Source: Microcaldota archaeon (lineage in GTDB: Archaea; Micrarchaeota; Micrarchaeia; Micrarchaeales; Micrarchaeaceae). Taken from it: a stretch of DNA of 63,429 nt. Under the pieces are notes generated by a model. The model made no database searches. It was not told the origin of the DNA and saw only the letters and a list, made by a program, of their open reading frames with translations. Numbering within the stretch: the first letter of the stretch is position 1; every line of letters begins with the position of its first letter. The position numbers and the translations under genes are program-made. Shown here in pieces: positions 1 to 63,429 of this stretch. The DNA lies in contig JAKAWS010000005.1 of the NCBI GenBank assembly GCA_021816885.1, forward strand, positions 1 through 63,429, in the 5' to 3' direction.

Positions 1-272
1 AGCCTGTATTCTATCTCGCATCTTGTCTGCGAGTATAGTTTCAGGTATTTCTTGTCTTCTTGAATTATTTCTTTGACGAGCCTGTTGAACTGAGCCATCG
101 AGACCTTTGTCTTTCCGCTCTGGTAGGCTGCAATTGACTTCTCGAGAATCTTGTTGTAGAATCGTTGTGCAAGGATCAGCCTTTCATCAATCTCTGCTTG
201 TCTTGTAGTATCAGGATAGATTCTGAATTTGTAGGCTCTTGTAGAATCCATGTCTTTTATTTCGTCATTCAT
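1..272 (-). CDS. tnpB: TnpB-like transposon nuclease, N-terminal part (cut by window edge)
   Basis: The minus strand opens at an ATG at 272 and reads without a stop to base 1, so only the first ~90 residues are visible. They carry the typical start of OrfB/TnpB proteins: a RAYKFRIYP strand followed by a helix with RFYNKILEKSIAAYQ, as in IS200/IS605 and IS607 elements. TnpB is an RNA-guided nuclease related to Cas12 that helps retain its transposon. The RuvC-like catalytic residues, zinc ribbon and guide-RNA end would lie before base 1, so activity cannot be judged. No TnpA is seen upstream of it (273-403). Family call is firm; intactness is unknown. Confidence 0.8.
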   Translation of the reverse strand, partial: MNDEIKDMDSTRAYKFRIYPDTTRQAEIDERLILAQRFYNKILEKSIAAYQSGKTKVSMAQFNRLVKEIIQEDKKYLKLYSQTRCEIEYR

Positions 273-403
273 GTTTATACGCCTTTCTGCGGTTCGCTTT
301 CATCCCGCCCCTAAAAAGAACCCTCTGAAGATAGTGTGGGATTTTCCGCTCATATTGTTAACCTTTGCTCTCAAATATTCTTGATGCTTTGGAGAAAACG
401 AAG

Positions 404-1189
404 ATGATTCAGAGGGAGACGGCTAAAGAGAAAACGGTGATGAAGGCCGCTGATGCGCATTGCCATCTTTTCGATGTGGATCCTCTTGCCATAGATTCAG
501 CAATCATGGCAGGAGTACGGATAATGGTCACAAACGGAATTGACACGCGCACCAATATGCAGACTCTTAGTATGCATGGCAAGGCAGGCATCTACTGCGC
601 AATAGGCGTGCACCCGAATAGCTCTGTAGCTATGACTGACGAGGAACTGAATTTTAACCTTGGCCTGATACGTTCCAATTCGGCTAAGATTGTTGGGATC
701 GGGGAGATAGGGCTTGATTACACCACTGCAAAGACAGATGCTGATAAAAAAAGGCAGGCGTCTGTCTTTAAAATGATGCTAGATGCCGCTGCCACAGTAA
801 GGAAGCCAGTAAGCGTGCACTCCAGGGAGGCGCTCCCTGATGTGTTTAGGATACTTGAAAGCTATACCGAGCTTGTAGTGCACCTTCATTTCTTTGAAGG
901 CAAAGAAGCCGATGCAAGACTGGCACAGAGGCGGGGTTACTATATCTCTGTTCCTTACCTTAAATCTGCGCAGAGGGCGGAAGCGGTCCGCGCCATTGAT
1001 ATCTCTAACATGATGGTAGAGAGTGACAGCCCAACCGCTGGATCGACGCCGTCAGATGTCCTTTTCGCAGTGGAGCTGGTATCTGCACTGAAGGGCATCG
1101 ATGCGGCAAGGGTGGCAGATATCACCTTCGAGAATACAAAAAGGTTATTTAATATTGACGGCTCAAGATTTATGCGTTCGGGCCTGTAG
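404..1189 (+). CDS. tatD: TatD family metal-dependent hydrolase
   Basis: A 261-residue TIM-barrel hydrolase of the TatD DNase family. Visible metal-site motifs in order are DAHCHL near the N-terminus, GIGEIGLDY, PVSVHSRE, VVHLHFF and VESDSP near the C-terminus, which match the HxH, E, H, H, D ligands of the family. Members are Mg-dependent 3'-5' exonucleases or deacylase-like enzymes in the cytoplasm. The start at 404 has a GGAG 9 bases upstream; ATG 440 is an alternative with a shorter N-terminus. The stop codon TAG lies inside the following tRNA-Arg gene, so the last ten bases of the reading frame are also the 5' end of the tRNA. Confidence 0.88.
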   Translation: MIQRETAKEKTVMKAADAHCHLFDVDPLAIDSAIMAGVRIMVTNGIDTRTNMQTLSMHGKAGIYCAIGVHPNSSVAMTDEELNFNLGLIRSNSAKIVGIGEIGLDYTTAKTDADKKRQASVFKMMLDAAATVRKPVSVHSREALPDVFRILESYTELVVHLHFFEGKEADARLAQRRGYYISVPYLKSAQRAEAVRAIDISNMMVESDSPTAGSTPSDVLFAVELVSALKGIDAARVADITFENTKRLFNIDGSRFMRSGL

Positions 1190-1282
1190 CTCAGCTTGGA
1201 TAGAGCAGCAGCCTTCTAAGCTGATGGCCGCGGGTTCAAATTGCGCTTTCTTCGGAAAGGCATGAAAATCCCGCCAGGCCCG
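1180..1282 (+). tRNA. tRNA-Arg(UCU) with an intron in the T-loop
   Basis: The acceptor stem pairs 1180-1186 (GGGCCTG) with 1275-1281 (CAGGCCC), discriminator G at 1282. The D-stem is GCTC/GAGC, the anticodon loop CTTCTAA has anticodon TCT at 1215-1217, and the T-stem GCGGG (1230-1234) pairs with CCCGC (1270-1274). Between these T-stem strands there are 35 bases instead of 7. Removing about 28 bases (1241-1268 or 1242-1269) restores a TTCAAAT T-loop. The extra segment folds as a CTTTC-TTCG-GAAAG hairpin, as expected for an archaeal tRNA intron. CCA is not encoded. The 5' ten bases overlap the end of the upstream TatD gene. Confidence 0.9.
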
Positions 1283-1291
1283 TACTTTTGT

Positions 1292-1720
1292 TTAGTCTGC
1301 GGCGCGTTCTTCCTTTTTTTGGCGGCCGCCCCTCTTTGACTGGCGCTCTGTCTTTGCCGTCGCGAATTCCGTAGCTATATCTTCTTCTGCAGGTCTCTTC
1401 ATCCATTCTGATATGTAGCTGGCAATATTGTTAAGCGGCCTTGTGTACCTGTTTGTCAGCTCGAACTCTCCGTTTTCGTGTTTGAGCAAGCCGAACTCTA
1501 CTGCCCTGTCCAGATACCTTTTTGCTGTGGCTATCGGTATCTCTTTCGGCGCGTCCGCGAGGCGCATTTTTCCCTTTCTCTTTACCGCAAGAAGAAGCAG
1601 CCCGAATCTGTACGCTTCTGTCTCGTTCTCAAAGAATATCTTTGCGATTTCCCTTACGGTTGGGCTCTTCACCTTGTTCCTGAACGGCGCGTCCTCGAAC
1701 TCCCAGTATTTTATCGACAC
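1292..1720 (-). CDS. Predicted winged-helix DNA-binding protein
   Basis: A 142-residue protein. Residues about 35-90 look like a winged helix: a run of hydrophobic helix, a helix-turn-helix segment (IPIATAKRYLDRAVEFGLLK) and a short wing with NGEFELT. The C-terminal 35 residues are charged and basic (RQSKRGGRQKKEE), suggesting nucleic-acid contact. The start is GTG at 1720, with GGTGG four bases upstream. The N-terminal 31 codons overlap the tail of the DRG GTPase gene in another frame, so the two are translationally linked. No precise family is recognised; a local or global transcription regulator is the likely role. Confidence 0.7.
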   Translation of the reverse strand: MSIKYWEFEDAPFRNKVKSPTVREIAKIFFENETEAYRFGLLLLAVKRKGKMRLADAPKEIPIATAKRYLDRAVEFGLLKHENGEFELTNRYTRPLNNIASYISEWMKRPAEEDIATEFATAKTERQSKRGGRQKKEERAAD

Positions 1721-2831
1721 AATCCCACCTACTTCTCTTCTCTATTACAAGTATCACTATATCCCCATCTTTTAATATATGTTTTCCGCCCACTTTCTGA
1801 TTAGGGAACTTTGTGCTTTTTCCCGTAACAAGCGCGCCCTTCATCCTCTCTGCCATCTTCGTGTGTATCTTTTTTGCGAGGTTTTCCACCGTGGCGGGTT
1901 GCCTCAATGTGACCGGAGAGGGCTTCGCGTTTCCCTTCGGTCTTATGTATGCCCTTATTATACCACATCCTTCGTATATCTTCTCTTTGAGAAGCTCTAT
2001 GTTGTGGCCGTTTATGGCGCTGACCGGCACGGCCTCCATCTTTGCCTGCATTGATACCATTTCCGCTTTGACGGCATAGCCTTCTGTGGTATCTACTTTG
2101 TTTAGCGCGATTAATCCTTTCTTGTACCGGGCCTTTTTCAGTATTATGTTTATCAATTCGTCTTCGCTTAACTGATCGTATATCGCTATGTCGCCAGAGT
2201 ATATCCCAAGTCCGTTGAATATCTCCTTTATCGATTCGTTCGTAAGGCCGGATCTGTTTACCGTTATCTTGAACGGGGCGTTTATCGCGTCGGAATAGCG
2301 CACATCCGGCTCTCTTCTGTTGATGTATATGCCGGCATCCTCCATCTCCCTCACTAGCTGGAATATGTTGGTTTCCTGATTTATGTCTATGACGAATACC
2401 ACGAGGTCGGCCTCTCTTGCCTGTCCTATCACAGTAGAGCCTTTTCCGTATCCGGCATGCGCATCCTCTAGGATTCCCGGCAAGTCGAGCACTTGTATAT
2501 GCGCGTCCCGGTATAGCATAGTACCTTGCACCACCGACGTGGTTGTGAATGCGTATGCAGCGGTCTTCGATTCGGCATTTGTGAGCAGATTTATCAGCGA
2601 TGACTTGCCTGCGCTCGGGAAACCTACAAGAACTACCGTCGCATCTCCCGCTTTTCTTGCAAAAAAACCGTAAGAGCCTGATTTTCTGCCTTTCTGGGCG
2701 TCTTTCTTCGCTTTCGCTATCTTTGCGCGAAGCAGTCCCAGATGCTTGTTTGTCGCCTTATTCTTCTTTGTCGTCGACAATTCTTCCTCGAGACTCCTCA
2801 GTTTCTCCTCTTTTTGCTCTATTTCCGGCAT
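1629..2831 (-). CDS. drg: DRG/Obg family GTPase with TGS domain
   Basis: A 400-residue GTP-binding protein of the archaeal/eukaryotic DRG family. After a basic coiled N-terminus come the G-domain motifs GFPSAGKSS (about 70), DLPG (about 116) and NKVD (about 244), with the DRG-specific insertion between them, then a C-terminal TGS domain ending in HILKDGDIVILVI. DRG proteins associate with ribosomes and help translation under stress. The TGS domain is normally the end of the protein; here about 30 further residues follow that overlap the next gene out of frame. A TATA-like AAATATATATTTAC lies just upstream of the start. Confidence 0.93.
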   Translation of the reverse strand: MPEIEQKEEKLRSLEEELSTTKKNKATNKHLGLLRAKIAKAKKDAQKGRKSGSYGFFARKAGDATVVLVGFPSAGKSSLINLLTNAESKTAAYAFTTTSVVQGTMLYRDAHIQVLDLPGILEDAHAGYGKGSTVIGQAREADLVVFVIDINQETNIFQLVREMEDAGIYINRREPDVRYSDAINAPFKITVNRSGLTNESIKEIFNGLGIYSGDIAIYDQLSEDELINIILKKARYKKGLIALNKVDTTEGYAVKAEMVSMQAKMEAVPVSAINGHNIELLKEKIYEGCGIIRAYIRPKGNAKPSPVTLRQPATVENLAKKIHTKMAERMKGALVTGKSTKFPNQKVGGKHILKDGDIVILVIEKRSRWDCVDKILGVRGRAVQEQGEEPNRKGNRKDIL

Positions 2832-2958
2832 TTTTCCATCACTTGTATCTTGGTAAATATATATTTACTTGTGTAACCTTATATTACTACATATACGTTT
2901 CTCAAGTAATCGTATTAATATTTATTTGTTGGGTCATTGTATTACACAAGTGAGAAAA

Positions 2959-3072
2959 ATGGCTGCAAAAAAGAAAACAAGCAGGGCAAAAGCGAGCAAG
3001 TCGCGCAGTTCTGCTAAGTCAAAAACAAAAAAGAGTGCGGGAAGGAAGACAAAGTCGAGAGCAAAGAGATAA
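2959..3072 (+). CDS. Small Lys/Ser/Ala-rich basic protein
   Basis: A 37-residue protein made almost only of K, R, S, A and T, resembling a histone H1 tail. ATG at 2959 is preceded by GTGAG at a good ribosome-binding distance and by a TATA-like AATATTTATTT about 30 bases further up. A poly-T tract follows the stop. The composition suggests binding to DNA or RNA, for example as a nucleoid or ribosome-associated peptide; this is inference, as no family can be assigned to such a short low-complexity sequence. It stands alone, divergent from the DRG gene and convergent with SRP54. Confidence 0.65.
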   Translation: MAAKKKTSRAKASKSRSSAKSKTKKSAGRKTKSRAKR

Positions 3073-3083
3073 CTCGAGACTTC

Positions 3084-3106
3084 CTTTCTTTTTCTTTTTT
3101 TTCTTT
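3084..3106 (+). terminator. Poly-T transcription terminator
   Basis: A pyrimidine run containing several T tracts follows the small basic protein gene on the plus strand. Archaeal RNA polymerase stops at such T-rich sequence. It ends at the stop codon of the convergent SRP54 gene. Confidence 0.6.
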
Positions 3107-4390
3107 TTATCCGCCAAACATCCGTTTGAGGTTCCTGTTGTTCTTCATCATCTTATACGATTTCTTCATCTTGTTGAAGTTTGATATCAGATCGCGCACA
3201 TCCTTCTCGGTAGTGCCGCTTCCTTTCGCTATCCTGGATATGCGGGATTGATCGTGAAGGAGTGATGCGTCTTTTCTCTCGTTCGACGTCATGGATGATA
3301 TTATGTATTTGTATCTCTTAAGCTTCTCCTCTCCCTCCTCTATCATCTCTTTTGGGACGTCAGGAGCTCCCATCATGCCGAATATCCCTTTAAGCGGTCC
3401 CATCTTGTTTATCGCTTTCAATTGAATGTAGAATGTCTCCAAGTCCATCTTCTCTATGTCCACTTCTTCAGGCTTTATGTTCGCTTCCTTCACGGCGTTC
3501 TGCACTCGCTCTACAAGCGCGGATATGTTGGGAATGCCGAGCAGTCCGCCTATGAATTTGTTCGGATCGTAGGGCTCTATGTCGTTCAGTTTTTCCCCTT
3601 CCCCTATGAACAGCACTTTTGCGCCAGAAGCCGCTGTCGCGCTGAGCGCGCCTCCCCCTTTTCCAGAACCGTCCATCTTGCTTACCACTACCCCGCTTAT
3701 CTTTACTGCGTTGTCGAACTCTCTTGCCTGCGGCCCGGCGACTTGCCCTATGTCTGCACTTAGCACCAGTACCTTTTGGTCTGGATTGAATGCATTGTTT
3801 ACTGATTTCAACTCGTTTATTAGATTCTGGTCGAGTGCGCTTCTCCCGCTAGTGTCGCATATTATAATCTGCTTACCGCTTAGATAGTCAACGCCAGACC
3901 TTGCTATCCTTGCGGCGTCCTTTTCGCCTTTCATTCCAAAGAATGAAACGTTTGCCTGTTTGGCAAGCGTCTCTAGTTGCTCGTATGCGGCCGGCCTGGA
4001 TACATCGCAGCATATAAGGCCTGCGCTTAATCCCCTGCTCTGATAGAACTTGGCAAGCTTCGCTGCCGTGGTCGTCTTGCCCGAACCGTACAGCCCCAAG
4101 AGCAGTATCCTTTGAGGTTTTATCTCTGGTTCGTGCGATGAGCCCATGAGTTCGACTAGTCCCTCATATACGATGTTAGTGATATATTCGCGGGGAGGCA
4201 GACCTGCCGGCGGCTTGCTTGCGAGCGCCTTCTTCTCTATCTCCTTTGTAAACCTTAGGACTAGCTCCACTTCTACGTCTGATGCGATAAGCACCTTCTG
4301 GAGCTCCTTGTTAAACTCCTTTATCGTCTTCGCGTCTATTATCGTAGAGCGTGAAAGCACGCTGAGCGCTTTCCTTAGGCCTTCTCCCAT
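3107..4390 (-). CDS. srp54: Signal recognition particle protein SRP54
   Basis: The GTPase subunit of the signal recognition particle, which binds signal peptides as they leave the ribosome and targets them to the membrane through FtsY. The N domain (helical, about 1-85) is followed by the G domain with LLGLYGSGKTTTAAKLA, DTSGR and SKMDGSGKGGGALS, then a helical M domain with methionine-rich segments and a basic end MKNNRNLKRMFGG. Length (427 residues from ATG 4390) is normal. A GTG 15 bases upstream is possible, but homologues start near MGEGLRKAL. The gene is monocistronic here. Confidence 0.96.
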   Translation of the reverse strand: MGEGLRKALSVLSRSTIIDAKTIKEFNKELQKVLIASDVEVELVLRFTKEIEKKALASKPPAGLPPREYITNIVYEGLVELMGSSHEPEIKPQRILLLGLYGSGKTTTAAKLAKFYQSRGLSAGLICCDVSRPAAYEQLETLAKQANVSFFGMKGEKDAARIARSGVDYLSGKQIIICDTSGRSALDQNLINELKSVNNAFNPDQKVLVLSADIGQVAGPQAREFDNAVKISGVVVSKMDGSGKGGGALSATAASGAKVLFIGEGEKLNDIEPYDPNKFIGGLLGIPNISALVERVQNAVKEANIKPEEVDIEKMDLETFYIQLKAINKMGPLKGIFGMMGAPDVPKEMIEEGEEKLKRYKYIISSMTSNERKDASLLHDQSRISRIAKGSGTTEKDVRDLISNFNKMKKSYKMMKNNRNLKRMFGG

Positions 4391-4461
4391 GTCCAGATAC
4401 AACACCTTTTATTAGAGTGCGTGCGCCAATAAATATAAACTTTCTTATCGATAACATCATT

Positions 4462-5592
4462 ATGAAGTTGGTAATTACACAGGCCAACCTTGTCCTTAAA
4501 GGCGGCGCGGAGAGGGTTGTTCTAGAGATTGCTAGACATTACAATGCTACAATCTATACCGCAGAATACGACAAAACAGCGACTTTCGATGAATTTAGGG
4601 ATTTGGATATCCGTGTCATCGGAAGTCGCAGAGGTCTTTTAGGAAGAGGAAGGGCCGGACAGGGACTGAGCTATGGCACGGCGTTCTTTAATTACAAGAT
4701 AAGGGAGGACTATGATGTTATAAACGCGCATGTAGCCCCGAGTCATTGGATAAGAAACAGGAACGAACGCGTCCTTTGGTACTGCCATACGCCTCTCAGG
4801 GAGGTCTACGACCTTTACGACTTCAGGATGTCGATGAGACCGCTGCATAAGAGGATGATTTATGCGGCTGGCGCGAGGATCGTGAGAGGCATAGACAGAA
4901 GGGTAGTGAAGGACATAGAGATGATATTGGCAAACAGTGAGAACACAAAAGGACGCATATCCAAATATCTCAATAGAGAAGATGCCGAGGTACTTGGCGG
5001 AGGGGTAGACTGCAAGGCATGGGATTCCGAAGATTACGGCAAGTACTTTTTGTATCCTTCAAGGATATCACCTAACAAGAGACAGGAGTACGCGATAGAT
5101 GCATTCAGGCAGTTCAAGAGAAGGAATAAGGGATACAAACTTATCATTGCAGGCAATGTCCCTTCGGACAAGTTTTACCAAGATTATTACAAAAGAATAA
5201 GAGATATCGCAGGAAGGGTCGGAGATGTAAAGATAATAGAGGACCCGCCTGTTGATGCAATGAGAAAACTGTATGCCAGGTCGCTTTGCGTACTTTATAC
5301 TCCGATGAACGAGGATTACGGATTGGTGCCATTGGAGGCTGCCGCATCGGAGAGGCCCGTCATCGCCGTGAACGAAGGCGGTCCCATGAGCACAGTAGTC
5401 GATGGAAAGACAGGATACCTCATAGAGAGCCCTGAGGAGATGGCAAAGAGGATGAAGGAATTCGCTGATAACAAAGAGTTGGCAGGGAAAATGGGAAAGG
5501 CGGGAAGGAAGAGAGCCGTGCAGGAGTATTCATGGAGCGCGTTCTTCAAAAAGTTCGACAAGTATCTTTACAGGGTAAGTAAAATTAAGTGA
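4462..5592 (+). CDS. Glycosyltransferase family 4
   Basis: A 376-residue GT-B fold glycosyltransferase. The N-terminal half has the acceptor-side KGGAERVVLEIA glycine loop; the C-terminal half has the GT4 signature YPSRISPNKRQEYAIDAF, the NEDYGLVPLEAAASERPVIA stretch with its catalytic/nucleotide-binding E-x7-E pattern, and GGPMSTVVDGKTGYL. Such enzymes transfer a sugar from a nucleotide donor, here probably to a lipid or a glycoprotein glycan made on the cytoplasmic side of the membrane. ATG 4462 gives the usual MKLVITQ start; 15 codons upstream in frame are probably leader. Acceptor and donor cannot be told from sequence. Confidence 0.9.
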   Translation: MKLVITQANLVLKGGAERVVLEIARHYNATIYTAEYDKTATFDEFRDLDIRVIGSRRGLLGRGRAGQGLSYGTAFFNYKIREDYDVINAHVAPSHWIRNRNERVLWYCHTPLREVYDLYDFRMSMRPLHKRMIYAAGARIVRGIDRRVVKDIEMILANSENTKGRISKYLNREDAEVLGGGVDCKAWDSEDYGKYFLYPSRISPNKRQEYAIDAFRQFKRRNKGYKLIIAGNVPSDKFYQDYYKRIRDIAGRVGDVKIIEDPPVDAMRKLYARSLCVLYTPMNEDYGLVPLEAAASERPVIAVNEGGPMSTVVDGKTGYLIESPEEMAKRMKEFADNKELAGKMGKAGRKRAVQEYSWSAFFKKFDKYLYRVSKIK

Positions 5593-5753
5593 TATTCAAG
5601 CGGAACGATAACGAAGAACAAGACGGTTGCGCTGATGTGAATAAAACGAATGCTCGGAAGGGCGGAACAAATTTGTAATAGTGCTGAAAGTCGAAGTCTC
5701 TGTGGTACCTCTTGTCCGCCCTGTTCATGGTTATTTTATCGCTGAACGTGATT

Positions 5754-5780
5754 TATGGTTTGAGGCAGCCATGCGGATTT
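5754..5780 (+). repeat. Left copy of a ~26-bp imperfect direct repeat
   Basis: The sequence reads TATGGTTTGAGGCAGCCATGCGGATTT in two pieces: TATGGTT and CAGCCATGCGG are shared with the copy at 6593-6618, with a few differences between. The two copies bracket the gene pair at 5786-6555. Confidence 0.55.
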
Positions 5781-5785
5781 AATTA

Positions 5786-6163
5786 TTATATCCACCAATC
5801 CGCGTAAATCCCAATAAGAAATATCAGTATGACTGCTGAAACAAGGAGTAAGATAAACGAAAAGATTTGCAGGAACCGCTGAGGCGACATTCTCTTTATT
5901 TTATCCCGGGAAGCTATCCATCTAATAATGCTTGCTGTAGAAAGGAGTCCTAAAATGAGTACAAGATATATACCTGCAAGTTGCTGAATGCCATAGGTCA
6001 TTCGTAATGTTTGTGGAGAATTAATTCCGTTAAGATTTGCATTAATTGTCCACACAAGCAACATCAAAAAAAGCAGCAGTGCGACCCCCACTGTAATAAT
6101 GGTAAGAAGATTTGAAAAGAACTTGTCTTCTGCGGAGAAGTTTTTTATACCTGTTTTTTCCAT
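5786..6163 (-). CDS. Three-helix membrane protein, unknown
   Basis: A 125-residue protein starting at ATG 6163 (MEKTGIKNF), 11 bases after the upstream cysteine-repeat gene. It has a short hydrophilic N-terminus and three clear membrane segments: about residues 19-38, 63-84 and 99-120. A basic cytoplasmic-looking loop (SRDKIKRMSPQ) lies between segments two and three, giving a likely N-in topology. No family is recognised. Its tight spacing behind the membrane-anchored CX9C protein suggests the two are made together and may form a complex. Confidence 0.65.
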   Translation of the reverse strand: MEKTGIKNFSAEDKFFSNLLTIITVGVALLLFLMLLVWTINANLNGINSPQTLRMTYGIQQLAGIYLVLILGLLSTASIIRWIASRDKIKRMSPQRFLQIFSFILLLVSAVILIFLIGIYADWWI

Positions 6164-6174
6164 ACAGCTCATCC

Positions 6175-6555
6175 TTAACAATATTGAGATGGGAATCCAC
6201 CGGCTATACAGGTAATGCTGCAAGAAGTATTGTTAAATCCACCACGTTCACACTCCTGAACAACCAGCTGCGCTTCTGTTTGTAGGAGCAAATTTGGCTG
6301 ACAAAACGTAATTAGTATGCCTTTAGCTAAACATTCTTGACTACATGAAGTAGGAGTTAAACCTTGTATCAAACAGCTTTCGGCGACCTGATATGCTTCT
6401 GCTTGATATTGTTGGTTATGACTTTGTTGTTGCTGATATGTATTATACGAATTAAAAAATTCAATAATGATGAAAAGAGCCAGTATAATAACAATAAAAA
6501 CAGCGACTACTAAAATAGGATTGTCGTACCATTTCTTATTCTGACCTGTTGCCAT
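6175..6555 (-). CDS. Membrane-anchored protein with two CX9C-X3-CX9C modules
   Basis: A 126-residue protein: a short N-terminus, one membrane helix (about 14-33), a glutamine-rich spacer (about 39-55), then an exported domain with eight cysteines. They form two modules with identical spacing, C-x9-C-x3-C-x9-C, separated by 16 residues. Each module is preceded by a helix-like AEAYQVAES or AQLVVQE segment. The pattern resembles the twin CX9C helical hairpins of CHCH proteins, held by two disulfides, but homology is not claimed. It heads a two-gene unit with a three-helix membrane protein and lies between two similar repeats. Function unknown. Confidence 0.7.
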   Translation of the reverse strand: MATGQNKKWYDNPILVVAVFIVIILALFIIIEFFNSYNTYQQQQSHNQQYQAEAYQVAESCLIQGLTPTSCSQECLAKGILITFCQPNLLLQTEAQLVVQECERGGFNNTSCSITCIAGGFPSQYC

Positions 6556-6592
6556 AGTCTATTATTAACATAGCCTATTTTATAAGTTTATC

Positions 6593-6618
6593 TATGGTTC
6601 AGCCAGCCATGCGGCGTT
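6593..6618 (+). repeat. Right copy of a ~26-bp imperfect direct repeat
   Basis: Shares TATGGTT and CAGCCATGCGG, at the same spacing, with 5754-5780 in direct orientation. It lies upstream of the cysteine-repeat gene. Confidence 0.55.
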
Positions 6619-6667
6619 TGAGCTGTGCGCACGCACAGGCACCCTAAAGTGCGTGTACGTGTCTGGT

Positions 6668-6970
6668 TTAGAGTGATGAAACCGAACGATGAAATCCGAG
6701 TTTTTCAAAAGTAGCTTTGGACAGGTATTTTTTATAGGTGTCTGGCTTCGCCTTTATCGCATCAAGCACGTCTTCGACGCCCCCTTTTAATCGTTCCTCG
6801 AGAGTGCCTAATGTTTTGGCCGGTTCTACTATGTGCAATTCAGGTATCTCCCCGATATACTGATTTTGGCTGATTGAAACATCCGCCTTAAAGCCGTAAA
6901 TCTCAAGTTCCATATCATCAATATATTTGCGTGGTCCGGATTTAAATAAAAGTGTTGTGCAGTATTTCAT
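6668..6970 (-). CDS. Small protein with possible HicB-like fold
   Basis: A 100-residue protein. Residues about 27-75 read as strand-strand-helix with YIGEIPELHIV followed by a helix LEERLKGGVEDVLDAI, a layout reminiscent of HicB/UPF0150 antitoxin-like domains, in which a GEIPELPG-type strand pair is followed by a helix. The match is weak and lacks the usual DNA-binding tail. No HicA-like toxin gene is next to it; its neighbours are the cysteine-repeat pair and a GNAT enzyme. Treat as a hypothetical protein whose composition supports real coding. Confidence 0.5.
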   Translation of the reverse strand: MKYCTTLLFKSGPRKYIDDMELEIYGFKADVSISQNQYIGEIPELHIVEPAKTLGTLEERLKGGVEDVLDAIKAKPDTYKKYLSKATFEKLGFHRSVSSL

Positions 6971-7003
6971 GGGCTTAGGAAGCAGCGTTTAGTCAACATA
7001 AAA

Positions 7004-7441
7004 CTACAGCGCCTTTTCGAACCATACTTCGCGTGACTGCTTGAATCCAATATGCTCATAGAACTCCTTGGAGTCCTTCATATGCGCCCCTACAGCAAAA
7101 TAAATCGTCTTTATGCCTTCGCTCTTTATATCGTTAATTGCATGCTCGATAAGCGTTTTGCCTACGCCTGATCTTCTGTACTTCTCGTCCACATATAACT
7201 CCTCAAAATAGGCGACGCCCTTATTCTTAATGTGCTCATACCAAACGAACCACAAGTAACCGATGATTTTGTCATGTGACTCGGCAACCAACACCCTCTG
7301 GTTTGCTCTGAACGCATCCAAGTCAAGTTTCGACCCGAAAAATTCCTGTTCTTCATCCCCCTCATATAATTTGTGATAATATTCAGATATCTTGGGAAAG
7401 TCCGGGGCGGCGGCCTTTCTTATGTTAAAATTATTGGACAT
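7004..7441 (-). CDS. GNAT family N-acetyltransferase
   Basis: A 145-residue acetyltransferase that would transfer an acetyl group from acetyl-CoA to an amine. It shows the GNAT core in order: an N-terminal strand-helix IRKAAAPDFPKI, strand VLVAESHDKIIGYLWF, strand VAYFEELYVDEKYR, and the acetyl-CoA loop RRSGVGKTLIEHAI (R/Q-x-x-G-x-G/A), then FYEHIGFK near the end. The start is ATG 7441 with GGTG six bases upstream. The substrate cannot be inferred; RimI-like or small-molecule acetylation are both possible. Confidence 0.9.
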   Translation of the reverse strand: MSNNFNIRKAAAPDFPKISEYYHKLYEGDEEQEFFGSKLDLDAFRANQRVLVAESHDKIIGYLWFVWYEHIKNKGVAYFEELYVDEKYRRSGVGKTLIEHAINDIKSEGIKTIYFAVGAHMKDSKEFYEHIGFKQSREVWFEKAL

Positions 7442-7581
7442 CCGAGTCACCAACTATATTTGTTCAGCTTATCCATTATAGAATCGTGAGATTTGTCTGT
7501 CAAAAGCACGAGCTTCTTTACTGGCAGTCTACCAAGGACTAACTTCTGACGGGCAGTTCAATACCCCTGCCTTGCTGTCTT

Positions 7582-7998
7582 CTATACATCCACCACATAC
7601 TTTGACATTATCTGGGCGACGTGTTCGAGCACCCTCCTTACATCCGCTTCCGTCTTCGTCTTTGTGCAGATCATCTTTCCATTCTTGAATATTATCAGTA
7701 CTCCCTTCGGATTGTCGCATCTGAATATCGCTCCGGGGAACTGGTCTGGTTCGTAATCCACCGACCTTATCTCCTTCGAAAGCGTGTATAGATCTATGCT
7801 TGCATGAAGGTCTGCGCTGGCGACCATGTTAGTCACTGATATCTGTGGAAATGGTATCCCGCCACGCGGAGTCGACTTCGTGTCTTTCCCTTTTTTAGTT
7901 TTTTGGCCAGCCGTTGAATCACCTTTACATATAAATCTGTTTAGAAAAGTATATATAGGTAGATAAGGAGCGGAGATTATGCGTAGTAAGGTGAGCAT
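7582..7998 (-). CDS. Single-repeat TATA-binding protein homologue
   Basis: The last ~88 residues match one TBP repeat: ISVTNMVASADLHASIDL, then the stirrup region DYEPDQFPGAIFR, then KGVLIIFKNGKMICTKTKTE and a long helix EADVRRVLEHVAQIM. Normal archaeal TBP has two such repeats in about 180 residues; here the frame stops after one, and the sequence behind the stop shows no second copy in any frame. The N-terminal ~50 residues (from ATG 7998) are unlike TBP, and the true start may lie further in. The gene is divergent from, and overlaps, the start of the geranylgeranyl reductase gene. It could dimerise to mimic a full TBP or act as a regulator. Confidence 0.8.
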   Translation of the reverse strand: MLTLLRIISAPYLPIYTFLNRFICKGDSTAGQKTKKGKDTKSTPRGGIPFPQISVTNMVASADLHASIDLYTLSKEIRSVDYEPDQFPGAIFRCDNPKGVLIIFKNGKMICTKTKTEADVRRVLEHVAQIMSKYVVDV

Positions 7999-9079
7999 TG
8001 TGGGTGCGGGGGCTGTTGGGCTTTATCTCGCTTATAAGCTTGCTTCTGATGGGATAGACGTCACCATCTACGATGGAAAAAGAAATATAAGAGACCGCTC
8101 AGATACGGCATCAGGGATACTCTCTAAAAGGGGGCTTGAGCGTTTTAAGATAGACTATTCTGCCGCTCTTCTGAACGAGTTGGACGGAGTCGTGATACAC
8201 GTCAATCGGAAGACGATGAAGGTAAAGGCAGCAGAGCCAAGAGCAGTAGTGCTTGACAGAGGGATATTTGCAGAGATTCTTATGGGGATGGCAGAGGATG
8301 CGGGAGCTGAAGTGTTGCTTGGCAAAAGACTTGGCAAGGAGAAGATAGCGGAGATGATTATGGACAACGAGAGCGTTCTTGTCGGGGCAGACGGCGCTGT
8401 CTCTGCGGTTGCCAGCGCTGCAGGCTTTGATGGGATAAGAGAATATGTACTGACTTACAAAGCCGTATTTGATGGTATGTCGATTGAAGACTGTGGCTCG
8501 GCAGAGCTGTTCTTTTCTAAGAGCTTCGCGCATAGGTTCTTTGGCTGGACAGTCCCGTATTCCGGCTCTGCCTTAGAGATAGGGCTCGGAATAAGCGACT
8601 CTGCGAAGACATCCAGCAAGACCGCTTTCTCGAGATTTATCAATGAGGAAGTCAAGGACAAGATAGGGATGGCTAGACCTATCGGGGAACATGCAAGCAT
8701 GATACCTATCTCCAGAAGGAAAAAGACCGTAAAAGAGAATGTTGTATTGGTGGGCGATGCCGCAGGGCAAACAAAATCCACTACAGGCGGCGGCCTCATT
8801 TTTGGGATGGCCTGCGCTGACATCGCAGCAAAATCGATAACTGCACATTTGAGGAAAGGTGCCAAACTCAGCGCGTATGAGAGGATGTGGAGGTCGCGAT
8901 ATGGACTTGACCTGAGGCTCCATGATGCCCTGCATGCATATTACTCCAATTTCTACGGTTCTTTCGGTTTCTTTATAGGAATGGCTGAGACTATCGGACT
9001 TGACCGGTTCTTTGGCAGATATGGGGATATGGACAGCCCGAGCCTTATGATAAAGAGGTTTTTTACGCGGTCTGTATGA
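7979..9079 (+). CDS. Geranylgeranyl reductase family FAD-dependent oxidoreductase
   Basis: A 366-residue flavoprotein with an N-terminal Rossmann motif VGAGAVGLYLAYKLASDG, a second FAD motif VLVGADGAVSAV, and the C-terminal VVLVGDAAGQTKSTTGGGLIFG loop typical of archaeal geranylgeranyl reductases. These enzymes saturate the isoprenoid chains of archaeal membrane lipids at the membrane face. The start ATG 7979 has AAGGAG upstream and a TATATATA box about 28 bases before it. It is divergent from the single-repeat TBP gene, sharing the promoter region. The family also reduces other polyprenyl groups, so the exact lipid is not certain. Confidence 0.88.
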   Translation: MRSKVSIVGAGAVGLYLAYKLASDGIDVTIYDGKRNIRDRSDTASGILSKRGLERFKIDYSAALLNELDGVVIHVNRKTMKVKAAEPRAVVLDRGIFAEILMGMAEDAGAEVLLGKRLGKEKIAEMIMDNESVLVGADGAVSAVASAAGFDGIREYVLTYKAVFDGMSIEDCGSAELFFSKSFAHRFFGWTVPYSGSALEIGLGISDSAKTSSKTAFSRFINEEVKDKIGMARPIGEHASMIPISRRKKTVKENVVLVGDAAGQTKSTTGGGLIFGMACADIAAKSITAHLRKGAKLSAYERMWRSRYGLDLRLHDALHAYYSNFYGSFGFFIGMAETIGLDRFFGRYGDMDSPSLMIKRFFTRSV

Positions 9080-9342
9080 ACAAATCAAAGACAATAAACG
9101 AGAGTGATTCTAGATTATTGACACACTTAATTCTATTGTGCCTTTTTCTCGACGATGTGGTCGGCTAAGAACTACGACATCGAAGCAGATATCTGAGAGG
9201 TAGTAAAAGAGTAAGGCTTAGTTAGAACAATGTGAAAAACGCCGATTCGGGACCAGATGTGATGAAGAAAAGGTTATTGCGCCTATGGCGAAAGAGGGGG
9301 TGCCCTGGAGACTGTGCGAACTTCATGCTGTTGAACTGGAGG

Positions 9343-9933
9343 TCACTTCAGAGCTTCGAGTATTTCTTCTGTCGTCCTTATGCGTGCTATCCGTGGGAAG
9401 ATAAACTTTTTGGAGTTATCATGCTCCTCGGCTGATGATGCAGTGCAGGCATCCTCTGCTATTATTATGTTATACCCGCGCTGGTATGCGTCCCTTGCTG
9501 TGGTTTCCACGCCTATGTTAGTGGATATGCCGCACAGCAGTATAGTGTCTATGCCTCTCCTCCTGAGCTGCAGGTCGAGTTCAGTGCCGTAGAACGCGCC
9601 CCACTGGCGCTTGGTTATAATAAGGTCGCTCTGCTGCCTGTTCAATTCTGGCACGAGCTCCGACATCCTTGCCCATTCTTCCGGCGTCATTGATCTGCCC
9701 CATTGCATAGGCTGGTCCACAATCCCTTTTAGTGTATCCTTGCCGTCCTTTGAAGTAACATTTACAAGAACCACAAACGCACCGTTTTTCCTGAAGGCAT
9801 CTGCAAGCTTCGCTGCGTTGGCTATCACATCTGCGGATTTGTATGGCGCAAGCTCCCGATTCACTATTCCCTGTTGGAGGTCTATCGCAACAAATGCGGT
9901 TTTCTCGAATACTATGGAAAGCTTCTCTGCCAT
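9343..9933 (-). CDS. Isochorismatase-like hydrolase, YecD type
   Basis: A 196-residue isochorismatase-fold protein that resembles Escherichia coli YecD along its length, with ITKRQWGAFYGTELDLQLRR, LLCGISTNIGVETTARDA and IIAEDACTASSAEEHDNS. The catalytic Asp (AIDLQQG) and Lys (TKRQW) are present, but the position of the nucleophilic Cys in cysteine hydrolases (TN-x-C-V) is Gly, as in YecD and isochorismatase proper. It is therefore not a nicotinamidase. The strong bacterial likeness suggests acquisition from bacteria. The stretch between this gene and the reductase upstream (9080-9342) shows nothing clear. Confidence 0.85.
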   Translation of the reverse strand: MAEKLSIVFEKTAFVAIDLQQGIVNRELAPYKSADVIANAAKLADAFRKNGAFVVLVNVTSKDGKDTLKGIVDQPMQWGRSMTPEEWARMSELVPELNRQQSDLIITKRQWGAFYGTELDLQLRRRGIDTILLCGISTNIGVETTARDAYQRGYNIIIAEDACTASSAEEHDNSKKFIFPRIARIRTTEEILEALK

Positions 9934-10243
9934 ATGCTCAACCTTACAGACTATTTGGTGTTATGAATAATATACCTTTCGTCTTTGGTTGATGTAAACT
10001 GTTCTTCTATGGAATAAGCCGTAAAGCAAATAGAGCAGTACGGAAATGCAGGTGTCCAAAGAGTAAGGATAAGTGGAGTTGGCGCGGAAATGGTTTGGAG
10101 TAATCCTTCGCGTCGAATTTCATGGCTAGCATGGTCATGAACTGCCAGCACTATAGGCAGATGCGTTGTTCCTTGCACTCATGAGCTTGGTTCATGATTT
10201 GCAGAGTAAAACCAGTGTAGAAGATTAGAACCTATTCGGATAT
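9934..10243. other. Intergenic stretch, 310 bases
   Basis: No convincing reading frame, tRNA or repeat is seen. TATA-like AATAATATACC at 9967-9977 could serve the YecD-like gene on the minus strand. Confidence 0.4.
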
Positions 10244-10993
10244 TTATATATCCCTAGGGGTCTCTCTCAAGATTGCCATTACGGCCTTTTCGCTGTCATC
10301 TGCATCCACGGCCTCGAACGCGCCTGATGCCTTGTCCGCCTGCTCTGCTTTGGACAAAACTCTCCTAAGTTCCTTTTTTCTCTTTGCAAGCTGCGCGTCT
10401 TCCTTGCCGAACGCTTCGTTTATCCCGGTCTTTCTTGCCTGCATCTTTGCTGATTCAGCCTGCATTGATTTGATCGGGCTGCCGTCTTTAGGAGCGGTCG
10501 CTTCGCAACCGTTCAGTATGCCGACCACCACCGGAGCAACATGATGCGGACCGATGTACGCACCAAAGAGGCCAAACCGCCTGCCGACGTCTGCTACGCC
10601 GCAGTCGGAACCGACGTTCAAGGACAGTGGATTCTTGCCGGACCAAACACGAACCTTCTCTTCTGCAGAGATCCTACTCTTTCCTATTTCTGCAAACTCT
10701 CCATCTTCATCTACTGTGTATAAGCCGTCTTTGTCAGTTCCTGATCCTGCAAGGTAGAACCATTTGCCTTTTAGAGAATTTTTTAGCCCTTCATCTTTTA
10801 TGAGAATAGGTATTATCTCCTGATAAGTGTACGGCCTGAGTCCCGCCCCTTGCAGGAGCTTCATTGAAGTTGCGTGATCTGCCTGTTGATTTAGAACATA
10901 GACTGTTGCATTGGTTGTTCCGGTAACCGACATGAAATCCCCGCGTCTAGACTCTGATATGGGTACTGCTGTTCTTTGCGCCGGGACTGTCAT
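10244..10993 (-). CDS. Conserved-looking hypothetical protein, unknown
   Basis: A 249-residue soluble protein without a family I can name. The N-terminal part (about 20-60) reads as strand-rich with VTGTTNATVYVLNQQADHATSMKLL; the middle has the mixed segments TYQEIIPILIKDEGL and GKWFYLAGSGTDKDGLYTVDEDGEF (quoted in pieces), and a glycine-rich FGLFGAYIGPHHVAP motif about residue 150. The C-terminal 70 residues are a charged coiled coil (FGKEDAQLAKRKKELRRVL). No signal or membrane segment. Codon usage fits the neighbours. A TATA-like TATTTATAGATA lies upstream. It sits alone between a YecD-like gene and the primase subunit. Confidence 0.65.
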   Translation of the reverse strand: MTVPAQRTAVPISESRRGDFMSVTGTTNATVYVLNQQADHATSMKLLQGAGLRPYTYQEIIPILIKDEGLKNSLKGKWFYLAGSGTDKDGLYTVDEDGEFAEIGKSRISAEEKVRVWSGKNPLSLNVGSDCGVADVGRRFGLFGAYIGPHHVAPVVVGILNGCEATAPKDGSPIKSMQAESAKMQARKTGINEAFGKEDAQLAKRKKELRRVLSKAEQADKASGAFEAVDADDSEKAVMAILRETPRDI

Positions 10994-11306
10994 TTAACCA
11001 CAATAGCAGCATGTAAATTCCTAGATATTTATAGATATCGACCGGTAAAATGTGTCTAATAATCCCACTAAACTATTACAAAGGCAGCCAATGTCAAAGG
11101 TGTAATTCAAGATTCAAAGCGATTCCGCTTTCCTTTTCTGATAAAAATCATTGTTTTTCGCTACCTTCGGCTAACCTGACTTGCATTGCATCAGTTATCA
11201 GTCAGAGAATATACCAGAGAAGGTAACCGAAGATTAGCCAAATACGTGCAATGCTCGTTCCTCCCCCAAACGCAATAAATAAAATTAATCCCTTCGTAGT
11301 ATAAGC
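10994..11306. other. Intergenic region with paired inverted motifs
   Basis: Holds divergent promoters: TATTTATAGATA near 11028 for the minus gene, and AATAAATAAAATT at 11272-11283 for priL. Between them CTTCGG (11165-11170) can pair with CCGAAG (11227-11232), and the overlapping GGCTAA (11169-11174) with TTAGCC (11234-11239), two exclusive folds. No coding sequence seen. Confidence 0.4.
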
Positions 11307-12233
11307 ATGGAGAGTGTCGGAAACATGGCGGTGGAGCTTGCTTACAAATACCCGTTTTGTTCTTATTCGAAAGAGGTGCTTTCCGACATGGCAATCAGCG
11401 GCATCGAGAGATATCTGAATTTTGGGAGGGAAAGGGTGCAGAATGACATATACTTGAAGAACAGATATTATGAGTTAGGCATCAACGAGATAAAACTCGA
11501 GGAAGTGAAGAGCTATGTGTATTCAAGGATGATGGTAAGTGCGATAAAAAACCCTTACCTTATAGAAAGGTTCTGCAGGGGGGAAGCGCAGAGGTCTAAA
11601 GAGGCGCTGGTGAGGGGCGATGCTGAAGAGATTCTGTATGTGTCTGAAGAGGCCGGAATCCGCGCCGAACTCAACAATGATGGATTGTTTATGGTAGGGA
11701 TTGCGGATTTTCTCAGGAACTCCCCTAAAAGAGAGGCATTTAGGCTTGTCAATAACAGCCTTGGCAATGGAAAGGTGTTCTTAGTCAGAAGCAGGATGAT
11801 AGAGCTTGCAGAAGAAGGAATCTACAGAAAAATAAAAGACGGACTTCCGATTCCGGTAAAAGAGCTCCCAAAGGATCTCGTAGATAGCAGCAGGAAAATG
11901 GATTTTGACATGCAGATAAGGATACCGAAGCAGAAGGGAAGGAACACAGGATGGATAGAGCTGGTTCTCGGCACCCCGATACCTGACGTGAGGCACAGGA
12001 CGATAAACCTTATCCTAGCTCCGTATCTTACGAACGTCAAAGGCATGGATGTAGAACAGGCCGCGAAAGTGATATATGATTACATAGAGGAATGCAAGAA
12101 GTTGAATCCCGATACAAGAGTAAACATATCATACATAAGATATCAGTGCAAGTATGCAAAGGAGCACCGGCTTAGGCCGCTTTCGATGACAAACGCGAAG
12201 GCTTTGCTGTCCGAGTATATAAGGTTTGAGTAG
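11307..12233 (+). CDS. priL: DNA primase large subunit, atypical: PriX-like C-terminus
   Basis: A 308-residue protein. Residues about 8-185 follow the all-helical N-terminal domain of archaeal PriL: LAYKYPF, VKSYVYSRMMVSAIKNPYLI, RFCRGEAQRSKEAL, and the IPVKELP segment. The C-terminal domain (about 215-308) reads WIELVLGTPIPDVRHRTINL then LILAPYLTNVKGM, IYDYIEEC and ISYIRYQCKYAKEHRL, a PriX/PriCT-like helical domain. Only two Cys are present there, so the four-Cys Fe-S cluster domain of normal PriL is missing. PriL partners PriS in primer synthesis. A TATA box 25-30 bases up makes ATG 11307 nearly leaderless. The next small zinc gene follows directly. Confidence 0.75.
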   Translation: MESVGNMAVELAYKYPFCSYSKEVLSDMAISGIERYLNFGRERVQNDIYLKNRYYELGINEIKLEEVKSYVYSRMMVSAIKNPYLIERFCRGEAQRSKEALVRGDAEEILYVSEEAGIRAELNNDGLFMVGIADFLRNSPKREAFRLVNNSLGNGKVFLVRSRMIELAEEGIYRKIKDGLPIPVKELPKDLVDSSRKMDFDMQIRIPKQKGRNTGWIELVLGTPIPDVRHRTINLILAPYLTNVKGMDVEQAAKVIYDYIEECKKLNPDTRVNISYIRYQCKYAKEHRLRPLSMTNAKALLSEYIRFE

Positions 12234-12380
12234 ATGCAAGAGATTAAAGTGGTATGCGACATATGCGGAAAGAGGATAGCTGTTAGAGCGTGCAGAATCT
12301 GCGGTCGCAGGGTCTGTGAAAAGGACTCTGTCGAAGCAGGATATTGCAAATCGTGCCTAAAAGGGAGACATTTAGGCTGA
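12234..12380 (+). CDS. Small zinc-finger protein (48 aa)
   Basis: ATG 12234 starts right after the stop of the primase subunit (TAG ATG). The 48-residue product has seven cysteines: C8-x2-C11, C20-x2-C23, C28 and C38-x2-C41, enough for two zinc sites in a cross-brace or double-ribbon arrangement, with basic residues between (GKRIAVRAC, GRRVCEK). It resembles B-box/HIT-type small fingers but no family is assigned. The immediate coupling to priL suggests co-translation and perhaps a role with the primase or another nucleic-acid enzyme. Confidence 0.75.
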   Translation: MQEIKVVCDICGKRIAVRACRICGRRVCEKDSVEAGYCKSCLKGRHLG

Positions 12381-12388
12381 TGAAATGG

Positions 12389-13021
12389 TCAGTGGCGCTT
12401 GGAGATTACCAATGCGGCTGCGATTATAGCTATTATGACTATAATTATGACCAAGTACACGTAAGCGTTGCCTCCTGAGGAGCCAGTTGCCGGATATAAT
12501 GTCGAAGGCGGAGGGGCAGAAGGGGTAGAGGATGTCGCGGTCGAACTGTTGGTCTTTGGTACAGTTGTATTGGCGGTTGTGCTGTTTGTGCTTGTGGAAG
12601 AGGACGTGGTATTTGCTGGTTTAAGTACAGTAAGCCGAAGCACTGCATTGTTCTGCGAAGGATCATCCCCCGTGGCATTAAGTGTTATATTATAATTGCC
12701 AGGAATGGTAGAACTTGATATAGATATAGACATGCTTCCGGTATACGTTGGTTCTCCGTAGCTTGTACTGAGAGATACTGTTATCCCGGCAGAATTCAGG
12801 TACGAAAGGTCCACCACATTTAGCGTTGTACCCCATGTACTTCCGCTTGCCAGTTTCACTACATATGGGATGCTGGTGCTTTTTCCCTGATATATGGATG
12901 TATTTGCATAGGCGATGCTTATGGATGAGGTTCCGATTGCAGTCGCTCCAGAATACGATGTGGATAAAAGCGATATAAGTAGGAAACATAGCCCGAAAAT
13001 TGCAATGTTTTTTAGGTTCAC
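12389..13021 (-). CDS. Secreted, C-terminally anchored surface protein
   Basis: A 210-residue protein with a signal peptide (hydrophobic IAIFGLCFLLISLLSTSYSG), an exported beta-rich domain rich in Ser, Thr and Asn-x-Ser/Thr glycosylation sites with a NPCBM/CARDB-like YNITLNATGDDPSQNN stretch, a low-complexity Ser/Thr/Pro linker (about 150-185), and a C-terminal membrane helix followed by SKRH. This is the layout of archaeal cell-surface glycoproteins. The start is GTG 13021: GGTG lies 5 bases upstream, and any earlier start would fall inside the 5S rRNA gene. The gene begins only 11 bases after the 5S 3' end, so both are probably on one transcript. Confidence 0.75.
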   Translation of the reverse strand: MNLKNIAIFGLCFLLISLLSTSYSGATAIGTSSISIAYANTSIYQGKSTSIPYVVKLASGSTWGTTLNVVDLSYLNSAGITVSLSTSYGEPTYTGSMSISISSSTIPGNYNITLNATGDDPSQNNAVLRLTVLKPANTTSSSTSTNSTTANTTVPKTNSSTATSSTPSAPPPSTLYPATGSSGGNAYVYLVIIIVIIAIIAAALVISKRH

Positions 13022-13032
13022 GCAAACACCGA

Positions 13033-13148
13033 TGCCAAACAGCAATATGCTTTCCCACCTTACGGCAGTACACACATATCGTGGACAGGCTTAGCTTCCG
13101 AGTTCGGAATGGGATCGGGCGTTTCCCTGCCCCTATTACCGTTTGACG
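13033..13148 (-). rRNA. rrf: 5S ribosomal RNA
   Basis: The minus strand holds the conserved 5S core: a CCCATTCCGAACTCGGAAG loop, preceded by GGGGCAGG which pairs with CCTGTCC. The terminal stem pairs GTCAAACGG (13139-13147) with CTGTTTGGC (13034-13042), nine pairs with two G-U. The arm ATATG...CATAT with a GTAA loop follows. A TATA box at 13171-13177 puts the start near 13148, in agreement with the stem. The gene stands apart from any 16S or 23S gene in the window. End positions are good to about two bases. Confidence 0.92.
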
Positions 13149-13170
13149 GGTATCCTTGTTGGGCAAGTTT

Positions 13171-13177
13171 TATATAA
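13171..13177 (-). promoter_or_regulatory. TATA box of the 5S rRNA gene
   Basis: TATATAA, read as TTATATA on the minus strand, centred about 26 bases before the predicted 5S 5' end. Confidence 0.7.
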
Positions 13178-13360
13178 GTATTGGACATCCCTGTTTGTTA
13201 TGCTGCTGCCCCCTTGCCAGTATCTTTATTGCAGAATCGTCAAAGTTTGTTGCGCGAAATGGGGTATCTTCTTGTGTGATTGCAGCACCCTATCTACCAG
13301 TTTCGCCGCACAGCCAAGAAACATTAATGCAAAAGGTAGATGAAGCAGGAGCTCATGTTT

Positions 13361-14128
13361 TCAAGCGTGCGGGAATGCCACTATGGAAATGTCGGTAAGA
13401 ATATGATGCGCCACAGCCCTGACCTCTTCCGTTGCAAACGGAGACGCAACTGGAAATCCTGCAATCATCATGGAGGGTATATCGTTTGGACCATCCCCCA
13501 TATAAACGCAATCCTTCAGGCGTATGCCTTGATTGTTTAGCATATCGTAGACATACCTGGCCTTGTCCTCCCCGTCCTTAATTTTTATATCTATGGTATC
13601 GATCTTGTACGGCTTCTGCCCGCTCTTCGATTGATCAAGATAGAATACATCAGTATTGCAAACCATGCTTCTGAATGTAAAGACTTTGTTAGCAGCTTCG
13701 GCAACGGATGAACCGTTGCATGTAGCAAGGAACCTTGTGTTAAAACCTTTGAGTATTACGCTTGTGCTTAAGACCTGGTGGTGCAGTATGTATCTAAACG
13801 CCAGCTCTGCCATTTCATCTTTAGTCCCGATTCCGGCGCGTTTCAGCTTAGAATAGAACATTTGTAGACCTTCGACCGGGTCGGAACCGAGTGATGGGTT
13901 GCTTTTTACTGCACGTTTAATCTCAAAATAGCCCTTGATGCTTTCTATCGCAACGGGTATGCGTCCCTGGCGCAGCATCTTTATTATAAGTGGTACGCCC
14001 ATCCCGTGCTCTGCCACATTTTCACACCAGAGCGTTCTATCGCCATCAGATACTACAGCTGGCGCCTTATCCCCAAACATATCCAGAAATTTCCTGCTTT
14101 CGTGTGCACTGTTTATTTTTGCCTGCAT
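13361..14128 (-). CDS. HAD superfamily hydrolase
   Basis: A 255-residue HAD-like phosphatase. Motif I is VVSDGDRTLW (nucleophile and acid Asp of DxDxT), about residues 25-34. A helical cap (about 50-130) follows, then motif II-like LKGFNTRFLATCNGSS and motif IV MGDGPNDIPSMMIAG with the Mg-binding acidic pair about 215. The size and layout resemble small-molecule phosphatases of the phosphoserine phosphatase/HAD-IB type with extra segments. The substrate is not clear. Its promoter has a TATA-like TTAATATAGG about 25 bases before the ATG, so the message is probably leaderless. Confidence 0.8.
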   Translation of the reverse strand: MQAKINSAHESRKFLDMFGDKAPAVVSDGDRTLWCENVAEHGMGVPLIIKMLRQGRIPVAIESIKGYFEIKRAVKSNPSLGSDPVEGLQMFYSKLKRAGIGTKDEMAELAFRYILHHQVLSTSVILKGFNTRFLATCNGSSVAEAANKVFTFRSMVCNTDVFYLDQSKSGQKPYKIDTIDIKIKDGEDKARYVYDMLNNQGIRLKDCVYMGDGPNDIPSMMIAGFPVASPFATEEVRAVAHHILTDISIVAFPHA

Positions 14129-14334
14129 GGAAAAAGCCTATATTAACAACTTGTCATCTGATATATATACATTGTTGGACTCTGACTGTGTTGATTAGTG
14201 TCACGATATGTTTATACTATAACTTAAAGATGACCGGGCTGCCATTTGATGTGCATGTTTTCTTGTTATTTGGAGATATGCGATCCATAAGAAATGCTTT
14301 ATAGAACTTGGCGCGGCATTAAAAGCGTGATAAG

Positions 14335-15402
14335 ATGCCGATAAAAGAATATATGAAAGAAAAGGCCAAGCTAATAAACAACGAACTTGAAGTTTACCTT
14401 AAGAGAAAATCTTCTGATAGGTACATAGAAACGCTTCTTGGAAGGTCAGGATACGAGTATGATACCGAAGCAATCACAAAAAGCATATTAGAGCCTGCAT
14501 GGTACCTTCTTGACCAGGGCGGCAAACGGTGGAGACCCATCTTATCCTTACTTATAATTGAGGCTCTCGGGAAAAATCCTGATGATTACATCGAATTCTC
14601 CATAATACCAGAAGTAATACATAACGCGACCCTGATCCACGATGACATAGAAGACAATTCCGACATGAGAAGGGGGAATCTCGCGGTCCACAAAAAGTTC
14701 GGAATAGACATAGCGAACAACCTCGGGGACTTCATGTACTTCTTCCCACTCAGGGCGCTCATAGACAGCAAGAAGCTGGATGACAAGACCAAAAGCAGGG
14801 TGTTGTCCTTTTACATACGTGAGATGACCAGGGTAGCGCTCGGGCAATCGGTGGATATCGCCTGGCATAGGGGGGTGGTCGATCCTTACAAGATAAACGA
14901 GAAAAAATACCTCCAGATGGCTCATGATAAGACCGGGGTGCTATCCAGGTTCGCATGCGAACTCGGGGGAGTTATAGGAGGAGCTGATGACGAGATTGTG
15001 GAGAAACTTGGAAAGTTCGGCGCTATGATAGGGATCGCATTTCAGCTTGAAGACGACATACTCAACATATATGAGAGCGACCTTTCCAAGAACAAGGGGG
15101 GCGTTGGCGATGACATATCGGAAGGTAAGGTGACGATGCTTGTGATATATGCTCTCTCCAAAGCGACCGAAGAAGAGAGGAGAAGGTTGATAGAGATACT
15201 TTCCATGCACACCAAAGACAAGAAACTTATAGAGGAAGCTATAGGCATAATAACCAGGTATGATTCGAGGGAATACGTTGAGAAACTTGCTTTCGGGCTG
15301 GTCAAAGAGGCGTGGGATGGTGTCGATTCATCTTTGGCAGACTCGCCAGCCAAATCAAAACTTAAAGAGCTTATGGAGTATCTTATAAACAGATCGGTGT
15401 GA
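14335..15402 (+). CDS. idsA: Polyprenyl diphosphate synthase (GGPP synthase-like)
   Basis: A 355-residue trans-prenyl transferase that condenses isopentenyl diphosphate with allylic diphosphates, giving the C20-C25 chains of archaeal lipids. Visible are GGKRWRP (diphosphate binding), the first aspartate-rich motif HDDIEDNSDMRRG (about 100), GQSVDIAW, and the second motif QLEDDILNIYESD (about 238), in which the last Asp of DDxxD is Asn. ATG 14335 has GATAAG before it, and a TATA-like GCTTTATAGA lies near 14300. It is followed after 6 bases by a second, divergent prenyl synthase, suggesting they may form a heterodimer. Confidence 0.92.
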   Translation: MPIKEYMKEKAKLINNELEVYLKRKSSDRYIETLLGRSGYEYDTEAITKSILEPAWYLLDQGGKRWRPILSLLIIEALGKNPDDYIEFSIIPEVIHNATLIHDDIEDNSDMRRGNLAVHKKFGIDIANNLGDFMYFFPLRALIDSKKLDDKTKSRVLSFYIREMTRVALGQSVDIAWHRGVVDPYKINEKKYLQMAHDKTGVLSRFACELGGVIGGADDEIVEKLGKFGAMIGIAFQLEDDILNIYESDLSKNKGGVGDDISEGKVTMLVIYALSKATEEERRRLIEILSMHTKDKKLIEEAIGIITRYDSREYVEKLAFGLVKEAWDGVDSSLADSPAKSKLKELMEYLINRSV

Positions 15403-15408
15403 GCGCCT

Positions 15409-16443
15409 ATGGAACACTCTGACTTCGCGGATTTCAAGGACTTCGTTTCGAGGTTCAAGGAGCCGGTATATCGCAGAATAATAGGATACATACCGGAACA
15501 CGACAAACGGTTCTCTGAGATGATGAGATGCTATGTTGATAGAAAAGGGCAGTATAGAAGGCCCAGCTATCTTCTGTTGTGGACGCTTCTTTATGGAGGG
15601 GACGTCAGCGATGCAATACTGCCTGCCGCAGTCCAACAGGCATCGGAAGACGCAGTGCTTATGCATGATGACATACTTGATCAGAACGAGTTAAGGAGAG
15701 GCGGCAAATCTGCGCATGTGATGTATGGCACCGATTATGCGATAATAGCAGGCGATGCCTTATACTCCGTGATGTGGAAGATGGCGTTTGACGCAGCGGC
15801 ATCTATAGGGGTGCGTGGCACGGCTTATTTGAACAAGTTGCATGACATGATTTTTATGACCGATTATGGACAGTACCTGGATGTGCGGCTCGGGAAGGAG
15901 TTCGGAATAGACGAATTCGACGAAGATGGCTATTATAAGTCCATACACATGAAATCCGCCTATTACAGCGTGTACGGACCGATGCAGTGTGGAGCGATAA
16001 TAGCAGGGCATCAGGAAAAAGAGGTTATGGAGAGGATATCTAAATATGGCACATACGCCGGCTATGCTTTCCAGATAAAGGATGATATTCTGGACTGTTC
16101 CTCCACGGAAGATGTCCTTGGAAAGAGCATAGGGAACGATGTCAAGGAAGGCACGAAGACACTGATACTTATGCATGCGGTGCATAACGCAGATTCGACT
16201 TCTCTGACCAGAATGAAGGAGATATATTCAAAAGGGCCAGGACAGAAAAGCGACGGCGAAATAAAATTCGTTCTAGAGAAATTTAGGGAGTTGGGCTCTT
16301 TGGCATACGCGGAAAAAAAGGCCGAGGAGTTTACAGAAAAGGCAATCTCAGAATTCGATAGGCTGGAACATTCGATAAGTGACCCTAAGCTGAAAAGCCT
16401 AGCAAGAGAATCGCTTGGACATGCATCCAGAAGAAGTAAATGA
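15409..16443 (+). CDS. Second polyprenyl diphosphate synthase homologue
   Basis: A 344-residue all-helical prenyl synthase, clearly related to its upstream neighbour but diverged. It keeps the first aspartate-rich motif VLMHDDILDQNELRRGG (about 84), the YGTDYAIIAGDALYS helix, GQYLDVR, and a complete second motif FQIKDDILDCSSTED (about 224), followed by GKSIGNDVKEGTKT. It lacks the clear GGKR motif of the neighbour (here KGQYRRPSYLL). It may set chain length in a heterodimer, or make a longer chain such as the quinone tail, which would fit the quinone-linked enzymes elsewhere in the window. The two genes form one operon. Confidence 0.88.
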   Translation: MEHSDFADFKDFVSRFKEPVYRRIIGYIPEHDKRFSEMMRCYVDRKGQYRRPSYLLLWTLLYGGDVSDAILPAAVQQASEDAVLMHDDILDQNELRRGGKSAHVMYGTDYAIIAGDALYSVMWKMAFDAAASIGVRGTAYLNKLHDMIFMTDYGQYLDVRLGKEFGIDEFDEDGYYKSIHMKSAYYSVYGPMQCGAIIAGHQEKEVMERISKYGTYAGYAFQIKDDILDCSSTEDVLGKSIGNDVKEGTKTLILMHAVHNADSTSLTRMKEIYSKGPGQKSDGEIKFVLEKFRELGSLAYAEKKAEEFTEKAISEFDRLEHSISDPKLKSLARESLGHASRRSK

Positions 16444-16445
16444 CC

Positions 16446-16467
16446 ACCTGTGCCTTTCGGCACAGGT
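16446..16467 (+). terminator. Hairpin after the prenyl synthase operon
   Basis: ACCTGTGCC pairs perfectly with GGCACAGGT around a TTTC loop, starting 3 bases after the stop codon. It could end or stabilise the transcript. A second short inverted repeat (TGCCAT...ATGGCA) follows near 16478. Confidence 0.55.
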
Positions 16468-16600
16468 ATCCTGAGGTTTGCCATGGGCATGGCATTATAT
16501 GATGCCTGGAAAAGTATTTAACTCTTTTTACTTAACTACAATCTCTTTTACCTGCATATAAAAAAGGGAAGTAATATATATTTTTCTGGATAATGATTAT

Positions 16601-16715
16601 GGGAAGAGTTGCGCTTTGTCTGCGCCGTATAAACTAGACAACTGTGTAAAGCACAGGCTAATCCTGATGGAATGAATTGGGCGCGGCCAAGCAGGGCTCC
16701 TCTTGTGGTATCTGA
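16601..16715 (+). ncRNA. Candidate structured RNA or 5' leader
   Basis: A TATA-like TAATATATA at 16572-16580 predicts a start near 16601, which is GGGAAGAG. The next 115 bases show local folds: TTGTCT pairs with AGACAA, CTGTG with CACAG around TAAAG, and AAGAG with CTCTT. It ends at a small open frame. It could be a leader or a separate small RNA; no known RNA family is recognised. Confidence 0.3.
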
Positions 16716-17006
16716 ATGGGTATGAGAAATCCTGAGGTTGAGCGGATAGCCTCAAGACTTCCACGTCTTTCTGCCGAACAGTACAGGCAGGCCCTTGTGG
16801 AGGTGCTTGAAGAGATCGCCGTTTCGGTTGATACGGCATTAGGGGTACACGATGTAGACAAGACTGATGAGATGAGGAATAATCTGGGAATAGCCGTAGA
16901 GGCGTCGTATGTCGCGATTGAGGAATCGATCATGGCTGCGCGCAACTACATATATGCAAAGAAGCTGCACGAGAAGGCAGGATTTGTAGGGCAACGATTC
17001 CTCTGA
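16716..17006 (+). CDS. Small helical protein, unknown
   Basis: A 96-residue protein predicted to be all-helical: IASRLPRLSAEQYRQALVEV, then an acidic EIAVSVDTALGVHDVDKTDE segment, then a long helix GIAVEASYVAIEESIMAARN. The pattern of hydrophobic residues suggests a four-helix or coiled bundle. No family is recognised. An ATG two codons in (16722) is an equal start candidate; neither has a clear ribosome-binding site. A structured leader of about 115 bases may precede it, and a T-rich stretch ends it. The codon usage supports a real gene. Confidence 0.55.
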   Translation: MGMRNPEVERIASRLPRLSAEQYRQALVEVLEEIAVSVDTALGVHDVDKTDEMRNNLGIAVEASYVAIEESIMAARNYIYAKKLHEKAGFVGQRFL

Positions 17007-17017
17007 TTTCCTCTCTC

Positions 17018-17030
17018 TTTTTATTTTTTT
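17018..17030 (+). terminator. T-rich terminator
   Basis: CTTTTTATTTTTTT follows the small helical protein gene, in the gap before the HemK-like gene. Confidence 0.45.
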
Positions 17031-17046
17031 GTTGTCTTTCATACTT

Positions 17047-17583
17047 ATGGAGCGGTTGAGGGTTTTTCCAGGAGTCTATGCGCCGAGAGAGGATTCCTTC
17101 CTTCTTGAGGAATGTGTGGAAAGGTATGCGAATGGAAAGGTACTTGACTTGGGAACCGGCACCGGCATACAAGGAATCATAGCGGCTTTGAAAGACTGCA
17201 AGGTTACTTTCGTTGACATCAACCCAGAAGCAATAAGATGCGCAAGAGCAAACGCAGCCGCAAACAGAATAAGCGGAGAATTCGTGATAAGCGATATGTT
17301 CGAGAATGTCGATGGCAGGTATGACACAATAATATTCAATCCGCCTTATGTGCCTACAGACAAGATAGAGGAATTATCCACAGACGGCGGAAAAGATGGC
17401 AGGTTCCTTATAGATCGCTTCTGGAACGAATTCAAAGAGCATTTGATGGAGCATTATACCGTGATGGTGCTTGAGAGTTCGCTGAATGGATATGAATCAG
17501 ATGTTGGGCGCCTTGGTGCGGAGGTAGCGGCTGTACGCGACTTCGATTTCGAGAAAATCGTTGTGCTCAAGGTTTCAGGCTGA
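17047..17583 (+). CDS. HemK2/PrmC-like N5-glutamine methyltransferase
   Basis: A 178-residue class I SAM-dependent methyltransferase. Motifs: the N-terminal APREDSFLLEE typical of HemK2, SAM-binding VLDLGTGTGIQG (about 38-49), acidic motif FVDINPEAIRCARANA, and the catalytic NPPY in IIFNPPYVP (about 102). The archaeal and eukaryotic HemK2 (Mtq2) family modifies the GGQ glutamine of release factor aRF1. ATG 17047 gives the usual length. No partner gene is adjacent; an aldo/keto reductase follows. Other targets, such as lysine or DNA, are possible in this family but less likely. Confidence 0.85.
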   Translation: MERLRVFPGVYAPREDSFLLEECVERYANGKVLDLGTGTGIQGIIAALKDCKVTFVDINPEAIRCARANAAANRISGEFVISDMFENVDGRYDTIIFNPPYVPTDKIEELSTDGGKDGRFLIDRFWNEFKEHLMEHYTVMVLESSLNGYESDVGRLGAEVAAVRDFDFEKIVVLKVSG

Positions 17584-17812
17584 TTTGCGCACCGGCAATG
17601 TCACAGAAACATTTAACAACATTGGCAGCTTCATTTGTCTAATCCTATGGACAAGCTTAGAAAAAGTCAAATATACGCGAACAACCTTATGAGACGCGTA
17701 CCAACAGATGCGAATACCGCTAACGATCCACGATGGAGGGCAGTCCGCCTTAGGAAAGGCGGAGGGCAGAACAGGAGCCGAAGCTCTTTGTTTTATGTTT
17801 GCAAACTTGCCG

Positions 17813-18715
17813 ATGATATATAAAAAGTTGGGAAATACTGGAGAACGGATTCCGGCAATAGGTCTCGGAACTTGGAAGATACCTGAAAGATCTAAAGAAG
17901 GACTTGATGCGATATTAGAAGGATTAAACGCTGGTGCCAGGTTTATCGATACTGCAGAAATGTACGCAAATGAACGGCTTGTCGGAAAGGCTATATCCAG
18001 GTTTGACGCAGATGTCTTCTTGGCCACAAAGGTTTCTCCACATCATTTTAGGCATGATGACTTGATACGGGCGTGCGATGCGAGTTTAGACAGGTTAGGG
18101 GTAAAGTGTATAGACCTTTATCAGCTCCACTGGCCAAATCACTCTGTCCCGATAAAGGAGACAATCGGGGCGATGGAAATGCTCGCCGATGCCGGAAAAA
18201 TAAGGCATATAGGTGTCAGCAACTTCACAGTAGAAGAGATGATAGAGGCACAAACATCTATGAAAAGATATGAGATTATCTCTAATCAGGTAGAATACAG
18301 TCCGTTTTCAAGGGAGCCAGAGAGCGGCCTTCTCCAGTTCTGCCAAAAGGAGCATATAACTTTGATAGCGTACAGTCCGCTTGGAAGGGGTCAGATATTT
18401 AGAGAGAAGAAAGCGATGGGACTTCTTGGTAAAATCTCGGCTACGCACGGCGCGACAGAAGCGCAGGTAATCCTGAGCTACCTTATATCAAAGGAGAATG
18501 TCGTTGCGATCCCGAAATCTTCCAACAAGACACATGTAAAAGAGAATGTCTCTTGTGTCGATCTCAGACTCTCGGAAATGGAGATTAAAGAACTCGATGG
18601 TTTGGGAAATGGGTCGAATAAACCGCTCGCCGGGAGGGTCCTTAGTCTATTCCTAAAGAACACAGGAGTTTGGGCTAAGATAATGGAGGACCTTGAAAAA
18701 AAGAGAAAAATCTAG
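17813..18715 (+). CDS. Aldo/keto reductase
   Basis: A 300-residue NADPH-dependent reductase of the AKR TIM-barrel family. It begins IYKKLGNTGERIPAIGLGTW, and has FIDTAEMYANE with the catalytic Asp and Tyr, VFLATKVSPHHF with Lys, and LYQLHWPNHS with His, so the full catalytic tetrad is present. The cofactor end shows AIPKSSNKTHVKENV. It probably reduces aldehydes or ketones in the cytoplasm; the substrate is not known. ATG 17813 gives the family start; ATG 17795 is an alternative. A 59-codon open frame (17647-17823) upstream overlaps it and is not accepted as a gene. Confidence 0.9.
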   Translation: MIYKKLGNTGERIPAIGLGTWKIPERSKEGLDAILEGLNAGARFIDTAEMYANERLVGKAISRFDADVFLATKVSPHHFRHDDLIRACDASLDRLGVKCIDLYQLHWPNHSVPIKETIGAMEMLADAGKIRHIGVSNFTVEEMIEAQTSMKRYEIISNQVEYSPFSREPESGLLQFCQKEHITLIAYSPLGRGQIFREKKAMGLLGKISATHGATEAQVILSYLISKENVVAIPKSSNKTHVKENVSCVDLRLSEMEIKELDGLGNGSNKPLAGRVLSLFLKNTGVWAKIMEDLEKKRKI

Positions 18716-18721
18716 GAATCC

Positions 18722-19318
18722 TTAGTATTTGAGTACAGGGGCGAGTATTCCTTTCTTCTCGAGCCACTTGTATGTCGCTTCAAACGCCTTATCAAAGGCT
18801 GCTTCGTCTTTCTTGCTTATCGTATGCTTTTCCGCGGGGACTTTCCACATTCCTGATTCTCTTACTTTCTTGTCTTTTGATAGGTTGCCGACCCAGTCTC
18901 TTGATGGAGTGCAGTAAAGACAGTCGGAGAGTGCGGCGGCCATGTGCCCGGCCATCTCTGCCACTCCCTGCTTTTTATCTAAGACCAAGAACCTGAATGA
19001 GAGATGTTCCTTCATCATCTCTATGAACCGCTTTTCGCCGAGTTCCCTCTTTGAGGAGAGCGCTTTGTGCATGCTCTTGGTGAGGTGCATCTTCCCGAAC
19101 TCTTTTCCGAAGTGGGCCGCTATCTCATCTGCGAGCCTTCCGTCTATGTGCGAATCAACGTGCACGACCCTTTGCATGGAGCCGCCATGCCCCCAATGCT
19201 CTCCGCTTTCGTAGAAGAAATATATGCCGTTTTCAGGTAGAAGCTCTTTGTTGAAAGGAAACTTGAACATAGGAAGTGTATCTAGTTTCTTGTGTATCAT
19301 CATGCAGGCATCGGACAT
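18722..19318 (-). CDS. GIY-YIG nuclease-like protein
   Basis: A 198-residue protein. Its N-terminal half has a GIY-YIG-like core: LPENGIYFFYESGE, a strand QRVVHVDSHIDG in place of the usual RIVRVGTH, and a helix LADEIAAHFGKE. The C-terminal part, SFRFLVLD, then LSDCLYCTPSRDWVGNLS and VRESGMWKVP, matches the tail of a family of standalone GIY-YIG proteins. The catalytic Arg of the active family appears replaced (VHVDSH), so it may be inactive. It is convergent with the aldo/keto reductase. The assignment is by pattern and moderately sure. Confidence 0.6.
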   Translation of the reverse strand: MSDACMMIHKKLDTLPMFKFPFNKELLPENGIYFFYESGEHWGHGGSMQRVVHVDSHIDGRLADEIAAHFGKEFGKMHLTKSMHKALSSKRELGEKRFIEMMKEHLSFRFLVLDKKQGVAEMAGHMAAALSDCLYCTPSRDWVGNLSKDKKVRESGMWKVPAEKHTISKKDEAAFDKAFEATYKWLEKKGILAPVLKY

Positions 19319-19380
19319 CTTATCACGTATTATTGGAGAGTAAGAGTTTATTACTCCTTCTGCTTCCGGAATAACCTTTT

Positions 19381-20391
19381 TTACAACGTTTTATGATGCG
19401 CTTCTGAGACTTCAATTATCATCTGGTTAAGCTTTTCTATTCCTTCCTTTTTGGACAGGTCTATACCTGCAGGGACCTCTGCTCCGGAAGCTTGTGGATG
19501 GCCGCCGCCACCAAACGCCTTTGCTATAAACGAGCAGTCAACGCCATCTACAGACCTCAGGTTTATCTTCTTTGTATCGGTGTTTATCATGATATTTATC
19601 TCTGTGCCGAGCTTTTCTTTTAGTGCCATGCATCCCTGCGTGGACTGGAGGTTCTTTGAATAGCTTATGCCGATTGTGTGCTTGCCTGCTACAAACTTCT
19701 TCATGTTGCCATACAGTACAGAGAGGTTCTTCTCTACATCTGCATTGTAGAGCCCGTACTTTTCCTTTATCAGGCTTGAATCTAGTTTAAGATTGGAAAC
19801 GTCGCGCACCATTTCCTTAAGGCTTTCTATGTCATTGGTATAACACATGTATGTTATAGCACAGGAAAGCATGTCTAACAGTCCCTTATTCTCTTCGGTT
19901 CTAAGGTTAAAGTCTGTTTTGTGGGCTGTTTCCGCTATAGCTCTCGCGCTCTCCGATCTTTTAGAGAGAATCGAATAGGCAAGCTCGGCTGCGCACACGT
20001 TGTTCTCCCCGCAGATTAAGAAATCGGCATATTTTGATATCTTATCTATCGCTTCTGCGCCCCATGGATGATGGTCAATCCAGAATATCATGTTGTTTCT
20101 GGCTTTTACGGAACTGAGCAGGCGTTCCACATCCGGCACCAGAATATCATTCACCGACATGTCAGTTATTACAAATATTGAATCTCTGAACATGATTCTG
20201 TCTGACCAATCCTTTACCGCGCCGAATGATTCAGCGGTATATATGCCGAAGTGCAGATTGTTCTTTGGCATACCGGTATAGTGCATTATTATAGCTGCAC
20301 TGGCTATCCCGTCAAAGTCCGTCTGGTGGGAGAGGTTGTAAATCTGTCTTGTACCGCTTAGTAGTATTTCAGATATCTCGCTTTCTTCCAT
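19381..20391 (-). CDS. DHH family phosphoesterase
   Basis: A 336-residue DHH/DHHA1 protein. The N-terminal domain has SHQTDFDGIASAA (metal-binding Asp pair), IVITDMSVND and the signature IDHHPWG (about 110). The C-terminal DHHA1 domain has LRSVDGVDCSFIAKAFGGGG followed by HPQASGAEVP. Members cleave oligonucleotides (nanoRNase-like) or cyclic dinucleotides, or act in DNA repair as RecJ-like proteins. ATG 20391 is preferred; longer starts would run through the tRNA-Ser gene. The gene lies 25 bases behind that tRNA in the same direction and may share its transcript. Confidence 0.9.
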   Translation of the reverse strand: MEESEISEILLSGTRQIYNLSHQTDFDGIASAAIIMHYTGMPKNNLHFGIYTAESFGAVKDWSDRIMFRDSIFVITDMSVNDILVPDVERLLSSVKARNNMIFWIDHHPWGAEAIDKISKYADFLICGENNVCAAELAYSILSKRSESARAIAETAHKTDFNLRTEENKGLLDMLSCAITYMCYTNDIESLKEMVRDVSNLKLDSSLIKEKYGLYNADVEKNLSVLYGNMKKFVAGKHTIGISYSKNLQSTQGCMALKEKLGTEINIMINTDTKKINLRSVDGVDCSFIAKAFGGGGHPQASGAEVPAGIDLSKKEGIEKLNQMIIEVSEAHHKTL

Positions 20392-20416
20392 TTTATTGCC
20401 TCGCCACAGTATTATT

Positions 20417-20540
20417 CGCCAGGGTAGGGATTTGAACCCTAAAGCCCTTACGGGCACTGGTTTGCCTGTCACATCACTAATCAGCTCTTGATATCCTTAG
20501 AATTCAAGACCAGCGCGATACCAGTTTCTGCCACCCTGGC
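20417..20540 (-). tRNA. tRNA-Ser(UGA) with intron at 37/38
   Basis: On the minus strand GCCAGGG (20534-20540) pairs with CCCTGGC, discriminator G at 20417. The anticodon stem CTGGT pairs with ACCAG (20457-20461). The loop CT-TGA-A is interrupted after position 37 by a 40-base intron (20463-20502). A long variable arm GCCC-GTAA-GGGC and the T-arm TAGGG-TTCAAAT-CCCTA follow; the long variable arm and the G discriminator are typical of tRNA-Ser. The anticodon TGA is at 20504-20506. CCA is not encoded. Confidence 0.9.
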
Positions 20541-20599
20541 TTATGGTTATTTGACTAAGAAAGATTAAAGCCGTTTTGCCTTCGGGCTTGTGTGATTAT

Positions 20600-22189
20600 A
20601 TGATTCATTCTATTAGAAAAATGAAAATGCTGTTGGGCAGGGGTGCCTATAACGAAGATTCGATATCTATCGGAAAGCTTATGTATAAATTGCAGGGTGT
20701 CCGCAGTTTCGCTTTTGGGCGACCTTCAAATTATACCTACCATAAATGGAAGAGGGTGTGGCTCAATACAGACGCATCATTGCGACCGGGAGCTGAGTCA
20801 AACCCCCATCTTGTCATATTTGGGATGAGCGGGTTCGGCAAGAGTACCCTGATAAAATCGTTGATTCTTGAGATGCACAGGCAAGGCAAGAGAATCATAG
20901 TTTTTGATGCGCACGAGGAACATTCTGGGCTTATCAGATCTGTTGGGGGCAATGTTTATGACTCAAAAGAGGTCGGTATAAACATAATGGCGCTTGATGG
21001 AATGACTGTCGGCCAGCGCATATCTGAACTGACAAATCTCTTCAGGGATATGTATAAGCTAGGCTACATACAGGTAAACAAACTAAGCAGCTGCATGTGG
21101 TACTGCTACAGAAATGTTGGGGCGAGAGGCTTTGATTCTTACGTTGCGAAAGATCCTACAATCCCAGACCTCATAAACGAGATAAACGTTTTCATAAAGA
21201 ACTCAAAGAGCGTAGCCGAACGGAACACGCTGACCCATCTTAGGTATAGGCTTTCTACCCTCAATTCCGGCCCTTTCAAGAACGAATCTTTAGATATGGG
21301 AAGACTAGGTAGTCCTGCCCTTTTCCTCACTGCGAACCTGCCCAACAATGATGCACGGTTCGTCTATATGCACGAACTTATGCAGAGGATGTACCACCGT
21401 ATGCACAGCTACGAGAAAGAAAAGGGAGTAAAGACGTATCTCTTTGTAGACGAGGCGCAGTTTCTGATAGATGAGTCGGGAAACGAGAGCGGCGTGTTAA
21501 GAAAACTCATAGAGGAAGGTAGGAAGTACGGGTTTGGGGTGGTTATGGCTACACATATGTCGACGCGAATACCAAAACAGATAATTGCAAACGCGGCTAC
21601 AATCGCCTCGTTCTATCAGAGGGAGCCTTCTGAGATATCTTACATAAGCTCCATTATGGGGGGAGGGAATCCATCCAAAATAGACGCCGCAAGAAACATG
21701 CTTTTGAAGCTTAAGACAAACCAGGTAATGCTCATGAGCACCGTATTCAGGGACCCGATAGTCGTAAGGACAAGGAGGCAGGATAAGATAATTACCACAA
21801 GCGCAACAGCGCGAATCGAAGCGGCGGCAACAGTCTCTTCGAAGAGGCGAAGCAATCCCGGACCGGAGCATGAGGCATACCTAAAAGTCATATCTGACGA
21901 CCTTGCTATGCACGGCATAAAACATAAGGTGCTTGACGGACCTAACCAGCCTGATATAGAGGCGTATATAGATAATTCGAAAATTGCGATAGAATATGAA
22001 ACTGGAATGAAGAACCTATCTGCGACACGCCTGATGCTAGAGAGGAGAACAAGTTCGTACAAGCATATTGTCGTGTTTGTCAATGACGGCTCTTATCAGA
22101 GATATGCAGATGGGCTCAGTGGAATGGGGCTGGTGTTGGTGCCGGCGAGTTCAGCTAAGGTCGCGCACAGTTTTGTCACGGGCTTATGA
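20600..22189 (+). CDS. HerA/VirB4-type ATPase with nuclease-like C-terminus
   Basis: A 529-residue protein. The P-loop HLVIFGMSGFGKSTLIKSLI and Walker B TYLFVDEAQFLID belong to HerA/FtsK-class motor ATPases (DUF87), which form hexamers that pump DNA. After MATHMSTRIPKQI and the ATPase end, a separate C-terminal domain (last ~110 residues) reads HEAYLKVISDDL, QPDIEAYIDNSKIAIEYETG and YKHIVVFVND, the strand-acid pattern of a PD-(D/E)xK nuclease fold (PD, then ExE). The fusion points to DNA processing or defence. It lies between tRNA-Ser (divergent) and a restriction-modification island. ATG 20600 or 20621 may be the start. Confidence 0.8.
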   Translation: MIHSIRKMKMLLGRGAYNEDSISIGKLMYKLQGVRSFAFGRPSNYTYHKWKRVWLNTDASLRPGAESNPHLVIFGMSGFGKSTLIKSLILEMHRQGKRIIVFDAHEEHSGLIRSVGGNVYDSKEVGINIMALDGMTVGQRISELTNLFRDMYKLGYIQVNKLSSCMWYCYRNVGARGFDSYVAKDPTIPDLINEINVFIKNSKSVAERNTLTHLRYRLSTLNSGPFKNESLDMGRLGSPALFLTANLPNNDARFVYMHELMQRMYHRMHSYEKEKGVKTYLFVDEAQFLIDESGNESGVLRKLIEEGRKYGFGVVMATHMSTRIPKQIIANAATIASFYQREPSEISYISSIMGGGNPSKIDAARNMLLKLKTNQVMLMSTVFRDPIVVRTRRQDKIITTSATARIEAAATVSSKRRSNPGPEHEAYLKVISDDLAMHGIKHKVLDGPNQPDIEAYIDNSKIAIEYETGMKNLSATRLMLERRTSSYKHIVVFVNDGSYQRYADGLSGMGLVLVPASSAKVAHSFVTGL

Positions 22190-22219
22190 GCTTTGCTACT
22201 AAAGTCTGCTCTTTAACTT

Positions 22220-22256
22220 ACTTTAGGAGCAAATAAAAGACCTTAGGAGCAGAAAT
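22220..22256 (+). repeat. Left flank repeats of the R-M island
   Basis: Two tandem copies of ACTTTAGGAGCA-like sequence (22220-22231 and 22240-22256, the latter ACCTTAGGAGCAGAAAT). The second is 17/18 identical over GACYTTAGGAGCAGAAAT to 24755-24772 on the far side of the island. Confidence 0.75.
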
Positions 22257-22295
22257 ATAATTGGTGAAACTATGACATACAATGTATTTTTTTAG

Positions 22296-22460
22296 TTATA
22301 GCACGGCAAATTTGGCAACTGCACTTGAAGTTTTCACCCAATCTATTGACTGTGTAAGTGCCGTTTCCTGTTTGGCTTGGGATAACCAGTTATCAATCCC
22401 TTTTTTCTGTATCTGAACTGTCTTTGCGTTTTGTTCGCCCTTTAGTTTTCTTGCGTTCAT
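22296..22460 (-). CDS. Small 54-aa protein with strong ribosome-binding site
   Basis: ATG 22460 is preceded by a perfect AGGAGGTG five bases upstream, which strongly supports translation. The 54-residue product starts MNARKLKGEQNAKTVQIQ, has WLSQAKQETALTQSIDWVK in the middle and ends in KFAVL. It looks helical and basic at the N-terminus; no family is recognised. It is divergent from the zinc-ribbon and methyltransferase genes. A perfect palindrome between its TATA box and the predicted transcript start suggests repression. It may be a controller or partner of the restriction-modification genes. Confidence 0.7.
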   Translation of the reverse strand: MNARKLKGEQNAKTVQIQKKGIDNWLSQAKQETALTQSIDWVKTSSAVAKFAVL

Positions 22461-22489
22461 ACAAACACCTCCTGTCTACATATACTATG

Positions 22490-22501
22490 TACCTTAAGGT
22501 A
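22490..22501. promoter_or_regulatory. Palindromic operator TACCTTAAGGTA
   Basis: A perfect 12-bp palindrome that lies just downstream of a TATATATA box (22500-22507) read on the minus strand, upstream of the 54-aa gene. A protein bound here would block transcription. The region to 22600 holds several more TATA-like and short inverted motifs. Confidence 0.6.
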
Positions 22502-22651
22502 TATATACCTATGCGTATAGTAGTGGGATTATCGTATATGTTGATAGGTTTATATACTTAGTGTATTATATCATAGTATTATACTGCGGTAATATACTGT
22601 GGGATGTTTATCACGGCAAAGAATATAAACGATGCTAATCAATCTTCACAT

Positions 22652-22852
22652 ATGGCAAAATGTCCAAAGTGTGGGCATGTGTTTGATATTAACTTCACAT
22701 GCAATAGGTGCGGTCATACTTGGATTCCCAGAGAAAATGAGGAGCCGAAGGTCTGCCCTTCGTGCAAGTCTCCTTATTGGAATAAAGAACGAGTTAGGGA
22801 CATAGCTAAACCTATAGAAACTAAAAGCACGAACAAAAAGGGGAATAGATGA
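22652..22852 (+). CDS. Zinc-ribbon protein
   Basis: A 66-residue protein with three zinc knuckles: KCPKCGHVF, TCNRCGHTWIPR and KVCPSCKSPYWNKER, followed by a charged tail. The CGHTWIPR...CPSCKSPYWNK pattern is a common archaeal small zinc-ribbon, often found near DNA-binding regulators and defence genes. ATG 22652 is favoured by a TATA-like TAATATACTG about 60 bases up; an ATG at 22604 in the same frame would add 16 residues. It opens the plus-strand part of the repeat-flanked island and may regulate the restriction-modification pair downstream. Confidence 0.75.
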   Translation: MAKCPKCGHVFDINFTCNRCGHTWIPRENEEPKVCPSCKSPYWNKERVRDIAKPIETKSTNKKGNR

Positions 22853-22993
22853 GAATGGCAAGTTATATAACTTTTAACTGCGTTAATACACTTACTAAAA
22901 TTGCGGATAAGCTTCGCTATACAAATAGCTTCTTTTTCTTAGGTGATGAAGGACTTTTGTTAGTTGAAACTATGCGTAATAATCGGTGTCAAT

Positions 22994-23971
22994 ATGAATT
23001 TTAATCTAAAACAATCTACCTTATTGCTTCAAAAAATACGTGTTAAAAGTTTAGCTTATCGCAAAACAGTTTTTCTTGATAGCATATCCAGTCCAAATGG
23101 AAAAATAAAATATAAGAGATATATTAGTTCACCATTAAGGTATGCTGGTGGAAAAAGCCTTGCAGTAGGTTTAATTACAGAGCTTATCCCTGAAGATACA
23201 AAAAGAGTTATTTCTCCTTTTGTTGGTGGGGGTGCTTTAGAAATAGCCTGTAGTAATGAATTAAATTTGCCAGTCATTGGTTCAGACATATTTGATATTC
23301 TCGTTAATTATTGGCAAGTGCAATTACAAAACCCTCAAATATTATTTGAGTTATTATCCAAATTTAAACCTACAAAAACAGAATTTAAATATGCTAAAGA
23401 AATACTCAAAAGACATTGGAACAAAGAGGAAAAACTAAATAAATATGATTTGGCGGCATACTACTATTTTCTCCATAATACTTCATACGGACCACAATTT
23501 CTCGGCTCTCAATCAAGTGTTTATCTTCAGCCAGAACGCTACCAGAAGATGATAGAAAAAGTCCGAGATTTCAGAGCACCTAACCTACATGTAGAGTGCG
23601 AATCGTTTGAAAATGTTATCCCTAAATATAAAAACGATTTCTTGTATTGCGACCCACCATATTATTTAGATGGAGATAGCAAAACATTTGTGGGTATGTA
23701 TCCTCATAGAAACTTCCCCATTCATCATAAGAACTTTGACCATGAAAAATTGAGAGACTTGCTTTTAGACCATAAAGGCGGATTTATTCTCTCATATAAT
23801 GATTGCTCTACAATTAGAGAATACTATAAAGACTTTGATATGTTCTCTCCAAAATGGCAATATACCTTTAGTCAAGGAGATACAAGAATAGGCATAAATC
23901 GTCTGCAAAACAACAACGGAAGTTATATAAAGAAATCTCACGAACTCATAATATGGCAGAACCCGAAATAG
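22994..23971 (+). CDS. D12-class (Dam-like) adenine-N6 DNA methyltransferase
   Basis: A 325-residue alpha-class DNA methyltransferase. Motifs in order: PLRYAGGKS (motif X), ISPFVGGGALEIA (SAM-binding motif I), GSDIFDILVNYW, a target-recognition middle, and FLYCDPPYYLDG (catalytic DPPY). This class methylates adenine N6 within short sites such as GATC or CATG; the site is not deducible here. The start ATG 22994 has GGTG upstream. The gene is clearly more A/T-rich than the flanking chromosome and overlaps the next gene by 19 bases, as expected for a type II restriction-modification pair. Confidence 0.9.
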   Translation: MNFNLKQSTLLLQKIRVKSLAYRKTVFLDSISSPNGKIKYKRYISSPLRYAGGKSLAVGLITELIPEDTKRVISPFVGGGALEIACSNELNLPVIGSDIFDILVNYWQVQLQNPQILFELLSKFKPTKTEFKYAKEILKRHWNKEEKLNKYDLAAYYYFLHNTSYGPQFLGSQSSVYLQPERYQKMIEKVRDFRAPNLHVECESFENVIPKYKNDFLYCDPPYYLDGDSKTFVGMYPHRNFPIHHKNFDHEKLRDLLLDHKGGFILSYNDCSTIREYYKDFDMFSPKWQYTFSQGDTRIGINRLQNNNGSYIKKSHELIIWQNPK

Positions 23972-24747
23972 CTGAAAAGAAAAAACGTGGCTTAAGTTCT
24001 GAAGATGCAAGAATAGTTCGTCAGCGTGGGCATAATGATGCTCAAGAATTTGCTTTTACTATAGGTATGAAGGATGGCTATAAGAATGACCCACAAGCCA
24101 AAAAAGACGTTATTGACCCTTCAGGAGATGCACATTCTGTAAAGAGTGGAGAAAAGAAATGGCAGATATTCCTTTATGGTCAAGGTAGGTTTGAAAAAGA
24201 CCCCGCTTTCGTGGTTATGAATGGTATAGGTAAAATCCTTGCTGATTGTATTAAGGCTTTTCCTGATTCTTTTGAAGAATACCAAAGAGATAAGGCTTCA
24301 GCTAAGACACGTCTCCGAGCGTCTATGGTTGAATTGAAAGACAAGCTACAAGACCCAACACGTCTTAAGGCGTTCTTGAACAAATCGCTATTTAATGGAG
24401 GTGAAGTTAATTATCTAACAGTAAAAGATAAAGGGCTCTTTCATGTTTTTTATGGAGAAGATGTCCTTAAGGTGTTATGTGAGAATCTTGCAGTGCTTAA
24501 TTCAAGTGCTATTTCCTCAACCAGCATGCCAGAGCAGAAAGTTATATTACGATACGCAGGGTTAAATTTGGGTGAAATTGAGATGCGTAATGACAGCATA
24601 GTTCATTATAGAGAAATTCGTTTTAACATGCTAAAGCCAAGAGTTATGAATCTATTATATGGTAAGATACCCCAAACAGCTAAATATGGAGTTCATGTTT
24701 TGGTTTATGGTAATGCAAATAAGCACTTCGGAAGATGGAAGAAGTAA
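23953..24747 (+). CDS. Probable type II restriction endonuclease
   Basis: A 264-residue protein encoded directly behind, and overlapping by 19 bases, the adenine methyltransferase. No restriction-enzyme family is recognised by eye. Features are a basic N-terminus (EKKKRGLSSEDARIVRQRG), a segment VIDPSGDAHSVKSGEKKWQI that has the D...SVK...W spacing of a possible PD-(D/E)xK site (about 55-75), and an mixed alpha/beta remainder ending in FGRWKK. Position, overlap and shared A/T-rich composition make it the cognate endonuclease; this rests on context more than on motifs. Confidence 0.7.
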   Translation: MAEPEIAEKKKRGLSSEDARIVRQRGHNDAQEFAFTIGMKDGYKNDPQAKKDVIDPSGDAHSVKSGEKKWQIFLYGQGRFEKDPAFVVMNGIGKILADCIKAFPDSFEEYQRDKASAKTRLRASMVELKDKLQDPTRLKAFLNKSLFNGGEVNYLTVKDKGLFHVFYGEDVLKVLCENLAVLNSSAISSTSMPEQKVILRYAGLNLGEIEMRNDSIVHYREIRFNMLKPRVMNLLYGKIPQTAKYGVHVLVYGNANKHFGRWKK

Positions 24748-24754
24748 AAATTAA

Positions 24755-24789
24755 GACTTTAGGAGCAGAAATGTACTTTAGGAGCAAGA
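24755..24789 (+). repeat. Right flank repeats of the R-M island
   Basis: Contains GACTTTAGGAGCAGAAAT (24755-24772) and ACTTTAGGAGCA (24775-24786). Same orientation as the pair at 22220-22256. The repeats enclose about 2.5 kb. Confidence 0.75.
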
Positions 24790-24860
24790 TGGACTTTGTT
24801 AGCAAAGCGTGCTTATGAAAAGGTTTAAATTATCCGTATTGTGTATATTATTGTGGTTTT

Positions 24861-25238
24861 ATGATAAGCAAGGTTTTCAGAACCAAGAACAGACCGGTTG
24901 CCGCCTTTGCAATCACTCTGACTGGAGGTACGATAATACTGCTTGGAGGGGTGCTCAGCATGGTTTTCACGTTGTTGGCCAACTTCCTCGTAGGAGGGCC
25001 GGAATGGCCAGTCTTCATAGGCGCATATTCAAGCAGCCTTCTGGGATTGGTTTCTGGAGCGGTTGTGGTTTTAGCCGCGTTCGAATACAACATTAAAGAC
25101 AAAAAAGGAATGACTGAATGGGCTACTGCCGCCGTAATATTTTCTGTGATAAGCCTATTGAACCTCGGGGGGTTGGGTGTCGGCTTCACTCTTGGGCTGA
25201 TAGGAGGCCTTATTGGACTAAAGCACGGAGACTGGTAG
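24861..25238 (+). CDS. Four-helix membrane protein
   Basis: A 125-residue membrane protein with four predicted helices (about 11-40, 46-70, 84-102 and 105-121), small residues (Gly, Ala) dominating the helices, and a short hydrophilic loop EYNIKDKKGMTEW between two and three. The layout resembles DUF4064/DUF308-type small membrane proteins. It lies 25 bases before a CDP-alcohol phosphatidyltransferase gene in the same direction, so a link to lipid metabolism is possible but not shown. Confidence 0.7.
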   Translation: MISKVFRTKNRPVAAFAITLTGGTIILLGGVLSMVFTLLANFLVGGPEWPVFIGAYSSSLLGLVSGAVVVLAAFEYNIKDKKGMTEWATAAVIFSVISLLNLGGLGVGFTLGLIGGLIGLKHGDW

Positions 25239-25263
25239 ACAGATAAAAAGAGAGGGTAAATCA

Positions 25264-25923
25264 ATGGCTCTGAGAAGCGCAGATGCGATAACTCTGTTCC
25301 GCGTTGCGCTTGTGATCCTTGTTGTTTTCCTTGTAGTGGAAAAGGCCTATCCTTTCCTCTCTCTGACAATACTTGGTATTGCCATTGCACTCGATGGTGT
25401 CGATGGTTTTGCTGCGCTCAGAGAGGCAAGCCATGGCAGGATAAGCATATCTGACTACATCATGCATGCTTCGGGGAAGAAAAGAAATAAATATATCGAG
25501 AAGACCAAACAGGACATCTCAAAAAAAGCACCTTGGGGGCCGAGATTTGATGTCGCCGGGGACAGAGTGACCGAGTATGCAATGTGGATACTCTTCCTTT
25601 TTGTCGGAGTGCTCCCGCTTTTTGTGATTCTGATAATAATAATAAGGCACTCGTTCGCTGATGCGATGATGGGGATGCGTGGGACATCTTCAAAAGGCGC
25701 GACCTGGCTGAGCAATACTTTCTACAAATCGAACTGGAGCAGAGCCGGGATAAACATACTTAAGTTCATTACCTTCTCTTACCTCATACTGGCATATGTG
25801 CTTGCCTACCCCTTATATATCGGATATATACTCATAGCGCTATGCGTGGGGTTTATAGTGCTAAGAGGGGTGGCAGAGATATACGATTCTTTCGTCTTCG
25901 GAGGGATTGGTGCAAGGACATAA
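25264..25923 (+). CDS. CDP-alcohol phosphatidyltransferase family protein
   Basis: A 219-residue membrane enzyme of the CDP-AP family, which swaps CMP of a CDP-lipid for an alcohol such as inositol phosphate, glycerol phosphate or serine. The signature DGVDGFAAL...GPRFDVAGD gives the D-x2-D-G-x2-A and G-x3-D-x3-D parts. They are normally 8 residues apart; here about 40 residues (from REASHGRIS to KKAP) are inserted, and the conserved Arg after the Ala is shifted. Around it are about six membrane helices. It probably makes a polar lipid head group. Gene order suggests an operon with the small membrane protein upstream. Confidence 0.85.
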   Translation: MALRSADAITLFRVALVILVVFLVVEKAYPFLSLTILGIAIALDGVDGFAALREASHGRISISDYIMHASGKKRNKYIEKTKQDISKKAPWGPRFDVAGDRVTEYAMWILFLFVGVLPLFVILIIIIRHSFADAMMGMRGTSSKGATWLSNTFYKSNWSRAGINILKFITFSYLILAYVLAYPLYIGYILIALCVGFIVLRGVAEIYDSFVFGGIGART

Positions 25924-25975
25924 TGAATAAACATAGGCTCGTATTACCGAGCAGATGCAAAAGGCAGACACGGGG

Positions 25976-26494
25976 TCAATATTGGGCAAGGGAAATGACG
26001 TTGCACTGCAGTTTATCCCTTCCGCCCAGCTCTTTCAGTTCTATAAGAAATATGAATGATGATACCTCGCCTCCTGTTTTTTTTATTAGATTGTAGGCGG
26101 CAACCGCTGTGCCGCCAGTTGCAAGCAAGTCATCTACAATGATAACCTTTGCGCCTTCCTGAAAGGCATCCTTGTGGATCTCTATCGCATCCTTGCCGTA
26201 TTCCAGGTCATACTCTTCGCTTTCTTTCTCGTAAGGGAGCTTTCCCTTCTTTCGTATAGGTATGAAACCCTTTTTCGTCTTGTAAGCTAGAGCCGAACCT
26301 ATTATGAAACCTCGTGCTTCTATTCCGGCTATGTATTCTACGTCTTCGTTTACAGCCTCTGCCGCCTTGTCTATTACTGCCCTAAAGAGCTCCTTGTCTT
26401 TGAGAAGAGTAGTTATATCCCTGAAAAGTATTCCTTTCTTAGGATAATCAGGTATATCGCGTATGCCTCTTTTTATTCGCTCTGAGATGTCTAT
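25976..26494 (-). CDS. apt: Adenine phosphoribosyltransferase, ATA start codon
   Basis: A 172-residue type I phosphoribosyltransferase that makes AMP from adenine and PRPP. Motifs: RDIPDYPKKGILFRDITTLL (N-terminal APRT signature), YIAGIEARGFIIGSALAY, PIRKKGKLPYEKE, and the PRPP loop VIIVDDLLATGGTA. The frame has no ATG, GTG or TTG before these conserved residues. ATA at 26494 has GGTG five bases upstream, and reading it as Met gives the usual APRT N-terminus (M-DISERIKRGIRDIP). Translation from ATA is therefore inferred. The gene is convergent with the CDP-alcohol transferase and serves purine salvage. Confidence 0.9.
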   Translation of the reverse strand: MDISERIKRGIRDIPDYPKKGILFRDITTLLKDKELFRAVIDKAAEAVNEDVEYIAGIEARGFIIGSALAYKTKKGFIPIRKKGKLPYEKESEEYDLEYGKDAIEIHKDAFQEGAKVIIVDDLLATGGTAVAAYNLIKKTGGEVSSFIFLIELKELGGRDKLQCNVISLAQY

Positions 26495-26630
26495 GCAAAC
26501 ACCAATTAATTTTGTAGAATGTGGTAACGAAGATGCGCTGAATCAGTTTCGTAAAATTCAGATGTCAACTTCCTAGAAATATGATTGCCGTAAGGTTATT
26601 AAACCTTGATAGAGATTGTAGAGAGATTAC

Positions 26631-27224
26631 ATGGAGATTTTTGATAACTTCAAAAAGGCTTTGGATAGGTGCACCAATCCTAACAAAAATACGGATAAGA
26701 TGGACGTAATGGATGCGATCAAGTATTATTACAAAGTAATGATACTCCCGATGATAGCTTCCATAGCGATTGCGCTGATTGTGGGAAGCGTTGCGACTTT
26801 ATCCCCTATTTCGACAGGTGCATTCGGGATAGTAAGTGCTGTGTTTGCGGCAGTGTCTTTCTTAATCCTGTTTCCTATCGGAATGCTGTTATCTGCGGCC
26901 GTAATTCAGCTTTTTTCAAAGATGGTTTTTGGAATCTTCAAAGGTAACTATTCAAAAACTTTCACTGCGATGATGTTTGGTACTCTTCCAGTAGTTCTAT
27001 TCTATTGGCTCACTTACATACCAATCTTGGGAATGCTAATATTGTTGTTTGCAATCTGGAGCATATATGTTACCACAGTATCGCTCTCTAAACAGCAGAA
27101 CGTAAGCATCGGCAAGGCGTTCCTTGGATGGCTCATACCAACTGTAATATTAGCGGTAATAGAGCTTGTGTTGATGTTTGTGATGTTCGCATCTCTTGGA
27201 TTGGCCGGACTAATGCATCTCTGA
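26631..27224 (+). CDS. Yip1-domain membrane protein
   Basis: A 197-residue protein with a hydrophilic N-terminus of about 35 residues containing the Yip1-type start (DNFKKALDRCTNPNK), then five membrane helices (about 37-57, 65-95, 104-122, 125-148 and 165-195). Glycine and proline placements in YWLTYIPILGMLI and the helix pairs match archaeal/bacterial YIP1 proteins. Function is unknown; the eukaryotic relatives act in membrane traffic. It is monocistronic and ends in a hairpin with a T tract. Confidence 0.75.
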   Translation: MEIFDNFKKALDRCTNPNKNTDKMDVMDAIKYYYKVMILPMIASIAIALIVGSVATLSPISTGAFGIVSAVFAAVSFLILFPIGMLLSAAVIQLFSKMVFGIFKGNYSKTFTAMMFGTLPVVLFYWLTYIPILGMLILLFAIWSIYVTTVSLSKQQNVSIGKAFLGWLIPTVILAVIELVLMFVMFASLGLAGLMHL

Positions 27225-27246
27225 TGCATTGGTATTTTTGTTTTTG
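27212..27246 (+). terminator. Hairpin with T tract after Yip1 gene
   Basis: AATGCAT (27212-27218) pairs with ATGCATT (27224-27230) and is followed by TATTTTTGTTTTTG. The stem overlaps the stop codon. Confidence 0.6.
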
Positions 27247-27397
27247 TTGTCTGGATAGTTTACGCGGGGCGGTTTTTCCCTGAATCTTTGCCCCTAAATC
27301 CAGTTCAGCACAGACCTCTGTGTAAGTCTGCTACATGCAGCAGCTGCCTTCGGACGCAAGAATTTTATATCTGAACATTACTACTGCTTACGATTCT

Positions 27398-28324
27398 ATG
27401 CAAAAAGAGACCGTTTCGCATTTTGAGCAAGATACGATGGCACGGACGGTCGTGCCCGAAGCAGATGCTATCATTGGGAAACCTTTCAAGGTTCTCGACC
27501 GCGGATTTGTCATGCTTGTGGATTATATGGGCGGGGACAGCTCAATCGTGCAGGCGGCCCGTACCTCTTATGGCAAAGGCACAAAAAAGAAGAGCGATGA
27601 TGAGGGCTTGATAAGATACCTAATGAGGCATGGACATACCACTCCTTTTGAGATGGTGGAAATAAAACTGTTCGCCAAGATGCCGATATTCGTGGCAAGG
27701 CAATGGGTACGCCACAGGACCGCAAGCATAAACGAGTATTCACTGAGATACTCCTTAGTAGATGAATGCTTCTATGTCCCTGAACCTGAGAACATATCCG
27801 CGCAATCAAAGTCAAACAGACAGGGACGGGAGGGACTGCTTCCTTCGGCAGAGGTAGACTCGTTCAGGAAGGATCTGGAAAACACATCAAAAGAGGCATA
27901 CGCCAATTACATCAAACATGTGGATGCAGGAGTGGCAAGAGAACTTGCACGTGCACTCCTTCCAGTCAACTTCTATACACAATGGTATTGGAAGACAAAC
28001 CTCCACAACATGTTCCACTTCCTTAAATTAAGGCTGGATCAACACGCTCAATTCGAGATACAGAGCTATGCTGATGCTGTAGCGAATATAACAAAAAGCG
28101 TTGCACCGGTCGCTTATTCTGCTTTCGAAGACTATGAACTCAATGCCGTAAGGCTCTCTTCTAAAGAACAGAGGGCTTTGCAAAACACAGTAAATGGCAC
28201 GCATAGCGTAGATGAGGCAGTTAAAGGCACAGGATTGCGTTTGGACAACCAGGACGGAATCCGCATGAAGAGCGGCGAGGGAATCGAAGCCGTATCCAAG
28301 ATAAGCGGTCTTATAAGAAAGTGA
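27398..28324 (+). CDS. thyX: Flavin-dependent thymidylate synthase ThyX
   Basis: A 308-residue ThyX, which methylates dUMP to dTMP with FAD, NADPH and methylene-tetrahydrofolate. The signature RHRTASINEYSLRYS (RHRxxSxNExSxRY) is complete, with GHTTPFEMVEIKLFAKMPIF before it and RELARALLPVNFYTQWYWKT after, ending in the LKLRLDQHAQFEIQSYADAV helix. The ATG at 27398 lies 28 bases after a TTTTATAT box (27363-27370), so the message is leaderless; in-frame codons upstream lie before the promoter. It is slightly longer than bacterial ThyX. Acylphosphatase follows after 4 bases. Confidence 0.95.
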   Translation: MQKETVSHFEQDTMARTVVPEADAIIGKPFKVLDRGFVMLVDYMGGDSSIVQAARTSYGKGTKKKSDDEGLIRYLMRHGHTTPFEMVEIKLFAKMPIFVARQWVRHRTASINEYSLRYSLVDECFYVPEPENISAQSKSNRQGREGLLPSAEVDSFRKDLENTSKEAYANYIKHVDAGVARELARALLPVNFYTQWYWKTNLHNMFHFLKLRLDQHAQFEIQSYADAVANITKSVAPVAYSAFEDYELNAVRLSSKEQRALQNTVNGTHSVDEAVKGTGLRLDNQDGIRMKSGEGIEAVSKISGLIRK

Positions 28325-28328
28325 GCTG

Positions 28329-28610
28329 ATGAAGATGGGTGCACAGTTCATAGTGCATGGCTTCGTGCAAGGAGTCGGATACAGGTCTCTTGTAAAGAAA
28401 ATCGCTGAAAGGAACGGCCTGTGCGGCTTTGTGAGGAACCTTGGTGATGGTTCTGTAGAGATATTTGTTGAAGGCAACCCTGCCGATATATCTAGATTCG
28501 AGATGGAGATATCGGTACACATACAGGGCGGACCTGATGTATATAATGTACATAAGGAAGAGGCTGCGCCTACCGGAAAAGACTCTTTTGTCGTAGAGAA
28601 GAGCCGGTGA
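28329..28610 (+). CDS. acyP: Acylphosphatase
   Basis: A 93-residue acylphosphatase that hydrolyses acyl phosphates such as carbamoyl or acetyl phosphate. Visible are the phosphate loop VHGFVQGVGYRSLVKK with the catalytic Arg, and GFVRNLGDGSVEIFVEG with the catalytic Asn. The C-terminus is slightly shorter than usual and lacks the typical F-x-I-R/K-Y end, reading DSFVVEKS. It is the second gene of the thyX operon and ends convergent with an unknown protein. Confidence 0.93.
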   Translation: MKMGAQFIVHGFVQGVGYRSLVKKIAERNGLCGFVRNLGDGSVEIFVEGNPADISRFEMEISVHIQGGPDVYNVHKEEAAPTGKDSFVVEKSR

Positions 28611-28614
28611 CGGA

Positions 28615-28935
28615 CTATTGGGAAAACTTGATCTCTTCTGTTTTCTCTGTCCTCTTGGATATCGCTCCTGATTCTCCGTAGAGATACATTATGAGCTTTA
28701 TCTTGTAGTTGCCCTGTACGCTCACTTTTTTTGTGTACAGGTTTACCCTCTGGTCTATTGCCTTACCTGGCATTAGTATCCCGATCCTCCTTCTGCCGTA
28801 GCTTAGCTCTCGGTCCATCGCCAGAGATATTGGAGCTTCCACCTCTATATCGCATTCGCACCAGTATGGGCCTTCGTTGTCAGGGATGGATGTTTTTATG
28901 TTCAGAGATACTTCGTCAGTCTGGTTCGGCCTCAT
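28615..28935 (-). CDS. Beta-rich protein, unknown; true start probably upstream
   Basis: At least 106 residues from ATG 28935, beta-rich with an Ig-like rhythm: DEVSLNIKTSIPDNEGPYWC, then IEVEAPISLAMDREL and GNYKIKLIMYLYGESGA. The frame continues upstream without a stop through ELIIDTEFAPE, which looks like the first strand of the same fold, but no ATG, GTG or TTG is there. An ACG at 28977 sits five bases after AGGTGATCAT, the usual spacing, so an ACG start adding 14 residues is possible. No signal peptide. Family unknown. Confidence 0.6.
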   Translation of the reverse strand: MRPNQTDEVSLNIKTSIPDNEGPYWCECDIEVEAPISLAMDRELSYGRRRIGILMPGKAIDQRVNLYTKKVSVQGNYKIKLIMYLYGESGAISKRTEKTEEIKFSQ

Positions 28936-29055
28936 TGTTTCAGGCGCGAACTCAGTATCAATGATTAGCTCGTCCGTATGATCACCTATACAGATTTTAT
29001 CCGAATGGTTTTATATTGTTTCCGAATATACTATGATAGGTTTTTGGTGGTCCCT

Positions 29056-29514
29056 ATGCAAATAAACGAGTCTGGACTTATAGAAAGGGAAATTTGCATA
29101 AGGAATCTGAGCATGACAGAGGAGGTCATAGAAACCAGACGTGCCAGTATAAGGTGGCTTGCGCTTGCTCTCGGGATAATAAACCCTGGAGAGTCTAGGC
29201 TCGGAGCACTTGCTGTGTTTGACTCTGTCCTTTACTTCCATTTCAAGGAGAAGAGTAAGCCAAACGTCAAACAGCTTTCTGATTACATAACGGAAAAATG
29301 GGGCAAGATGAATGAGAAGACACTGAGGTATCACCTCCTCCAGCTCAAGAAAATTGGTATAGTAAAGCATTCAAAAGGAGAGTATAGTATGATAGAACCC
29401 ACCAATGGTGATAAATATGATGAGGGTGCTTGGGTTGACAGCTACTTTGAGAGGGAAATAAAGCCGATACAGGACAAGATATCATCTATGCTCAAGGGGC
29501 TTAGACAGAGGTAA
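29056..29514 (+). CDS. Winged-helix transcription regulator
   Basis: A 152-residue protein. The central part is a winged helix: a helix with GALAVFDSVLYFHF, then SKPNVKQLSDYITEKWGKM, a recognition helix EKTLRYHLLQLKKIGIVKHS and a wing with GEYSMIEP. The C-terminus is a likely dimerisation helix (YFEREIKPIQDKISSMLKG). ATG 29056 has GGTGG six bases upstream and a TATA box GTTTTATATTG about 40 bases up. It is followed after 4 bases by a large surface protein gene, which it may regulate. It resembles archaeal ArsR/PadR-like regulators in general layout only. Confidence 0.8.
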   Translation: MQINESGLIEREICIRNLSMTEEVIETRRASIRWLALALGIINPGESRLGALAVFDSVLYFHFKEKSKPNVKQLSDYITEKWGKMNEKTLRYHLLQLKKIGIVKHSKGEYSMIEPTNGDKYDEGAWVDSYFEREIKPIQDKISSMLKGLRQR

Positions 29515-29518
29515 TCAG

Positions 29519-31201
29519 ATGAATATAAGCAGAGGGTTCTTGGTATATGTTTTGATTGCAGTAGTAGTGGTCGCTGCGGTAGCTATCGCGGCAAGCATGC
29601 TTATCAATAACGGTTATTCTGTGGCTGTGAAGGTAGTTCCGCTCAACTCAAAAGGCAATGTGACTTACTCCGGTCTTTATCCTTATAACACAACTTTCTT
29701 CAGCATACTTGTAAACAACACCGGCAATGGGAAGATAACTGGACTGCCTTTGGTAGTATATCTCAATGGAAGGACGTACGACACTTATAATCTGACCATA
29801 CCGAAAGGGGAAGGCATAGCGGTGCACATGAACTACACATATACCTCTCCGGGAAACTTCACTTTCGACGCGGTCGCAGACCCTGCCGGACTGTTCAAGA
29901 TAGCGAATAGGACAGAAGCGTCGAACACAGTATCAATCTTAATCGATACTCCAGCAGCTCCGTTTCCGTATATGAACTTGCCTTCAAACGGAATTGTAAG
30001 CGGCGAGGATACAGTACTGAAAAACTATGGGATAGGAATGGCCTACCTTTTCGGCAACGTGTATAACTCGAGCGGCTTTTCTGAGATGACCGGTCCTAAG
30101 ATGTCAAGCGACCTGCTAAACACACTTGGCCCTTACACCAACCAGGCCTTTGCCGCTTATGCGCAGTACAAGAACGGGAGCTGGGCTTACTCATCATGGA
30201 TGCAGGGCAGCCAGAGCCCTTATCTAATATCAAAGCTATTCGGCTCTAAGGGAATAAAGAGCAATGTCGTGAGTCTCTCTGGAGACACATTATATAACGG
30301 AGTCATAGACAACAGCATAGCTTTCTGCATGGATTATAACGGCGGCTGGACCAGGATATCTTATTATGGATCAAACAGCATAGGATGCGGCGTGTTCCTT
30401 AACCAAAATAATAGCGCTTCTAAAAAGCTGATAGGGGCAACAATAAATTCCAGCAACACTCTGCTTGGATACAGCGAGAGGTTCTTGTATTCAAATTCGA
30501 TAGGAGATGGCTCTGGATTTATGTTTTCACCCAATTCGGTATCAATTACAAATCTTTTCCATAATGGCTTTGGGGCTTTTGCAGCAGTTGCACAGAGCAA
30601 CAAGAGCATATCTGCGAATTATACCCCGGTATGCGCAGGTTCGTTGGCAGTCTCTCCCCAAAACAGCAGTGTATGTAGCTCTAGTATAGTCGGGTTGGCG
30701 AACCTCACAGGTTACGCGCTCACAAACTCCACAGAATTCTTCAAAGGATACAGGTTCAGCCTGTATTCTGTTGTCAATGAGAATTCCATATCTACCGAAT
30801 ACTCGAACGCCGCGGGGCTTATGGGCTCTTTGGGATTCAACGGCACCGCCATAGATTTCCATTCATATTTCAATAATACATGCAACACCTCCAACAGCCT
30901 GATTACGTGCAAGATAAAGAGTTTCAATCCGGCAAACGAGATAGCGAACCTAGACTTTTACAATAAGCTTAATGGAAGCATATCGGTAAATTCTGTATCT
31001 TGCTATATCGGGTTGCCAGTGATAGAAAGCATCAACCTGACCATACCATCCAACTCGGAGCGCGCCGTGGTTCTTGATTGCACAGTACCGCCATCTCAAT
31101 CGTTCAGTCTGCTCACAAACTACAATCTGATAATGAATTATACGTATGAGGGCCGTAACGAATCGCTGAAAGGGATTGTAGGCATAACCAACTTTAAATG
31201 A
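29519..31201 (+). CDS. Large membrane-anchored surface glycoprotein
   Basis: A 560-residue protein with an N-terminal membrane anchor (about 6-28, FLVYVLIAVVVVAAVAIAAS) and a large exported part rich in Asn, Ser, Gly and Tyr, with more than twenty Asn-x-Ser/Thr sites suited to AglB glycosylation. Residues about 35-130 look like a CARDB/Ig-like domain (FFSILVNNTGNGKITGLPLVV). The rest is repetitive beta structure with scattered cysteine pairs. No enzymatic motif is seen. It could be a surface-layer or adhesion protein. It is co-transcribed with a winged-helix regulator. Confidence 0.7.
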   Translation: MNISRGFLVYVLIAVVVVAAVAIAASMLINNGYSVAVKVVPLNSKGNVTYSGLYPYNTTFFSILVNNTGNGKITGLPLVVYLNGRTYDTYNLTIPKGEGIAVHMNYTYTSPGNFTFDAVADPAGLFKIANRTEASNTVSILIDTPAAPFPYMNLPSNGIVSGEDTVLKNYGIGMAYLFGNVYNSSGFSEMTGPKMSSDLLNTLGPYTNQAFAAYAQYKNGSWAYSSWMQGSQSPYLISKLFGSKGIKSNVVSLSGDTLYNGVIDNSIAFCMDYNGGWTRISYYGSNSIGCGVFLNQNNSASKKLIGATINSSNTLLGYSERFLYSNSIGDGSGFMFSPNSVSITNLFHNGFGAFAAVAQSNKSISANYTPVCAGSLAVSPQNSSVCSSSIVGLANLTGYALTNSTEFFKGYRFSLYSVVNENSISTEYSNAAGLMGSLGFNGTAIDFHSYFNNTCNTSNSLITCKIKSFNPANEIANLDFYNKLNGSISVNSVSCYIGLPVIESINLTIPSNSERAVVLDCTVPPSQSFSLLTNYNLIMNYTYEGRNESLKGIVGITNFK

Positions 31202-31224
31202 TCGGTTTGGACGAACCTCGATAT

Positions 31225-31485
31225 TTATTGCACAATGAAGTCTTTGGCGCCTTTGCCTTTTGGGAATGCCTTGCAGTTTCTGGTATGCACTGGAAATCCG
31301 AGCTCGTTCGATATTCTCTCTGCCTCGCGAATCTCTAGGTTCCTATCTGTGAAGAGCTCCATGCTTTTATCGCTGCCGAAATCCACTGGCGTCGCCTTCA
31401 ACACGATGTATTGGTACATGCCTCCGCTTTTTACCCTCACTCTGAACTCCTTCTGTTTAAGGGCTTGGGCTATAGTGTCGTGCAT
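31225..31485 (-). CDS. Small conserved-looking protein, unknown
   Basis: An 86-residue soluble protein starting at ATG 31485, which lies 25 bases from a TTTATATA box, so it is leaderless. It has a strand-rich N-terminal half (EFRVRVKSGGMYQYIVLKAT) and a helix-rich C-terminal half (LEIREAERISNELGFPVH) ending in KGAKDFIVQ. No family is recognised. It shares a bidirectional TATA box with the nuoH operon and is convergent with the surface glycoprotein gene. Confidence 0.6.
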   Translation of the reverse strand: MHDTIAQALKQKEFRVRVKSGGMYQYIVLKATPVDFGSDKSMELFTDRNLEIREAERISNELGFPVHTRNCKAFPKGKGAKDFIVQ

Positions 31486-31506
31486 GATTATGTTCAGATA
31501 ATCGGC

Positions 31507-31514
31507 TATATAAA
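31507..31514. promoter_or_regulatory. Shared TATA box for nuoH operon and minus-strand gene
   Basis: TATATAAA lies 25 bases from the minus-strand ATG at 31485 and about 31-38 bases before the nuoH start, so a single nearly symmetric box may serve both directions. Confidence 0.6.
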
Positions 31515-31544
31515 TTTTCCTTGTCAAACTCTGAAAGTGGTCGC

Positions 31545-32579
31545 TTGATAATAAACTCCGGGGCGATAGGGGGATATTACTCTTACATTCAGGGCGCTTT
31601 GCGTGCATATCCTTATTTGGACAATAGATGGATAGGGCTTCTGCTTGCGCTCATCAGCTTCGGTATAATAATTGCGGTAATCGTAAGCTTGTTCACTGTG
31701 ATCATAGGCTGGCTGGAAAGGAAGATTATTGCGCGCGCACAGTCTAGGCGAGGCCCGACTTATGTAGGTAAGTTCGGCCTTCTTCAGAATGTCGCGGACG
31801 CTATAAAACTGCTTTCCAAAGAGAACATTATGCCGAAGATGGCTGACAAAGTTGTATTTCCTCTGATGCTGCCGGCAATCTACGCCTTATACCTCGTGAC
31901 GCTCGCATTCGTACCTATGACTAGCGCCTTTGTAGGAATAGGTGCCAGCATAGCGCTCATAGTCATATTTATGCTCCTTTCCTTTGTTCCCGTCATGCTT
32001 TTCATAGCTGGATGGGCAAGCGGGAACAAATTCGGTTCGATAAGTGCGCAGAGGTCGATAGTCCTGCTCCTTAGTTATGAGATACCGCTTATCCTGGTGA
32101 TCGCTGCGATAGCAATGCTGTCCAATACGTACAGCCTTTCTGGGATTGTCTCGGCGCAGTCTGGTCTATGGTACATAGTCATGATGCCTATAGGGTTTGT
32201 GGTCTTCTTTGTGGTGATGCTCGTTGAGCTTGAGAGGCCGCCTTTCGACCTTAGGGAGGCAGACAGCGAGCTTATTGCGGGATGGCTTACCGATGTGGGA
32301 GCTCCGTACTATGCGCTCGCTTTGTTCTTAGACTACACAAGAATGTTCGTCGGCTCTTTACTCATTGCGGTCCTTTTCTTAGGGGGTTGGTCTGGGCCGT
32401 TCCTTCCGCCTGCTGTTTGGATAACAGTCAAGGTCGTTGCATTGACGATGCTCTTCATACTTATACGCGCAGCCACAGTAAGGTTTAGGCTCGATCAGAC
32501 GCTCAGAATCGGTTGGATTTACCTGCTGCCTGCCTCAGTAATCAATTTAATCATTACATTCGCATTGTTTGTAAGGTGA
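31545..32579 (+). CDS. nuoH: NADH-quinone oxidoreductase subunit H-like (FpoH/NuoH)
   Basis: A membrane subunit of the complex I-like enzyme, the one next to the quinone site. It has eight membrane helices, the WLERKIIARAQSRRGPTYVG loop, ADAIKLLSKE, and LERPPFDLREADSELIAGW, which are the hallmarks of NuoH. It opens a seven-gene operon for the membrane arm. The start is not ATG: TTG 31545 fits a nearly leaderless message from the TATA box at 31507; TTG 31521 is possible. Subunits A-D and any electron-input module are not in this window. Confidence 0.93.
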   Translation: MIINSGAIGGYYSYIQGALRAYPYLDNRWIGLLLALISFGIIIAVIVSLFTVIIGWLERKIIARAQSRRGPTYVGKFGLLQNVADAIKLLSKENIMPKMADKVVFPLMLPAIYALYLVTLAFVPMTSAFVGIGASIALIVIFMLLSFVPVMLFIAGWASGNKFGSISAQRSIVLLLSYEIPLILVIAAIAMLSNTYSLSGIVSAQSGLWYIVMMPIGFVVFFVVMLVELERPPFDLREADSELIAGWLTDVGAPYYALALFLDYTRMFVGSLLIAVLFLGGWSGPFLPPAVWITVKVVALTMLFILIRAATVRFRLDQTLRIGWIYLLPASVINLIITFALFVR

Positions 32580-32580
32580 T

Positions 32581-32949
32581 ATGATATCGATAATCGATCC
32601 GATTGTTAAGACAGCCCGTAATATAGCTGGCAAACCAATTACGCTGAACTTCCCTGAGGAGAGAGAGGATACTTTAGACAATTACAGAGGCATACATAAA
32701 CTTGACATGAAAACATGCATAAGCTGCGGGGCATGCGCCAGAATATGCCCTAACCAGACAATTGAGATGGTAGACACGCCAACGGATAAGGGACAGAAGA
32801 AGATGCCGCAGATAAACCTGGAACGATGCCTTTTCTGTGCGCTGTGCGAGGAAGTGTGTCCCACAGACTGCCTGGTTCTCACAAAGAATTACAATTTTGA
32901 GGCTTATGACAGAAGGGATTTCCTAAAGAGACCGGAAGACCTCAAATAG
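32581..32949 (+). CDS. nuoI: Complex I-like subunit I, 2[4Fe-4S] ferredoxin
   Basis: A 122-residue protein with two tetra-nuclear cluster motifs, KTCISCGACARICPNQ and ERCLFCALCEEVCPTD, spaced as in NuoI/FpoI. It carries electrons along the peripheral arm to the N2 cluster. The N-terminus has the TLNFPEER element of the family. The start ATG 32581 comes right after the nuoH stop (TGA T ATG). It is the only redox-active subunit of the complex seen in the window. Confidence 0.95.
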   Translation: MISIIDPIVKTARNIAGKPITLNFPEEREDTLDNYRGIHKLDMKTCISCGACARICPNQTIEMVDTPTDKGQKKMPQINLERCLFCALCEEVCPTDCLVLTKNYNFEAYDRRDFLKRPEDLK

Positions 32950-32957
32950 GTTTTGAG

Positions 32958-33440
32958 ATGTTTGTTGCTTATTATGCTGATATTGCTGTCGGGGTCGTGG
33001 AAATATTTGTAGCGCTTGCTCTGTTTAGGCTCAAGGATATGCTGCATATAGGAATAGCGCTATCGCTTCTCTTCTTCTTTAACTCTGTGGTATTTCTGAT
33101 AGCATCTCAGCCGCTGCTTGCGGTGCTTCAGCTTTTTGTCGCGATAGGAGGCATATCAACATATTTCATAATAGGAGTAGCAGCATTAGGAGTATCGAAG
33201 TTCAAGTATGCAAGGTTCGGGCTTCTCTCGGTTTCGGCCCTCCTGTTGTTCCTGTTGCTCGTGTATTCAGTAGGCGGAGCGTTCGGTTACCACACTACAA
33301 GCAGCAATCCGATAGGGGCAGAAGAGGCCGGACTTCAATTCGAAGGCTATGTGCCGGTATTCTACATCATGACGCTCATGATCTTTGGGGCCGGGCTTGG
33401 GTCAACCGCTCTTTTCAAAAAGATAAGGGATAATAGATGA
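32958..33440 (+). CDS. nuoJ: Complex I-like subunit J
   Basis: A 160-residue membrane protein with five helices. The region ALFRLKDMLHIGIALSLLFF and ILFAVIGGI-type helix (here LLAVLQLFVAIGGISTYFII) correspond to NuoJ helices including the pi-bulge segment near the quinone channel. It lies between nuoI and nuoK, as in standard order, and overlaps nuoK by 4 bases. Archaeal Fpo complexes often split J in two; here it is one gene. Confidence 0.88.
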   Translation: MFVAYYADIAVGVVEIFVALALFRLKDMLHIGIALSLLFFFNSVVFLIASQPLLAVLQLFVAIGGISTYFIIGVAALGVSKFKYARFGLLSVSALLLFLLLVYSVGGAFGYHTTSSNPIGAEEAGLQFEGYVPVFYIMTLMIFGAGLGSTALFKKIRDNR

Positions 33441-33730
33441 TAGAGTTTTTTGTTGTCTTGGGTCTTGCTCTTTTCGCGCTTGGTTTATCAGGCGCTTTTG
33501 CGAGCAGGCATCTTGTGCTGGTTATCCTTTCTACGGAAATGATGATAATGGCAGGGTCTTTGGTAGGCATAGGGATGTTCGATTATTTTGGCGGGAGCAT
33601 AATACCGTTTCTCTTCTCAATATGGGCCATAGCTGCAGTGGGGATATTGCTGCTGGTGCTTTTCTACAGGTATATGGCGGTATATGATACCAGCCTGGAA
33701 GTCGGAGTGGTATCCAAGCTGAAGAGGTGA
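33437..33730 (+). CDS. nuoK: Complex I-like subunit K
   Basis: A 97-residue protein with three membrane helices. It contains the NuoK pattern of an acidic residue inside helix two (VILSTEMMIMAG) and a second region in helix three (IWAIAAVGILLLVLFYRYM). It forms part of the proton path. Start ATG overlaps the stop of nuoJ (ATGA). Length is typical. Confidence 0.92.
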   Translation: MIEFFVVLGLALFALGLSGAFASRHLVLVILSTEMMIMAGSLVGIGMFDYFGGSIIPFLFSIWAIAAVGILLLVLFYRYMAVYDTSLEVGVVSKLKR

Positions 33731-33731
33731 T

Positions 33732-35495
33732 ATGGTGTTTGAGCTTTTGGTATTGGTGCCGACGCTCCTTGCGTCGCTCTTCTGCATCGCAGTCAAGGAC
33801 GGGAGGGTAAGACTGACTGGCTATGTCTCAGTCTTTGCTTCAGTAATAACCTTGGCTATCGCAGTATACCTCCTTGTCTACGCTCCAGTATCGACCACAA
33901 ATATCAGCTGGTTCACGGTCGCAGGACATACATTCAATATAAGCTTGACTTCGGCCCACATAAATATGATGCTCTTAGCGCTTGTCGCTTTCATATCGCC
34001 GCTGATAATGATATACTCTCTTGGATTCTTTGAAGAGACACATGAGCATAGGCGGTTCTATGCAGAGATGAATCTATTTGCGGCGTCCATGCTCTTTTTT
34101 GCGATGGCAGCCAACTTTGTCTCGCTCATCATAGCATGGGAAGGGCTTGGGATAACCAGTTATCTCCTTATAGGGTTCTGGTACCGCAAGAGGGATGCGG
34201 CGGTAGCGGCAAGAGAGTCCATAAGCATAATAATAATCGGCGATGTGGCAATGCTCGCTGCGCTGGTCATATTGTTAAATGCGTATGGGACCACAAGCTT
34301 CTCTTATATATCTGCACAGCAGGCAGGGTATCAGATTTACCTTGCGTTCGCACTCGTCATGCTTGCTATATTTACTAAATCTGCACAGTTCCCGTTCAGC
34401 GGATGGCTCCCTAAGGCGATGGAAGGACCGACCCCCGTGTCTGCCTTTCTTCACTCTTCGACTATGGTAAAGGCAGGCGTGTTCCTCGCAATAATATTCA
34501 TGCCGCTCCTTTTCAGACTGGGTTTGCTGCCAGTGGTGTTTGTGATAGGAGCGATTACCGCAGTGATAGGGGTGCTAAATGCTATTTCGGGAACCCATAT
34601 TAAGAGGATACTTGCTTATTCCACATTAGAGGACCTTGGGCTGATGCTTATGGCAGTCGGGCTCAACTCAGTTATGGCTGCAGTCCTTCTCTTTGTCACC
34701 CAGACTTTTTATAAAGCGATTCTCTTCCTTGATGCGGGCTCGATAACTAGGGCGAACAACGAGGAATATAACATATTCAAACTAAGAGAATCCGGCGGAA
34801 ACAAACTAATCTTTTGGACTGCGGTGATCGGAGTATTATCCATAGCAGGAATCTTTCCGCTAAGCGGTTTTCTAGGAAAGATAGGACTTGAGGTGTCTGC
34901 GACAAACATATACACATACATACTCCTTGTCTTGATAGAGCTTGGGACGAGCTTCTACATATTCAGATGGATATTCGTTCCGATGAGAAACTCAAGAAAA
35001 GGCGAGATTCTGGAAAAGCTTAAGGGCACGCCACTCAGCATGGTAATTCCGCAAACGATACTTGCTTTCGCGGTCGTTGCGGCCACATCGCTTTATTTCT
35101 TCCTCCCGCAATACCTTGGTATAAGCAATATAAACTTCGGTTATAGCGCTCCGATAGTAGAAACCATTTTGGTGGTTGTAGGCGCGAGTATAGCTTATTA
35201 CATTTACAGAAAAGGCCATAAGATACCTACAAACAAAACATTGTTTGCCGTAGTGCACAGTATAGATTGGATAAATGCTTTGTATCTAGTAGTCTCGAAG
35301 CTGGCGCTTTTGACTTCGAGGGCTGTAGAGTTTATCGATTATCTTGTTTATTTGATATTCGCGCTATGTGGCTTCGTTGCGATCGTTGTCGGGAGAAGGT
35401 TCCGCAATATCGTAAGCGGAAACCTTAATCTGTATACTGCATGGATAGTTATAGGAATGGCGATATTGATAATCGCGATGGTGTTTGTGCTATGA
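33732..35495 (+). CDS. nuoL: Complex I-like subunit L, antiporter-like
   Basis: A 587-residue antiporter-like subunit with about 14-16 membrane helices. The conserved Glu (IIAWEGLGITSYLLIGFWY) and the Lys/His region FSGWLPKAMEGPTPVSAFLH, both needed for proton transfer, are present. The C-terminus has the amphipathic connecting element and a final anchor. It follows nuoK by one base and overlaps nuoM by 4 bases. Confidence 0.94.
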   Translation: MVFELLVLVPTLLASLFCIAVKDGRVRLTGYVSVFASVITLAIAVYLLVYAPVSTTNISWFTVAGHTFNISLTSAHINMMLLALVAFISPLIMIYSLGFFEETHEHRRFYAEMNLFAASMLFFAMAANFVSLIIAWEGLGITSYLLIGFWYRKRDAAVAARESISIIIIGDVAMLAALVILLNAYGTTSFSYISAQQAGYQIYLAFALVMLAIFTKSAQFPFSGWLPKAMEGPTPVSAFLHSSTMVKAGVFLAIIFMPLLFRLGLLPVVFVIGAITAVIGVLNAISGTHIKRILAYSTLEDLGLMLMAVGLNSVMAAVLLFVTQTFYKAILFLDAGSITRANNEEYNIFKLRESGGNKLIFWTAVIGVLSIAGIFPLSGFLGKIGLEVSATNIYTYILLVLIELGTSFYIFRWIFVPMRNSRKGEILEKLKGTPLSMVIPQTILAFAVVAATSLYFFLPQYLGISNINFGYSAPIVETILVVVGASIAYYIYRKGHKIPTNKTLFAVVHSIDWINALYLVVSKLALLTSRAVEFIDYLVYLIFALCGFVAIVVGRRFRNIVSGNLNLYTAWIVIGMAILIIAMVFVL

Positions 35496-36895
35496 TATTC
35501 TTTGTTGCGATAATGTTGGCGCTGTTTGCCGGAATCTTGGCTGTCATCCTGCTGGATAAAAGATTTGCAAGAGGGGCTGCGGCTCTTTTCGCTTCGGTTG
35601 CGCTTGCTATAATAATAATCATGTTTTTCTACTATCTGACAGGAAGGATGGTTGGTTATTCTGAGAGTATACCTTACATAAGCACTTTCGGGATATCACT
35701 GCAGTTCTACGCGAACGAGTTCTCTGTGCCATTAAGTCTGCTTGCCGGCATAGTTGGATTAGCGGCAATAATCGGGGGGAACCCATTGCAGGAAAGAGCA
35801 AAAGCGTCCAACTCCCTTATACTCCTCTTTGAGCTCGCGGCGATAGGCCTGTTTGCGTCTGGAAACCTCTTTCTCTTCTTTATTTTCTGGGATGTAGGCA
35901 TCATAGCCGTATTCTTCATGATTAGCTGCCTTGGGGAGGGAAACAACCTCAATTCGGCTAAGGTATACCTGTTCTATTCGCTGCTTGCAAGCGCACTCCT
36001 ACTCTTCGGCATCTTAATGATATATTTTTATACTCCGATAAGGTCGTTTAACATAAGTACTATAGAGGCAGGGGCGCAGACGATACCTTTGGGCGTACAA
36101 GAGGTGATATTCGTCTCTCTCCTCATCGCGTTCATGATAAAGATGCCTGTATTCCCGTTCCACTCTTGGATGCAGGGCGCTTACTCTGATGCCTCAACCC
36201 AAGGATCAATGCTTATCGGTGGGGTATTGTCCAAGTTCGGCGCGTATGGAATCCTGCTCATCTTCCTTATGTTGCCGATAGCAAGGACTTACGCCCCATA
36301 CATACTCATAATAGCGATAGTTTCTGCTTTCTATGCTGCTTTCAACGGGATAAGAAAAGACGACTTGAAGAGGATGGCGGCGTTCACAAGCATGGCTGAA
36401 AGCGCAATCATACTTACGGGAGTCACAGCGCTCGGCGCATTCGGATTGGATGGGGCAATGTATGGGATGGTGGCTTTCGGATTAGGCATATCGCTCATGT
36501 TCCTGAGCATAGGTTCTGTAGAGTTCATGTATGGATCTAAACACTTAAGCACTCTCAGGGGAATTGTGAAGGGCGCGGCATCAACCGCCTACTCGTTCCT
36601 TTTCGGCGTGTTCGCCGCAACAGGGGTTCCTATAACGGCAGCTTTCATAGCTGACCTGCTTATATTCACAGGCGCTGATAAGAGCTTTGGCGTTTTGGGA
36701 GTGGTTCCTCTCTTCAGTATAATAATCGTTGGAGCTTACCTTTACTACGCGATAAACAAGTCATTCTTTGACACGGAGAACAGCATAGAGATTGTCAGGT
36801 ATGAGACAGGTCACTGGAATCCATCTTACGCCTTGCTCATTTTCTCGATACTTGCTCTCGGGATAGTTCCAGCATTGATTTTGGGATTTAGATGA
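35492..36895 (+). CDS. nuoM: Complex I-like subunit M, antiporter-like
   Basis: A 467-residue antiporter-like subunit. The conserved segments are FFIFWDVGIIAVFFMIS (the Glu of other M subunits is Asp here), FPFHSWMQGAYSDASTQGSM with the His-x4-Gly-x-Tyr pattern, and the Lys in KDDLKRMAAFTSMAES. It contributes one proton channel. ATG 35492 overlaps the nuoL stop; about 17 codons upstream in frame are part of nuoL. Confidence 0.92.
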   Translation: MIFFVAIMLALFAGILAVILLDKRFARGAAALFASVALAIIIIMFFYYLTGRMVGYSESIPYISTFGISLQFYANEFSVPLSLLAGIVGLAAIIGGNPLQERAKASNSLILLFELAAIGLFASGNLFLFFIFWDVGIIAVFFMISCLGEGNNLNSAKVYLFYSLLASALLLFGILMIYFYTPIRSFNISTIEAGAQTIPLGVQEVIFVSLLIAFMIKMPVFPFHSWMQGAYSDASTQGSMLIGGVLSKFGAYGILLIFLMLPIARTYAPYILIIAIVSAFYAAFNGIRKDDLKRMAAFTSMAESAIILTGVTALGAFGLDGAMYGMVAFGLGISLMFLSIGSVEFMYGSKHLSTLRGIVKGAASTAYSFLFGVFAATGVPITAAFIADLLIFTGADKSFGVLGVVPLFSIIIVGAYLYYAINKSFFDTENSIEIVRYETGHWNPSYALLIFSILALGIVPALILGFR

Positions 36896-38277
36896 TTCAT
36901 AGTATAGTAGAGTATGGGATTCCGCTGGTAATCCTAACCATGGTAACAGGGGGATTTGCGTTCTTAAGGCGCAGAGGCAGATGGTCAATGGCACTTACAG
37001 GGCTCTTCCTGATAATCGCTGTTGGGATGGGAATACTCGCGTTCCTTTCAGGGTATGATTTTGTAGAGTTTGGAATATTTAGGATAAACGGATTCTCAAG
37101 CATGCTTCTCTCCTTTTTCGCAATAGCGTTGCTGTTGGTGCTTGTGCTGGCCAAAGACGAAGAGGAACCGGGCCTCTTCAATATGCTTTTCTGCCTGATA
37201 GCTTCGGGAGCGTTCTTTGTCGTGCTCTCCTATTCTCTCCTATCTCTTATGATGGCGATTGAGCTCATCTCTGCAGCTACCGCGCTTATGATACTAAAGG
37301 GAGGGAAAAAGAGGATCGAGCCTGCAGTGAAGCTTTTTGTGATAAGCACTGTGGCGATATCTGTATTCGTTTTTGCGGTTGCAATGATAATGCCTTACGA
37401 CCTTGGCTTTGCGATAGCACCTTTGCAGATGAATACCGGACTGACAGGCAGTTCTTTGATTATGCTGGCGGCTGCGCTTTTCATTGTAGCGCTTGCGGTG
37501 GAGGCAGGGCTATTCCCATTTAACATTTGGATGGCAGACGTGTATCAGGGAGCGCAGGGACATGTTACTGCGCTTCTTTCGGGAGTGAATAAGAAAATCG
37601 CGTTCATTGCGATATTATACATCTTCTTTGTGGTATTCGCCGGTTATACTAAGATACTTTCGCCTTTGTTCGAACTGATAGCGATACTAACCATGTTCTT
37701 TGGAAATCTTGTGGCGATGGTGCAGAAGGACGTGAAAAGGATGCTCGCCTATTCGTCTATATCTCAGGCGGGTTATATACTGATAGGGATTGCGGTTGGG
37801 ACGACACTAGGGCTTGATGCATCCCTATTCCAGATAATTGCACATACGTTTATGACGATTGGCGCATTCGGGATTGTCATGTGGTTGGGAAGCAGGGGAA
37901 TCAACACAGTAGAGGATTACAAAGGGCTTTTCCAGAGGAACGGATTTGTTGGTGTGGCTTTCGCGCTCCTGCTTCTATCTATGGCAGGAGTGCCGCCGCT
38001 GATGGGGTTTGTTGGAAAGTTCTTGCTCTTCTCTTCTGCGATAAGTTCTGGATTGATAGCACTTGCAGCAATCGGGATAATAAACAGCTTCATTTCGATA
38101 TATTACTATGGAAAAGTTATTGTCTCGATGGCAGATAGAACGGAAAAAGGACGGCTGCACGCAGATTACGGAGTTATCTTTGTGACGGCTGTGTGCCTTC
38201 TGGTGATATTGGTGGTAGGGATATATCCGCAACCTTTAATATCGATTCTTTCTAAGTCTGTCATGTCTGTATTCTGA
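36892..38277 (+). CDS. nuoN: Complex I-like subunit N, antiporter-like
   Basis: A 461-residue antiporter-like subunit with about 14 membrane helices. It has SLMMAIELISAATALMILKG (conserved Glu in helix five), FPFNIWMADVYQGAQGHVTA, and VQKDVKRMLAYSSISQAGYI. It is the last gene of the operon; its TGA is followed at once by the first base of tRNA-Pro, so the tRNA must be cut from, or initiated within, the operon's 3' end. Confidence 0.93.
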   Translation: MIHSIVEYGIPLVILTMVTGGFAFLRRRGRWSMALTGLFLIIAVGMGILAFLSGYDFVEFGIFRINGFSSMLLSFFAIALLLVLVLAKDEEEPGLFNMLFCLIASGAFFVVLSYSLLSLMMAIELISAATALMILKGGKKRIEPAVKLFVISTVAISVFVFAVAMIMPYDLGFAIAPLQMNTGLTGSSLIMLAAALFIVALAVEAGLFPFNIWMADVYQGAQGHVTALLSGVNKKIAFIAILYIFFVVFAGYTKILSPLFELIAILTMFFGNLVAMVQKDVKRMLAYSSISQAGYILIGIAVGTTLGLDASLFQIIAHTFMTIGAFGIVMWLGSRGINTVEDYKGLFQRNGFVGVAFALLLLSMAGVPPLMGFVGKFLLFSSAISSGLIALAAIGIINSFISIYYYGKVIVSMADRTEKGRLHADYGVIFVTAVCLLVILVVGIYPQPLISILSKSVMSVF

Positions 38278-38350
38278 GGGGCTGTACGCTAACCTGGTAG
38301 ACTACCACGTTCGGGTCGTGGAGATCCGAGTTCGAATCTCGGCAGCCCCA
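38278..38350 (+). tRNA. tRNA-Pro(CGG)
   Basis: GGGGCTG (38278-38284) pairs with CAGCCCC (38343-38349), A at 38350. The anticodon arm is CCACG-TTCGGGT-CGTGG with CGG at 38312-38314; the T-arm is CCGAG-TTCGAAT-CTCGG. The D-stem is weak (one or two standard pairs). No intron, no CCA. It begins directly after the nuoN stop and borders a restriction-modification pair downstream. Confidence 0.9.
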
Positions 38351-38463
38351 TTCAAAGTTTGTTCGGGAAAAATAATATCAGAATTTATGACGTTGTAGCA
38401 AACTATATAAGTATATTTAGACGTATGTATATTGAGGGGCTTTAATACTTCAAAGTTGTTTTG

Positions 38464-39375
38464 ATGGATGATCTATCTGCCACTGAAATAATGCAAAAAA
38501 TCAAGCTTAAAAAGTTAAAGATAGGCTACACTAAGACCTGTATTTGTAAAGACAATCATATAAATTGTCTAACTCCTAAAGAGTGGGTAAAAGGTCAGGT
38601 TGCCGTTTGGGAATTTTATTATACCAAAGACGATTTAAGAGATAAAAATATCCATCCTGCAATGTTCCCGATTGCCTTACCCTCCAAGTGCATAGAATTA
38701 TTTACACACAAAGGTGAATTAGTTTTAGACCCGTTTGTAGGGACCGGCACAACACTTCTAGCCGCCAAAAATTTTGGTAGAAATGCTGTTGGTTTTGATT
38801 TAAAAAAAGAATATATAGAAGTAACTAAGAAACGTCTAAGGCAGACCAGCTTAAACAAAGAAACCCAACAAATACCGATATGTGATGATGCCAAAAACAT
38901 ATCTCAATATCTAGAACCTGAGAGCGTTAAGCTATGTGTTACTTCTCCGCCTTATGCCAACATGCTTAACAAGCCCAGATTAAATAAAAGCATGAGAGCT
39001 GATTTGAGAGAAAACGAGCATTTTATGAAAGTCCAGCAATATTCCAACGATAAAAGAGATTTAGGAACCATGGAAGTCCCGCAATTCTCAGGTGCAATAG
39101 AAGACATATACAAAGATATTTTTCCACTAATGAAGCCACGAGGTCATTGCGTAATAAATCTTAACGATCTCTGGCTGGAAAATAGACGCATACCGACCCA
39201 TATTTTCGTCATACAGGCAATGGAAAAAGCTGGTTTCGAGCTAAGAAACATAATAATTTGGGACAAACATAACCTCGTCAATGGCGTTGGTATATTCGGC
39301 TGGCCTAGCAATTACATAACGCTTGGCACCACTTTTGAATACATACTTGATTTCTGGAAGCCAGTAAGCAATTAG
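38464..39375 (+). CDS. DNA methyltransferase of the second R-M system
   Basis: A 303-residue DNA amino-methyltransferase (N4-cytosine or N6-adenine). The SAM-binding motif comes first, as ELVLDPFVGTGTTLLAAKNF (about 89), and the catalytic motif VTSPPYANML later (about 157), with a preceding motif X-like HPAMFPIALPSKC. SPPY is usual for N4-cytosine enzymes. The gene is convergent with, and overlaps by 4 bases, an MvaI/BcnI-type nuclease gene; known partners of that nuclease type methylate cytosine N4 in CCNGG-like sites. Higher A/T content than the nuo operon suggests acquisition. Confidence 0.88.
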   Translation: MDDLSATEIMQKIKLKKLKIGYTKTCICKDNHINCLTPKEWVKGQVAVWEFYYTKDDLRDKNIHPAMFPIALPSKCIELFTHKGELVLDPFVGTGTTLLAAKNFGRNAVGFDLKKEYIEVTKKRLRQTSLNKETQQIPICDDAKNISQYLEPESVKLCVTSPPYANMLNKPRLNKSMRADLRENEHFMKVQQYSNDKRDLGTMEVPQFSGAIEDIYKDIFPLMKPRGHCVINLNDLWLENRRIPTHIFVIQAMEKAGFELRNIIIWDKHNLVNGVGIFGWPSNYITLGTTFEYILDFWKPVSN

Positions 39376-40076
39376 ACTATACGCTTCCTGTTGCTAAAGC
39401 ACATATCGAGTTTCCTAGGGCTAACCCTAAAGCCAGTTCCATGATCGTGGGGTCTTCCGTCGGGATATTGACCTATCCTAACATCTACAAGTATGACTCC
39501 ATCATTTATCAGTTTTATGAAGTTAGCGAAGCTAAAGCCGTTCAGTAGCCATGCTTCGTTGTACCAAAATTCTTCCTTTGAGCCTTTGCCTCTAGATTCG
39601 GCCTTTACATAAACTATCTTCGGCAGCTTCCGCTCAAATGATTGCTTAAGTGTCTCTTTGTCCCAATAGCCATATTCGCTATCTTTTTTATCAATAATGA
39701 CAAGCTTGTTTCTTTTGACGCTGACTTTTAGCCCGGTCTTTCCTTTGATATTGTTGAAATCCAAAGCATTCAAGGTTGTGTGTAGCTCTTTCTTCCCATT
39801 GCTTGACTTATAGCCTATTTTATTTAGAAGTAGCGAGTTAGCCTTTGCCGGCATAGGCGACTTCGTAAAGAGCGTAAGCATACTGCTAGCGTTAGTTCGT
39901 GCGGACTTCAGCTCTATCATCTTTCCGTTTGGGCCAGGAATGTTATTTTCAGTGATGCCTAGCAAATCTTCTAATGTTTTCCCTATCCCGGTATTCCCCA
40001 TTCTATGCGTTTTAACGTAATTGAGTTTTTTTATGGCTCTTATCTTATCGAGCATTTTTCTATAGCCGAGCATCAA
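39372..40076 (-). CDS. MvaI/BcnI-family type II restriction endonuclease
   Basis: A 234-residue endonuclease. It has the family start HRMGNTGIGKTLEDLLGI-x-ENN, the catalytic region GKMIELKSARTNA (E-x-K) followed by LTLFTKSPMP, and the later segment EFWYNEAWLLNGFSFANFIK. MvaI and BcnI cut CCWGG and CCSGG as monomers; the site for this enzyme is therefore likely a CC-N-GG type, by inference. It is convergent with its methyltransferase. ATG 40076 or 40055 may be the start. Confidence 0.88.
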   Translation of the reverse strand: MMLGYRKMLDKIRAIKKLNYVKTHRMGNTGIGKTLEDLLGITENNIPGPNGKMIELKSARTNASSMLTLFTKSPMPAKANSLLLNKIGYKSSNGKKELHTTLNALDFNNIKGKTGLKVSVKRNKLVIIDKKDSEYGYWDKETLKQSFERKLPKIVYVKAESRGKGSKEEFWYNEAWLLNGFSFANFIKLINDGVILVDVRIGQYPDGRPHDHGTGFRVSPRKLDMCFSNRKRIV

Positions 40077-40129
40077 AATCCACTTACCAACAGAACGATT
40101 GGTTTATTGAAATTGTTCATTTATATATT

Positions 40130-41137
40130 TTACTTGTTTGAAGCAAGCAAGGGTATTTCTTTTTCTAGCTCGTCGTTCTTCACTTTCAAGATATTATTTT
40201 TAGCGTCAAGGTATAGGTGATAGCCTTCTGGATTATCCTCGATCCTGTAGACTTTCTCGTAGAGCCTTCCGTCTTTGAGATGAACTTCTAACTTGCACTC
40301 AGGAAATCCCGAAAAGACCACACTACTAGTCCAGAACCAGTATATCAAAGTTAGCACCGTGTAAGTTACCACTATTATATTATTAGCATTAAGCCCAGTA
40401 GGTAGCATTATGAACATGACCAGAAAAGTAAGCAATACTATCGAGTTCTTTACGTGTGGGCCTCCTTGTTTTATTATAGTCCATACGGTGCCATAAAGCA
40501 TAGCAGGCACATACCGGGCGTAGGGTTGCAGTATCGTTCTAAGTATAGACTCGTCCTTCTTTCTCTCTTTGACTTTTTCGTGTATGTTGTGCAGGTCATC
40601 AAATGCGCGCTCTCTGCTTTTTGTTACCGGCCCGTAGATATTGGCTGGTTCCAGAACTTCCAGAGACTTGTAGTTGTAGATAATGTTCTGGAAATCTTTG
40701 GCTATGGGCTTGAAGGCAAGCTCTGTTATAGCTAAGAGAGCCAGCACAACGCCGGCCAGTAGGTAAGCCTTTGACACGAAAATGAGGTAAATGACAACCA
40801 CCGGAATGAAGTAGTTCATCATCCTAAAGAGCATGAAGACCTCTTTGGTTAACTTGGCCTCCTTAGTGTTTTCTTTTTGTATGAAAGCTTGGTGATGCTC
40901 TATGTAGAAGAGCAGGTAGAGATAACCTCCTACAAAGCCAAGTAGAGAGACTATGCTCCATGGACTTGTGAGTGAGCCTGTGGATTGAAGGTAGTTCAGG
41001 AAGAACTCCGCATCCAACTTTAGGGTAAGATATGCCAGCACTATCGAAAAGGTTATCAGAACGAAGACCAGTATCATTATGGCAGTGCTTCTTTTCCAGT
41101 AGCCTGTAATGTTCCTGTCAAGCTGAATTGTTTCCAT
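40130..41137 (-). CDS. Polytopic membrane protein, unknown
   Basis: A 335-residue protein with about seven membrane helices: near 18-40, 55-78, 105-120, 122-140, 215-230, 232-250 and 255-275. A cytoplasmic charged loop (about 145-205, with KSRERAFDDLHNIHEKVKER) splits the helices into two groups. The last 60 residues are soluble, with strands such as KLEVHLKDGRLYEKVYRIED. No family is recognised. It follows the second restriction-modification pair and could be part of the same acquired stretch or an old neighbour. Confidence 0.65.
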   Translation of the reverse strand: METIQLDRNITGYWKRSTAIMILVFVLITFSIVLAYLTLKLDAEFFLNYLQSTGSLTSPWSIVSLLGFVGGYLYLLFYIEHHQAFIQKENTKEAKLTKEVFMLFRMMNYFIPVVVIYLIFVSKAYLLAGVVLALLAITELAFKPIAKDFQNIIYNYKSLEVLEPANIYGPVTKSRERAFDDLHNIHEKVKERKKDESILRTILQPYARYVPAMLYGTVWTIIKQGGPHVKNSIVLLTFLVMFIMLPTGLNANNIIVVTYTVLTLIYWFWTSSVVFSGFPECKLEVHLKDGRLYEKVYRIEDNPEGYHLYLDAKNNILKVKNDELEKEIPLLASNK

Positions 41138-41248
41138 ATCGTTATTATCAAATTATTAGGTATTTATACTCTCTTGAAAACTATTTGGACGATTCGAGGA
41201 AACCCGTAATCCTTTGAACCACCACATATTAAGTTTTGTGGTATCGGT

Positions 41249-41869
41249 ATGGTTATAAAAGTCTTTGATTTCAAATGCTGTTGTGTCTTCATGCAGTCGC
41301 CATATGATTACCTGTTCATAATAACTGTGTTGGCCGCATTTGTTGTCATTGATTACCCGCGTTCCATACTTGTGCCGCTCGCACGCCAGCGCGGCAGGGT
41401 CATGCGGCGCTCGGACCGCATGTCAAGTTGGCCCATTTTAGTGTGTGACAACGTCTCCTGGATAATATCAAGCGGAATTCTGGTGCTCGGCATAGGCAAG
41501 ATGCCGCAGTTCTTCATCTACATAGGCATTGGATTTGTAATCTTTGGCTTTGCGCTGAGACAATGGGCCATAAGCGCTCTCGGGCTCTTCTTTGCGCCAA
41601 CCGTGCGCATAATCCGTAGACATAAGCTCATCTTGCATGGCCCGTACGCATACCTAAGACATCCATCATACACTGGCGCCCTCATGCTGCTGTTTGGCAT
41701 AGCCATAGCATCACAATCGCTTGAAGCGATCGTCATAGCAACTATTCTGTTGATTCCGGCTTACATGTATAGAATACATGTTGAAGAGAGGGCGCTCAGG
41801 TTAAGGTTTGGAAAACACTATGATGCGTATAGGAAAAGGACATGGGCGCTTGTGCCGTACCTTTTTTAG
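41249..41869 (+). CDS. Isoprenylcysteine carboxyl methyltransferase-like membrane protein
   Basis: A 206-residue membrane protein of the ICMT/phospholipid methyltransferase group, with about four helices and the signature GPYAYLRHPSYTGALMLLFG, then VEERALRLRFGKHYDAYRKR at the end, which bind SAM and the substrate. Members methylate prenylated proteins, phospholipids or small compounds at the membrane. An ATG at 41291 (MQSPYDY) is an alternative start. The substrate here cannot be deduced. Confidence 0.85.
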   Translation: MVIKVFDFKCCCVFMQSPYDYLFIITVLAAFVVIDYPRSILVPLARQRGRVMRRSDRMSSWPILVCDNVSWIISSGILVLGIGKMPQFFIYIGIGFVIFGFALRQWAISALGLFFAPTVRIIRRHKLILHGPYAYLRHPSYTGALMLLFGIAIASQSLEAIVIATILLIPAYMYRIHVEERALRLRFGKHYDAYRKRTWALVPYLF

Positions 41870-42013
41870 TCTATTGCCATATTTTTATCCTTTTTGGATG
41901 TATAATGAACGACCTTAATTTGCTTGCGTCGGCGAGAAACGATTTGTCAGACCCAAATTACGAACTTAAACAGAACGTATTTAAATCATAAATTTATAAT
42001 CTTAAATGATAAA

Positions 42014-42217
42014 ATGGATGTTACTTTGAAGGGCAGAGCACAACAAATAATCGATGTTGTGGCTAAGGAAGAAAACGTCAATCAGGTAAACCGGAGGAAC
42101 GATAAAGACGCAATAATCGATGTTGTGGCTAAGGAAGGAAACGTCAATCAGGTAAACCGGAGGGAAGACGCACAAGCAATAATCGATTTTATGAATAAGA
42201 GATTAGCTAGACGTTAA
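42014..42217 (+). CDS. Small protein with 22-residue tandem repeats
   Basis: A 67-residue protein: a short lead (MDVTLKGRAQQ), then two nearly identical 22-residue units of the form IIDVVAKE-[EG]-NVNQVNRR, and a third start IIDFMNKRLARR. The DNA repeats have a 66-base period and are almost identical, so the duplication is recent. The units alternate helix and turn and carry basic ends. A/T-rich promoter motifs (TTTAAAT, TTTATAA) lie upstream. No family is recognised; an RNA- or protein-binding role is possible. Confidence 0.55.
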   Translation: MDVTLKGRAQQIIDVVAKEENVNQVNRRNDKDAIIDVVAKEGNVNQVNRREDAQAIIDFMNKRLARR

Positions 42218-42341
42218 AATCTGCGTTCGCCGGACTGGACGCCAGTACTCTCTCTTATCGTGTCAGCCCATTACCAGAATTTGGCGGATTACGATTCGTT
42301 AACTGTATAGTATAATCTTTGCTAGTTCTTGAAAGTTATCT

Positions 42342-42399
42342 TTCTGCTTCATGCAAGCGCATTTACAGTATTAGCTGATGCGCTTTCGTTCTTGCAGAA
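42342..42399. terminator. Two-part inverted repeat between convergent genes
   Basis: AAGCGCAT (42355-42362) pairs with ATGCGCTT (42378-42385), and outside it TTCTGC (42342-42347) pairs with GCAGAA (42394-42399). It could end transcripts from both sides. The rest of 42218-42435 shows no gene. Confidence 0.45.
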
Positions 42400-42435
42400 G
42401 CTCTATTGATTGTGCATGATTATGCCAATCAATAA

Positions 42436-43953
42436 TCAATACTTATATGCGGCTGCCTTAGCGCCATTTGTTACGTTGAAGGCCTTTGCTACCAATGAGC
42501 CCACTATAACCACAGCTATGTTAGCAAGCAGTGCCAGCATACCTATGAACACAGGACCCAGCCCCGTTGCTATGAGCGTTGTGGTCCATATCGCATAATG
42601 GTTCGCTGCAACCATCATATATATGCCCAAGAATACCCCTACCAGCAGTCCCAGGAATAATGCGTATCTGTTAATCCTTTTTGTCATGACTCCGAAAACG
42701 AATGACGGAAGTATCTGAAGTATGAGTATGCCTCCAAAAAGCTGGAGCTGTATGGCGAACGTTGCAGGTATTATGAAAACGAATCCTAATGCAAGGAACT
42801 TGAATATTACTGCAAAAACCTGTGCTGTGCGCGTCTCCCCTGCAGGAGTCATCTTGGGTCGTATCTCTTTTGCTATGTTTCTTGTGAATAGATTAGCTGC
42901 CGCTATCGCCATGATTGCTGCCGGCACCAATCCCCCTATGAATATCCCTAGGAGCGCGGCGCCAGATAACCACGATGGGAGCAGCGTTATTATAAGGCCC
43001 GGGACGACCTGCGTCCCTTGCACCGATGCTGGGAACAGATGCACATATTTGAGCGCTGCTGGCACTCCATATATCATAAACCCGAACATCGCGAGAAATC
43101 CGAGGCCGAGGCTGTAGAATGGCAATAATGATGCGGTCTTCCTTACTTTCTTCGGATCGGATTGCGCCAATGTACCGTTGACTACATGCGGGTACATATA
43201 AAGGGCCAATGCGCTAAGCACAAAAAGGCTCCAGTATGCGTTGTAGAGCGAAGGAGGCAACTTGAAATAACTTATTGTTGAAGGCGCGGTGAGCAGAGCG
43301 GAATTGAATCCGCCGAGTACAGCAACTGCCAGCACTACTATTATGACTGTTAGAAGTATTAGCACATCTTTCATTATAGAGCCTAATGCCGCTCCCCTTA
43401 GGCCACTTGTCCATGTGAACGCCGCCAATATTATGAATGAGATTATCAATGATAGCTCTATTATGAAATTGACTGCGCCTACCCCGTGCAGTAATGTAAT
43501 CAGTACTGCTTGCATCCCCACTATCTGGAGCGCTATGTAAGGAAGTTCTGCAACTATACCCACAACTGCGATGGATACTGCAAGGAGCCTGCTATTGAAT
43601 ACAGATCTTACGAAGTCCGCCACAGTAAGATGGCCGTTGTTATTCGCTATCTTCCAGAATTTAGGCATAAGCCACATGGCAAACGCATATGTTATTATCA
43701 CATATGGCGCTGCAAAGAAGAATATAGATCCTTTCGCATACAGGGAAGACGGCACCGCTATGAAAGTGTATGCTGTGTAGATATCCGCCCCGAGGAGGAA
43801 CCATCCTACGGTGGTTCCTATCCTGCTTCCTGCCATCCCCCATTCTTTAAGCTGTTTTAGGTTGCCTTTTCTCCACCTGCTTCCATAGAAACCCAAATAA
43901 ACGAATATCGCAAAGAGCGCAACGAAAACCGTTATAGATACGGAGTTGATCAT
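42436..43953 (-). CDS. Sodium:solute symporter family transporter
   Basis: A 505-residue SSS-family permease with 13 membrane helices. It begins with an unwound helix SRIGTTVGWFLLGADIYTAY (Na+ site region), and has PYIALQIVGMQAV, ILAAFTWTSGLRGAALGSIM and GIFIGGLVPAAIMAIAAANL. Together with the DUF3311 protein just upstream it forms the two-gene unit seen for monocarboxylate, acetate or proline-type symporters. Proximity to citrate synthase suggests uptake of a small carboxylate as carbon source; this is inference. Confidence 0.88.
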   Translation of the reverse strand: MINSVSITVFVALFAIFVYLGFYGSRWRKGNLKQLKEWGMAGSRIGTTVGWFLLGADIYTAYTFIAVPSSLYAKGSIFFFAAPYVIITYAFAMWLMPKFWKIANNNGHLTVADFVRSVFNSRLLAVSIAVVGIVAELPYIALQIVGMQAVLITLLHGVGAVNFIIELSLIISFIILAAFTWTSGLRGAALGSIMKDVLILLTVIIVVLAVAVLGGFNSALLTAPSTISYFKLPPSLYNAYWSLFVLSALALYMYPHVVNGTLAQSDPKKVRKTASLLPFYSLGLGFLAMFGFMIYGVPAALKYVHLFPASVQGTQVVPGLIITLLPSWLSGAALLGIFIGGLVPAAIMAIAAANLFTRNIAKEIRPKMTPAGETRTAQVFAVIFKFLALGFVFIIPATFAIQLQLFGGILILQILPSFVFGVMTKRINRYALFLGLLVGVFLGIYMMVAANHYAIWTTTLIATGLGPVFIGMLALLANIAVVIVGSLVAKAFNVTNGAKAAAYKY

Positions 43954-44204
43954 CTTCTTCTACCCCTGCGCCTCGCGTTTTTATTTCTTGCTTTTTTCTC
44001 TTCCTTGTTCTCTTTTGCGTTCCAGAGTACAGCGGCTATGAAGAAGAGCATGGCACTCAGCGGCATCCAGAGCAGCTGGTACCAATAGAAGAAGGATATC
44101 CCTCCCAGAGTAGGATGTATGTGATTATAAGTAGGTATCGCCAAAAGCGCGATAAGCGGTATTAACAGAAGAATCGCGATTGCGATATCCACGCTTTTTA
44201 CCAT
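43950..44204 (-). CDS. DUF3311 small membrane partner of the symporter
   Basis: An 84-residue protein with two membrane helices (about 7-27 and 41-64) and a strongly basic C-terminal tail (KARNKNARRRGRRR). The motif LAIPTYNHIHPTLGGISFFY then YQLLWMPLSA is that of DUF3311 proteins, which are regularly encoded next to SSS-family symporters. It overlaps the symporter start by 4 bases, so the two are co-translated. Confidence 0.88.
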   Translation of the reverse strand: MVKSVDIAIAILLLIPLIALLAIPTYNHIHPTLGGISFFYWYQLLWMPLSAMLFFIAAVLWNAKENKEEKKARNKNARRRGRRR

Positions 44205-44315
44205 TTAATCTATTCATATACGCAGATATATTTAAAAACACATCTGCACACAACGGAGAAGTATTTGTTTCTTTTGCTGCGGTAAATACCTTGCTTGGAT
44301 AGCCGATACTGCTTT

Positions 44316-44663
44316 CTATTTGCTCCTTGATTTGATTATCTCTGCAAGAACTATCGCGTTGTTGTGATTCACGTCTTTTGCTGCATAGAGAAGCGTAACT
44401 TTGCTCTTCTTTGAAAGTTTGATAATTGCTTTCAATGCCTCGCTTTTGTTTATCTCTTTTCTGTACCTTCTCCTGAAATCTACCCATTTTCGCGGGTCAT
44501 GCCCAAACCACTTTCTGAGCTCGTCTGACGGCGCTACATCCCTTTCCCATATCTTTATCTTTGCTTTCTCCTTGCTTAATCCTCTTGGCCAAAGCTTATC
44601 TACCAACACTCTTTCCCCGTCCGAGCTCTCTGGCTCTTCGTATACCCTCTTCGTTCTTATCGT
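44316..44663 (-). CDS. DUF488 family protein, non-ATG start
   Basis: A protein of about 115 residues. The core VLVDKLWPRGLSKEKAKI, IWERDVAPSDELRKWFGHDP and LLYAAKDVNHNNAIVL identify DUF488. Homologues start with a segment like M-IRTKRVYEEPE; this is encoded upstream of the first GTG (44609) but has no ATG, GTG or TTG. Candidates are ACG 44663 (five bases after an AGGTA element) or ATA 44660. The ribosome-binding element overlaps the stop of citrate synthase, so the gene is coupled to it. Function unknown. Confidence 0.85.
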   Translation of the reverse strand, partial: TIRTKRVYEEPESSDGERVLVDKLWPRGLSKEKAKIKIWERDVAPSDELRKWFGHDPRKWVDFRRRYRKEINKSEALKAIIKLSKKSKVTLLYAAKDVNHNNAIVLAEIIKSRSK

Positions 44664-44667
44664 TTGA

Positions 44668-45810
44668 TTACCTACTGTTTATCTCTTTGTAAGGCCTTCC
44701 TGTTTCCCCTGTGTAATAAACCGTAGGTCTTATCAGTCTGTTATCCTTTAGGTATTCCATTATATGGCTGCACCATCCTGGCGCCCTGCTGAGCGCAAAT
44801 ACAGGAGTAAATAGCTCCGGCTCTATGCCCACGTATGAGTATACTGGTCCTGAGAAAAAGTCGACGTTTGGCCAGATGCCTTTTTGACCGGTTCTCTTTA
44901 TCGTTGCCTCCTCTATTCCGAACGCAGTCTCTGCTATTTCCTTGACTCTGCTATCAGAGTCCCCTATCGCTGCCTTTAACTGCTCTTTTATTATCACGGC
45001 CCTTGGGTCGTACGTTTTATACACCCTATGCCCGAAGCCCATTATCCTGTTGCCTGACGAGATTATACCGTCTATGTACTTGTCAGGATCTTTTCCTATT
45101 CCTCCTGTTATCATCTTCAGTGCTGCCTCGTCCGCGCCGCCATGCAGCGGACCTTTGAGGGTATTTATCGCGGAAACTACAGCCGAGTATATGTCTGAGA
45201 GCGTAGATATGGTAACTATTCCTGAAAACGTGGATGCGTTTGAACTGTGCTCTGCATGCAGCAGGAACATTGTGTCTGCAAGTTTTACAACCTCTTTCGG
45301 TTTTGGTTCTCCGTTAAGCATGTACAGGAAGTTTGCGGTATGGCTGAGTTTTGGGTCTGGATGAGTATACTGGCTGGTCGCCCTTATGCTCCCTATCGCC
45401 GCTACCACACTTGCAATCTTTGATATTATGCGTATAGAAGTAGATTCGTTGTCAGCTGTTTTTTCTGCGTTTTTATCGTATGCCCCTATCAGGTCCATTG
45501 CCGCCGATAGAGTGTGCATCGGATTGGTCTCTTTTGGGACACTCTTTATCATGTCTATTATCTTGTCGTCCAAGTTGCGCTCTTCTGACAGCGCTCTCGA
45601 AAAGTCGGCGAGCTGTTTGACGTTCGGGAGCTCGCCGTGCAGCAGAAGATATGAGGTCTCCTCGAAATTCGAACGTGCCGCCAACGCCTCTATATCATAT
45701 CCATAGTAGTAGAGTTTTCCTGCTTTGCCGTCTACCTTGCATATCTTCGATTCCATGAAGTATATCCCTTCAAGTCCGAGGTTTATCGTAGGTTTTCCGT
45801 CCAAAGCCAC
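44668..45810 (-). CDS. gltA: Citrate synthase
   Basis: A 380-residue citrate synthase, which joins oxaloacetate and acetyl-CoA. Catalytic elements: LLHAEHSSNAST (His), IMGFGHRVYKTYDPRA (His and Arg), and NVDFFSGPVYSYVGI (Asp), plus the KGPLHGGADEA segment. It is of the small archaeal/Gram-positive type. It is divergent from aconitase, with about 90 bases between them carrying T-rich promoter motifs, and is followed by a coupled DUF488 gene. It opens the partial TCA set of this window. Confidence 0.95.
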   Translation of the reverse strand: MALDGKPTINLGLEGIYFMESKICKVDGKAGKLYYYGYDIEALAARSNFEETSYLLLHGELPNVKQLADFSRALSEERNLDDKIIDMIKSVPKETNPMHTLSAAMDLIGAYDKNAEKTADNESTSIRIISKIASVVAAIGSIRATSQYTHPDPKLSHTANFLYMLNGEPKPKEVVKLADTMFLLHAEHSSNASTFSGIVTISTLSDIYSAVVSAINTLKGPLHGGADEAALKMITGGIGKDPDKYIDGIISSGNRIMGFGHRVYKTYDPRAVIIKEQLKAAIGDSDSRVKEIAETAFGIEEATIKRTGQKGIWPNVDFFSGPVYSYVGIEPELFTPVFALSRAPGWCSHIMEYLKDNRLIRPTVYYTGETGRPYKEINSR

Positions 45811-45899
45811 ACCAATATGCTTTACCGTGTAGTATTTTTGTATCTTTCTGTTACAATCAGCCTTTTTTATTTTGCTTATGTATAATACATGGCGATTCT

Positions 45900-48677
45900 T
45901 TGGGTTATACTGATAGTTTAGGGATTCTTAAATCATTCAAAAGCTCGGACAAAGTGATATTTTATTACTCGCTTCCCGAGCTCGAGAAGAAAGGTTTGGG
46001 TAAGATTTCGACTCTTCCGTTCTCGATAAGGGTAGTGCTTGAGTCCTTGGCAAGAAACCTTGATGGGAAGATTATCACTGAAAGAGATGTAAGACTGCTC
46101 GCTAATTGGAGCGCCGAACTTCCTGAAGACTTCGATATTCCTTTCAAGGTTTCTAGGATACTTATGCAGGACTTTACAGGTGTGCCGGCAGTAGTAGACC
46201 TTGTCGCCATGCGCGATTTTATAGTCAAAAGCGGTGCCAGCGCAGATACGATACAGCCGCAGGTACCCGTCGACCTTATCATTGACCATTCGGTCCAGGT
46301 AGATTCTTTTAACACTGTTGATGCCATAGGGATAAACCAACAGAAAGAAGTTGAAAGGAACAGAGAAAGATATCATCTCTTGAAATGGGCGGCGAGCGCT
46401 TTCGATAAGTTCAAAGTATATCCTCCGTCCGCGGGCATCTGTCATCAGATAAACTTAGAATATCTGGCAAAATGCGTCTCTGTTGAAGAGATGGATGGAA
46501 AGATGTATGCTTACCCTGACACGCTAGTCGGCACCGATTCGCATACTACCATGATAAACGGATTGGGCGTGGTTGGTTATGGAGTTGGAGGGATAGAGGC
46601 TGAGGCAGCGATGCTTGGACAGCCTGTCGCCTTCACTACGCCGAAGGTCCTCGGAGTGCATATTACCGGAAAGATGAAAGAGGGAGTAACTGCCACAGAC
46701 TTCGCGCTTACGCTTACCAGGATATTAAGGGATAAAGGAGTTGTAGGTATGTTCGTAGAATTTTTCGGAGAAGGGCTAAACTCGCTATCGCTTCCTGACA
46801 GAGCCACGCTATCCAATATGTGCCCAGAGTATGGTGCTACGATAGCAATATTCCCTCCTGATGAGAAGACCTTGGAGTATATGAGGATGACAGGTAGAAG
46901 CGCAGAGCAAGTAGATCTGGTAAGAGATTACTATATGGAGCAGGGAATATTCGGAATCGATTACAAGAAAATAGCCTACAGCGATAAGATGGAGGTCGAC
47001 CTGGATGCCATAGAACCATCTGTATCAGGTCCTGACCAACCAAAGGAGCAGATAAGACTCCGGGACATAATGAACGATTTCGACAGCGTTTTCATTAACG
47101 ATGGCGGAGAGAAGGAACGGCTGCGTGGAATCGATGCGACAAGATGGGCTACCGAAAGTTCTATGCCTGATGGCGGCAACGTCAAAGATGCGCCTACGCA
47201 CAGCAGCATAAAGAGCTTTAGGATAAAAGATAGTGGAGGATACGAGTACGTGCTGTCTGACGGAGACGTGGTAATATCTTCTATAACAAGCTGCACCAAT
47301 ACTAGCAATCCGTCTGTTATGATTGCTGCCGGGCTTCTCGCAAAAAAGGCTGTAGAAGCAGGGCTAAAGGTAGACACAAAGAAAGTTAAGACTAGTTTGG
47401 GTCCCGGGTCACGGGTCGTCACCGAATACCTACAGAAAGCCGGTCTTCTAGAGTATCTCGACAAATTAGGATACGGACTTGTCGGTTACGGATGCATAAC
47501 CTGCATAGGGAACAGCGGCCCTCTCATAGATGGGCAGAGCGAGATAATAAACAAAAACAACCTTGCTGTAGCTTCTGTGCTTTCAGGCAACCGGAACTAC
47601 GAGGCAAGGATACATAGGGACATAAGGGCAAACTATCTTATGTCTCCTCCGCTTGTGATAGCGTTCGGAATCGCAGGCACAGTAAGGATAAACATGGACA
47701 AAGACCCACTGGGGAACAGCAAGGACGGAAACCCAGTATACCTGAAGGATATATGGCCATCTGGCTCTGAGATAGAGGAAGTAGTGCATAAGGTGGTCAG
47801 TAGGGATATGTTCGAGAAGATCTACGGTAAAGACATCTACAATGTAAATAATTACTGGAACGGCATAGAGACTGCAGATGGGACAGTCTATTCATGGCAA
47901 AGAGATAGCACTTACATACGGCTGCCGCCTTTCTTCGACTCTGTGAAGGCACGGGAGCTGGGGCCGCTAAAGGACTGCGTAGTGCTCGCAGTCTTTGGGG
48001 ATTCTCTCTCTACAGACCATATATCTCCTGCTGGTGCGATAGGTATAGATAGCCCGGCTGGAAAATATTTGGTTATGGCAGGGGTCGCGCCGCATGATTT
48101 CAATACTTACGGCTCCAGAAGAGGTAACCATGAGGTTATGATGAGAGGTACTTTTGCGAACAACAGGATAAAGAATATTCTTATGGGAGGAGAAGCTGGC
48201 GGCTGCACCGTGCACTTCCCAGATATGCGTAAGATGAGTATATATGACGCGGCGATGGAGTATAAGAACCATGATAAGGGCATTATCGTCTTTGGTGGCA
48301 GGGAGTATGGATCTGGAAGTTCTAGGGACTGGGCCGCAAAAGGACCTGCGCTTATAGGCGTAAGGGCAGTAATCGCGCAGAGCTTCGAACGTATACACAG
48401 AAGCAACCTTGTCGGGATGGGAGTCATACCTCTTCAATTCAAGAACGGAGAGAGTTACAGTTCTATAGGTATAGACCCATCAAAACCTGTTGATATTGAG
48501 ATAGAAAAAAACGCGGCGCCGAGAGATACTGTAAAAATGTGTTTTTATGACAAGGCAGGCGCCAGAAAGGATTGTGAGCTTCTTTTAAGGATTGACACTG
48601 AGACCGAGCTAAACTACTGCAAGGCTGGCGGCATACTTAATTATGTCTTGGGTAGAATAATCTCCGGAGAACTTTGA
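45900..48677 (+). CDS. acnA: Aconitate hydratase (AcnA type)
   Basis: A 925-residue aconitase that isomerises citrate and isocitrate. The N-terminal YYSLPELEKKGLGKISTLPF, IDHSVQVD and VGTDSHTTMINGLGVVG mark the AcnA/IRP group; the [4Fe-4S] ligands are in SSITSCTNTSNPSV and YGCITCIGNSGP. The C-terminal swivel domain has STDHISPAGAI and GREYGSGSSRDWAAKGP. The start is TTG 45900, or slightly upstream, and seems leaderless. It is longer than most AcnA but intact. Mqo follows after 9 bases. Confidence 0.94.
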   Translation: MGYTDSLGILKSFKSSDKVIFYYSLPELEKKGLGKISTLPFSIRVVLESLARNLDGKIITERDVRLLANWSAELPEDFDIPFKVSRILMQDFTGVPAVVDLVAMRDFIVKSGASADTIQPQVPVDLIIDHSVQVDSFNTVDAIGINQQKEVERNRERYHLLKWAASAFDKFKVYPPSAGICHQINLEYLAKCVSVEEMDGKMYAYPDTLVGTDSHTTMINGLGVVGYGVGGIEAEAAMLGQPVAFTTPKVLGVHITGKMKEGVTATDFALTLTRILRDKGVVGMFVEFFGEGLNSLSLPDRATLSNMCPEYGATIAIFPPDEKTLEYMRMTGRSAEQVDLVRDYYMEQGIFGIDYKKIAYSDKMEVDLDAIEPSVSGPDQPKEQIRLRDIMNDFDSVFINDGGEKERLRGIDATRWATESSMPDGGNVKDAPTHSSIKSFRIKDSGGYEYVLSDGDVVISSITSCTNTSNPSVMIAAGLLAKKAVEAGLKVDTKKVKTSLGPGSRVVTEYLQKAGLLEYLDKLGYGLVGYGCITCIGNSGPLIDGQSEIINKNNLAVASVLSGNRNYEARIHRDIRANYLMSPPLVIAFGIAGTVRINMDKDPLGNSKDGNPVYLKDIWPSGSEIEEVVHKVVSRDMFEKIYGKDIYNVNNYWNGIETADGTVYSWQRDSTYIRLPPFFDSVKARELGPLKDCVVLAVFGDSLSTDHISPAGAIGIDSPAGKYLVMAGVAPHDFNTYGSRRGNHEVMMRGTFANNRIKNILMGGEAGGCTVHFPDMRKMSIYDAAMEYKNHDKGIIVFGGREYGSGSSRDWAAKGPALIGVRAVIAQSFERIHRSNLVGMGVIPLQFKNGESYSSIGIDPSKPVDIEIEKNAAPRDTVKMCFYDKAGARKDCELLLRIDTETELNYCKAGGILNYVLGRIISGEL

Positions 48678-48686
48678 TGGTTTTTT

Positions 48687-50033
48687 ATGGATAACAGAGA
48701 TTACGATCTTATAATAGTTGGCGGTGGGATAACCGGTGCCGCGGTGTTGTACGCGGTCTCTTCATACACCAATATATCCAGAGTGTTGCTCGTAGAGAAG
48801 TATGAGGACATAGCTACGCTGAATTCAAACTCAAGGAGCAATAGCCAAACACTGCATTTTGGTGATGTTGAAACAAATTATACCTTAAAAAAGGCTGGCG
48901 AAGCAAAAAGAGAGGCGATGAGAGTCCTCAGATACATAAAATTGCTAGGCAGGGATGAACAAGAGCACATAATAAAAGGATGCCAGAAGATGGTGCTCGG
49001 AGTAGGAGATGAGGAGACAGAGATTCTAGAAAAGACATACTATTCAGGGATAAAGAGATTGTTTCCCGGCCTAAAAAAGGCAGGATTGGATGAGCTGGAG
49101 AAGATAGAACCGAACACAGTCAAACACAGGCCAAAGGATGAGAAGGTAGTTGCACTTGTTTCGGACAGCGGGTATATGGTAGATTTTGAGAAGTTGGCAC
49201 GCTCGTTTGTGTCTAGGGCGTTGCGCAATAAAAAAGCAGGGATAGAGCTGATGTTTAATACAACAGTAAGGTCGCTTAGGGAAGTAAGGAAAGGATATGT
49301 GCTGGGCACTACAAAGGGTGAGCTCAAGACGAGGTTCGTTGTATTCGCCACTGGCAGCTACAGCCTTTTGTTCGCAAAGATGCTAGACTTCGATAAGAAC
49401 CTATCCGTAATATCTATAGGGGGAGACTATTTTATCTCTAAGAGGATGCTCAACGGCAAGGTCTATAGAGTCCAGAAAGGAGGGGTTCCTTTCGCTGCGG
49501 TGCATGCAGACCCTGACATAAGGAATCCCGGGATAACAAGATACGGACCTACAGCCACGATACCGCTAAAACTTGAGAATAGAGGCTCTACATTCTTTGA
49601 TTATCTGCGCTCTTTCAACTACGATATAAAGACTTTGGAGACGCTGATAAAAGTAGTGAGCAACGAGGACATAATAAGGATATTGGAGACGAATTTTGTC
49701 TACGGTCTCCCAGTCATAGGAAAAAGATGGTTTTTTGAGAACGAGGTAAAGAAGATAATACCGTCCATAAAGTATGAGCAGATGTACCATGAGCCCGGCA
49801 TGGGGGGTATCCGCCCACAGATAGTAGATGAAAATACAAGATCGTTTTTTGTAGGGGCATCTAAACTTTATGACAAAAATGCGATATTCAATATAACACC
49901 TTCTCCTGGCGCGTCTTCTGCGCTGGAGAGCGGGATAGAGGATATGAGGTATATAGCACACGGGTTAGGACTGCGCATAGACCACAAAAGATTTGAGGCT
50001 GAGATGGGTTCTGATAAGGATGGCGAAATATAA
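48687..50033 (+). CDS. mqo: Malate:quinone oxidoreductase
   Basis: A 448-residue FAD enzyme that oxidises malate to oxaloacetate and reduces quinone at the membrane. It begins with LIIVGGGITGAAVLYAVSSY, has the Mqo signature SRSNSQTLHFGDVETNYTL, then VPFAAVHADPDIRNPGITRY and GPTATIPL, and ends with ITPSPGASSALESGIEDM. It replaces soluble malate dehydrogenase. With aconitase (9 bases upstream) and citrate synthase it makes part of a TCA cycle, and it could feed the same quinone pool as the Nuo-type complex. It overlaps thrC by 14 bases. Confidence 0.9.
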   Translation: MDNRDYDLIIVGGGITGAAVLYAVSSYTNISRVLLVEKYEDIATLNSNSRSNSQTLHFGDVETNYTLKKAGEAKREAMRVLRYIKLLGRDEQEHIIKGCQKMVLGVGDEETEILEKTYYSGIKRLFPGLKKAGLDELEKIEPNTVKHRPKDEKVVALVSDSGYMVDFEKLARSFVSRALRNKKAGIELMFNTTVRSLREVRKGYVLGTTKGELKTRFVVFATGSYSLLFAKMLDFDKNLSVISIGGDYFISKRMLNGKVYRVQKGGVPFAAVHADPDIRNPGITRYGPTATIPLKLENRGSTFFDYLRSFNYDIKTLETLIKVVSNEDIIRILETNFVYGLPVIGKRWFFENEVKKIIPSIKYEQMYHEPGMGGIRPQIVDENTRSFFVGASKLYDKNAIFNITPSPGASSALESGIEDMRYIAHGLGLRIDHKRFEAEMGSDKDGEI

Positions 50034-51069
50034 GCTGAAATGTTTGGAGTGTGGAGCCAGTTACGGAGAAACGTACTATACCCAGATATGCGAGAGATGC
50101 AATGGACTGCTTGAAGTTATCTACGCGCACATATCAAAACCCAAAAGGATAGGCTCTTTCTGGGATATGAAAGGCGTGCTGCCAGACTCGGATTACATGG
50201 AACTTGAGCTCGGCAACACCAAGCTGGTAAAAACAGGCAGCAATGTATACGCCAAGCTGGAGTTTGAGAACCCGACAAGGTCGTTCAAGGATAGGGGCTC
50301 TGCAGTGGAGGTGTCGCGGGCGAACGATTTGGGGCACTCTGAACTCGTGTGCGCCTCTACAGGGAATATGGCTTACTCTGTTGCGTATTACTCGAAGATA
50401 TACGGGCTTAAATCCAGGATATTCATAAGCAGGGACGCCAATCCAGACAAGTTGAAAAACATAAAGGATACGCACAACGCTACAATAGTAAAGGTGAATG
50501 GGGACTTTACTAAGGCGCAGTCTGCAGCGATAGATTATTCTGTGAAGGAGGGGGTATTCCTTGCTGGAGACTACTGCTATAGGAAAGAGGGCCAAAAGAC
50601 AATTGCGTACGAACTGTGTTATCAGCTTAAAGGGATTACCGATGTAATAATACCGGTAGGGAATGCTACATTGTTTGCAGGGATGTATAAGGGTTTTTTG
50701 GAGATCTTTGGAAAAGGGCATGGTGGGATTCCGAGAATGATTGCAGTAGAAGCGAAAGGTGCTGCATCGCTTGTGAAGGCGTTTAGGACCAGAAAACCCA
50801 TCCGATATGAACTGCCAAAGACAAAAGCAGATGCGATAGCCGTAGGGATGCCTACCTTTTGGCATCAGGCGATATCAGGGATAAAGAGAAGCAATGGTTT
50901 TGCTGTTGCGGTGTCTGATATCGCCATGGAAAACGCCCAGAAAGAAATATTCATGAAAAACGGGCTGATGGTCGAGCTTGGGGGCGCTGCGGCAGCAGCA
51001 GCGTATAAGACAGTAAAGAGCAGGACTGGAAACAAGACCGCAATGATACTCAGTGGAGCCAATATCTAG
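50020..51069 (+). CDS. thrC: Threonine synthase
   Basis: A 349-residue PLP enzyme that converts O-phosphohomoserine to threonine. An N-terminal zinc knuckle, KCLECGASY...QICERCNG, is followed by the PLP-lysine motif FENPTRSFKDRGS (about 83), the substrate loop CASTGNMAYSVA, and the phosphate loop IIPVGNATLFAGM. The C-terminus GLMVELGGAAAAAA matches the family. ATG 50020 lies inside the mqo gene, so the two are coupled. It is of the archaeal/plant-like type. Confidence 0.93.
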   Translation: MAKYKLKCLECGASYGETYYTQICERCNGLLEVIYAHISKPKRIGSFWDMKGVLPDSDYMELELGNTKLVKTGSNVYAKLEFENPTRSFKDRGSAVEVSRANDLGHSELVCASTGNMAYSVAYYSKIYGLKSRIFISRDANPDKLKNIKDTHNATIVKVNGDFTKAQSAAIDYSVKEGVFLAGDYCYRKEGQKTIAYELCYQLKGITDVIIPVGNATLFAGMYKGFLEIFGKGHGGIPRMIAVEAKGAASLVKAFRTRKPIRYELPKTKADAIAVGMPTFWHQAISGIKRSNGFAVAVSDIAMENAQKEIFMKNGLMVELGGAAAAAAYKTVKSRTGNKTAMILSGANI

Positions 51070-51087
51070 ATGGATTCGGAAATTTCA

Positions 51088-51357
51088 TTATCTTTCGAAT
51101 GCCTCCCTGCCATCAATCTTTCTAATCTCTAGTATTCGCCCTACGCTGAAGTTTCTATATTCATTTTGCTTTGAGTCAAAGCCTTTCGTGCCGAGATATT
51201 CAATGTGCCCGCTGTTTATGGAGCTACTATCCTCCCGGATTTCTCATCATTTGCTTTTAAGTATACAATTTCAATGCCGATGTTTGACTTGATTGCCTCC
51301 TTTATCATCCTTACCTTCTCCACTAGCGGAAGCCTTTCATCGGATTTGGTGATGCAG
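51088..51357 (-). pseudogene. WYL-domain protein remnant with frameshift
   Basis: On the minus strand one frame reads KSDERLPLVEKVRMIKEAI then NIGIEIVYLKANDEKSGRIV and stops; a shifted frame continues INSGHIEYLGTKGFDSKQNE and FSVGRILEIRKIDGREAFER before its stop at 51088. Together they make a WYL-type domain, a ligand-binding module common on the C-termini of regulators and helicases. The N-terminal part is missing and the frame is broken, so it is a decayed gene. Confidence 0.65.
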
Positions 51358-51933
51358 TCATGGAAGGTTGCTTGCCGTGGCACTCGAAAGCGTTGATGCG
51401 TTTATTGAAATCTTTAATGCATCGGTCCACGTGACATAATTCCCTTTCCATCCTTCCATGGTTTCTCCAGAAACAAGCCCGTTTTTCATAAACGCATAAT
51501 CCATCCCGTTCTGAATGCCGCGGATTGTCACGTTGCTTGGGAATGGATCGGTCGCGTTTAAATAAAATGTCTGGGCAGCCTGAACGGATGGAAATTGGAT
51601 GACGAACTCCATTATAGACTGATTTACTGGGCTGTTGTATATTACAAGCCAGACTTTTGTGATATTGGCGCGGTATTGAAGAGTCGCTATCTCTGCAGAT
51701 GTGTTGTACACTTTTACAAACTGGGTTACACCGGCACCCATTAGCGTCTGAGCCTGGCTCTGTGTAATATATGGACCTGACTGGTACGATTGCACAGTTG
51801 TTGGTGTTATTGGTGTTGTTGGTGTTGTAGAGGATGCAGATGCTGGCTGTTGTCCGACATGGAGGAGCACTAATGCGGCTCCGGCAGCAATAAGTACGAT
51901 TACTGCGCCTAATAGAATGATATTGATGGCCAT
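51358..51933 (-). CDS. Exported, membrane-anchored protein
   Basis: A 191-residue protein with one N-terminal membrane segment (about 2-25) and a Ser/Thr/Pro linker (SSTTPTTPITPTT), then a soluble exported domain of about 140 residues with Asn-x-Ser/Thr sites. The domain alternates helix and strand (ITQSQAQTLMGAGVTQFVKV, AQTFYLNATDPFPSNVTI) and resembles archaeal DUF-type secreted domains, without a family I can name. ATG 51933 has GGTG nine bases upstream. A longer open frame that overlaps it in another frame has low-quality composition and is rejected. Confidence 0.7.
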   Translation of the reverse strand: MAINIILLGAVIVLIAAGAALVLLHVGQQPASASSTTPTTPITPTTVQSYQSGPYITQSQAQTLMGAGVTQFVKVYNTSAEIATLQYRANITKVWLVIYNSPVNQSIMEFVIQFPSVQAAQTFYLNATDPFPSNVTIRGIQNGMDYAFMKNGLVSGETMEGWKGNYVTWTDALKISINASTLSSATASNLP

Positions 51934-52080
51934 GATTATCTTCACCTACAATAGGTATAATAAGATTTGTCCATAACACCGATAATACGGTGCATAGTAG
52001 TGATTAGGGACAGTATCATGGTAAGGTATATAATCTTATTTAACGATTTATTATAGTAGCTCTTGTTTTACGGTGATACG

Positions 52081-52821
52081 TTGTTCGAGATAAAGATAGA
52101 CGATGCAAAATATTGGAAGAACTGTGTGGATGCACTAGTAAGGCTTGTTGACGAAGGAACATTCAGCCTCTCGAAGGATGGCATACAGTTCAAGGCCATG
52201 GACCCGTCAGGGATAAGTATGGTTTGCTTTGACATGCCTAGCAAGGCATTCTCGAAATTCGAGATAGAGAAACAGACGGATATAGGCTTAAATCTCGAAA
52301 ACTTTTACAGGATACTCTCTAGTGCTAGGCCAGAAGAACAGCTTCTTATGAAGGATTCCGGAGGCCGCTTCTTGGTCGAGTTTATAGGCAAGAATAGCAG
52401 AAGAAGGTACAAGCTTCCAATCATAGAGATAAGAAAGAGTTTCGAGAATGAACCGAAAATAGAATTTGAATCTGATTTGGAGGTTAAGGGAGAAGCGATA
52501 AAAGAGATAATAAAGGATGCCTCATTGCTATCCACTTACATAGGCTTTAAGACTGATAAGAACTCTCTGGTTGTTTCGGCAAAAGGGGATTTTGGAGAGC
52601 TTGAGGAGGAACATATTGGCGAAGGCGATGCAATAAAGAAGATGGATGTCAAGAAATCGGCAGTTGCATCGTTCAACCTCGAATACCTAGATAGGATGGT
52701 AAGCGCCTGTCCTACTGGAAACCACATAAAGATGCATTTCAAGACTGATGCACTTGTAAAGATAGATTATAAGATAGGAGACGCAGAAGTCGTATATTAT
52801 CTTGCCCCGTATATCGTTTAG
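52081..52821 (+). CDS. pcn: DNA polymerase sliding clamp (PCNA)
   Basis: A 246-residue PCNA, a ring that holds replication enzymes on DNA. It has DALVRLVDEGTFSLSKDGIQ, the FDMPSKAF loop, the interdomain connector (about 118-130), and ends VVYYLAPYI with the hydrophobic anchor for PIP-box partners. The start TTG 52081 is preceded by GGTG five bases up, giving MFEIKIDDAKYW, the family N-terminus. It is followed by a DJ-1-like gene after 9 bases. Confidence 0.95.
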   Translation: MFEIKIDDAKYWKNCVDALVRLVDEGTFSLSKDGIQFKAMDPSGISMVCFDMPSKAFSKFEIEKQTDIGLNLENFYRILSSARPEEQLLMKDSGGRFLVEFIGKNSRRRYKLPIIEIRKSFENEPKIEFESDLEVKGEAIKEIIKDASLLSTYIGFKTDKNSLVVSAKGDFGELEEEHIGEGDAIKKMDVKKSAVASFNLEYLDRMVSACPTGNHIKMHFKTDALVKIDYKIGDAEVVYYLAPYIV

Positions 52822-52830
52822 CTGGTCTGC

Positions 52831-53355
52831 ATGAGGATGCTAGTATTCATACCGCCATCCGATTTCAAGGACGATGCGTTGAAATTAGCTGTGCTCTTCA
52901 TGGAAAAATGGGGATTGGGCTATGATGTTGCAAGCTATCGCACAGGAGAATGCATAGGATCACAGGGCCACGTCAGGAATGTTTCATTCAATGCAAAGGA
53001 CGCAGATGTGACAAGATACGACGGAATCATAATAGTTGGAGGAACAGGCATAGATAAGTACAAACTGGCAGACTTTAGGCCGCTTCTTGATCTAATCGTA
53101 AAATTCGATAGAGGCGGCAAGCAGATATGCGCAATCGGGACAGGTATAAAAGTGATACCGAGGGCGAATATAATAAAGGGAAAGAAAATAGTATCGAATG
53201 GCGACAGTTCGATAATCCAGAATGTCGCTCTCTTCCACGGGCTTCCATCTGACAAACATTTCGAGGTATCTGGAAACATAGTCACCATATCTGACAGAGA
53301 AATCTCTTATATAGAAGAGGGGATGAGCGCTTTTGTCGAACGGCTCGGCGCATAA
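52831..53355 (+). CDS. DJ-1/PfpI family protein
   Basis: A 174-residue protein with the glutamine amidotransferase-like fold of DJ-1/PfpI. The acidic residue sits in LVFIPPSDF..., the loop DGIIIVGGTGIDKY is typical, and the nucleophile elbow is QICAIGTGIK, with Cys at about residue 104. The usual A-C-H/A-G-P elbow is altered to C-A-I-G. The family includes chaperone-like, glyoxalase and peptidase members; which applies here is unclear. It is in an operon with pcn and an RNase P protein gene. Confidence 0.8.
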   Translation: MRMLVFIPPSDFKDDALKLAVLFMEKWGLGYDVASYRTGECIGSQGHVRNVSFNAKDADVTRYDGIIIVGGTGIDKYKLADFRPLLDLIVKFDRGGKQICAIGTGIKVIPRANIIKGKKIVSNGDSSIIQNVALFHGLPSDKHFEVSGNIVTISDREISYIEEGMSAFVERLGA

Positions 53356-53373
53356 GCTTTATCAGAGGGTCGG

Positions 53374-53670
53374 ATGGGAAAAAAAGAGGAGATTGGAAGG
53401 ATCGCTTCGGAGCGGATCCTGGTGCTTTATGGGCAAGCGAAGATGACTGACGACGATGAACTGTCTCATACCTATATATCGATGTTGAGAGAGATTGCAA
53501 AACATTGCAGAAAACATATTCCGACGCATATAAAGAACTCCTTCTGCAAAGATTGTGGGCGAATGTTTTCAAGGACAGAAAGTAGTGTCAGGCTCTCTAG
53601 CTCTATCGGATATGTCTCTGTTAAGTGCGGCCATTGCGGCAAAGAAAGGCACATATTCTACAAACATTAG
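53374..53670 (+). CDS. rnp4: Ribonuclease P protein component 4 (Rpp21/Rpr2)
   Basis: A 98-residue RNase P subunit that, with Rpp29, supports the RNA in 5' maturation of tRNA. The basic N-terminal helices (IASERILVLYGQA, YISMLREIAKHCRKHIP) precede a zinc ribbon NSFCKDCGRMF...VKCGHCGKERHI. The four Cys ligands are present. It closes the pcn operon and overlaps the convergent HIT gene by 4 bases. Confidence 0.92.
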   Translation: MGKKEEIGRIASERILVLYGQAKMTDDDELSHTYISMLREIAKHCRKHIPTHIKNSFCKDCGRMFSRTESSVRLSSSIGYVSVKCGHCGKERHIFYKH

Positions 53671-54089
53671 TATGTTTGGTTTTCTATTTCTGTGACTATG
53701 CGCTTCCGCATTGATTTGCGCTCCTTTTCCGTCATCTCTTTGTGAGGCTCGAAACGAGGGTGCTTGTGGGGAAGATACCTAGGTATGACATGTATGTGCA
53801 TGTGCATTATCTCCTGACCTGCTGGCTTGTCTGTGTTGATGACGATTTTTATCCCGTCGGCATCAAGCCGCTCCTTGAATGTCTTGCCTATCTCTTTGGC
53901 TGTCTCCATCATCGAATTTATAGTGTGTTGCGGAGTGGCCAGTAGATTTTTGTAGTGTTTTGATGTGATGATCAGTATATGTCCCAAAGACGCGGGAAAT
54001 TTGTCGAATATGACAAAATGGTCTGACCTCTTTATTACTACCGTCTCTCCTCCGCTGTTGTAGATCTCACAGAATATGCATTTTCTCAT
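53667..54089 (-). CDS. HIT family nucleotide hydrolase
   Basis: A 140-residue HIT protein, which hydrolyses nucleoside phosphoramidates or dinucleotides. It starts MRKCIFCEIYNSGG with the C-x2-C zinc pair, has FDKFPASLGHILII, and the histidine triad HMHIHVIPRY (about 102). ATG 54089 is chosen since it gives the usual MxxCIFCxI start; 16 in-frame codons upstream are unlike the family. It is convergent with rnp4. The region 54090-54320 upstream shows no gene. Confidence 0.92.
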   Translation of the reverse strand: MRKCIFCEIYNSGGETVVIKRSDHFVIFDKFPASLGHILIITSKHYKNLLATPQHTINSMMETAKEIGKTFKERLDADGIKIVINTDKPAGQEIMHMHIHVIPRYLPHKHPRFEPHKEMTEKERKSMRKRIVTEIENQTY

Positions 54090-54320
54090 GTAACCACATA
54101 CAAGCATGGAGCACAGCCCTTTAGGACTTTGATGCAAATCTGTCTTTTTCCCTTCAGGATCGGCATTATTGATTATTTCACGTTAAGAACTTTATAACTT
54201 TTGGAGCTTCAATCAGTTGCTGTGTCCAATGGCTATTATAGCAATCCTGAAAAGTAATACAACTTCCATTACTATAATCCACAGGTTAGTTTGTTATTTC
54301 TCTCCATCCGGTACTGAAAG

Positions 54321-54540
54321 ATGACCATGTTAGAAAGCGACGTCGACATTCTTGGCGGTCTGTACAAAAACTGCAAGAATCAGAAAGAGAAGATACGGTA
54401 CGAGACATTGTATGCAGTAAGCAAAGGAAAAGACGTCAGGACTGTTGCGGATATTATTGCAGTTGAGGAATCAACTATCTAAGACTGGATGAAGAAGTAG
54501 ATAACTGAAGGAAAGGTTTTTAGATAAACCATAAAGCGGC
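54321..54540 (+). pseudogene. Transposase N-terminal helix-turn-helix remnant
   Basis: Starting at ATG 54321 the frame reads LYKNCKNQKEKIRYETLYAV then SKGKDVRTVADIIAVEESTI and meets stops at 54480 and shortly after (DWMKK, stop, ITEGKVFR). The segment is an HTH of the type that starts IS630-like transposases (RY-x-LYAVSKG-x-VRTVADI). The stops make it non-functional. Confidence 0.65.
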
Positions 54541-54559
54541 TGGGCGCCTAAGAACAGGT

Positions 54560-54838
54560 ATGATTTATCGATGGTTGAAAGAGAAGCCGATCAGAAAGAA
54601 TGAAGCGATAGGACACGGATACCGTTGGATCATAGGGGGATTCTATTCGAGGTTCAAGAGATCATTCGGTGAATACGTGTTATCCGGGAAGCGCAAGAAC
54701 GTGGAAAAAGAGCTTGTAACGATGGCGAATCTATTGAATTGTTCATCACACAGAAAATATAATCGGCCGCAAATAAGGATTACTATGATGTGCGTCCTTC
54801 TCTATGCCTTTACTGGGCACAGCAGAAATAGAGGATGA
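54560..54838 (+). pseudogene. Transposase C-terminal fragment (IS5-like)
   Basis: A 92-codon open frame reading YRWIIGGFYSRFKRSFGEYV then LSGKRKNVEKELVTMANLLN, which is the C-terminal end of DDE transposases of the IS5 type (RW-x-VE-x-F-SRFKR-x-FGE), including the catalytic Glu-like region changed to Gly (IIGG). Upstream parts of the enzyme are absent, so it is a remnant. Together with the fragment before it this marks an old insertion site just upstream of the thermopsin-like gene. Confidence 0.7.
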
Positions 54839-54904
54839 TTTATAGATTTTCGCACCGCTATGTAGAATTACATAATGGCAAGGTTATAGCAAACTGTGGA
54901 TTAG

Positions 54905-56884
54905 ATGATACAACGTGTGAGAAAAAAAGTAAAATACTCTAAAAAACGTATAATCGCATATGTTATAATAGCAATTATTATTGTTTTTTTGGGATTGGTC
55001 GTTTTAGGCTTTTTAATTCCTGTTGTTAATGTAACCCATGTCATTCTACTGAGTAACTCGATTTCTGTACAGGGGCAGAATCTAACTACTTTAAATGGCT
55101 TCCATGCAACGGCGAATAATACTTATAGTTATATGATAAGCATAACCAACCCGACATACTACAACATGAGCATTACACGTTTAAAAATGCTAACAAAAAA
55201 CTTCAGTTTAATTAACACAACACCCGCATTGCCTTTTATTATAAAACCAAACAGCACAGAAAATCTCACATTGAATATTAAATTACCAAACCATGCTTAT
55301 AACAATTCCGTAGTATTAGAGGAAATTTACGCTTTCAAACACATTTATTATAAATATATTTCTTACAACAAAATAAATATCACAACTAACAATAATGAAA
55401 CACTCATAATAAAAGCAACTACAAATGCATCTTCAAATGTTTCTGTGTTGGCAATCCCGCAATACAATAATTTCACATCAAATAAGCCTTATGGTACCAT
55501 CTATTCTAAAAATATTAATTCAAGCAGTATTATTTCCATAAATCATCTAGTAAGAGGTTCGTACTACATATTAATGCAATCTAATTCCTCTAATTCTACC
55601 TTTGTGTATGAAACTGCAAAAACCGCATTTACGAACACAATGATTGGGACGGGATCACTAAATTTCAGCCTGAAAAATCTTAGTTTGGTGAATTTTACTG
55701 CAACATCAACACTTCCAGAAAAAATAAGCATTGCAAATAATAATGAATCGTTAGCATTACTTAACATTTCAGAAATGAATCTTTCTTATATGCGGTATCG
55801 GTATCTTGATCTTAACAAAGGAAATTACACACTAGAGATTAACACAAGCCCGAATAATACGGGCTTAGTGTCCATTAATATTACACCAGAACTAGTTAAC
55901 CCATTTTATTATATTTATCAAAATAAATCAAATGACGCATTACCAATCGGGATAGCAAGCTATGGCTTATATAATACCTTGAATAACTCTGTAAAAACAT
56001 ACCAAATAAATACAAGCGGAGTTGTTGGAATTGCAAACATAACCGCAATTAAGGCTTACAATTCTACTCCGCCTAAGAACGTCTCTAAGTACGGCGCGAG
56101 CCTACAACTAAATGTGGTTATGAATGGATATAATAGCAAAGGAAAGGAATTGGCATATTGGCTACAGGATGTAGTTGACTTTAATACCAGTAACAACAAC
56201 TTTTATTTGGTTGATAACGTATGGAATTTTTCTTTACCCGAAGCAAACATGACTAGAGTATACGGAAATGGAAATCTGAGTGTATATAATCATACTACAT
56301 ACCACCAGAAATTTTATTTGTACCCATACCCTAAGTATTATATGAATTACTCGTTGCCTCTTACCCTAGAACTTATGACACAAGCAGCAGGCAACAAAAT
56401 CTCTTTTGGTTATCAGATAATAAAAAATAATTATTGCAATTATTATCCAAATACTTTTACATGTATGAACTTACGTTCTAACGCTACGCCTCAATCTGAA
56501 ATATTTTACGATAACGTTACGATACCTGATTTAAACAACTACTCTATTCTTATAACCCCGTATTATCAAACACCGGCCACCCCTAACACTATTGATAGTC
56601 TATATGATGCCGAATTAATTTTCGGTGGACAGGGCAATGGTGAACATACTACATTCTCCTCTATGAATACAACATTGCAACTACTCTATAATAAGGATGG
56701 AACAATAGCAAAATTCCCAACATATTATACTTTTGGCAAAGATACTGAAGAAGGTACATACAACTTGTATACAACAGTTAAAAACGGGATTGGTTATGTT
56801 AGCGTTGGTGGTTTAAACCCTCTGATCAATATAAATTCAGATTATAATTTGACATATTTGCAACACAACCAAACAATCCGATAA
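54905..56884 (+). CDS. Thermopsin-like acid protease, membrane-anchored
   Basis: A 659-residue exported protein with an N-terminal basic stretch and a membrane helix (about 15-40). Residues about 290-640 resemble thermopsin (peptidase A5): LAYWLQDVVDFNTSNN, FYLVDNVWNFSLP, FYDNVTIPDL, DAELIFGGQGNGEHTTFSS and YYTFGKDTEEGTYNL. Thermopsins are active at low pH outside the cell in acidophiles. The N-terminal 250 residues are Asn-rich with many glycosylation sites. The gene is markedly A/T-rich compared with its neighbours and lies behind transposase remnants, so recent acquisition, for example from a Thermoplasmatales host, is likely. The catalytic residues of the family are not certain. Confidence 0.8.
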   Translation: MIQRVRKKVKYSKKRIIAYVIIAIIIVFLGLVVLGFLIPVVNVTHVILLSNSISVQGQNLTTLNGFHATANNTYSYMISITNPTYYNMSITRLKMLTKNFSLINTTPALPFIIKPNSTENLTLNIKLPNHAYNNSVVLEEIYAFKHIYYKYISYNKINITTNNNETLIIKATTNASSNVSVLAIPQYNNFTSNKPYGTIYSKNINSSSIISINHLVRGSYYILMQSNSSNSTFVYETAKTAFTNTMIGTGSLNFSLKNLSLVNFTATSTLPEKISIANNNESLALLNISEMNLSYMRYRYLDLNKGNYTLEINTSPNNTGLVSINITPELVNPFYYIYQNKSNDALPIGIASYGLYNTLNNSVKTYQINTSGVVGIANITAIKAYNSTPPKNVSKYGASLQLNVVMNGYNSKGKELAYWLQDVVDFNTSNNNFYLVDNVWNFSLPEANMTRVYGNGNLSVYNHTTYHQKFYLYPYPKYYMNYSLPLTLELMTQAAGNKISFGYQIIKNNYCNYYPNTFTCMNLRSNATPQSEIFYDNVTIPDLNNYSILITPYYQTPATPNTIDSLYDAELIFGGQGNGEHTTFSSMNTTLQLLYNKDGTIAKFPTYYTFGKDTEEGTYNLYTTVKNGIGYVSVGGLNPLININSDYNLTYLQHNQTIR

Positions 56885-56967
56885 TAATGCAATGTCTTCC
56901 CTCAAGCCCCTCTTCATGCTAAAACGAGGTAACATTGGGGGATCTGTATATAACCCCACTGCTAAGA

Positions 56968-57042
56968 TGGGCCTGGAGAGATTTGAACTCTCGACCTACG
57001 GCTTATAAGACCGCCGCTCTGACCAGGCTGAGCTACAAGCCC
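56968..57042 (-). tRNA. tRNA-Ile(UAU)
   Basis: On the minus strand GGGCTTG (57036-57042) pairs with CAGGCCC (56969-56975), A73 at 56968. D-stem GCTC/GAGC, anticodon stem GCGGT/GCCGT with loop CT-TAT-AA, variable AGGTC, T-arm GAGAG-TTCAAAT-CTCTC. The anticodon is TAT, matching the codon AUA. No intron, no CCA. All arms pair well. Confidence 0.88.
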
Positions 57043-57082
57043 ATTAACCACTATATAATAAAGAAAAGGTTAAAAATTAAGG

Positions 57083-60000
57083 TTATGGCATTGTCAGGTT
57101 GTTGTTTATGTAACTTGGCTTTGACGGGATGATTTTTGGGCTGCCGCCGGTGTAATTATCGAGTTTGTATATCCTTATGTTCTCTGTGTAGTTTATTAGG
57201 TTCGTTCCGGTTGCGTTGGTTACGTTTGGATAGACCTGCGTGAATCCTGGCAGAGATCCCAAGAAGAATCCTCTGTAATAATTAGAATCGTAGAACGCTG
57301 ATGGGGCATCTGTGACTGTGTTGTTCGGTCCGTTCGGCAGATATATCACCATAAACTCAAGATATTCCGTCCCTCCTACGTTTATGACTCCGTTGTTATA
57401 TGTTTCTTGTATCATCGCATTCGATTTGGTGCCATTGTTGTAGTAGAGCGCGAGCGCGCCGCTCTTGTTTGGTACTGGATTGAGGCAGAATGTCTGGTTT
57501 GATAGGGTGTATCCTTTGACATTGAGCGTACGGATGTATGGCGTTGTGGTATTTAGAGAACAGTAATCAGAGAGGGTGCTCTGTGTAGTATTCTGTACAA
57601 GCGCGGAGACAGGCACGAGCGTGTAGATGGGGTCGTGCTGCACTTCACATTGGGATGTGCCGAGCAGGTATGGCGCGCTTTGGTTCTGGGTCTTTGCAGC
57701 CGCTATAGCGTATTGTTCTGATGTACCGTTGACATCCACGCATGCAAGGAAGTCAAGAGCGCCCCATTTCGGCACTAGTTGGTTGTCGAACAGCACATAC
57801 TTTGTCTGGTTTCCATTCATTGTGTTTGCAAGTTCTGACGGTCCGAATCCTTGGCTCTGCCCTAGCACATACGAGGCCGCCGTTGCGTAGTCCTCTTTAG
57901 GTACGGAGTTGTCTCCCCTTAGCACAGCGTTCGAGTTACCGAACCAGTTGATCCAGTCTCCGTAATCCCACCATGCGAGTATCCTCGGCGCGTATGCACC
58001 TGCGTTCTGTTCCATCCATGTAGCTGCGGCTATCCAGTAGTTAGGTATCGTATTGCAGTAGAGAGATGTACCTATGCCGTTCTGGTTGTTGCTTAAGACA
58101 GTACATGCGTTGGACGGATTTGCGGAGTAGGTAAGCATTGCTGAATATGCGCCTATTGTAGACTTTATCTCTCCGATCATGATTGTATGGTTTATCGCTA
58201 GAGTGCCTGCCTCCAGAAGTATGATTATCACTAAGATAATCCATGCGAGCTTCTTGTACTCTATCTTCCTCATGTATATTATCCAAATGAGGTATATTAT
58301 CGCAAGGATAGGAGATATGAAGAATACGCCTATTGACAGGACGCTGAGTATGAGAGATTCGTGGTCTTTGGATATTTTGGGACTGCCTCTTTTCCAGTAC
58401 AGACCGTGCTTTATTATGTAGACCATCTCTCCGAGAAGTATCCCAAACAGGAGCACGTATGCGATCGCAAAGTGGGGAAGGTATTTGACTTCGGATACTG
58501 CAGCGACCATTAGCGGAAGCGCTATAGATAGATAAAGGATACCGGTCTTGCTGTTCCTGAATATTATGCTGATGAGTATCATTATTATTGATAGGGCTAC
58601 GATGAGCCATATTAATATCGGGGCGCCGAATGTGTTCGCGGCCAAGAGTCCGAAGCCGCCTGCATAGAAGTTGTATCCGAAGCCGGTCGGCGCATATTCC
58701 TGGACTGTCATGAAGAGAGGGGATGATGGTGTTGTGAACTTCTTGCTTAGCGCAAGGTATGATTTTACCGAGTTGCCTATAGGCGTGGCAAATATGAGGA
58801 TGAGCATTATTACCAGCAGGAAAGCGAGGAACATTACGTTCTCTTTTGTACCTTCGTTACGGAATATGATCTTCCGTTCCCTGAGTATCTTCGGTATGTA
58901 ATCAAGCACCGCTACGAATATCAGCGCGGCAATGCCGAACGATATAGTTATAGGTATTCCGAGTATGCTTGGTATCCTACCTGACAGCGTCGCGTGGTAC
59001 ATGTGATAAGGTATGAGAAATAGTGCTATTATGAAAAGCACGATCATGTTCATCTTGTAGAAGTTTCTTGTGTCCTCATTCCTTAGCACGCTTATTACTC
59101 CCTGTATGAATATGTAGAGCGCAAGCACCCCTGCATCTACTGTGTAATAGTGCGCTCCTAGGAAAGTGGATGCGAAGGCTATGCCGGCCAGTATTGCATA
59201 TCTCGGCTCTTCCATGTTCTTTACTGCTAGCGCATAAGTCGCGAAGAAGAAGAAGAGCGAGAATATCCCCCATGGCTCAAGCAGCTGCTCCCCTGCTATG
59301 AAAGTTATTATTATGACCGGAAGCATCACCGTCAGCGCGGCGCCGATTAGCGCTATGTATTTGTCGTAGTCGTAGTACAGAAACATGAACACGGAGAACG
59401 CCAGCAGCGCTCCGGTTATCGGAGGATATATTCCGCTTGTGTAACTCATCAGGGCAGTATTGAATGTAGATATATTAGCGCCGAAGAAACCTGCCAGCGA
59501 ATACCAGTATGCTTCTATGTATGGTATAAGGGGCTGGATCCTCATGACTGTGCCTGTGCTGACTACGGGCCATGCGGATGTCGACGTGTAGAACTGTTGG
59601 CCAAACACGAGTATGGATTTTGCCGCGAGCATATCGAAATACGGGTCGAACTCGAAATAGTTTGGCGCGACTGCTATGGATAGCACCATTACTGAGAACC
59701 CAACAAGCATTACCAGAAGAAGCGCAACCCATGGCCAGTTCTGTTTTATGTTGAAACTAAACCCGTCCTGCCTGGGTCTGTATTCAGAGTCTTTCTCTAA
59801 CTTTGACAGGAGCATCGATTCTTCCTGCTCGTGGTCCTTTATTACTCTGGCCAGCTCTTTCTCGTGTGCCCCCCTCAACGCAGATTTTTCTTCTTCGGTT
59901 AGAGATGTTGCAAGGTTTATCTCAATTTCCTGCTTCTTTCTCAACTCTTCCTCTTGTTTTGTGTGGCTCTCGACTATGATTTTGGCGGATTCGAACTTTC

Positions 60001-60394
60001 TGAGCTGTTCCCTAGTGTTTCTAATTTCTGTTTTTAGCACCATTTCGTCTGTGTTGATCCTTTCCTTTTCCTCCTTGCCAAACGTCTTTCTTGTCACAAA
60101 TCCGCCGACCTTAAACACTCCCTGCTGTATGCAAAGAATAATCCCAACTAGTGACAATATCACAGCGTTAGCTTCGAACAGTCCAAGCGAGAATGCGAAT
60201 GCGTGTATGTAGCTTATGCCGTATGATTCAAGCCATGTGAGAGTTGCAGGAGCTATCATTCCGAGTATGAAACCTATTACCGATATCTCGAACAGGTTGA
60301 GCTTCGTCTTGCGCAACAGCGCCAGCGATAGCAACTCTCCTGGCACAAAGAAAGTCAGGAAAGCAACAATCGCAGTCAATATTATGTCAAACAT
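57083..60394 (-). CDS. aglB: Oligosaccharyl transferase AglB (STT3) with extended N-terminus
   Basis: A 1103-residue STT3/AglB, which moves a lipid-linked glycan onto Asn-x-Ser/Thr of exported proteins at the outer face of the membrane. The first catalytic acidic motif is FEFDPYFDM (about 250); the second acidic region and EL5-like segments follow in the 13-helix core; the C-terminal globular domain has the WWDYG motif (ILAWWDYGDWINWFG, about 810). Before the core are about 220 extra residues: three or four membrane helices (about 1-105) and a charged coiled coil (about 108-200). It lies behind uS3 with 8 bases between. The many glycosylation sites in this window's surface proteins fit it. 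Confidence 0.93.
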   Translation of the reverse strand: MFDIILTAIVAFLTFFVPGELLSLALLRKTKLNLFEISVIGFILGMIAPATLTWLESYGISYIHAFAFSLGLFEANAVILSLVGIILCIQQGVFKVGGFVTRKTFGKEEKERINTDEMVLKTEIRNTREQLRKFESAKIIVESHTKQEEELRKKQEIEINLATSLTEEEKSALRGAHEKELARVIKDHEQEESMLLSKLEKDSEYRPRQDGFSFNIKQNWPWVALLLVMLVGFSVMVLSIAVAPNYFEFDPYFDMLAAKSILVFGQQFYTSTSAWPVVSTGTVMRIQPLIPYIEAYWYSLAGFFGANISTFNTALMSYTSGIYPPITGALLAFSVFMFLYYDYDKYIALIGAALTVMLPVIIITFIAGEQLLEPWGIFSLFFFFATYALAVKNMEEPRYAILAGIAFASTFLGAHYYTVDAGVLALYIFIQGVISVLRNEDTRNFYKMNMIVLFIIALFLIPYHMYHATLSGRIPSILGIPITISFGIAALIFVAVLDYIPKILRERKIIFRNEGTKENVMFLAFLLVIMLILIFATPIGNSVKSYLALSKKFTTPSSPLFMTVQEYAPTGFGYNFYAGGFGLLAANTFGAPILIWLIVALSIIMILISIIFRNSKTGILYLSIALPLMVAAVSEVKYLPHFAIAYVLLFGILLGEMVYIIKHGLYWKRGSPKISKDHESLILSVLSIGVFFISPILAIIYLIWIIYMRKIEYKKLAWIILVIIILLEAGTLAINHTIMIGEIKSTIGAYSAMLTYSANPSNACTVLSNNQNGIGTSLYCNTIPNYWIAAATWMEQNAGAYAPRILAWWDYGDWINWFGNSNAVLRGDNSVPKEDYATAASYVLGQSQGFGPSELANTMNGNQTKYVLFDNQLVPKWGALDFLACVDVNGTSEQYAIAAAKTQNQSAPYLLGTSQCEVQHDPIYTLVPVSALVQNTTQSTLSDYCSLNTTTPYIRTLNVKGYTLSNQTFCLNPVPNKSGALALYYNNGTKSNAMIQETYNNGVINVGGTEYLEFMVIYLPNGPNNTVTDAPSAFYDSNYYRGFFLGSLPGFTQVYPNVTNATGTNLINYTENIRIYKLDNYTGGSPKIIPSKPSYINNNLTMP

Positions 60395-60402
60395 CCAGGT
60401 AC

Positions 60403-61026
60403 CTAAGCATTAGATATTTCTCTCGGTATTTCTATCTTTTTTATTTCTCTGTCGGGGAACTTTGTTCCGGGCGGGACTATCCTTACCTTTATGCCTATCG
60501 CACCGTGTTTAGGGTATGCGGTCGCATGTCCTACTCTCACAAACTTTATCACATCTCCAACCTTGGGTATGTAGCCTATGCTTTTTCTTATCTTCTTCTT
60601 CCGCGCACTTTTTGCTGCGACCTTGCCGCTTATCACTATCTCTGCGCCCAGCGCACCTCGGGATAGTATGTCCTTCAGTGTCCTTTGGAGTATCTTTCTG
60701 GCGTTTATCGATTTCTCTATCTTGTATGCTATGTCCTTCGCCACTATCATCGGCTCTAGCATGGGGTCTTCTATCTCAACTACGTTTATCTGCGGGTTCT
60801 TGATGGCGAACGTCTTCGAAATAGTTTCTGTGAGCTCGTTTATCGTCTTACCGGATCGTCCAATAACTCTGCCGGGTTTAAGCACATATGCAGTTATCCT
60901 TGTAAGGACAGGGGTCCTTTGTATTTCTACTCTAGCGAAACCTGCCTTTGATAAGGACTTTTCCATGAATGTGGATATGTTAAGCTTTACCACTGCTTCT
61001 TCTATGAATTTTTTCTCTGATGTCAT
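60403..61026 (-). CDS. rps3: Ribosomal protein uS3
   Basis: A 207-residue small-subunit protein at the mRNA entry site. The KH domain shows ITAYVLKPGRVIGRSGKTIN (GxxG loop), then the C-terminal domain with ILSRGALGAEIVISGKVAAK and HATAYPKHGAIGIKVRIVPP. It is the last ribosomal gene of this block; uL29, which usually follows, is replaced by aglB. Start ATG overlaps the stop of uL22 by 4 bases. Confidence 0.97.
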   Translation of the reverse strand: MTSEKKFIEEAVVKLNISTFMEKSLSKAGFARVEIQRTPVLTRITAYVLKPGRVIGRSGKTINELTETISKTFAIKNPQINVVEIEDPMLEPMIVAKDIAYKIEKSINARKILQRTLKDILSRGALGAEIVISGKVAAKSARKKKIRKSIGYIPKVGDVIKFVRVGHATAYPKHGAIGIKVRIVPPGTKFPDREIKKIEIPREISNA

Positions 61027-61784
61027 CTCTTCGCCTCCTCCTTTTCTGCAACATTAGCCTCTTTTTTGGCGTCTTGTGGCGCTTGTACTGATTCTGACAC
61101 TGCTTCCTTTATCTCCTCCCCGCCTTTATCATACTTCTTTGGTTTGACTTCTCCTTTTACCTCGGGGTGTTTCTTCTGCGCAGGCTGCTTCTTGCTCTTC
61201 TGTTTGCTTTCTAATACTTTCTTGAGCTGTTCTGCCGGAGAGGCGCGCTTCCTGTTAGTCTTTATTATCTCCATCGTACGCTTCCCGAATTTTAGTTTTT
61301 CTGGAGATTGTGATACCCCTATCTCCACCTTTGAGAATTCCAGGTCGCTGTGCGCCATCGTGTTATAACCATATCTGCCATATGGTGAACCTTGTTGCCT
61401 GCCTTTTGGCGGCCTTCTTGACGCGGTAAACATCTTGTTTGCGCATGCATGCACCACTACGAGTGACTCTGTGTCCATCCCTTTGCTTGAAGCATTGCTT
61501 CCTGCATTGATTAGCACGAGCCTTACCTCGTTTGCACACTTGGCTGGAGTTCTCCCTTTCTTCCCTCCAAGCTCGGGGCGCGACCCCATCCCTTTGTTAT
61601 GTCTCTTGTACTCGATGGGCTTGCCTTCTGTTATGCCTTCCAATAGATAGAGCGCCTGCACGTATGGTTTGTATCTTATAGCTGCACATACTGAAGAAAG
61701 GTCCTTGTAGCTTGCATTTATGTTTGTCTTCTGGCCAAGCACTATCTCTGCACTCCTTAACTCCTTGTTTAATGAATATTTCAA
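61023..61784 (-). CDS. rpl22: Ribosomal protein uL22 with long C-terminal extension
   Basis: A 253-residue large-subunit protein lining the exit tunnel. The first ~160 residues are standard archaeal uL22, with AIRYKPYVQALYLLEGI, SLVVVHACANKMFTASRRPP and HSDLEFSKVEIGVSQ. Then follows a ~90-residue tail that is Lys/Glu/Ala-rich and low in complexity (KKQPAQKKHPEVKGEVKPKK), not part of the usual protein. It is co-transcribed with uS19 and uS3. Confidence 0.96.
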   Translation of the reverse strand: MKYSLNKELRSAEIVLGQKTNINASYKDLSSVCAAIRYKPYVQALYLLEGITEGKPIEYKRHNKGMGSRPELGGKKGRTPAKCANEVRLVLINAGSNASSKGMDTESLVVVHACANKMFTASRRPPKGRQQGSPYGRYGYNTMAHSDLEFSKVEIGVSQSPEKLKFGKRTMEIIKTNRKRASPAEQLKKVLESKQKSKKQPAQKKHPEVKGEVKPKKYDKGGEEIKEAVSESVQAPQDAKKEANVAEKEEAKR

Positions 61785-61793
61785 CCGCTCACC

Positions 61794-62186
61794 TTACTTG
61801 TTTGCCAGGAACTTGCTTCCCTTTGTCGCCTTTATGCCTGGCGCGGAATGTTGCACCCTCTTTGTGGAGTATGAAAACTCTCCGAGCCTATGCCCCAGCA
61901 TGTTCGCGTCTATCGTAAACTCCTTGAATTCTTTTCCGTTGTGCACTGCAAATGTCATTCCTATCCATGATGGAAGGATGACTGCGTCCCTAGCGTGCGT
62001 CCTTACCGGCTTTGTCTTTCCTGCCTTTTTCATCTTCTCTATCTTTTCCAACAGTTTCTTATACTGCATTGGATTCCTGTTAATAAAGCGCCTCTCCCTC
62101 GAATTCAGGAGTTTCGTGTACTCCTGCATCCCAATATCCTTTAACTCTGTGGGCATCTTTCCTTTGTATGCGATTCTCTCTACCAA
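61794..62186 (-). CDS. rps19: Ribosomal protein uS19
   Basis: A 130-residue small-subunit head protein. It has KTKPVRTHARDAVILPSWIG, FAVHNGKEFKEFTI and the C-terminal HRLGEFSYSTKRVQHSAPGI motif typical of archaeal uS19. The N-terminal ~50 residues carry the eukaryote-like RRFINRNPMQYKKLLEKI region. It lies 4 bases after uL2. Confidence 0.97.
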   Translation of the reverse strand: MVERIAYKGKMPTELKDIGMQEYTKLLNSRERRFINRNPMQYKKLLEKIEKMKKAGKTKPVRTHARDAVILPSWIGMTFAVHNGKEFKEFTIDANMLGHRLGEFSYSTKRVQHSAPGIKATKGSKFLANK

Positions 62187-62190
62187 ATTA

Positions 62191-62901
62191 TCACTTCTTT
62201 CTTCTTCCTGTGCGCCTCGACGCTATGTTTCCAACCTTCCTTCCCGGGGGCGCGTTTCTCGATGTGGAGGCGCTCTTTCCTTTGTGGTGCTGTTTTCCTC
62301 CAAATGGATGGTCCACAGGGTTCATCTTCACTCCACGGTTTCTCGGCCATGTTCTGTTCAATGCGTGATACATATAATGGCTCTTTCCAGCCTTCATCAA
62401 AGGCAGGCTATCCATCCCTCCAGCGGCAATAATACCGAGCTGCGCCATACATCTTGGATTAAGGTCTACTGCCTTCTTAGACGGCATAACTACAGACACG
62501 TATTTGTCTGTCTTGCCTGATATCTTTGCTGATGAACCGGCGCTTCTCACATATTTTCCGCCGTCGCCGGGTTTCGCTTCTATGTTGAATATTGGTATGC
62601 CTTCTGGTATTTGTGATATCGGCATTGCACTGCCTAGTGTATATACTGGTTTGCCGCCTATGTGTATTTTGCTCCCTATAGTTATCCCTTCTGGCGCTAT
62701 CATGTCTCCTTCCGAGAAATCCTCATACACAACATTCATTATAGGAGCAGTATGACCTGTGCTGTTCTCGAAACCCACCACTTCTGCATATATGTCCTTT
62801 CTATGGAGATTGTACTTTACAGATACGTCGAATGTACCAGGGTGTTTGGTATAGACGTTCGAGCCTTTGCCTCTTCTTTGCTGTCTCAGTTTCTTTCCCA
62901 T
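62191..62901 (-). CDS. rpl2: Ribosomal protein uL2
   Basis: A 236-residue large-subunit protein near the peptidyl transferase centre. It begins GKKLRQQRRGKGSNVYTKHP and contains GDGGKYVRSAGSSAKISGKT and the conserved C-terminal NRTWPRNRGVKMNPVDHPFG followed by GGKQHHKGKSAS. The motifs are intact, and the length is normal. Between uL23 and uS19, as in other archaea. Confidence 0.97.
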   Translation of the reverse strand: MGKKLRQQRRGKGSNVYTKHPGTFDVSVKYNLHRKDIYAEVVGFENSTGHTAPIMNVVYEDFSEGDMIAPEGITIGSKIHIGGKPVYTLGSAMPISQIPEGIPIFNIEAKPGDGGKYVRSAGSSAKISGKTDKYVSVVMPSKKAVDLNPRCMAQLGIIAAGGMDSLPLMKAGKSHYMYHALNRTWPRNRGVKMNPVDHPFGGKQHHKGKSASTSRNAPPGRKVGNIASRRTGRRKK

Positions 62902-62905
62902 GTAG

Positions 62906-63157
62906 TCACACTAGTTTAAGTTTCATGGCCACGTTCGTGGCATCTTGGCCTTTTCCGAGTTTTATGTACGCCTTCTTCTCGTTCTTAGGCATGTTGACGA
63001 TGTTTATTTTCTCTACCTTAACGTTATAAAGCTTCTCAAATTCGTTTTTTATCTCTGATTTCTTGGCTTGTTGGTATACTATATACGTTATCGTATTGTT
63101 TTTTGTTATGAGAGATACTGCCTTTTCTGTAGCTATCGGATAAAAAAGTACGCCCAT
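62906..63157 (-). CDS. rpl23: Ribosomal protein uL23
   Basis: An 83-residue large-subunit protein at the exit tunnel rim, which binds SRP54. It has PIATEKAVSLITKNNTITYI, the loop YNVKVEKINIVNMPKNEKKA and YIKLGKGQDATNVAMKL. The length is that of archaeal uL23. It starts 5 bases after the stop of uL4 and is followed by uL2 after 4 bases. Confidence 0.96.
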   Translation of the reverse strand: MGVLFYPIATEKAVSLITKNNTITYIVYQQAKKSEIKNEFEKLYNVKVEKINIVNMPKNEKKAYIKLGKGQDATNVAMKLKLV

Positions 63158-63161
63158 ATCA

Positions 63162-63429
63162 TCACATCTCTATCTTTATTCTCTTTCCTATCTCGTCTAT
63201 CTCCATGATAGCGGATTCTGTCCATATCGATATCGCTTTTGGGCTTCCTCCCGGCATCAGCCTGCCTACCGATAACCTATCTACTCCACACACCTTTATC
63301 CCAGGTATGTTACGTGCTGCCCTGCCTATTCCTTTGTCGCCTTTTATGACTATCGTGGCGATATGTCCATATTTCTTTATGCGCGATGACCTTCTTACGC
63401 CGCTGCGTACGTGTTTCTTCGGTTTTGCC
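63162..63429 (-). CDS. rpl4: Ribosomal protein uL4, C-terminal part (cut by window edge)
   Basis: The last 88 residues of uL4 are visible, reading RSGVRRSSRIKKYGHIATIV, then KGIGRAARNIPGIKVCGVDR, LSVGRLMPGGSP and KAISIWTESAIMEI before the stop. This is the conserved C-terminus of archaeal uL4/L4e. The N-terminal part, with the tunnel loop, lies beyond base 63429. It is the first ribosomal gene seen of the uL4-uL23-uL2-uS19-uL22-uS3 order. Confidence 0.95.
   Translation of the reverse strand, partial: AKPKKHVRSGVRRSSRIKKYGHIATIVIKGDKGIGRAARNIPGIKVCGVDRLSVGRLMPGGSPKAISIWTESAIMEIDEIGKRIKIEM

Follow-up and report, generated by a model that had tools for sequence, protein, structure and literature searches.

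One-lobe TATA-binding proteins in Micrarchaeota and related archaea, and their probable assembly as dimers

The TATA-binding protein (TBP) is a textbook essential protein built by duplication and fusion of a half-unit, of which two copies are supposed to have paired originally. In canonical TBPs (1mp9, 1ais, 2z8u and 1cdw) two tandem repeats, or lobes, lie in one chain, and the N- and C-lobes of the Sulfolobus, Methanocaldococcus and Pyrococcus proteins are 44-53% identical. A single TBP-like lobe also forms the N-terminal domain of RNase HIII, where it is fused to the nuclease. Free-standing single-lobe archaeal TBPs were mentioned in one sentence by Ravarani 2020 (PMC7221094), citing Brindefalk 2013 (NAR 41:2832); that sentence gives no clade, partner, sole-TBP status or re-duplication. 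The existence of a one-lobe archaeal TBP is not new, and the original prediction, according to which single TBP domains are known mainly from fusions, was incomplete in view of this sentence. In DPANN surveys TBP is recorded simply as present. Our literature search, in which Brindefalk 2013 was represented through the citing paper, returned no description of TBP architecture in Micrarchaeota and no report of a clade having a one-lobe protein as sole TBP, of repeated re-duplication, or of a pair of one-lobe paralogues (A and B, below).

The window, a stretch of 63,429 nucleotides, is contig C14 of a Ca. Micrarchaeota genome of 795 kb that is 93.7% complete. The gene under study and its neighbours are located in the window as follows.

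7582..7914, minus strand: TBP paralogue B, one lobe, 110 aa with an ACG start (Pfam TBP 88.1 bits; AF2 model)
7597..7842, minus strand: TBP lobe proper, profile positions 2-85 of 85
7004..7453, minus strand: GNAT acetyltransferase, neighbour, context only
7979..9079, plus strand: geranylgeranyl-reductase-like FAD protein, divergent neighbour, context only

The lobe is a single complete TBP repeat, matching PF00352 far above chance (88.1 bits, E 3.5e-25; curated Pfam cut-off, 22.9 bits), and PF00352 was the only domain found in the 110-aa stand-alone ORF. Unlike the RNase HIII domain, it is free-standing, with no fused RNase H and with a strong TBP identity. With canonical TBP it shares the lobe fold, the stirrup YEP(E/D)QFPG, the DNA-contact Asn and Phe residues and the acidic pair that contacts TFB, and its genome has both TFB and TATA promoters; it differs in having one lobe instead of two tandem repeats and in falling below every NCBIfam TBP cut-off, the best score against the PRK00394 models being 82.3 bits vs the required 181-347. 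Annotation models tuned to two-lobe TBP thus reject a TBP that is essential in these genomes.

As had been predicted, the gene encodes one TBP repeat and then stops, and a six-frame search of the whole genome revealed no second repeat adjoining it in any frame. The same search gave a total of two TBP matches, both one-lobe and on different contigs, and no full-length TBP; the other match is a single repeat (C10:23528-23773, locus L002), unlinked to the window gene and adjoining a 107-aa ORF that resembles ribosomal protein L21e. The genome carries both paralogues, A and B, the window gene being B. Since there is neither an adjacent repeat nor a full TBP anywhere in the genome, a full gene split by a sequencing error can be excluded. 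One of the roles proposed originally, that of partner to a full TBP, is ruled out by the lack of such a protein.

The ORF had been predicted to extend over 7582-7998 (138 aa, from an ATG). Its lobe content was correctly recognized, but the start is probably 28 codons too far upstream, and the TBP-B protein is probably the 110 aa encoded by 7582-7914, as judged from the following elements.

7912..7914, minus strand: probable start codon ACG, in the same place in about 25 distinct sequences of the window family (f1)
7920..7923, minus strand: Shine-Dalgarno GGTG, 5 nt before the ACG
7950..7957, minus strand: TATA element TATATATA, candidate TBP-B promoter, lying 36-43 nt 5' of the ACG

The ATG at 7998 sits upstream of this TATA element. 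In f1 the B genes have ACG ("TAK") exactly where those of the sister family f2 have ATG or TTG ("MAK"); in several f1 species an in-frame stop lies immediately 5' of the ACG, and some f1 B genes have no ATG, GTG or TTG ahead of the lobe. Exceptions in f1 are ATG starts, one ATA and one GCG at that position. Where it is conserved in f1, the ACG always lies about 5 nt after a GGTG; the TBP-B orthologues that show it include L104, L111, L187, L189, L191 and L253. Upstream of 40 window genes, TATA-like hexamers were enriched at -40 to -26 (13 observed vs about 1.4 expected). It was also noticed that in genus g1 the A gene (L095) appears to begin at ACG. Non-canonical starts in the window are not peculiar to TBP: an adenine phosphoribosyltransferase gene (25976-26494, minus strand) has ATA (26494), after GGTG, as its only plausible start and no canonical start upstream, and a 120-aa ORF (28615-28977, minus strand), with no match in Pfam or NCBIfam, has an ACG start (28977) after GGTGATCAT. 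No archaeal paper on ACG starts was found in the literature search. Elsewhere in the window, a region at about 13090-13160 on the minus strand, upstream of ORF 12389-13075, resembles 5S rRNA, and ORF 12690-13166 is therefore probably spurious.

Family f1 comprises 85 genomes from 27 genera, and TBP matches were obtained in 80 of them. At least two one-lobe TBP genes were present in 30 of the 32 f1 genomes that are at least 90% complete; the paired genes lie on different contigs or far apart and form two orthologous sets, A and B. In f2, A alone is the usual state, B being found in 17/49 genomes at least 80% complete (the second match of G149 counted apart); one f2 genome assembled as a single contig of 771,545 bases (G092) has one one-lobe TBP and no other TBP. 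One-lobe TBPs also occur in f8, f9, f10, f11, f13, f14, f15, f17, f21, f22, f24 and f25; beyond f1 and f2, about ten families of Micrarchaeota have no TBP but the one-lobe form. A genome in two contigs (G116) has three one-lobe TBPs. Two-lobe TBPs of about 190-260 aa were found in f3-f7, f12, f16, f18, f20, f23 and f26. Nearly all sampled genomes of Iainarchaeota (Diapherotrites) are two-lobe, G234 being one-lobe, and four other MAGs that form a group of their own (G235, G237-G239) also have the one-lobe form. One-lobe TBPs are thus conserved among relatives of the window genome, in 27 genera and more than 10 families. A gene decayed from a normal TBP, or one disrupted by a misassembly or frameshift, would likewise leave an ORF with a single lobe only; however, the breadth of this conservation, the intact frames, the occurrence in single-contig genomes and the absence of a second repeat in every frame make the likelihood of either negligible. 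The relic proposed originally is refuted by these comparative data and by the intact DNA-contact and TFB-contact residues.

The DNA-contact residues (the S1 Asn, the stirrup Phe and the second Phe), scored as the invariant N7, F37 and F54, are all in place. One-lobe TBPs in general retain the stirrup Phe. The S1 Asn is kept in 180 of 181 one-lobe TBPs (53/54 B, 77/77 A and 50/50 others). The pair L3.2/L3.4, whose positions contact TFB in canonical C-lobes (PMC7221094), is acidic in every one-lobe sequence scored, being E/E or E/D in all A and B proteins and E and D in the window lobe. Since both sets of residues are kept, one type of lobe would carry both contacts. A TFB with two cyclin folds was detected in 27 of 28 genomes tested, including G092 and the window genome (C5:30654-31178). 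In f1 and f2 the TFB frames are somewhat longer, mostly about 357-402 aa vs about 300-325 aa elsewhere, these being open-frame lengths and not those of annotated proteins.

In the AF2 model of the 110-aa window protein (pLDDT 85, above 90 over most of the lobe) the chain forms one TBP half, which superposes on one half of human TBP with an rmsd of 0.7 A over 82 columns. In the model of a natural two-lobe relative, L309 (pLDDT 92.8), the chain folds into a complete saddle that matches S. acidocaldarius TBP with a TM of 0.86, and two near-identical lobes are therefore predicted to form the TBP saddle when linked; by extension, they may do so when unlinked.

Lobe trees bear on where the single lobe came from. 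In three trees the lobes of the clade (one-lobe proteins, A, B and both lobes of the two-lobe TBPs) were split from canonical N- and C-lobes with supports of 98/97, 100/96 and 100/97, which traces all of them to a single ancestor, most probably the N-lobe of canonical TBP. B formed one clade on a long stem branch (100/99). Two unlinked one-lobe genes per genome would also be expected if an ordinary TBP had been split, A being its N-lobe and B its C-lobe; but both cluster with other lobes from Micrarchaeota and apart from the two canonical types (98/97; 100/96), and B arose within the order, relatives having A only. Such a split TBP is very unlikely, being rejected by trees in which A and B share one lobe ancestor.

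When human lobes were included, canonical C-lobes stood apart from canonical N- and DPANN lobes (95/80), with the DPANN lobes beside the Sulfolobus N-lobe, and a secondary loss of the C-lobe in the ancestor of the clade is favoured by this placement. The window gene had originally been seen as the kind of unit from which TBP was duplicated, an idea that gains no support from trees placing the lobes inside or beside canonical N-lobes. The lobe trees rest on 81-82 columns with long canonical branches and are weak deep down, and the AU test did not reject a constraint that holds canonical N-lobes in one clade with the DPANN lobes outside (p 0.33; a second test gave p 0.17). It is therefore conceivable, though we consider it improbable, that the one-lobe TBP of Micrarchaeota, Iainarchaeota and relatives is the primitive, pre-duplication state; if so, transcription in living cells would to this day depend on the dimer that preceded the duplication.

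The two-lobe TBPs of Micrarchaeota and Iainarchaeota have the same type of lobe as their one-lobe relatives, to which they are up to 82% identical, but carry both lobes in one chain, apparently through re-duplication within the clade. In L309 the two lobes are 82% identical to each other, and one of them shares 82% identity with L074, a one-lobe protein. Identity between N- and C-lobes is 72-82% in many micrarchaeal two-lobe TBPs, well above the canonical range, and lower in f7 (61-62%), f12 and f18 (49-52%) and Iainarchaeota (42-61%). A species tree was built from Rpo2 (63 taxa and 617 columns), with two archaeal Rpo2 sequences from PDB matches as its root. One-lobe lineages branch at its base, and the lobe number must have changed at least four times, with second lobes gained in 1) Iainarchaeota, 2) f4/f5/f16/f18, 3) f7/f12 and 4) f3/f6/f20/f23/f26. 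On this tree two-lobe forms arose about four times within the clade. A single duplication behind all of them is weakly rejected, as placing their N-lobes in one clade costs 59.6 lnL (AU p 0.037). In some groups, intragenic gene conversion is an alternative to re-duplication; however, N-lobes group with N-lobes and C-lobes with C-lobes in f7/f12 and f4/f5, which argues against ongoing homogenisation there.

The recurrent gains imply that a two-lobe assembly is the functional unit. We give a probability of roughly 0.7 to the reading that the one-lobe proteins are genuine TBPs whose lobes dimerise, as A:A in most lineages and probably as A:B in the window family. The window protein would then be a true TBP that has been pared down to a single lobe; separately encoded lobes would associate non-covalently via the face that joins the N- and C-halves of a normal TBP, and the saddle so formed would bend TATA DNA and recruit a normal TFB. 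Dimerisation, partner choice and DNA binding are the parts of this explanation that we infer. Most one-lobe lineages have a single lobe gene, and the saddle there would have to be an A:A homodimer, whereas in f1 it is most likely an A:B heterodimer, because A and B nearly always co-occur, this co-occurrence being the evidence for the pairing. With a symmetric homodimer, promoter direction would depend on TFB and BRE alone; an A:B pair would restore asymmetry.

A lobe might instead act as a monomer on half a TATA box, with TFB supplying the missing half of the interface. The occurrence of one-lobe proteins as sole TBP and the somewhat longer TFB frames of f1 and f2 would agree with this, but the face of the sheet normally covered by the other half would lie exposed, and the lobe was re-duplicated about four times in relatives, so that we regard a monomer as highly improbable.

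Less remote, though still unlikely, is an arrangement in which A:A is the general TBP in f1 as well, with B forming separate B:B dimers or acting at certain promoters as a specialised or inhibitory factor, much as haloarchaea have multiple TBPs. A alone suffices in many f2 genomes; B being often absent there, A does not need it. B is also a clade of its own on a long stem, and could have a role different from that of A, and its conserved ACG start suggests that it is kept at a different level. Against this arrangement, B is almost universal in f1 and retains all DNA- and TFB-contact residues, and we prefer the A:B dimer for this family.

The TBP half-unit alone is apparently what a phylum-level clade of present-day archaea relies on. 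With natural one-lobe and re-fused two-lobe TBPs side by side, the ancestral-homodimer idea becomes testable with natural proteins, as do the comparison of symmetric and asymmetric TBPs, the direction of transcription under a symmetric TBP with TFB and BRE alone, and the question of why fusion recurs.

Four further matches were noticed in the survey. The only canonical TBP encountered in f1 (L003/L184, G067:C43) has two lobes and lies on an 8.4-kb contig in a bin that also holds A and B; this is probably a contaminating or host contig. At a contig edge in f2, L193 (G149:C39) carries upstream an in-frame repeat of the lobe end, identical over about 98 bases, which is either a nascent tandem duplication or an assembly artefact. 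A one-lobe TBP in the otherwise two-lobe f6 (L081, G170:C11:137433) clusters with f6 N-lobes and is a possible reversion to one lobe. L173 (G181:C12:19300-19539), together with weak matches in many Iainarchaeota genomes, represents a second, very divergent TBP-like single-domain protein of ~95-118 aa that is distinct from the one-lobe TBPs.
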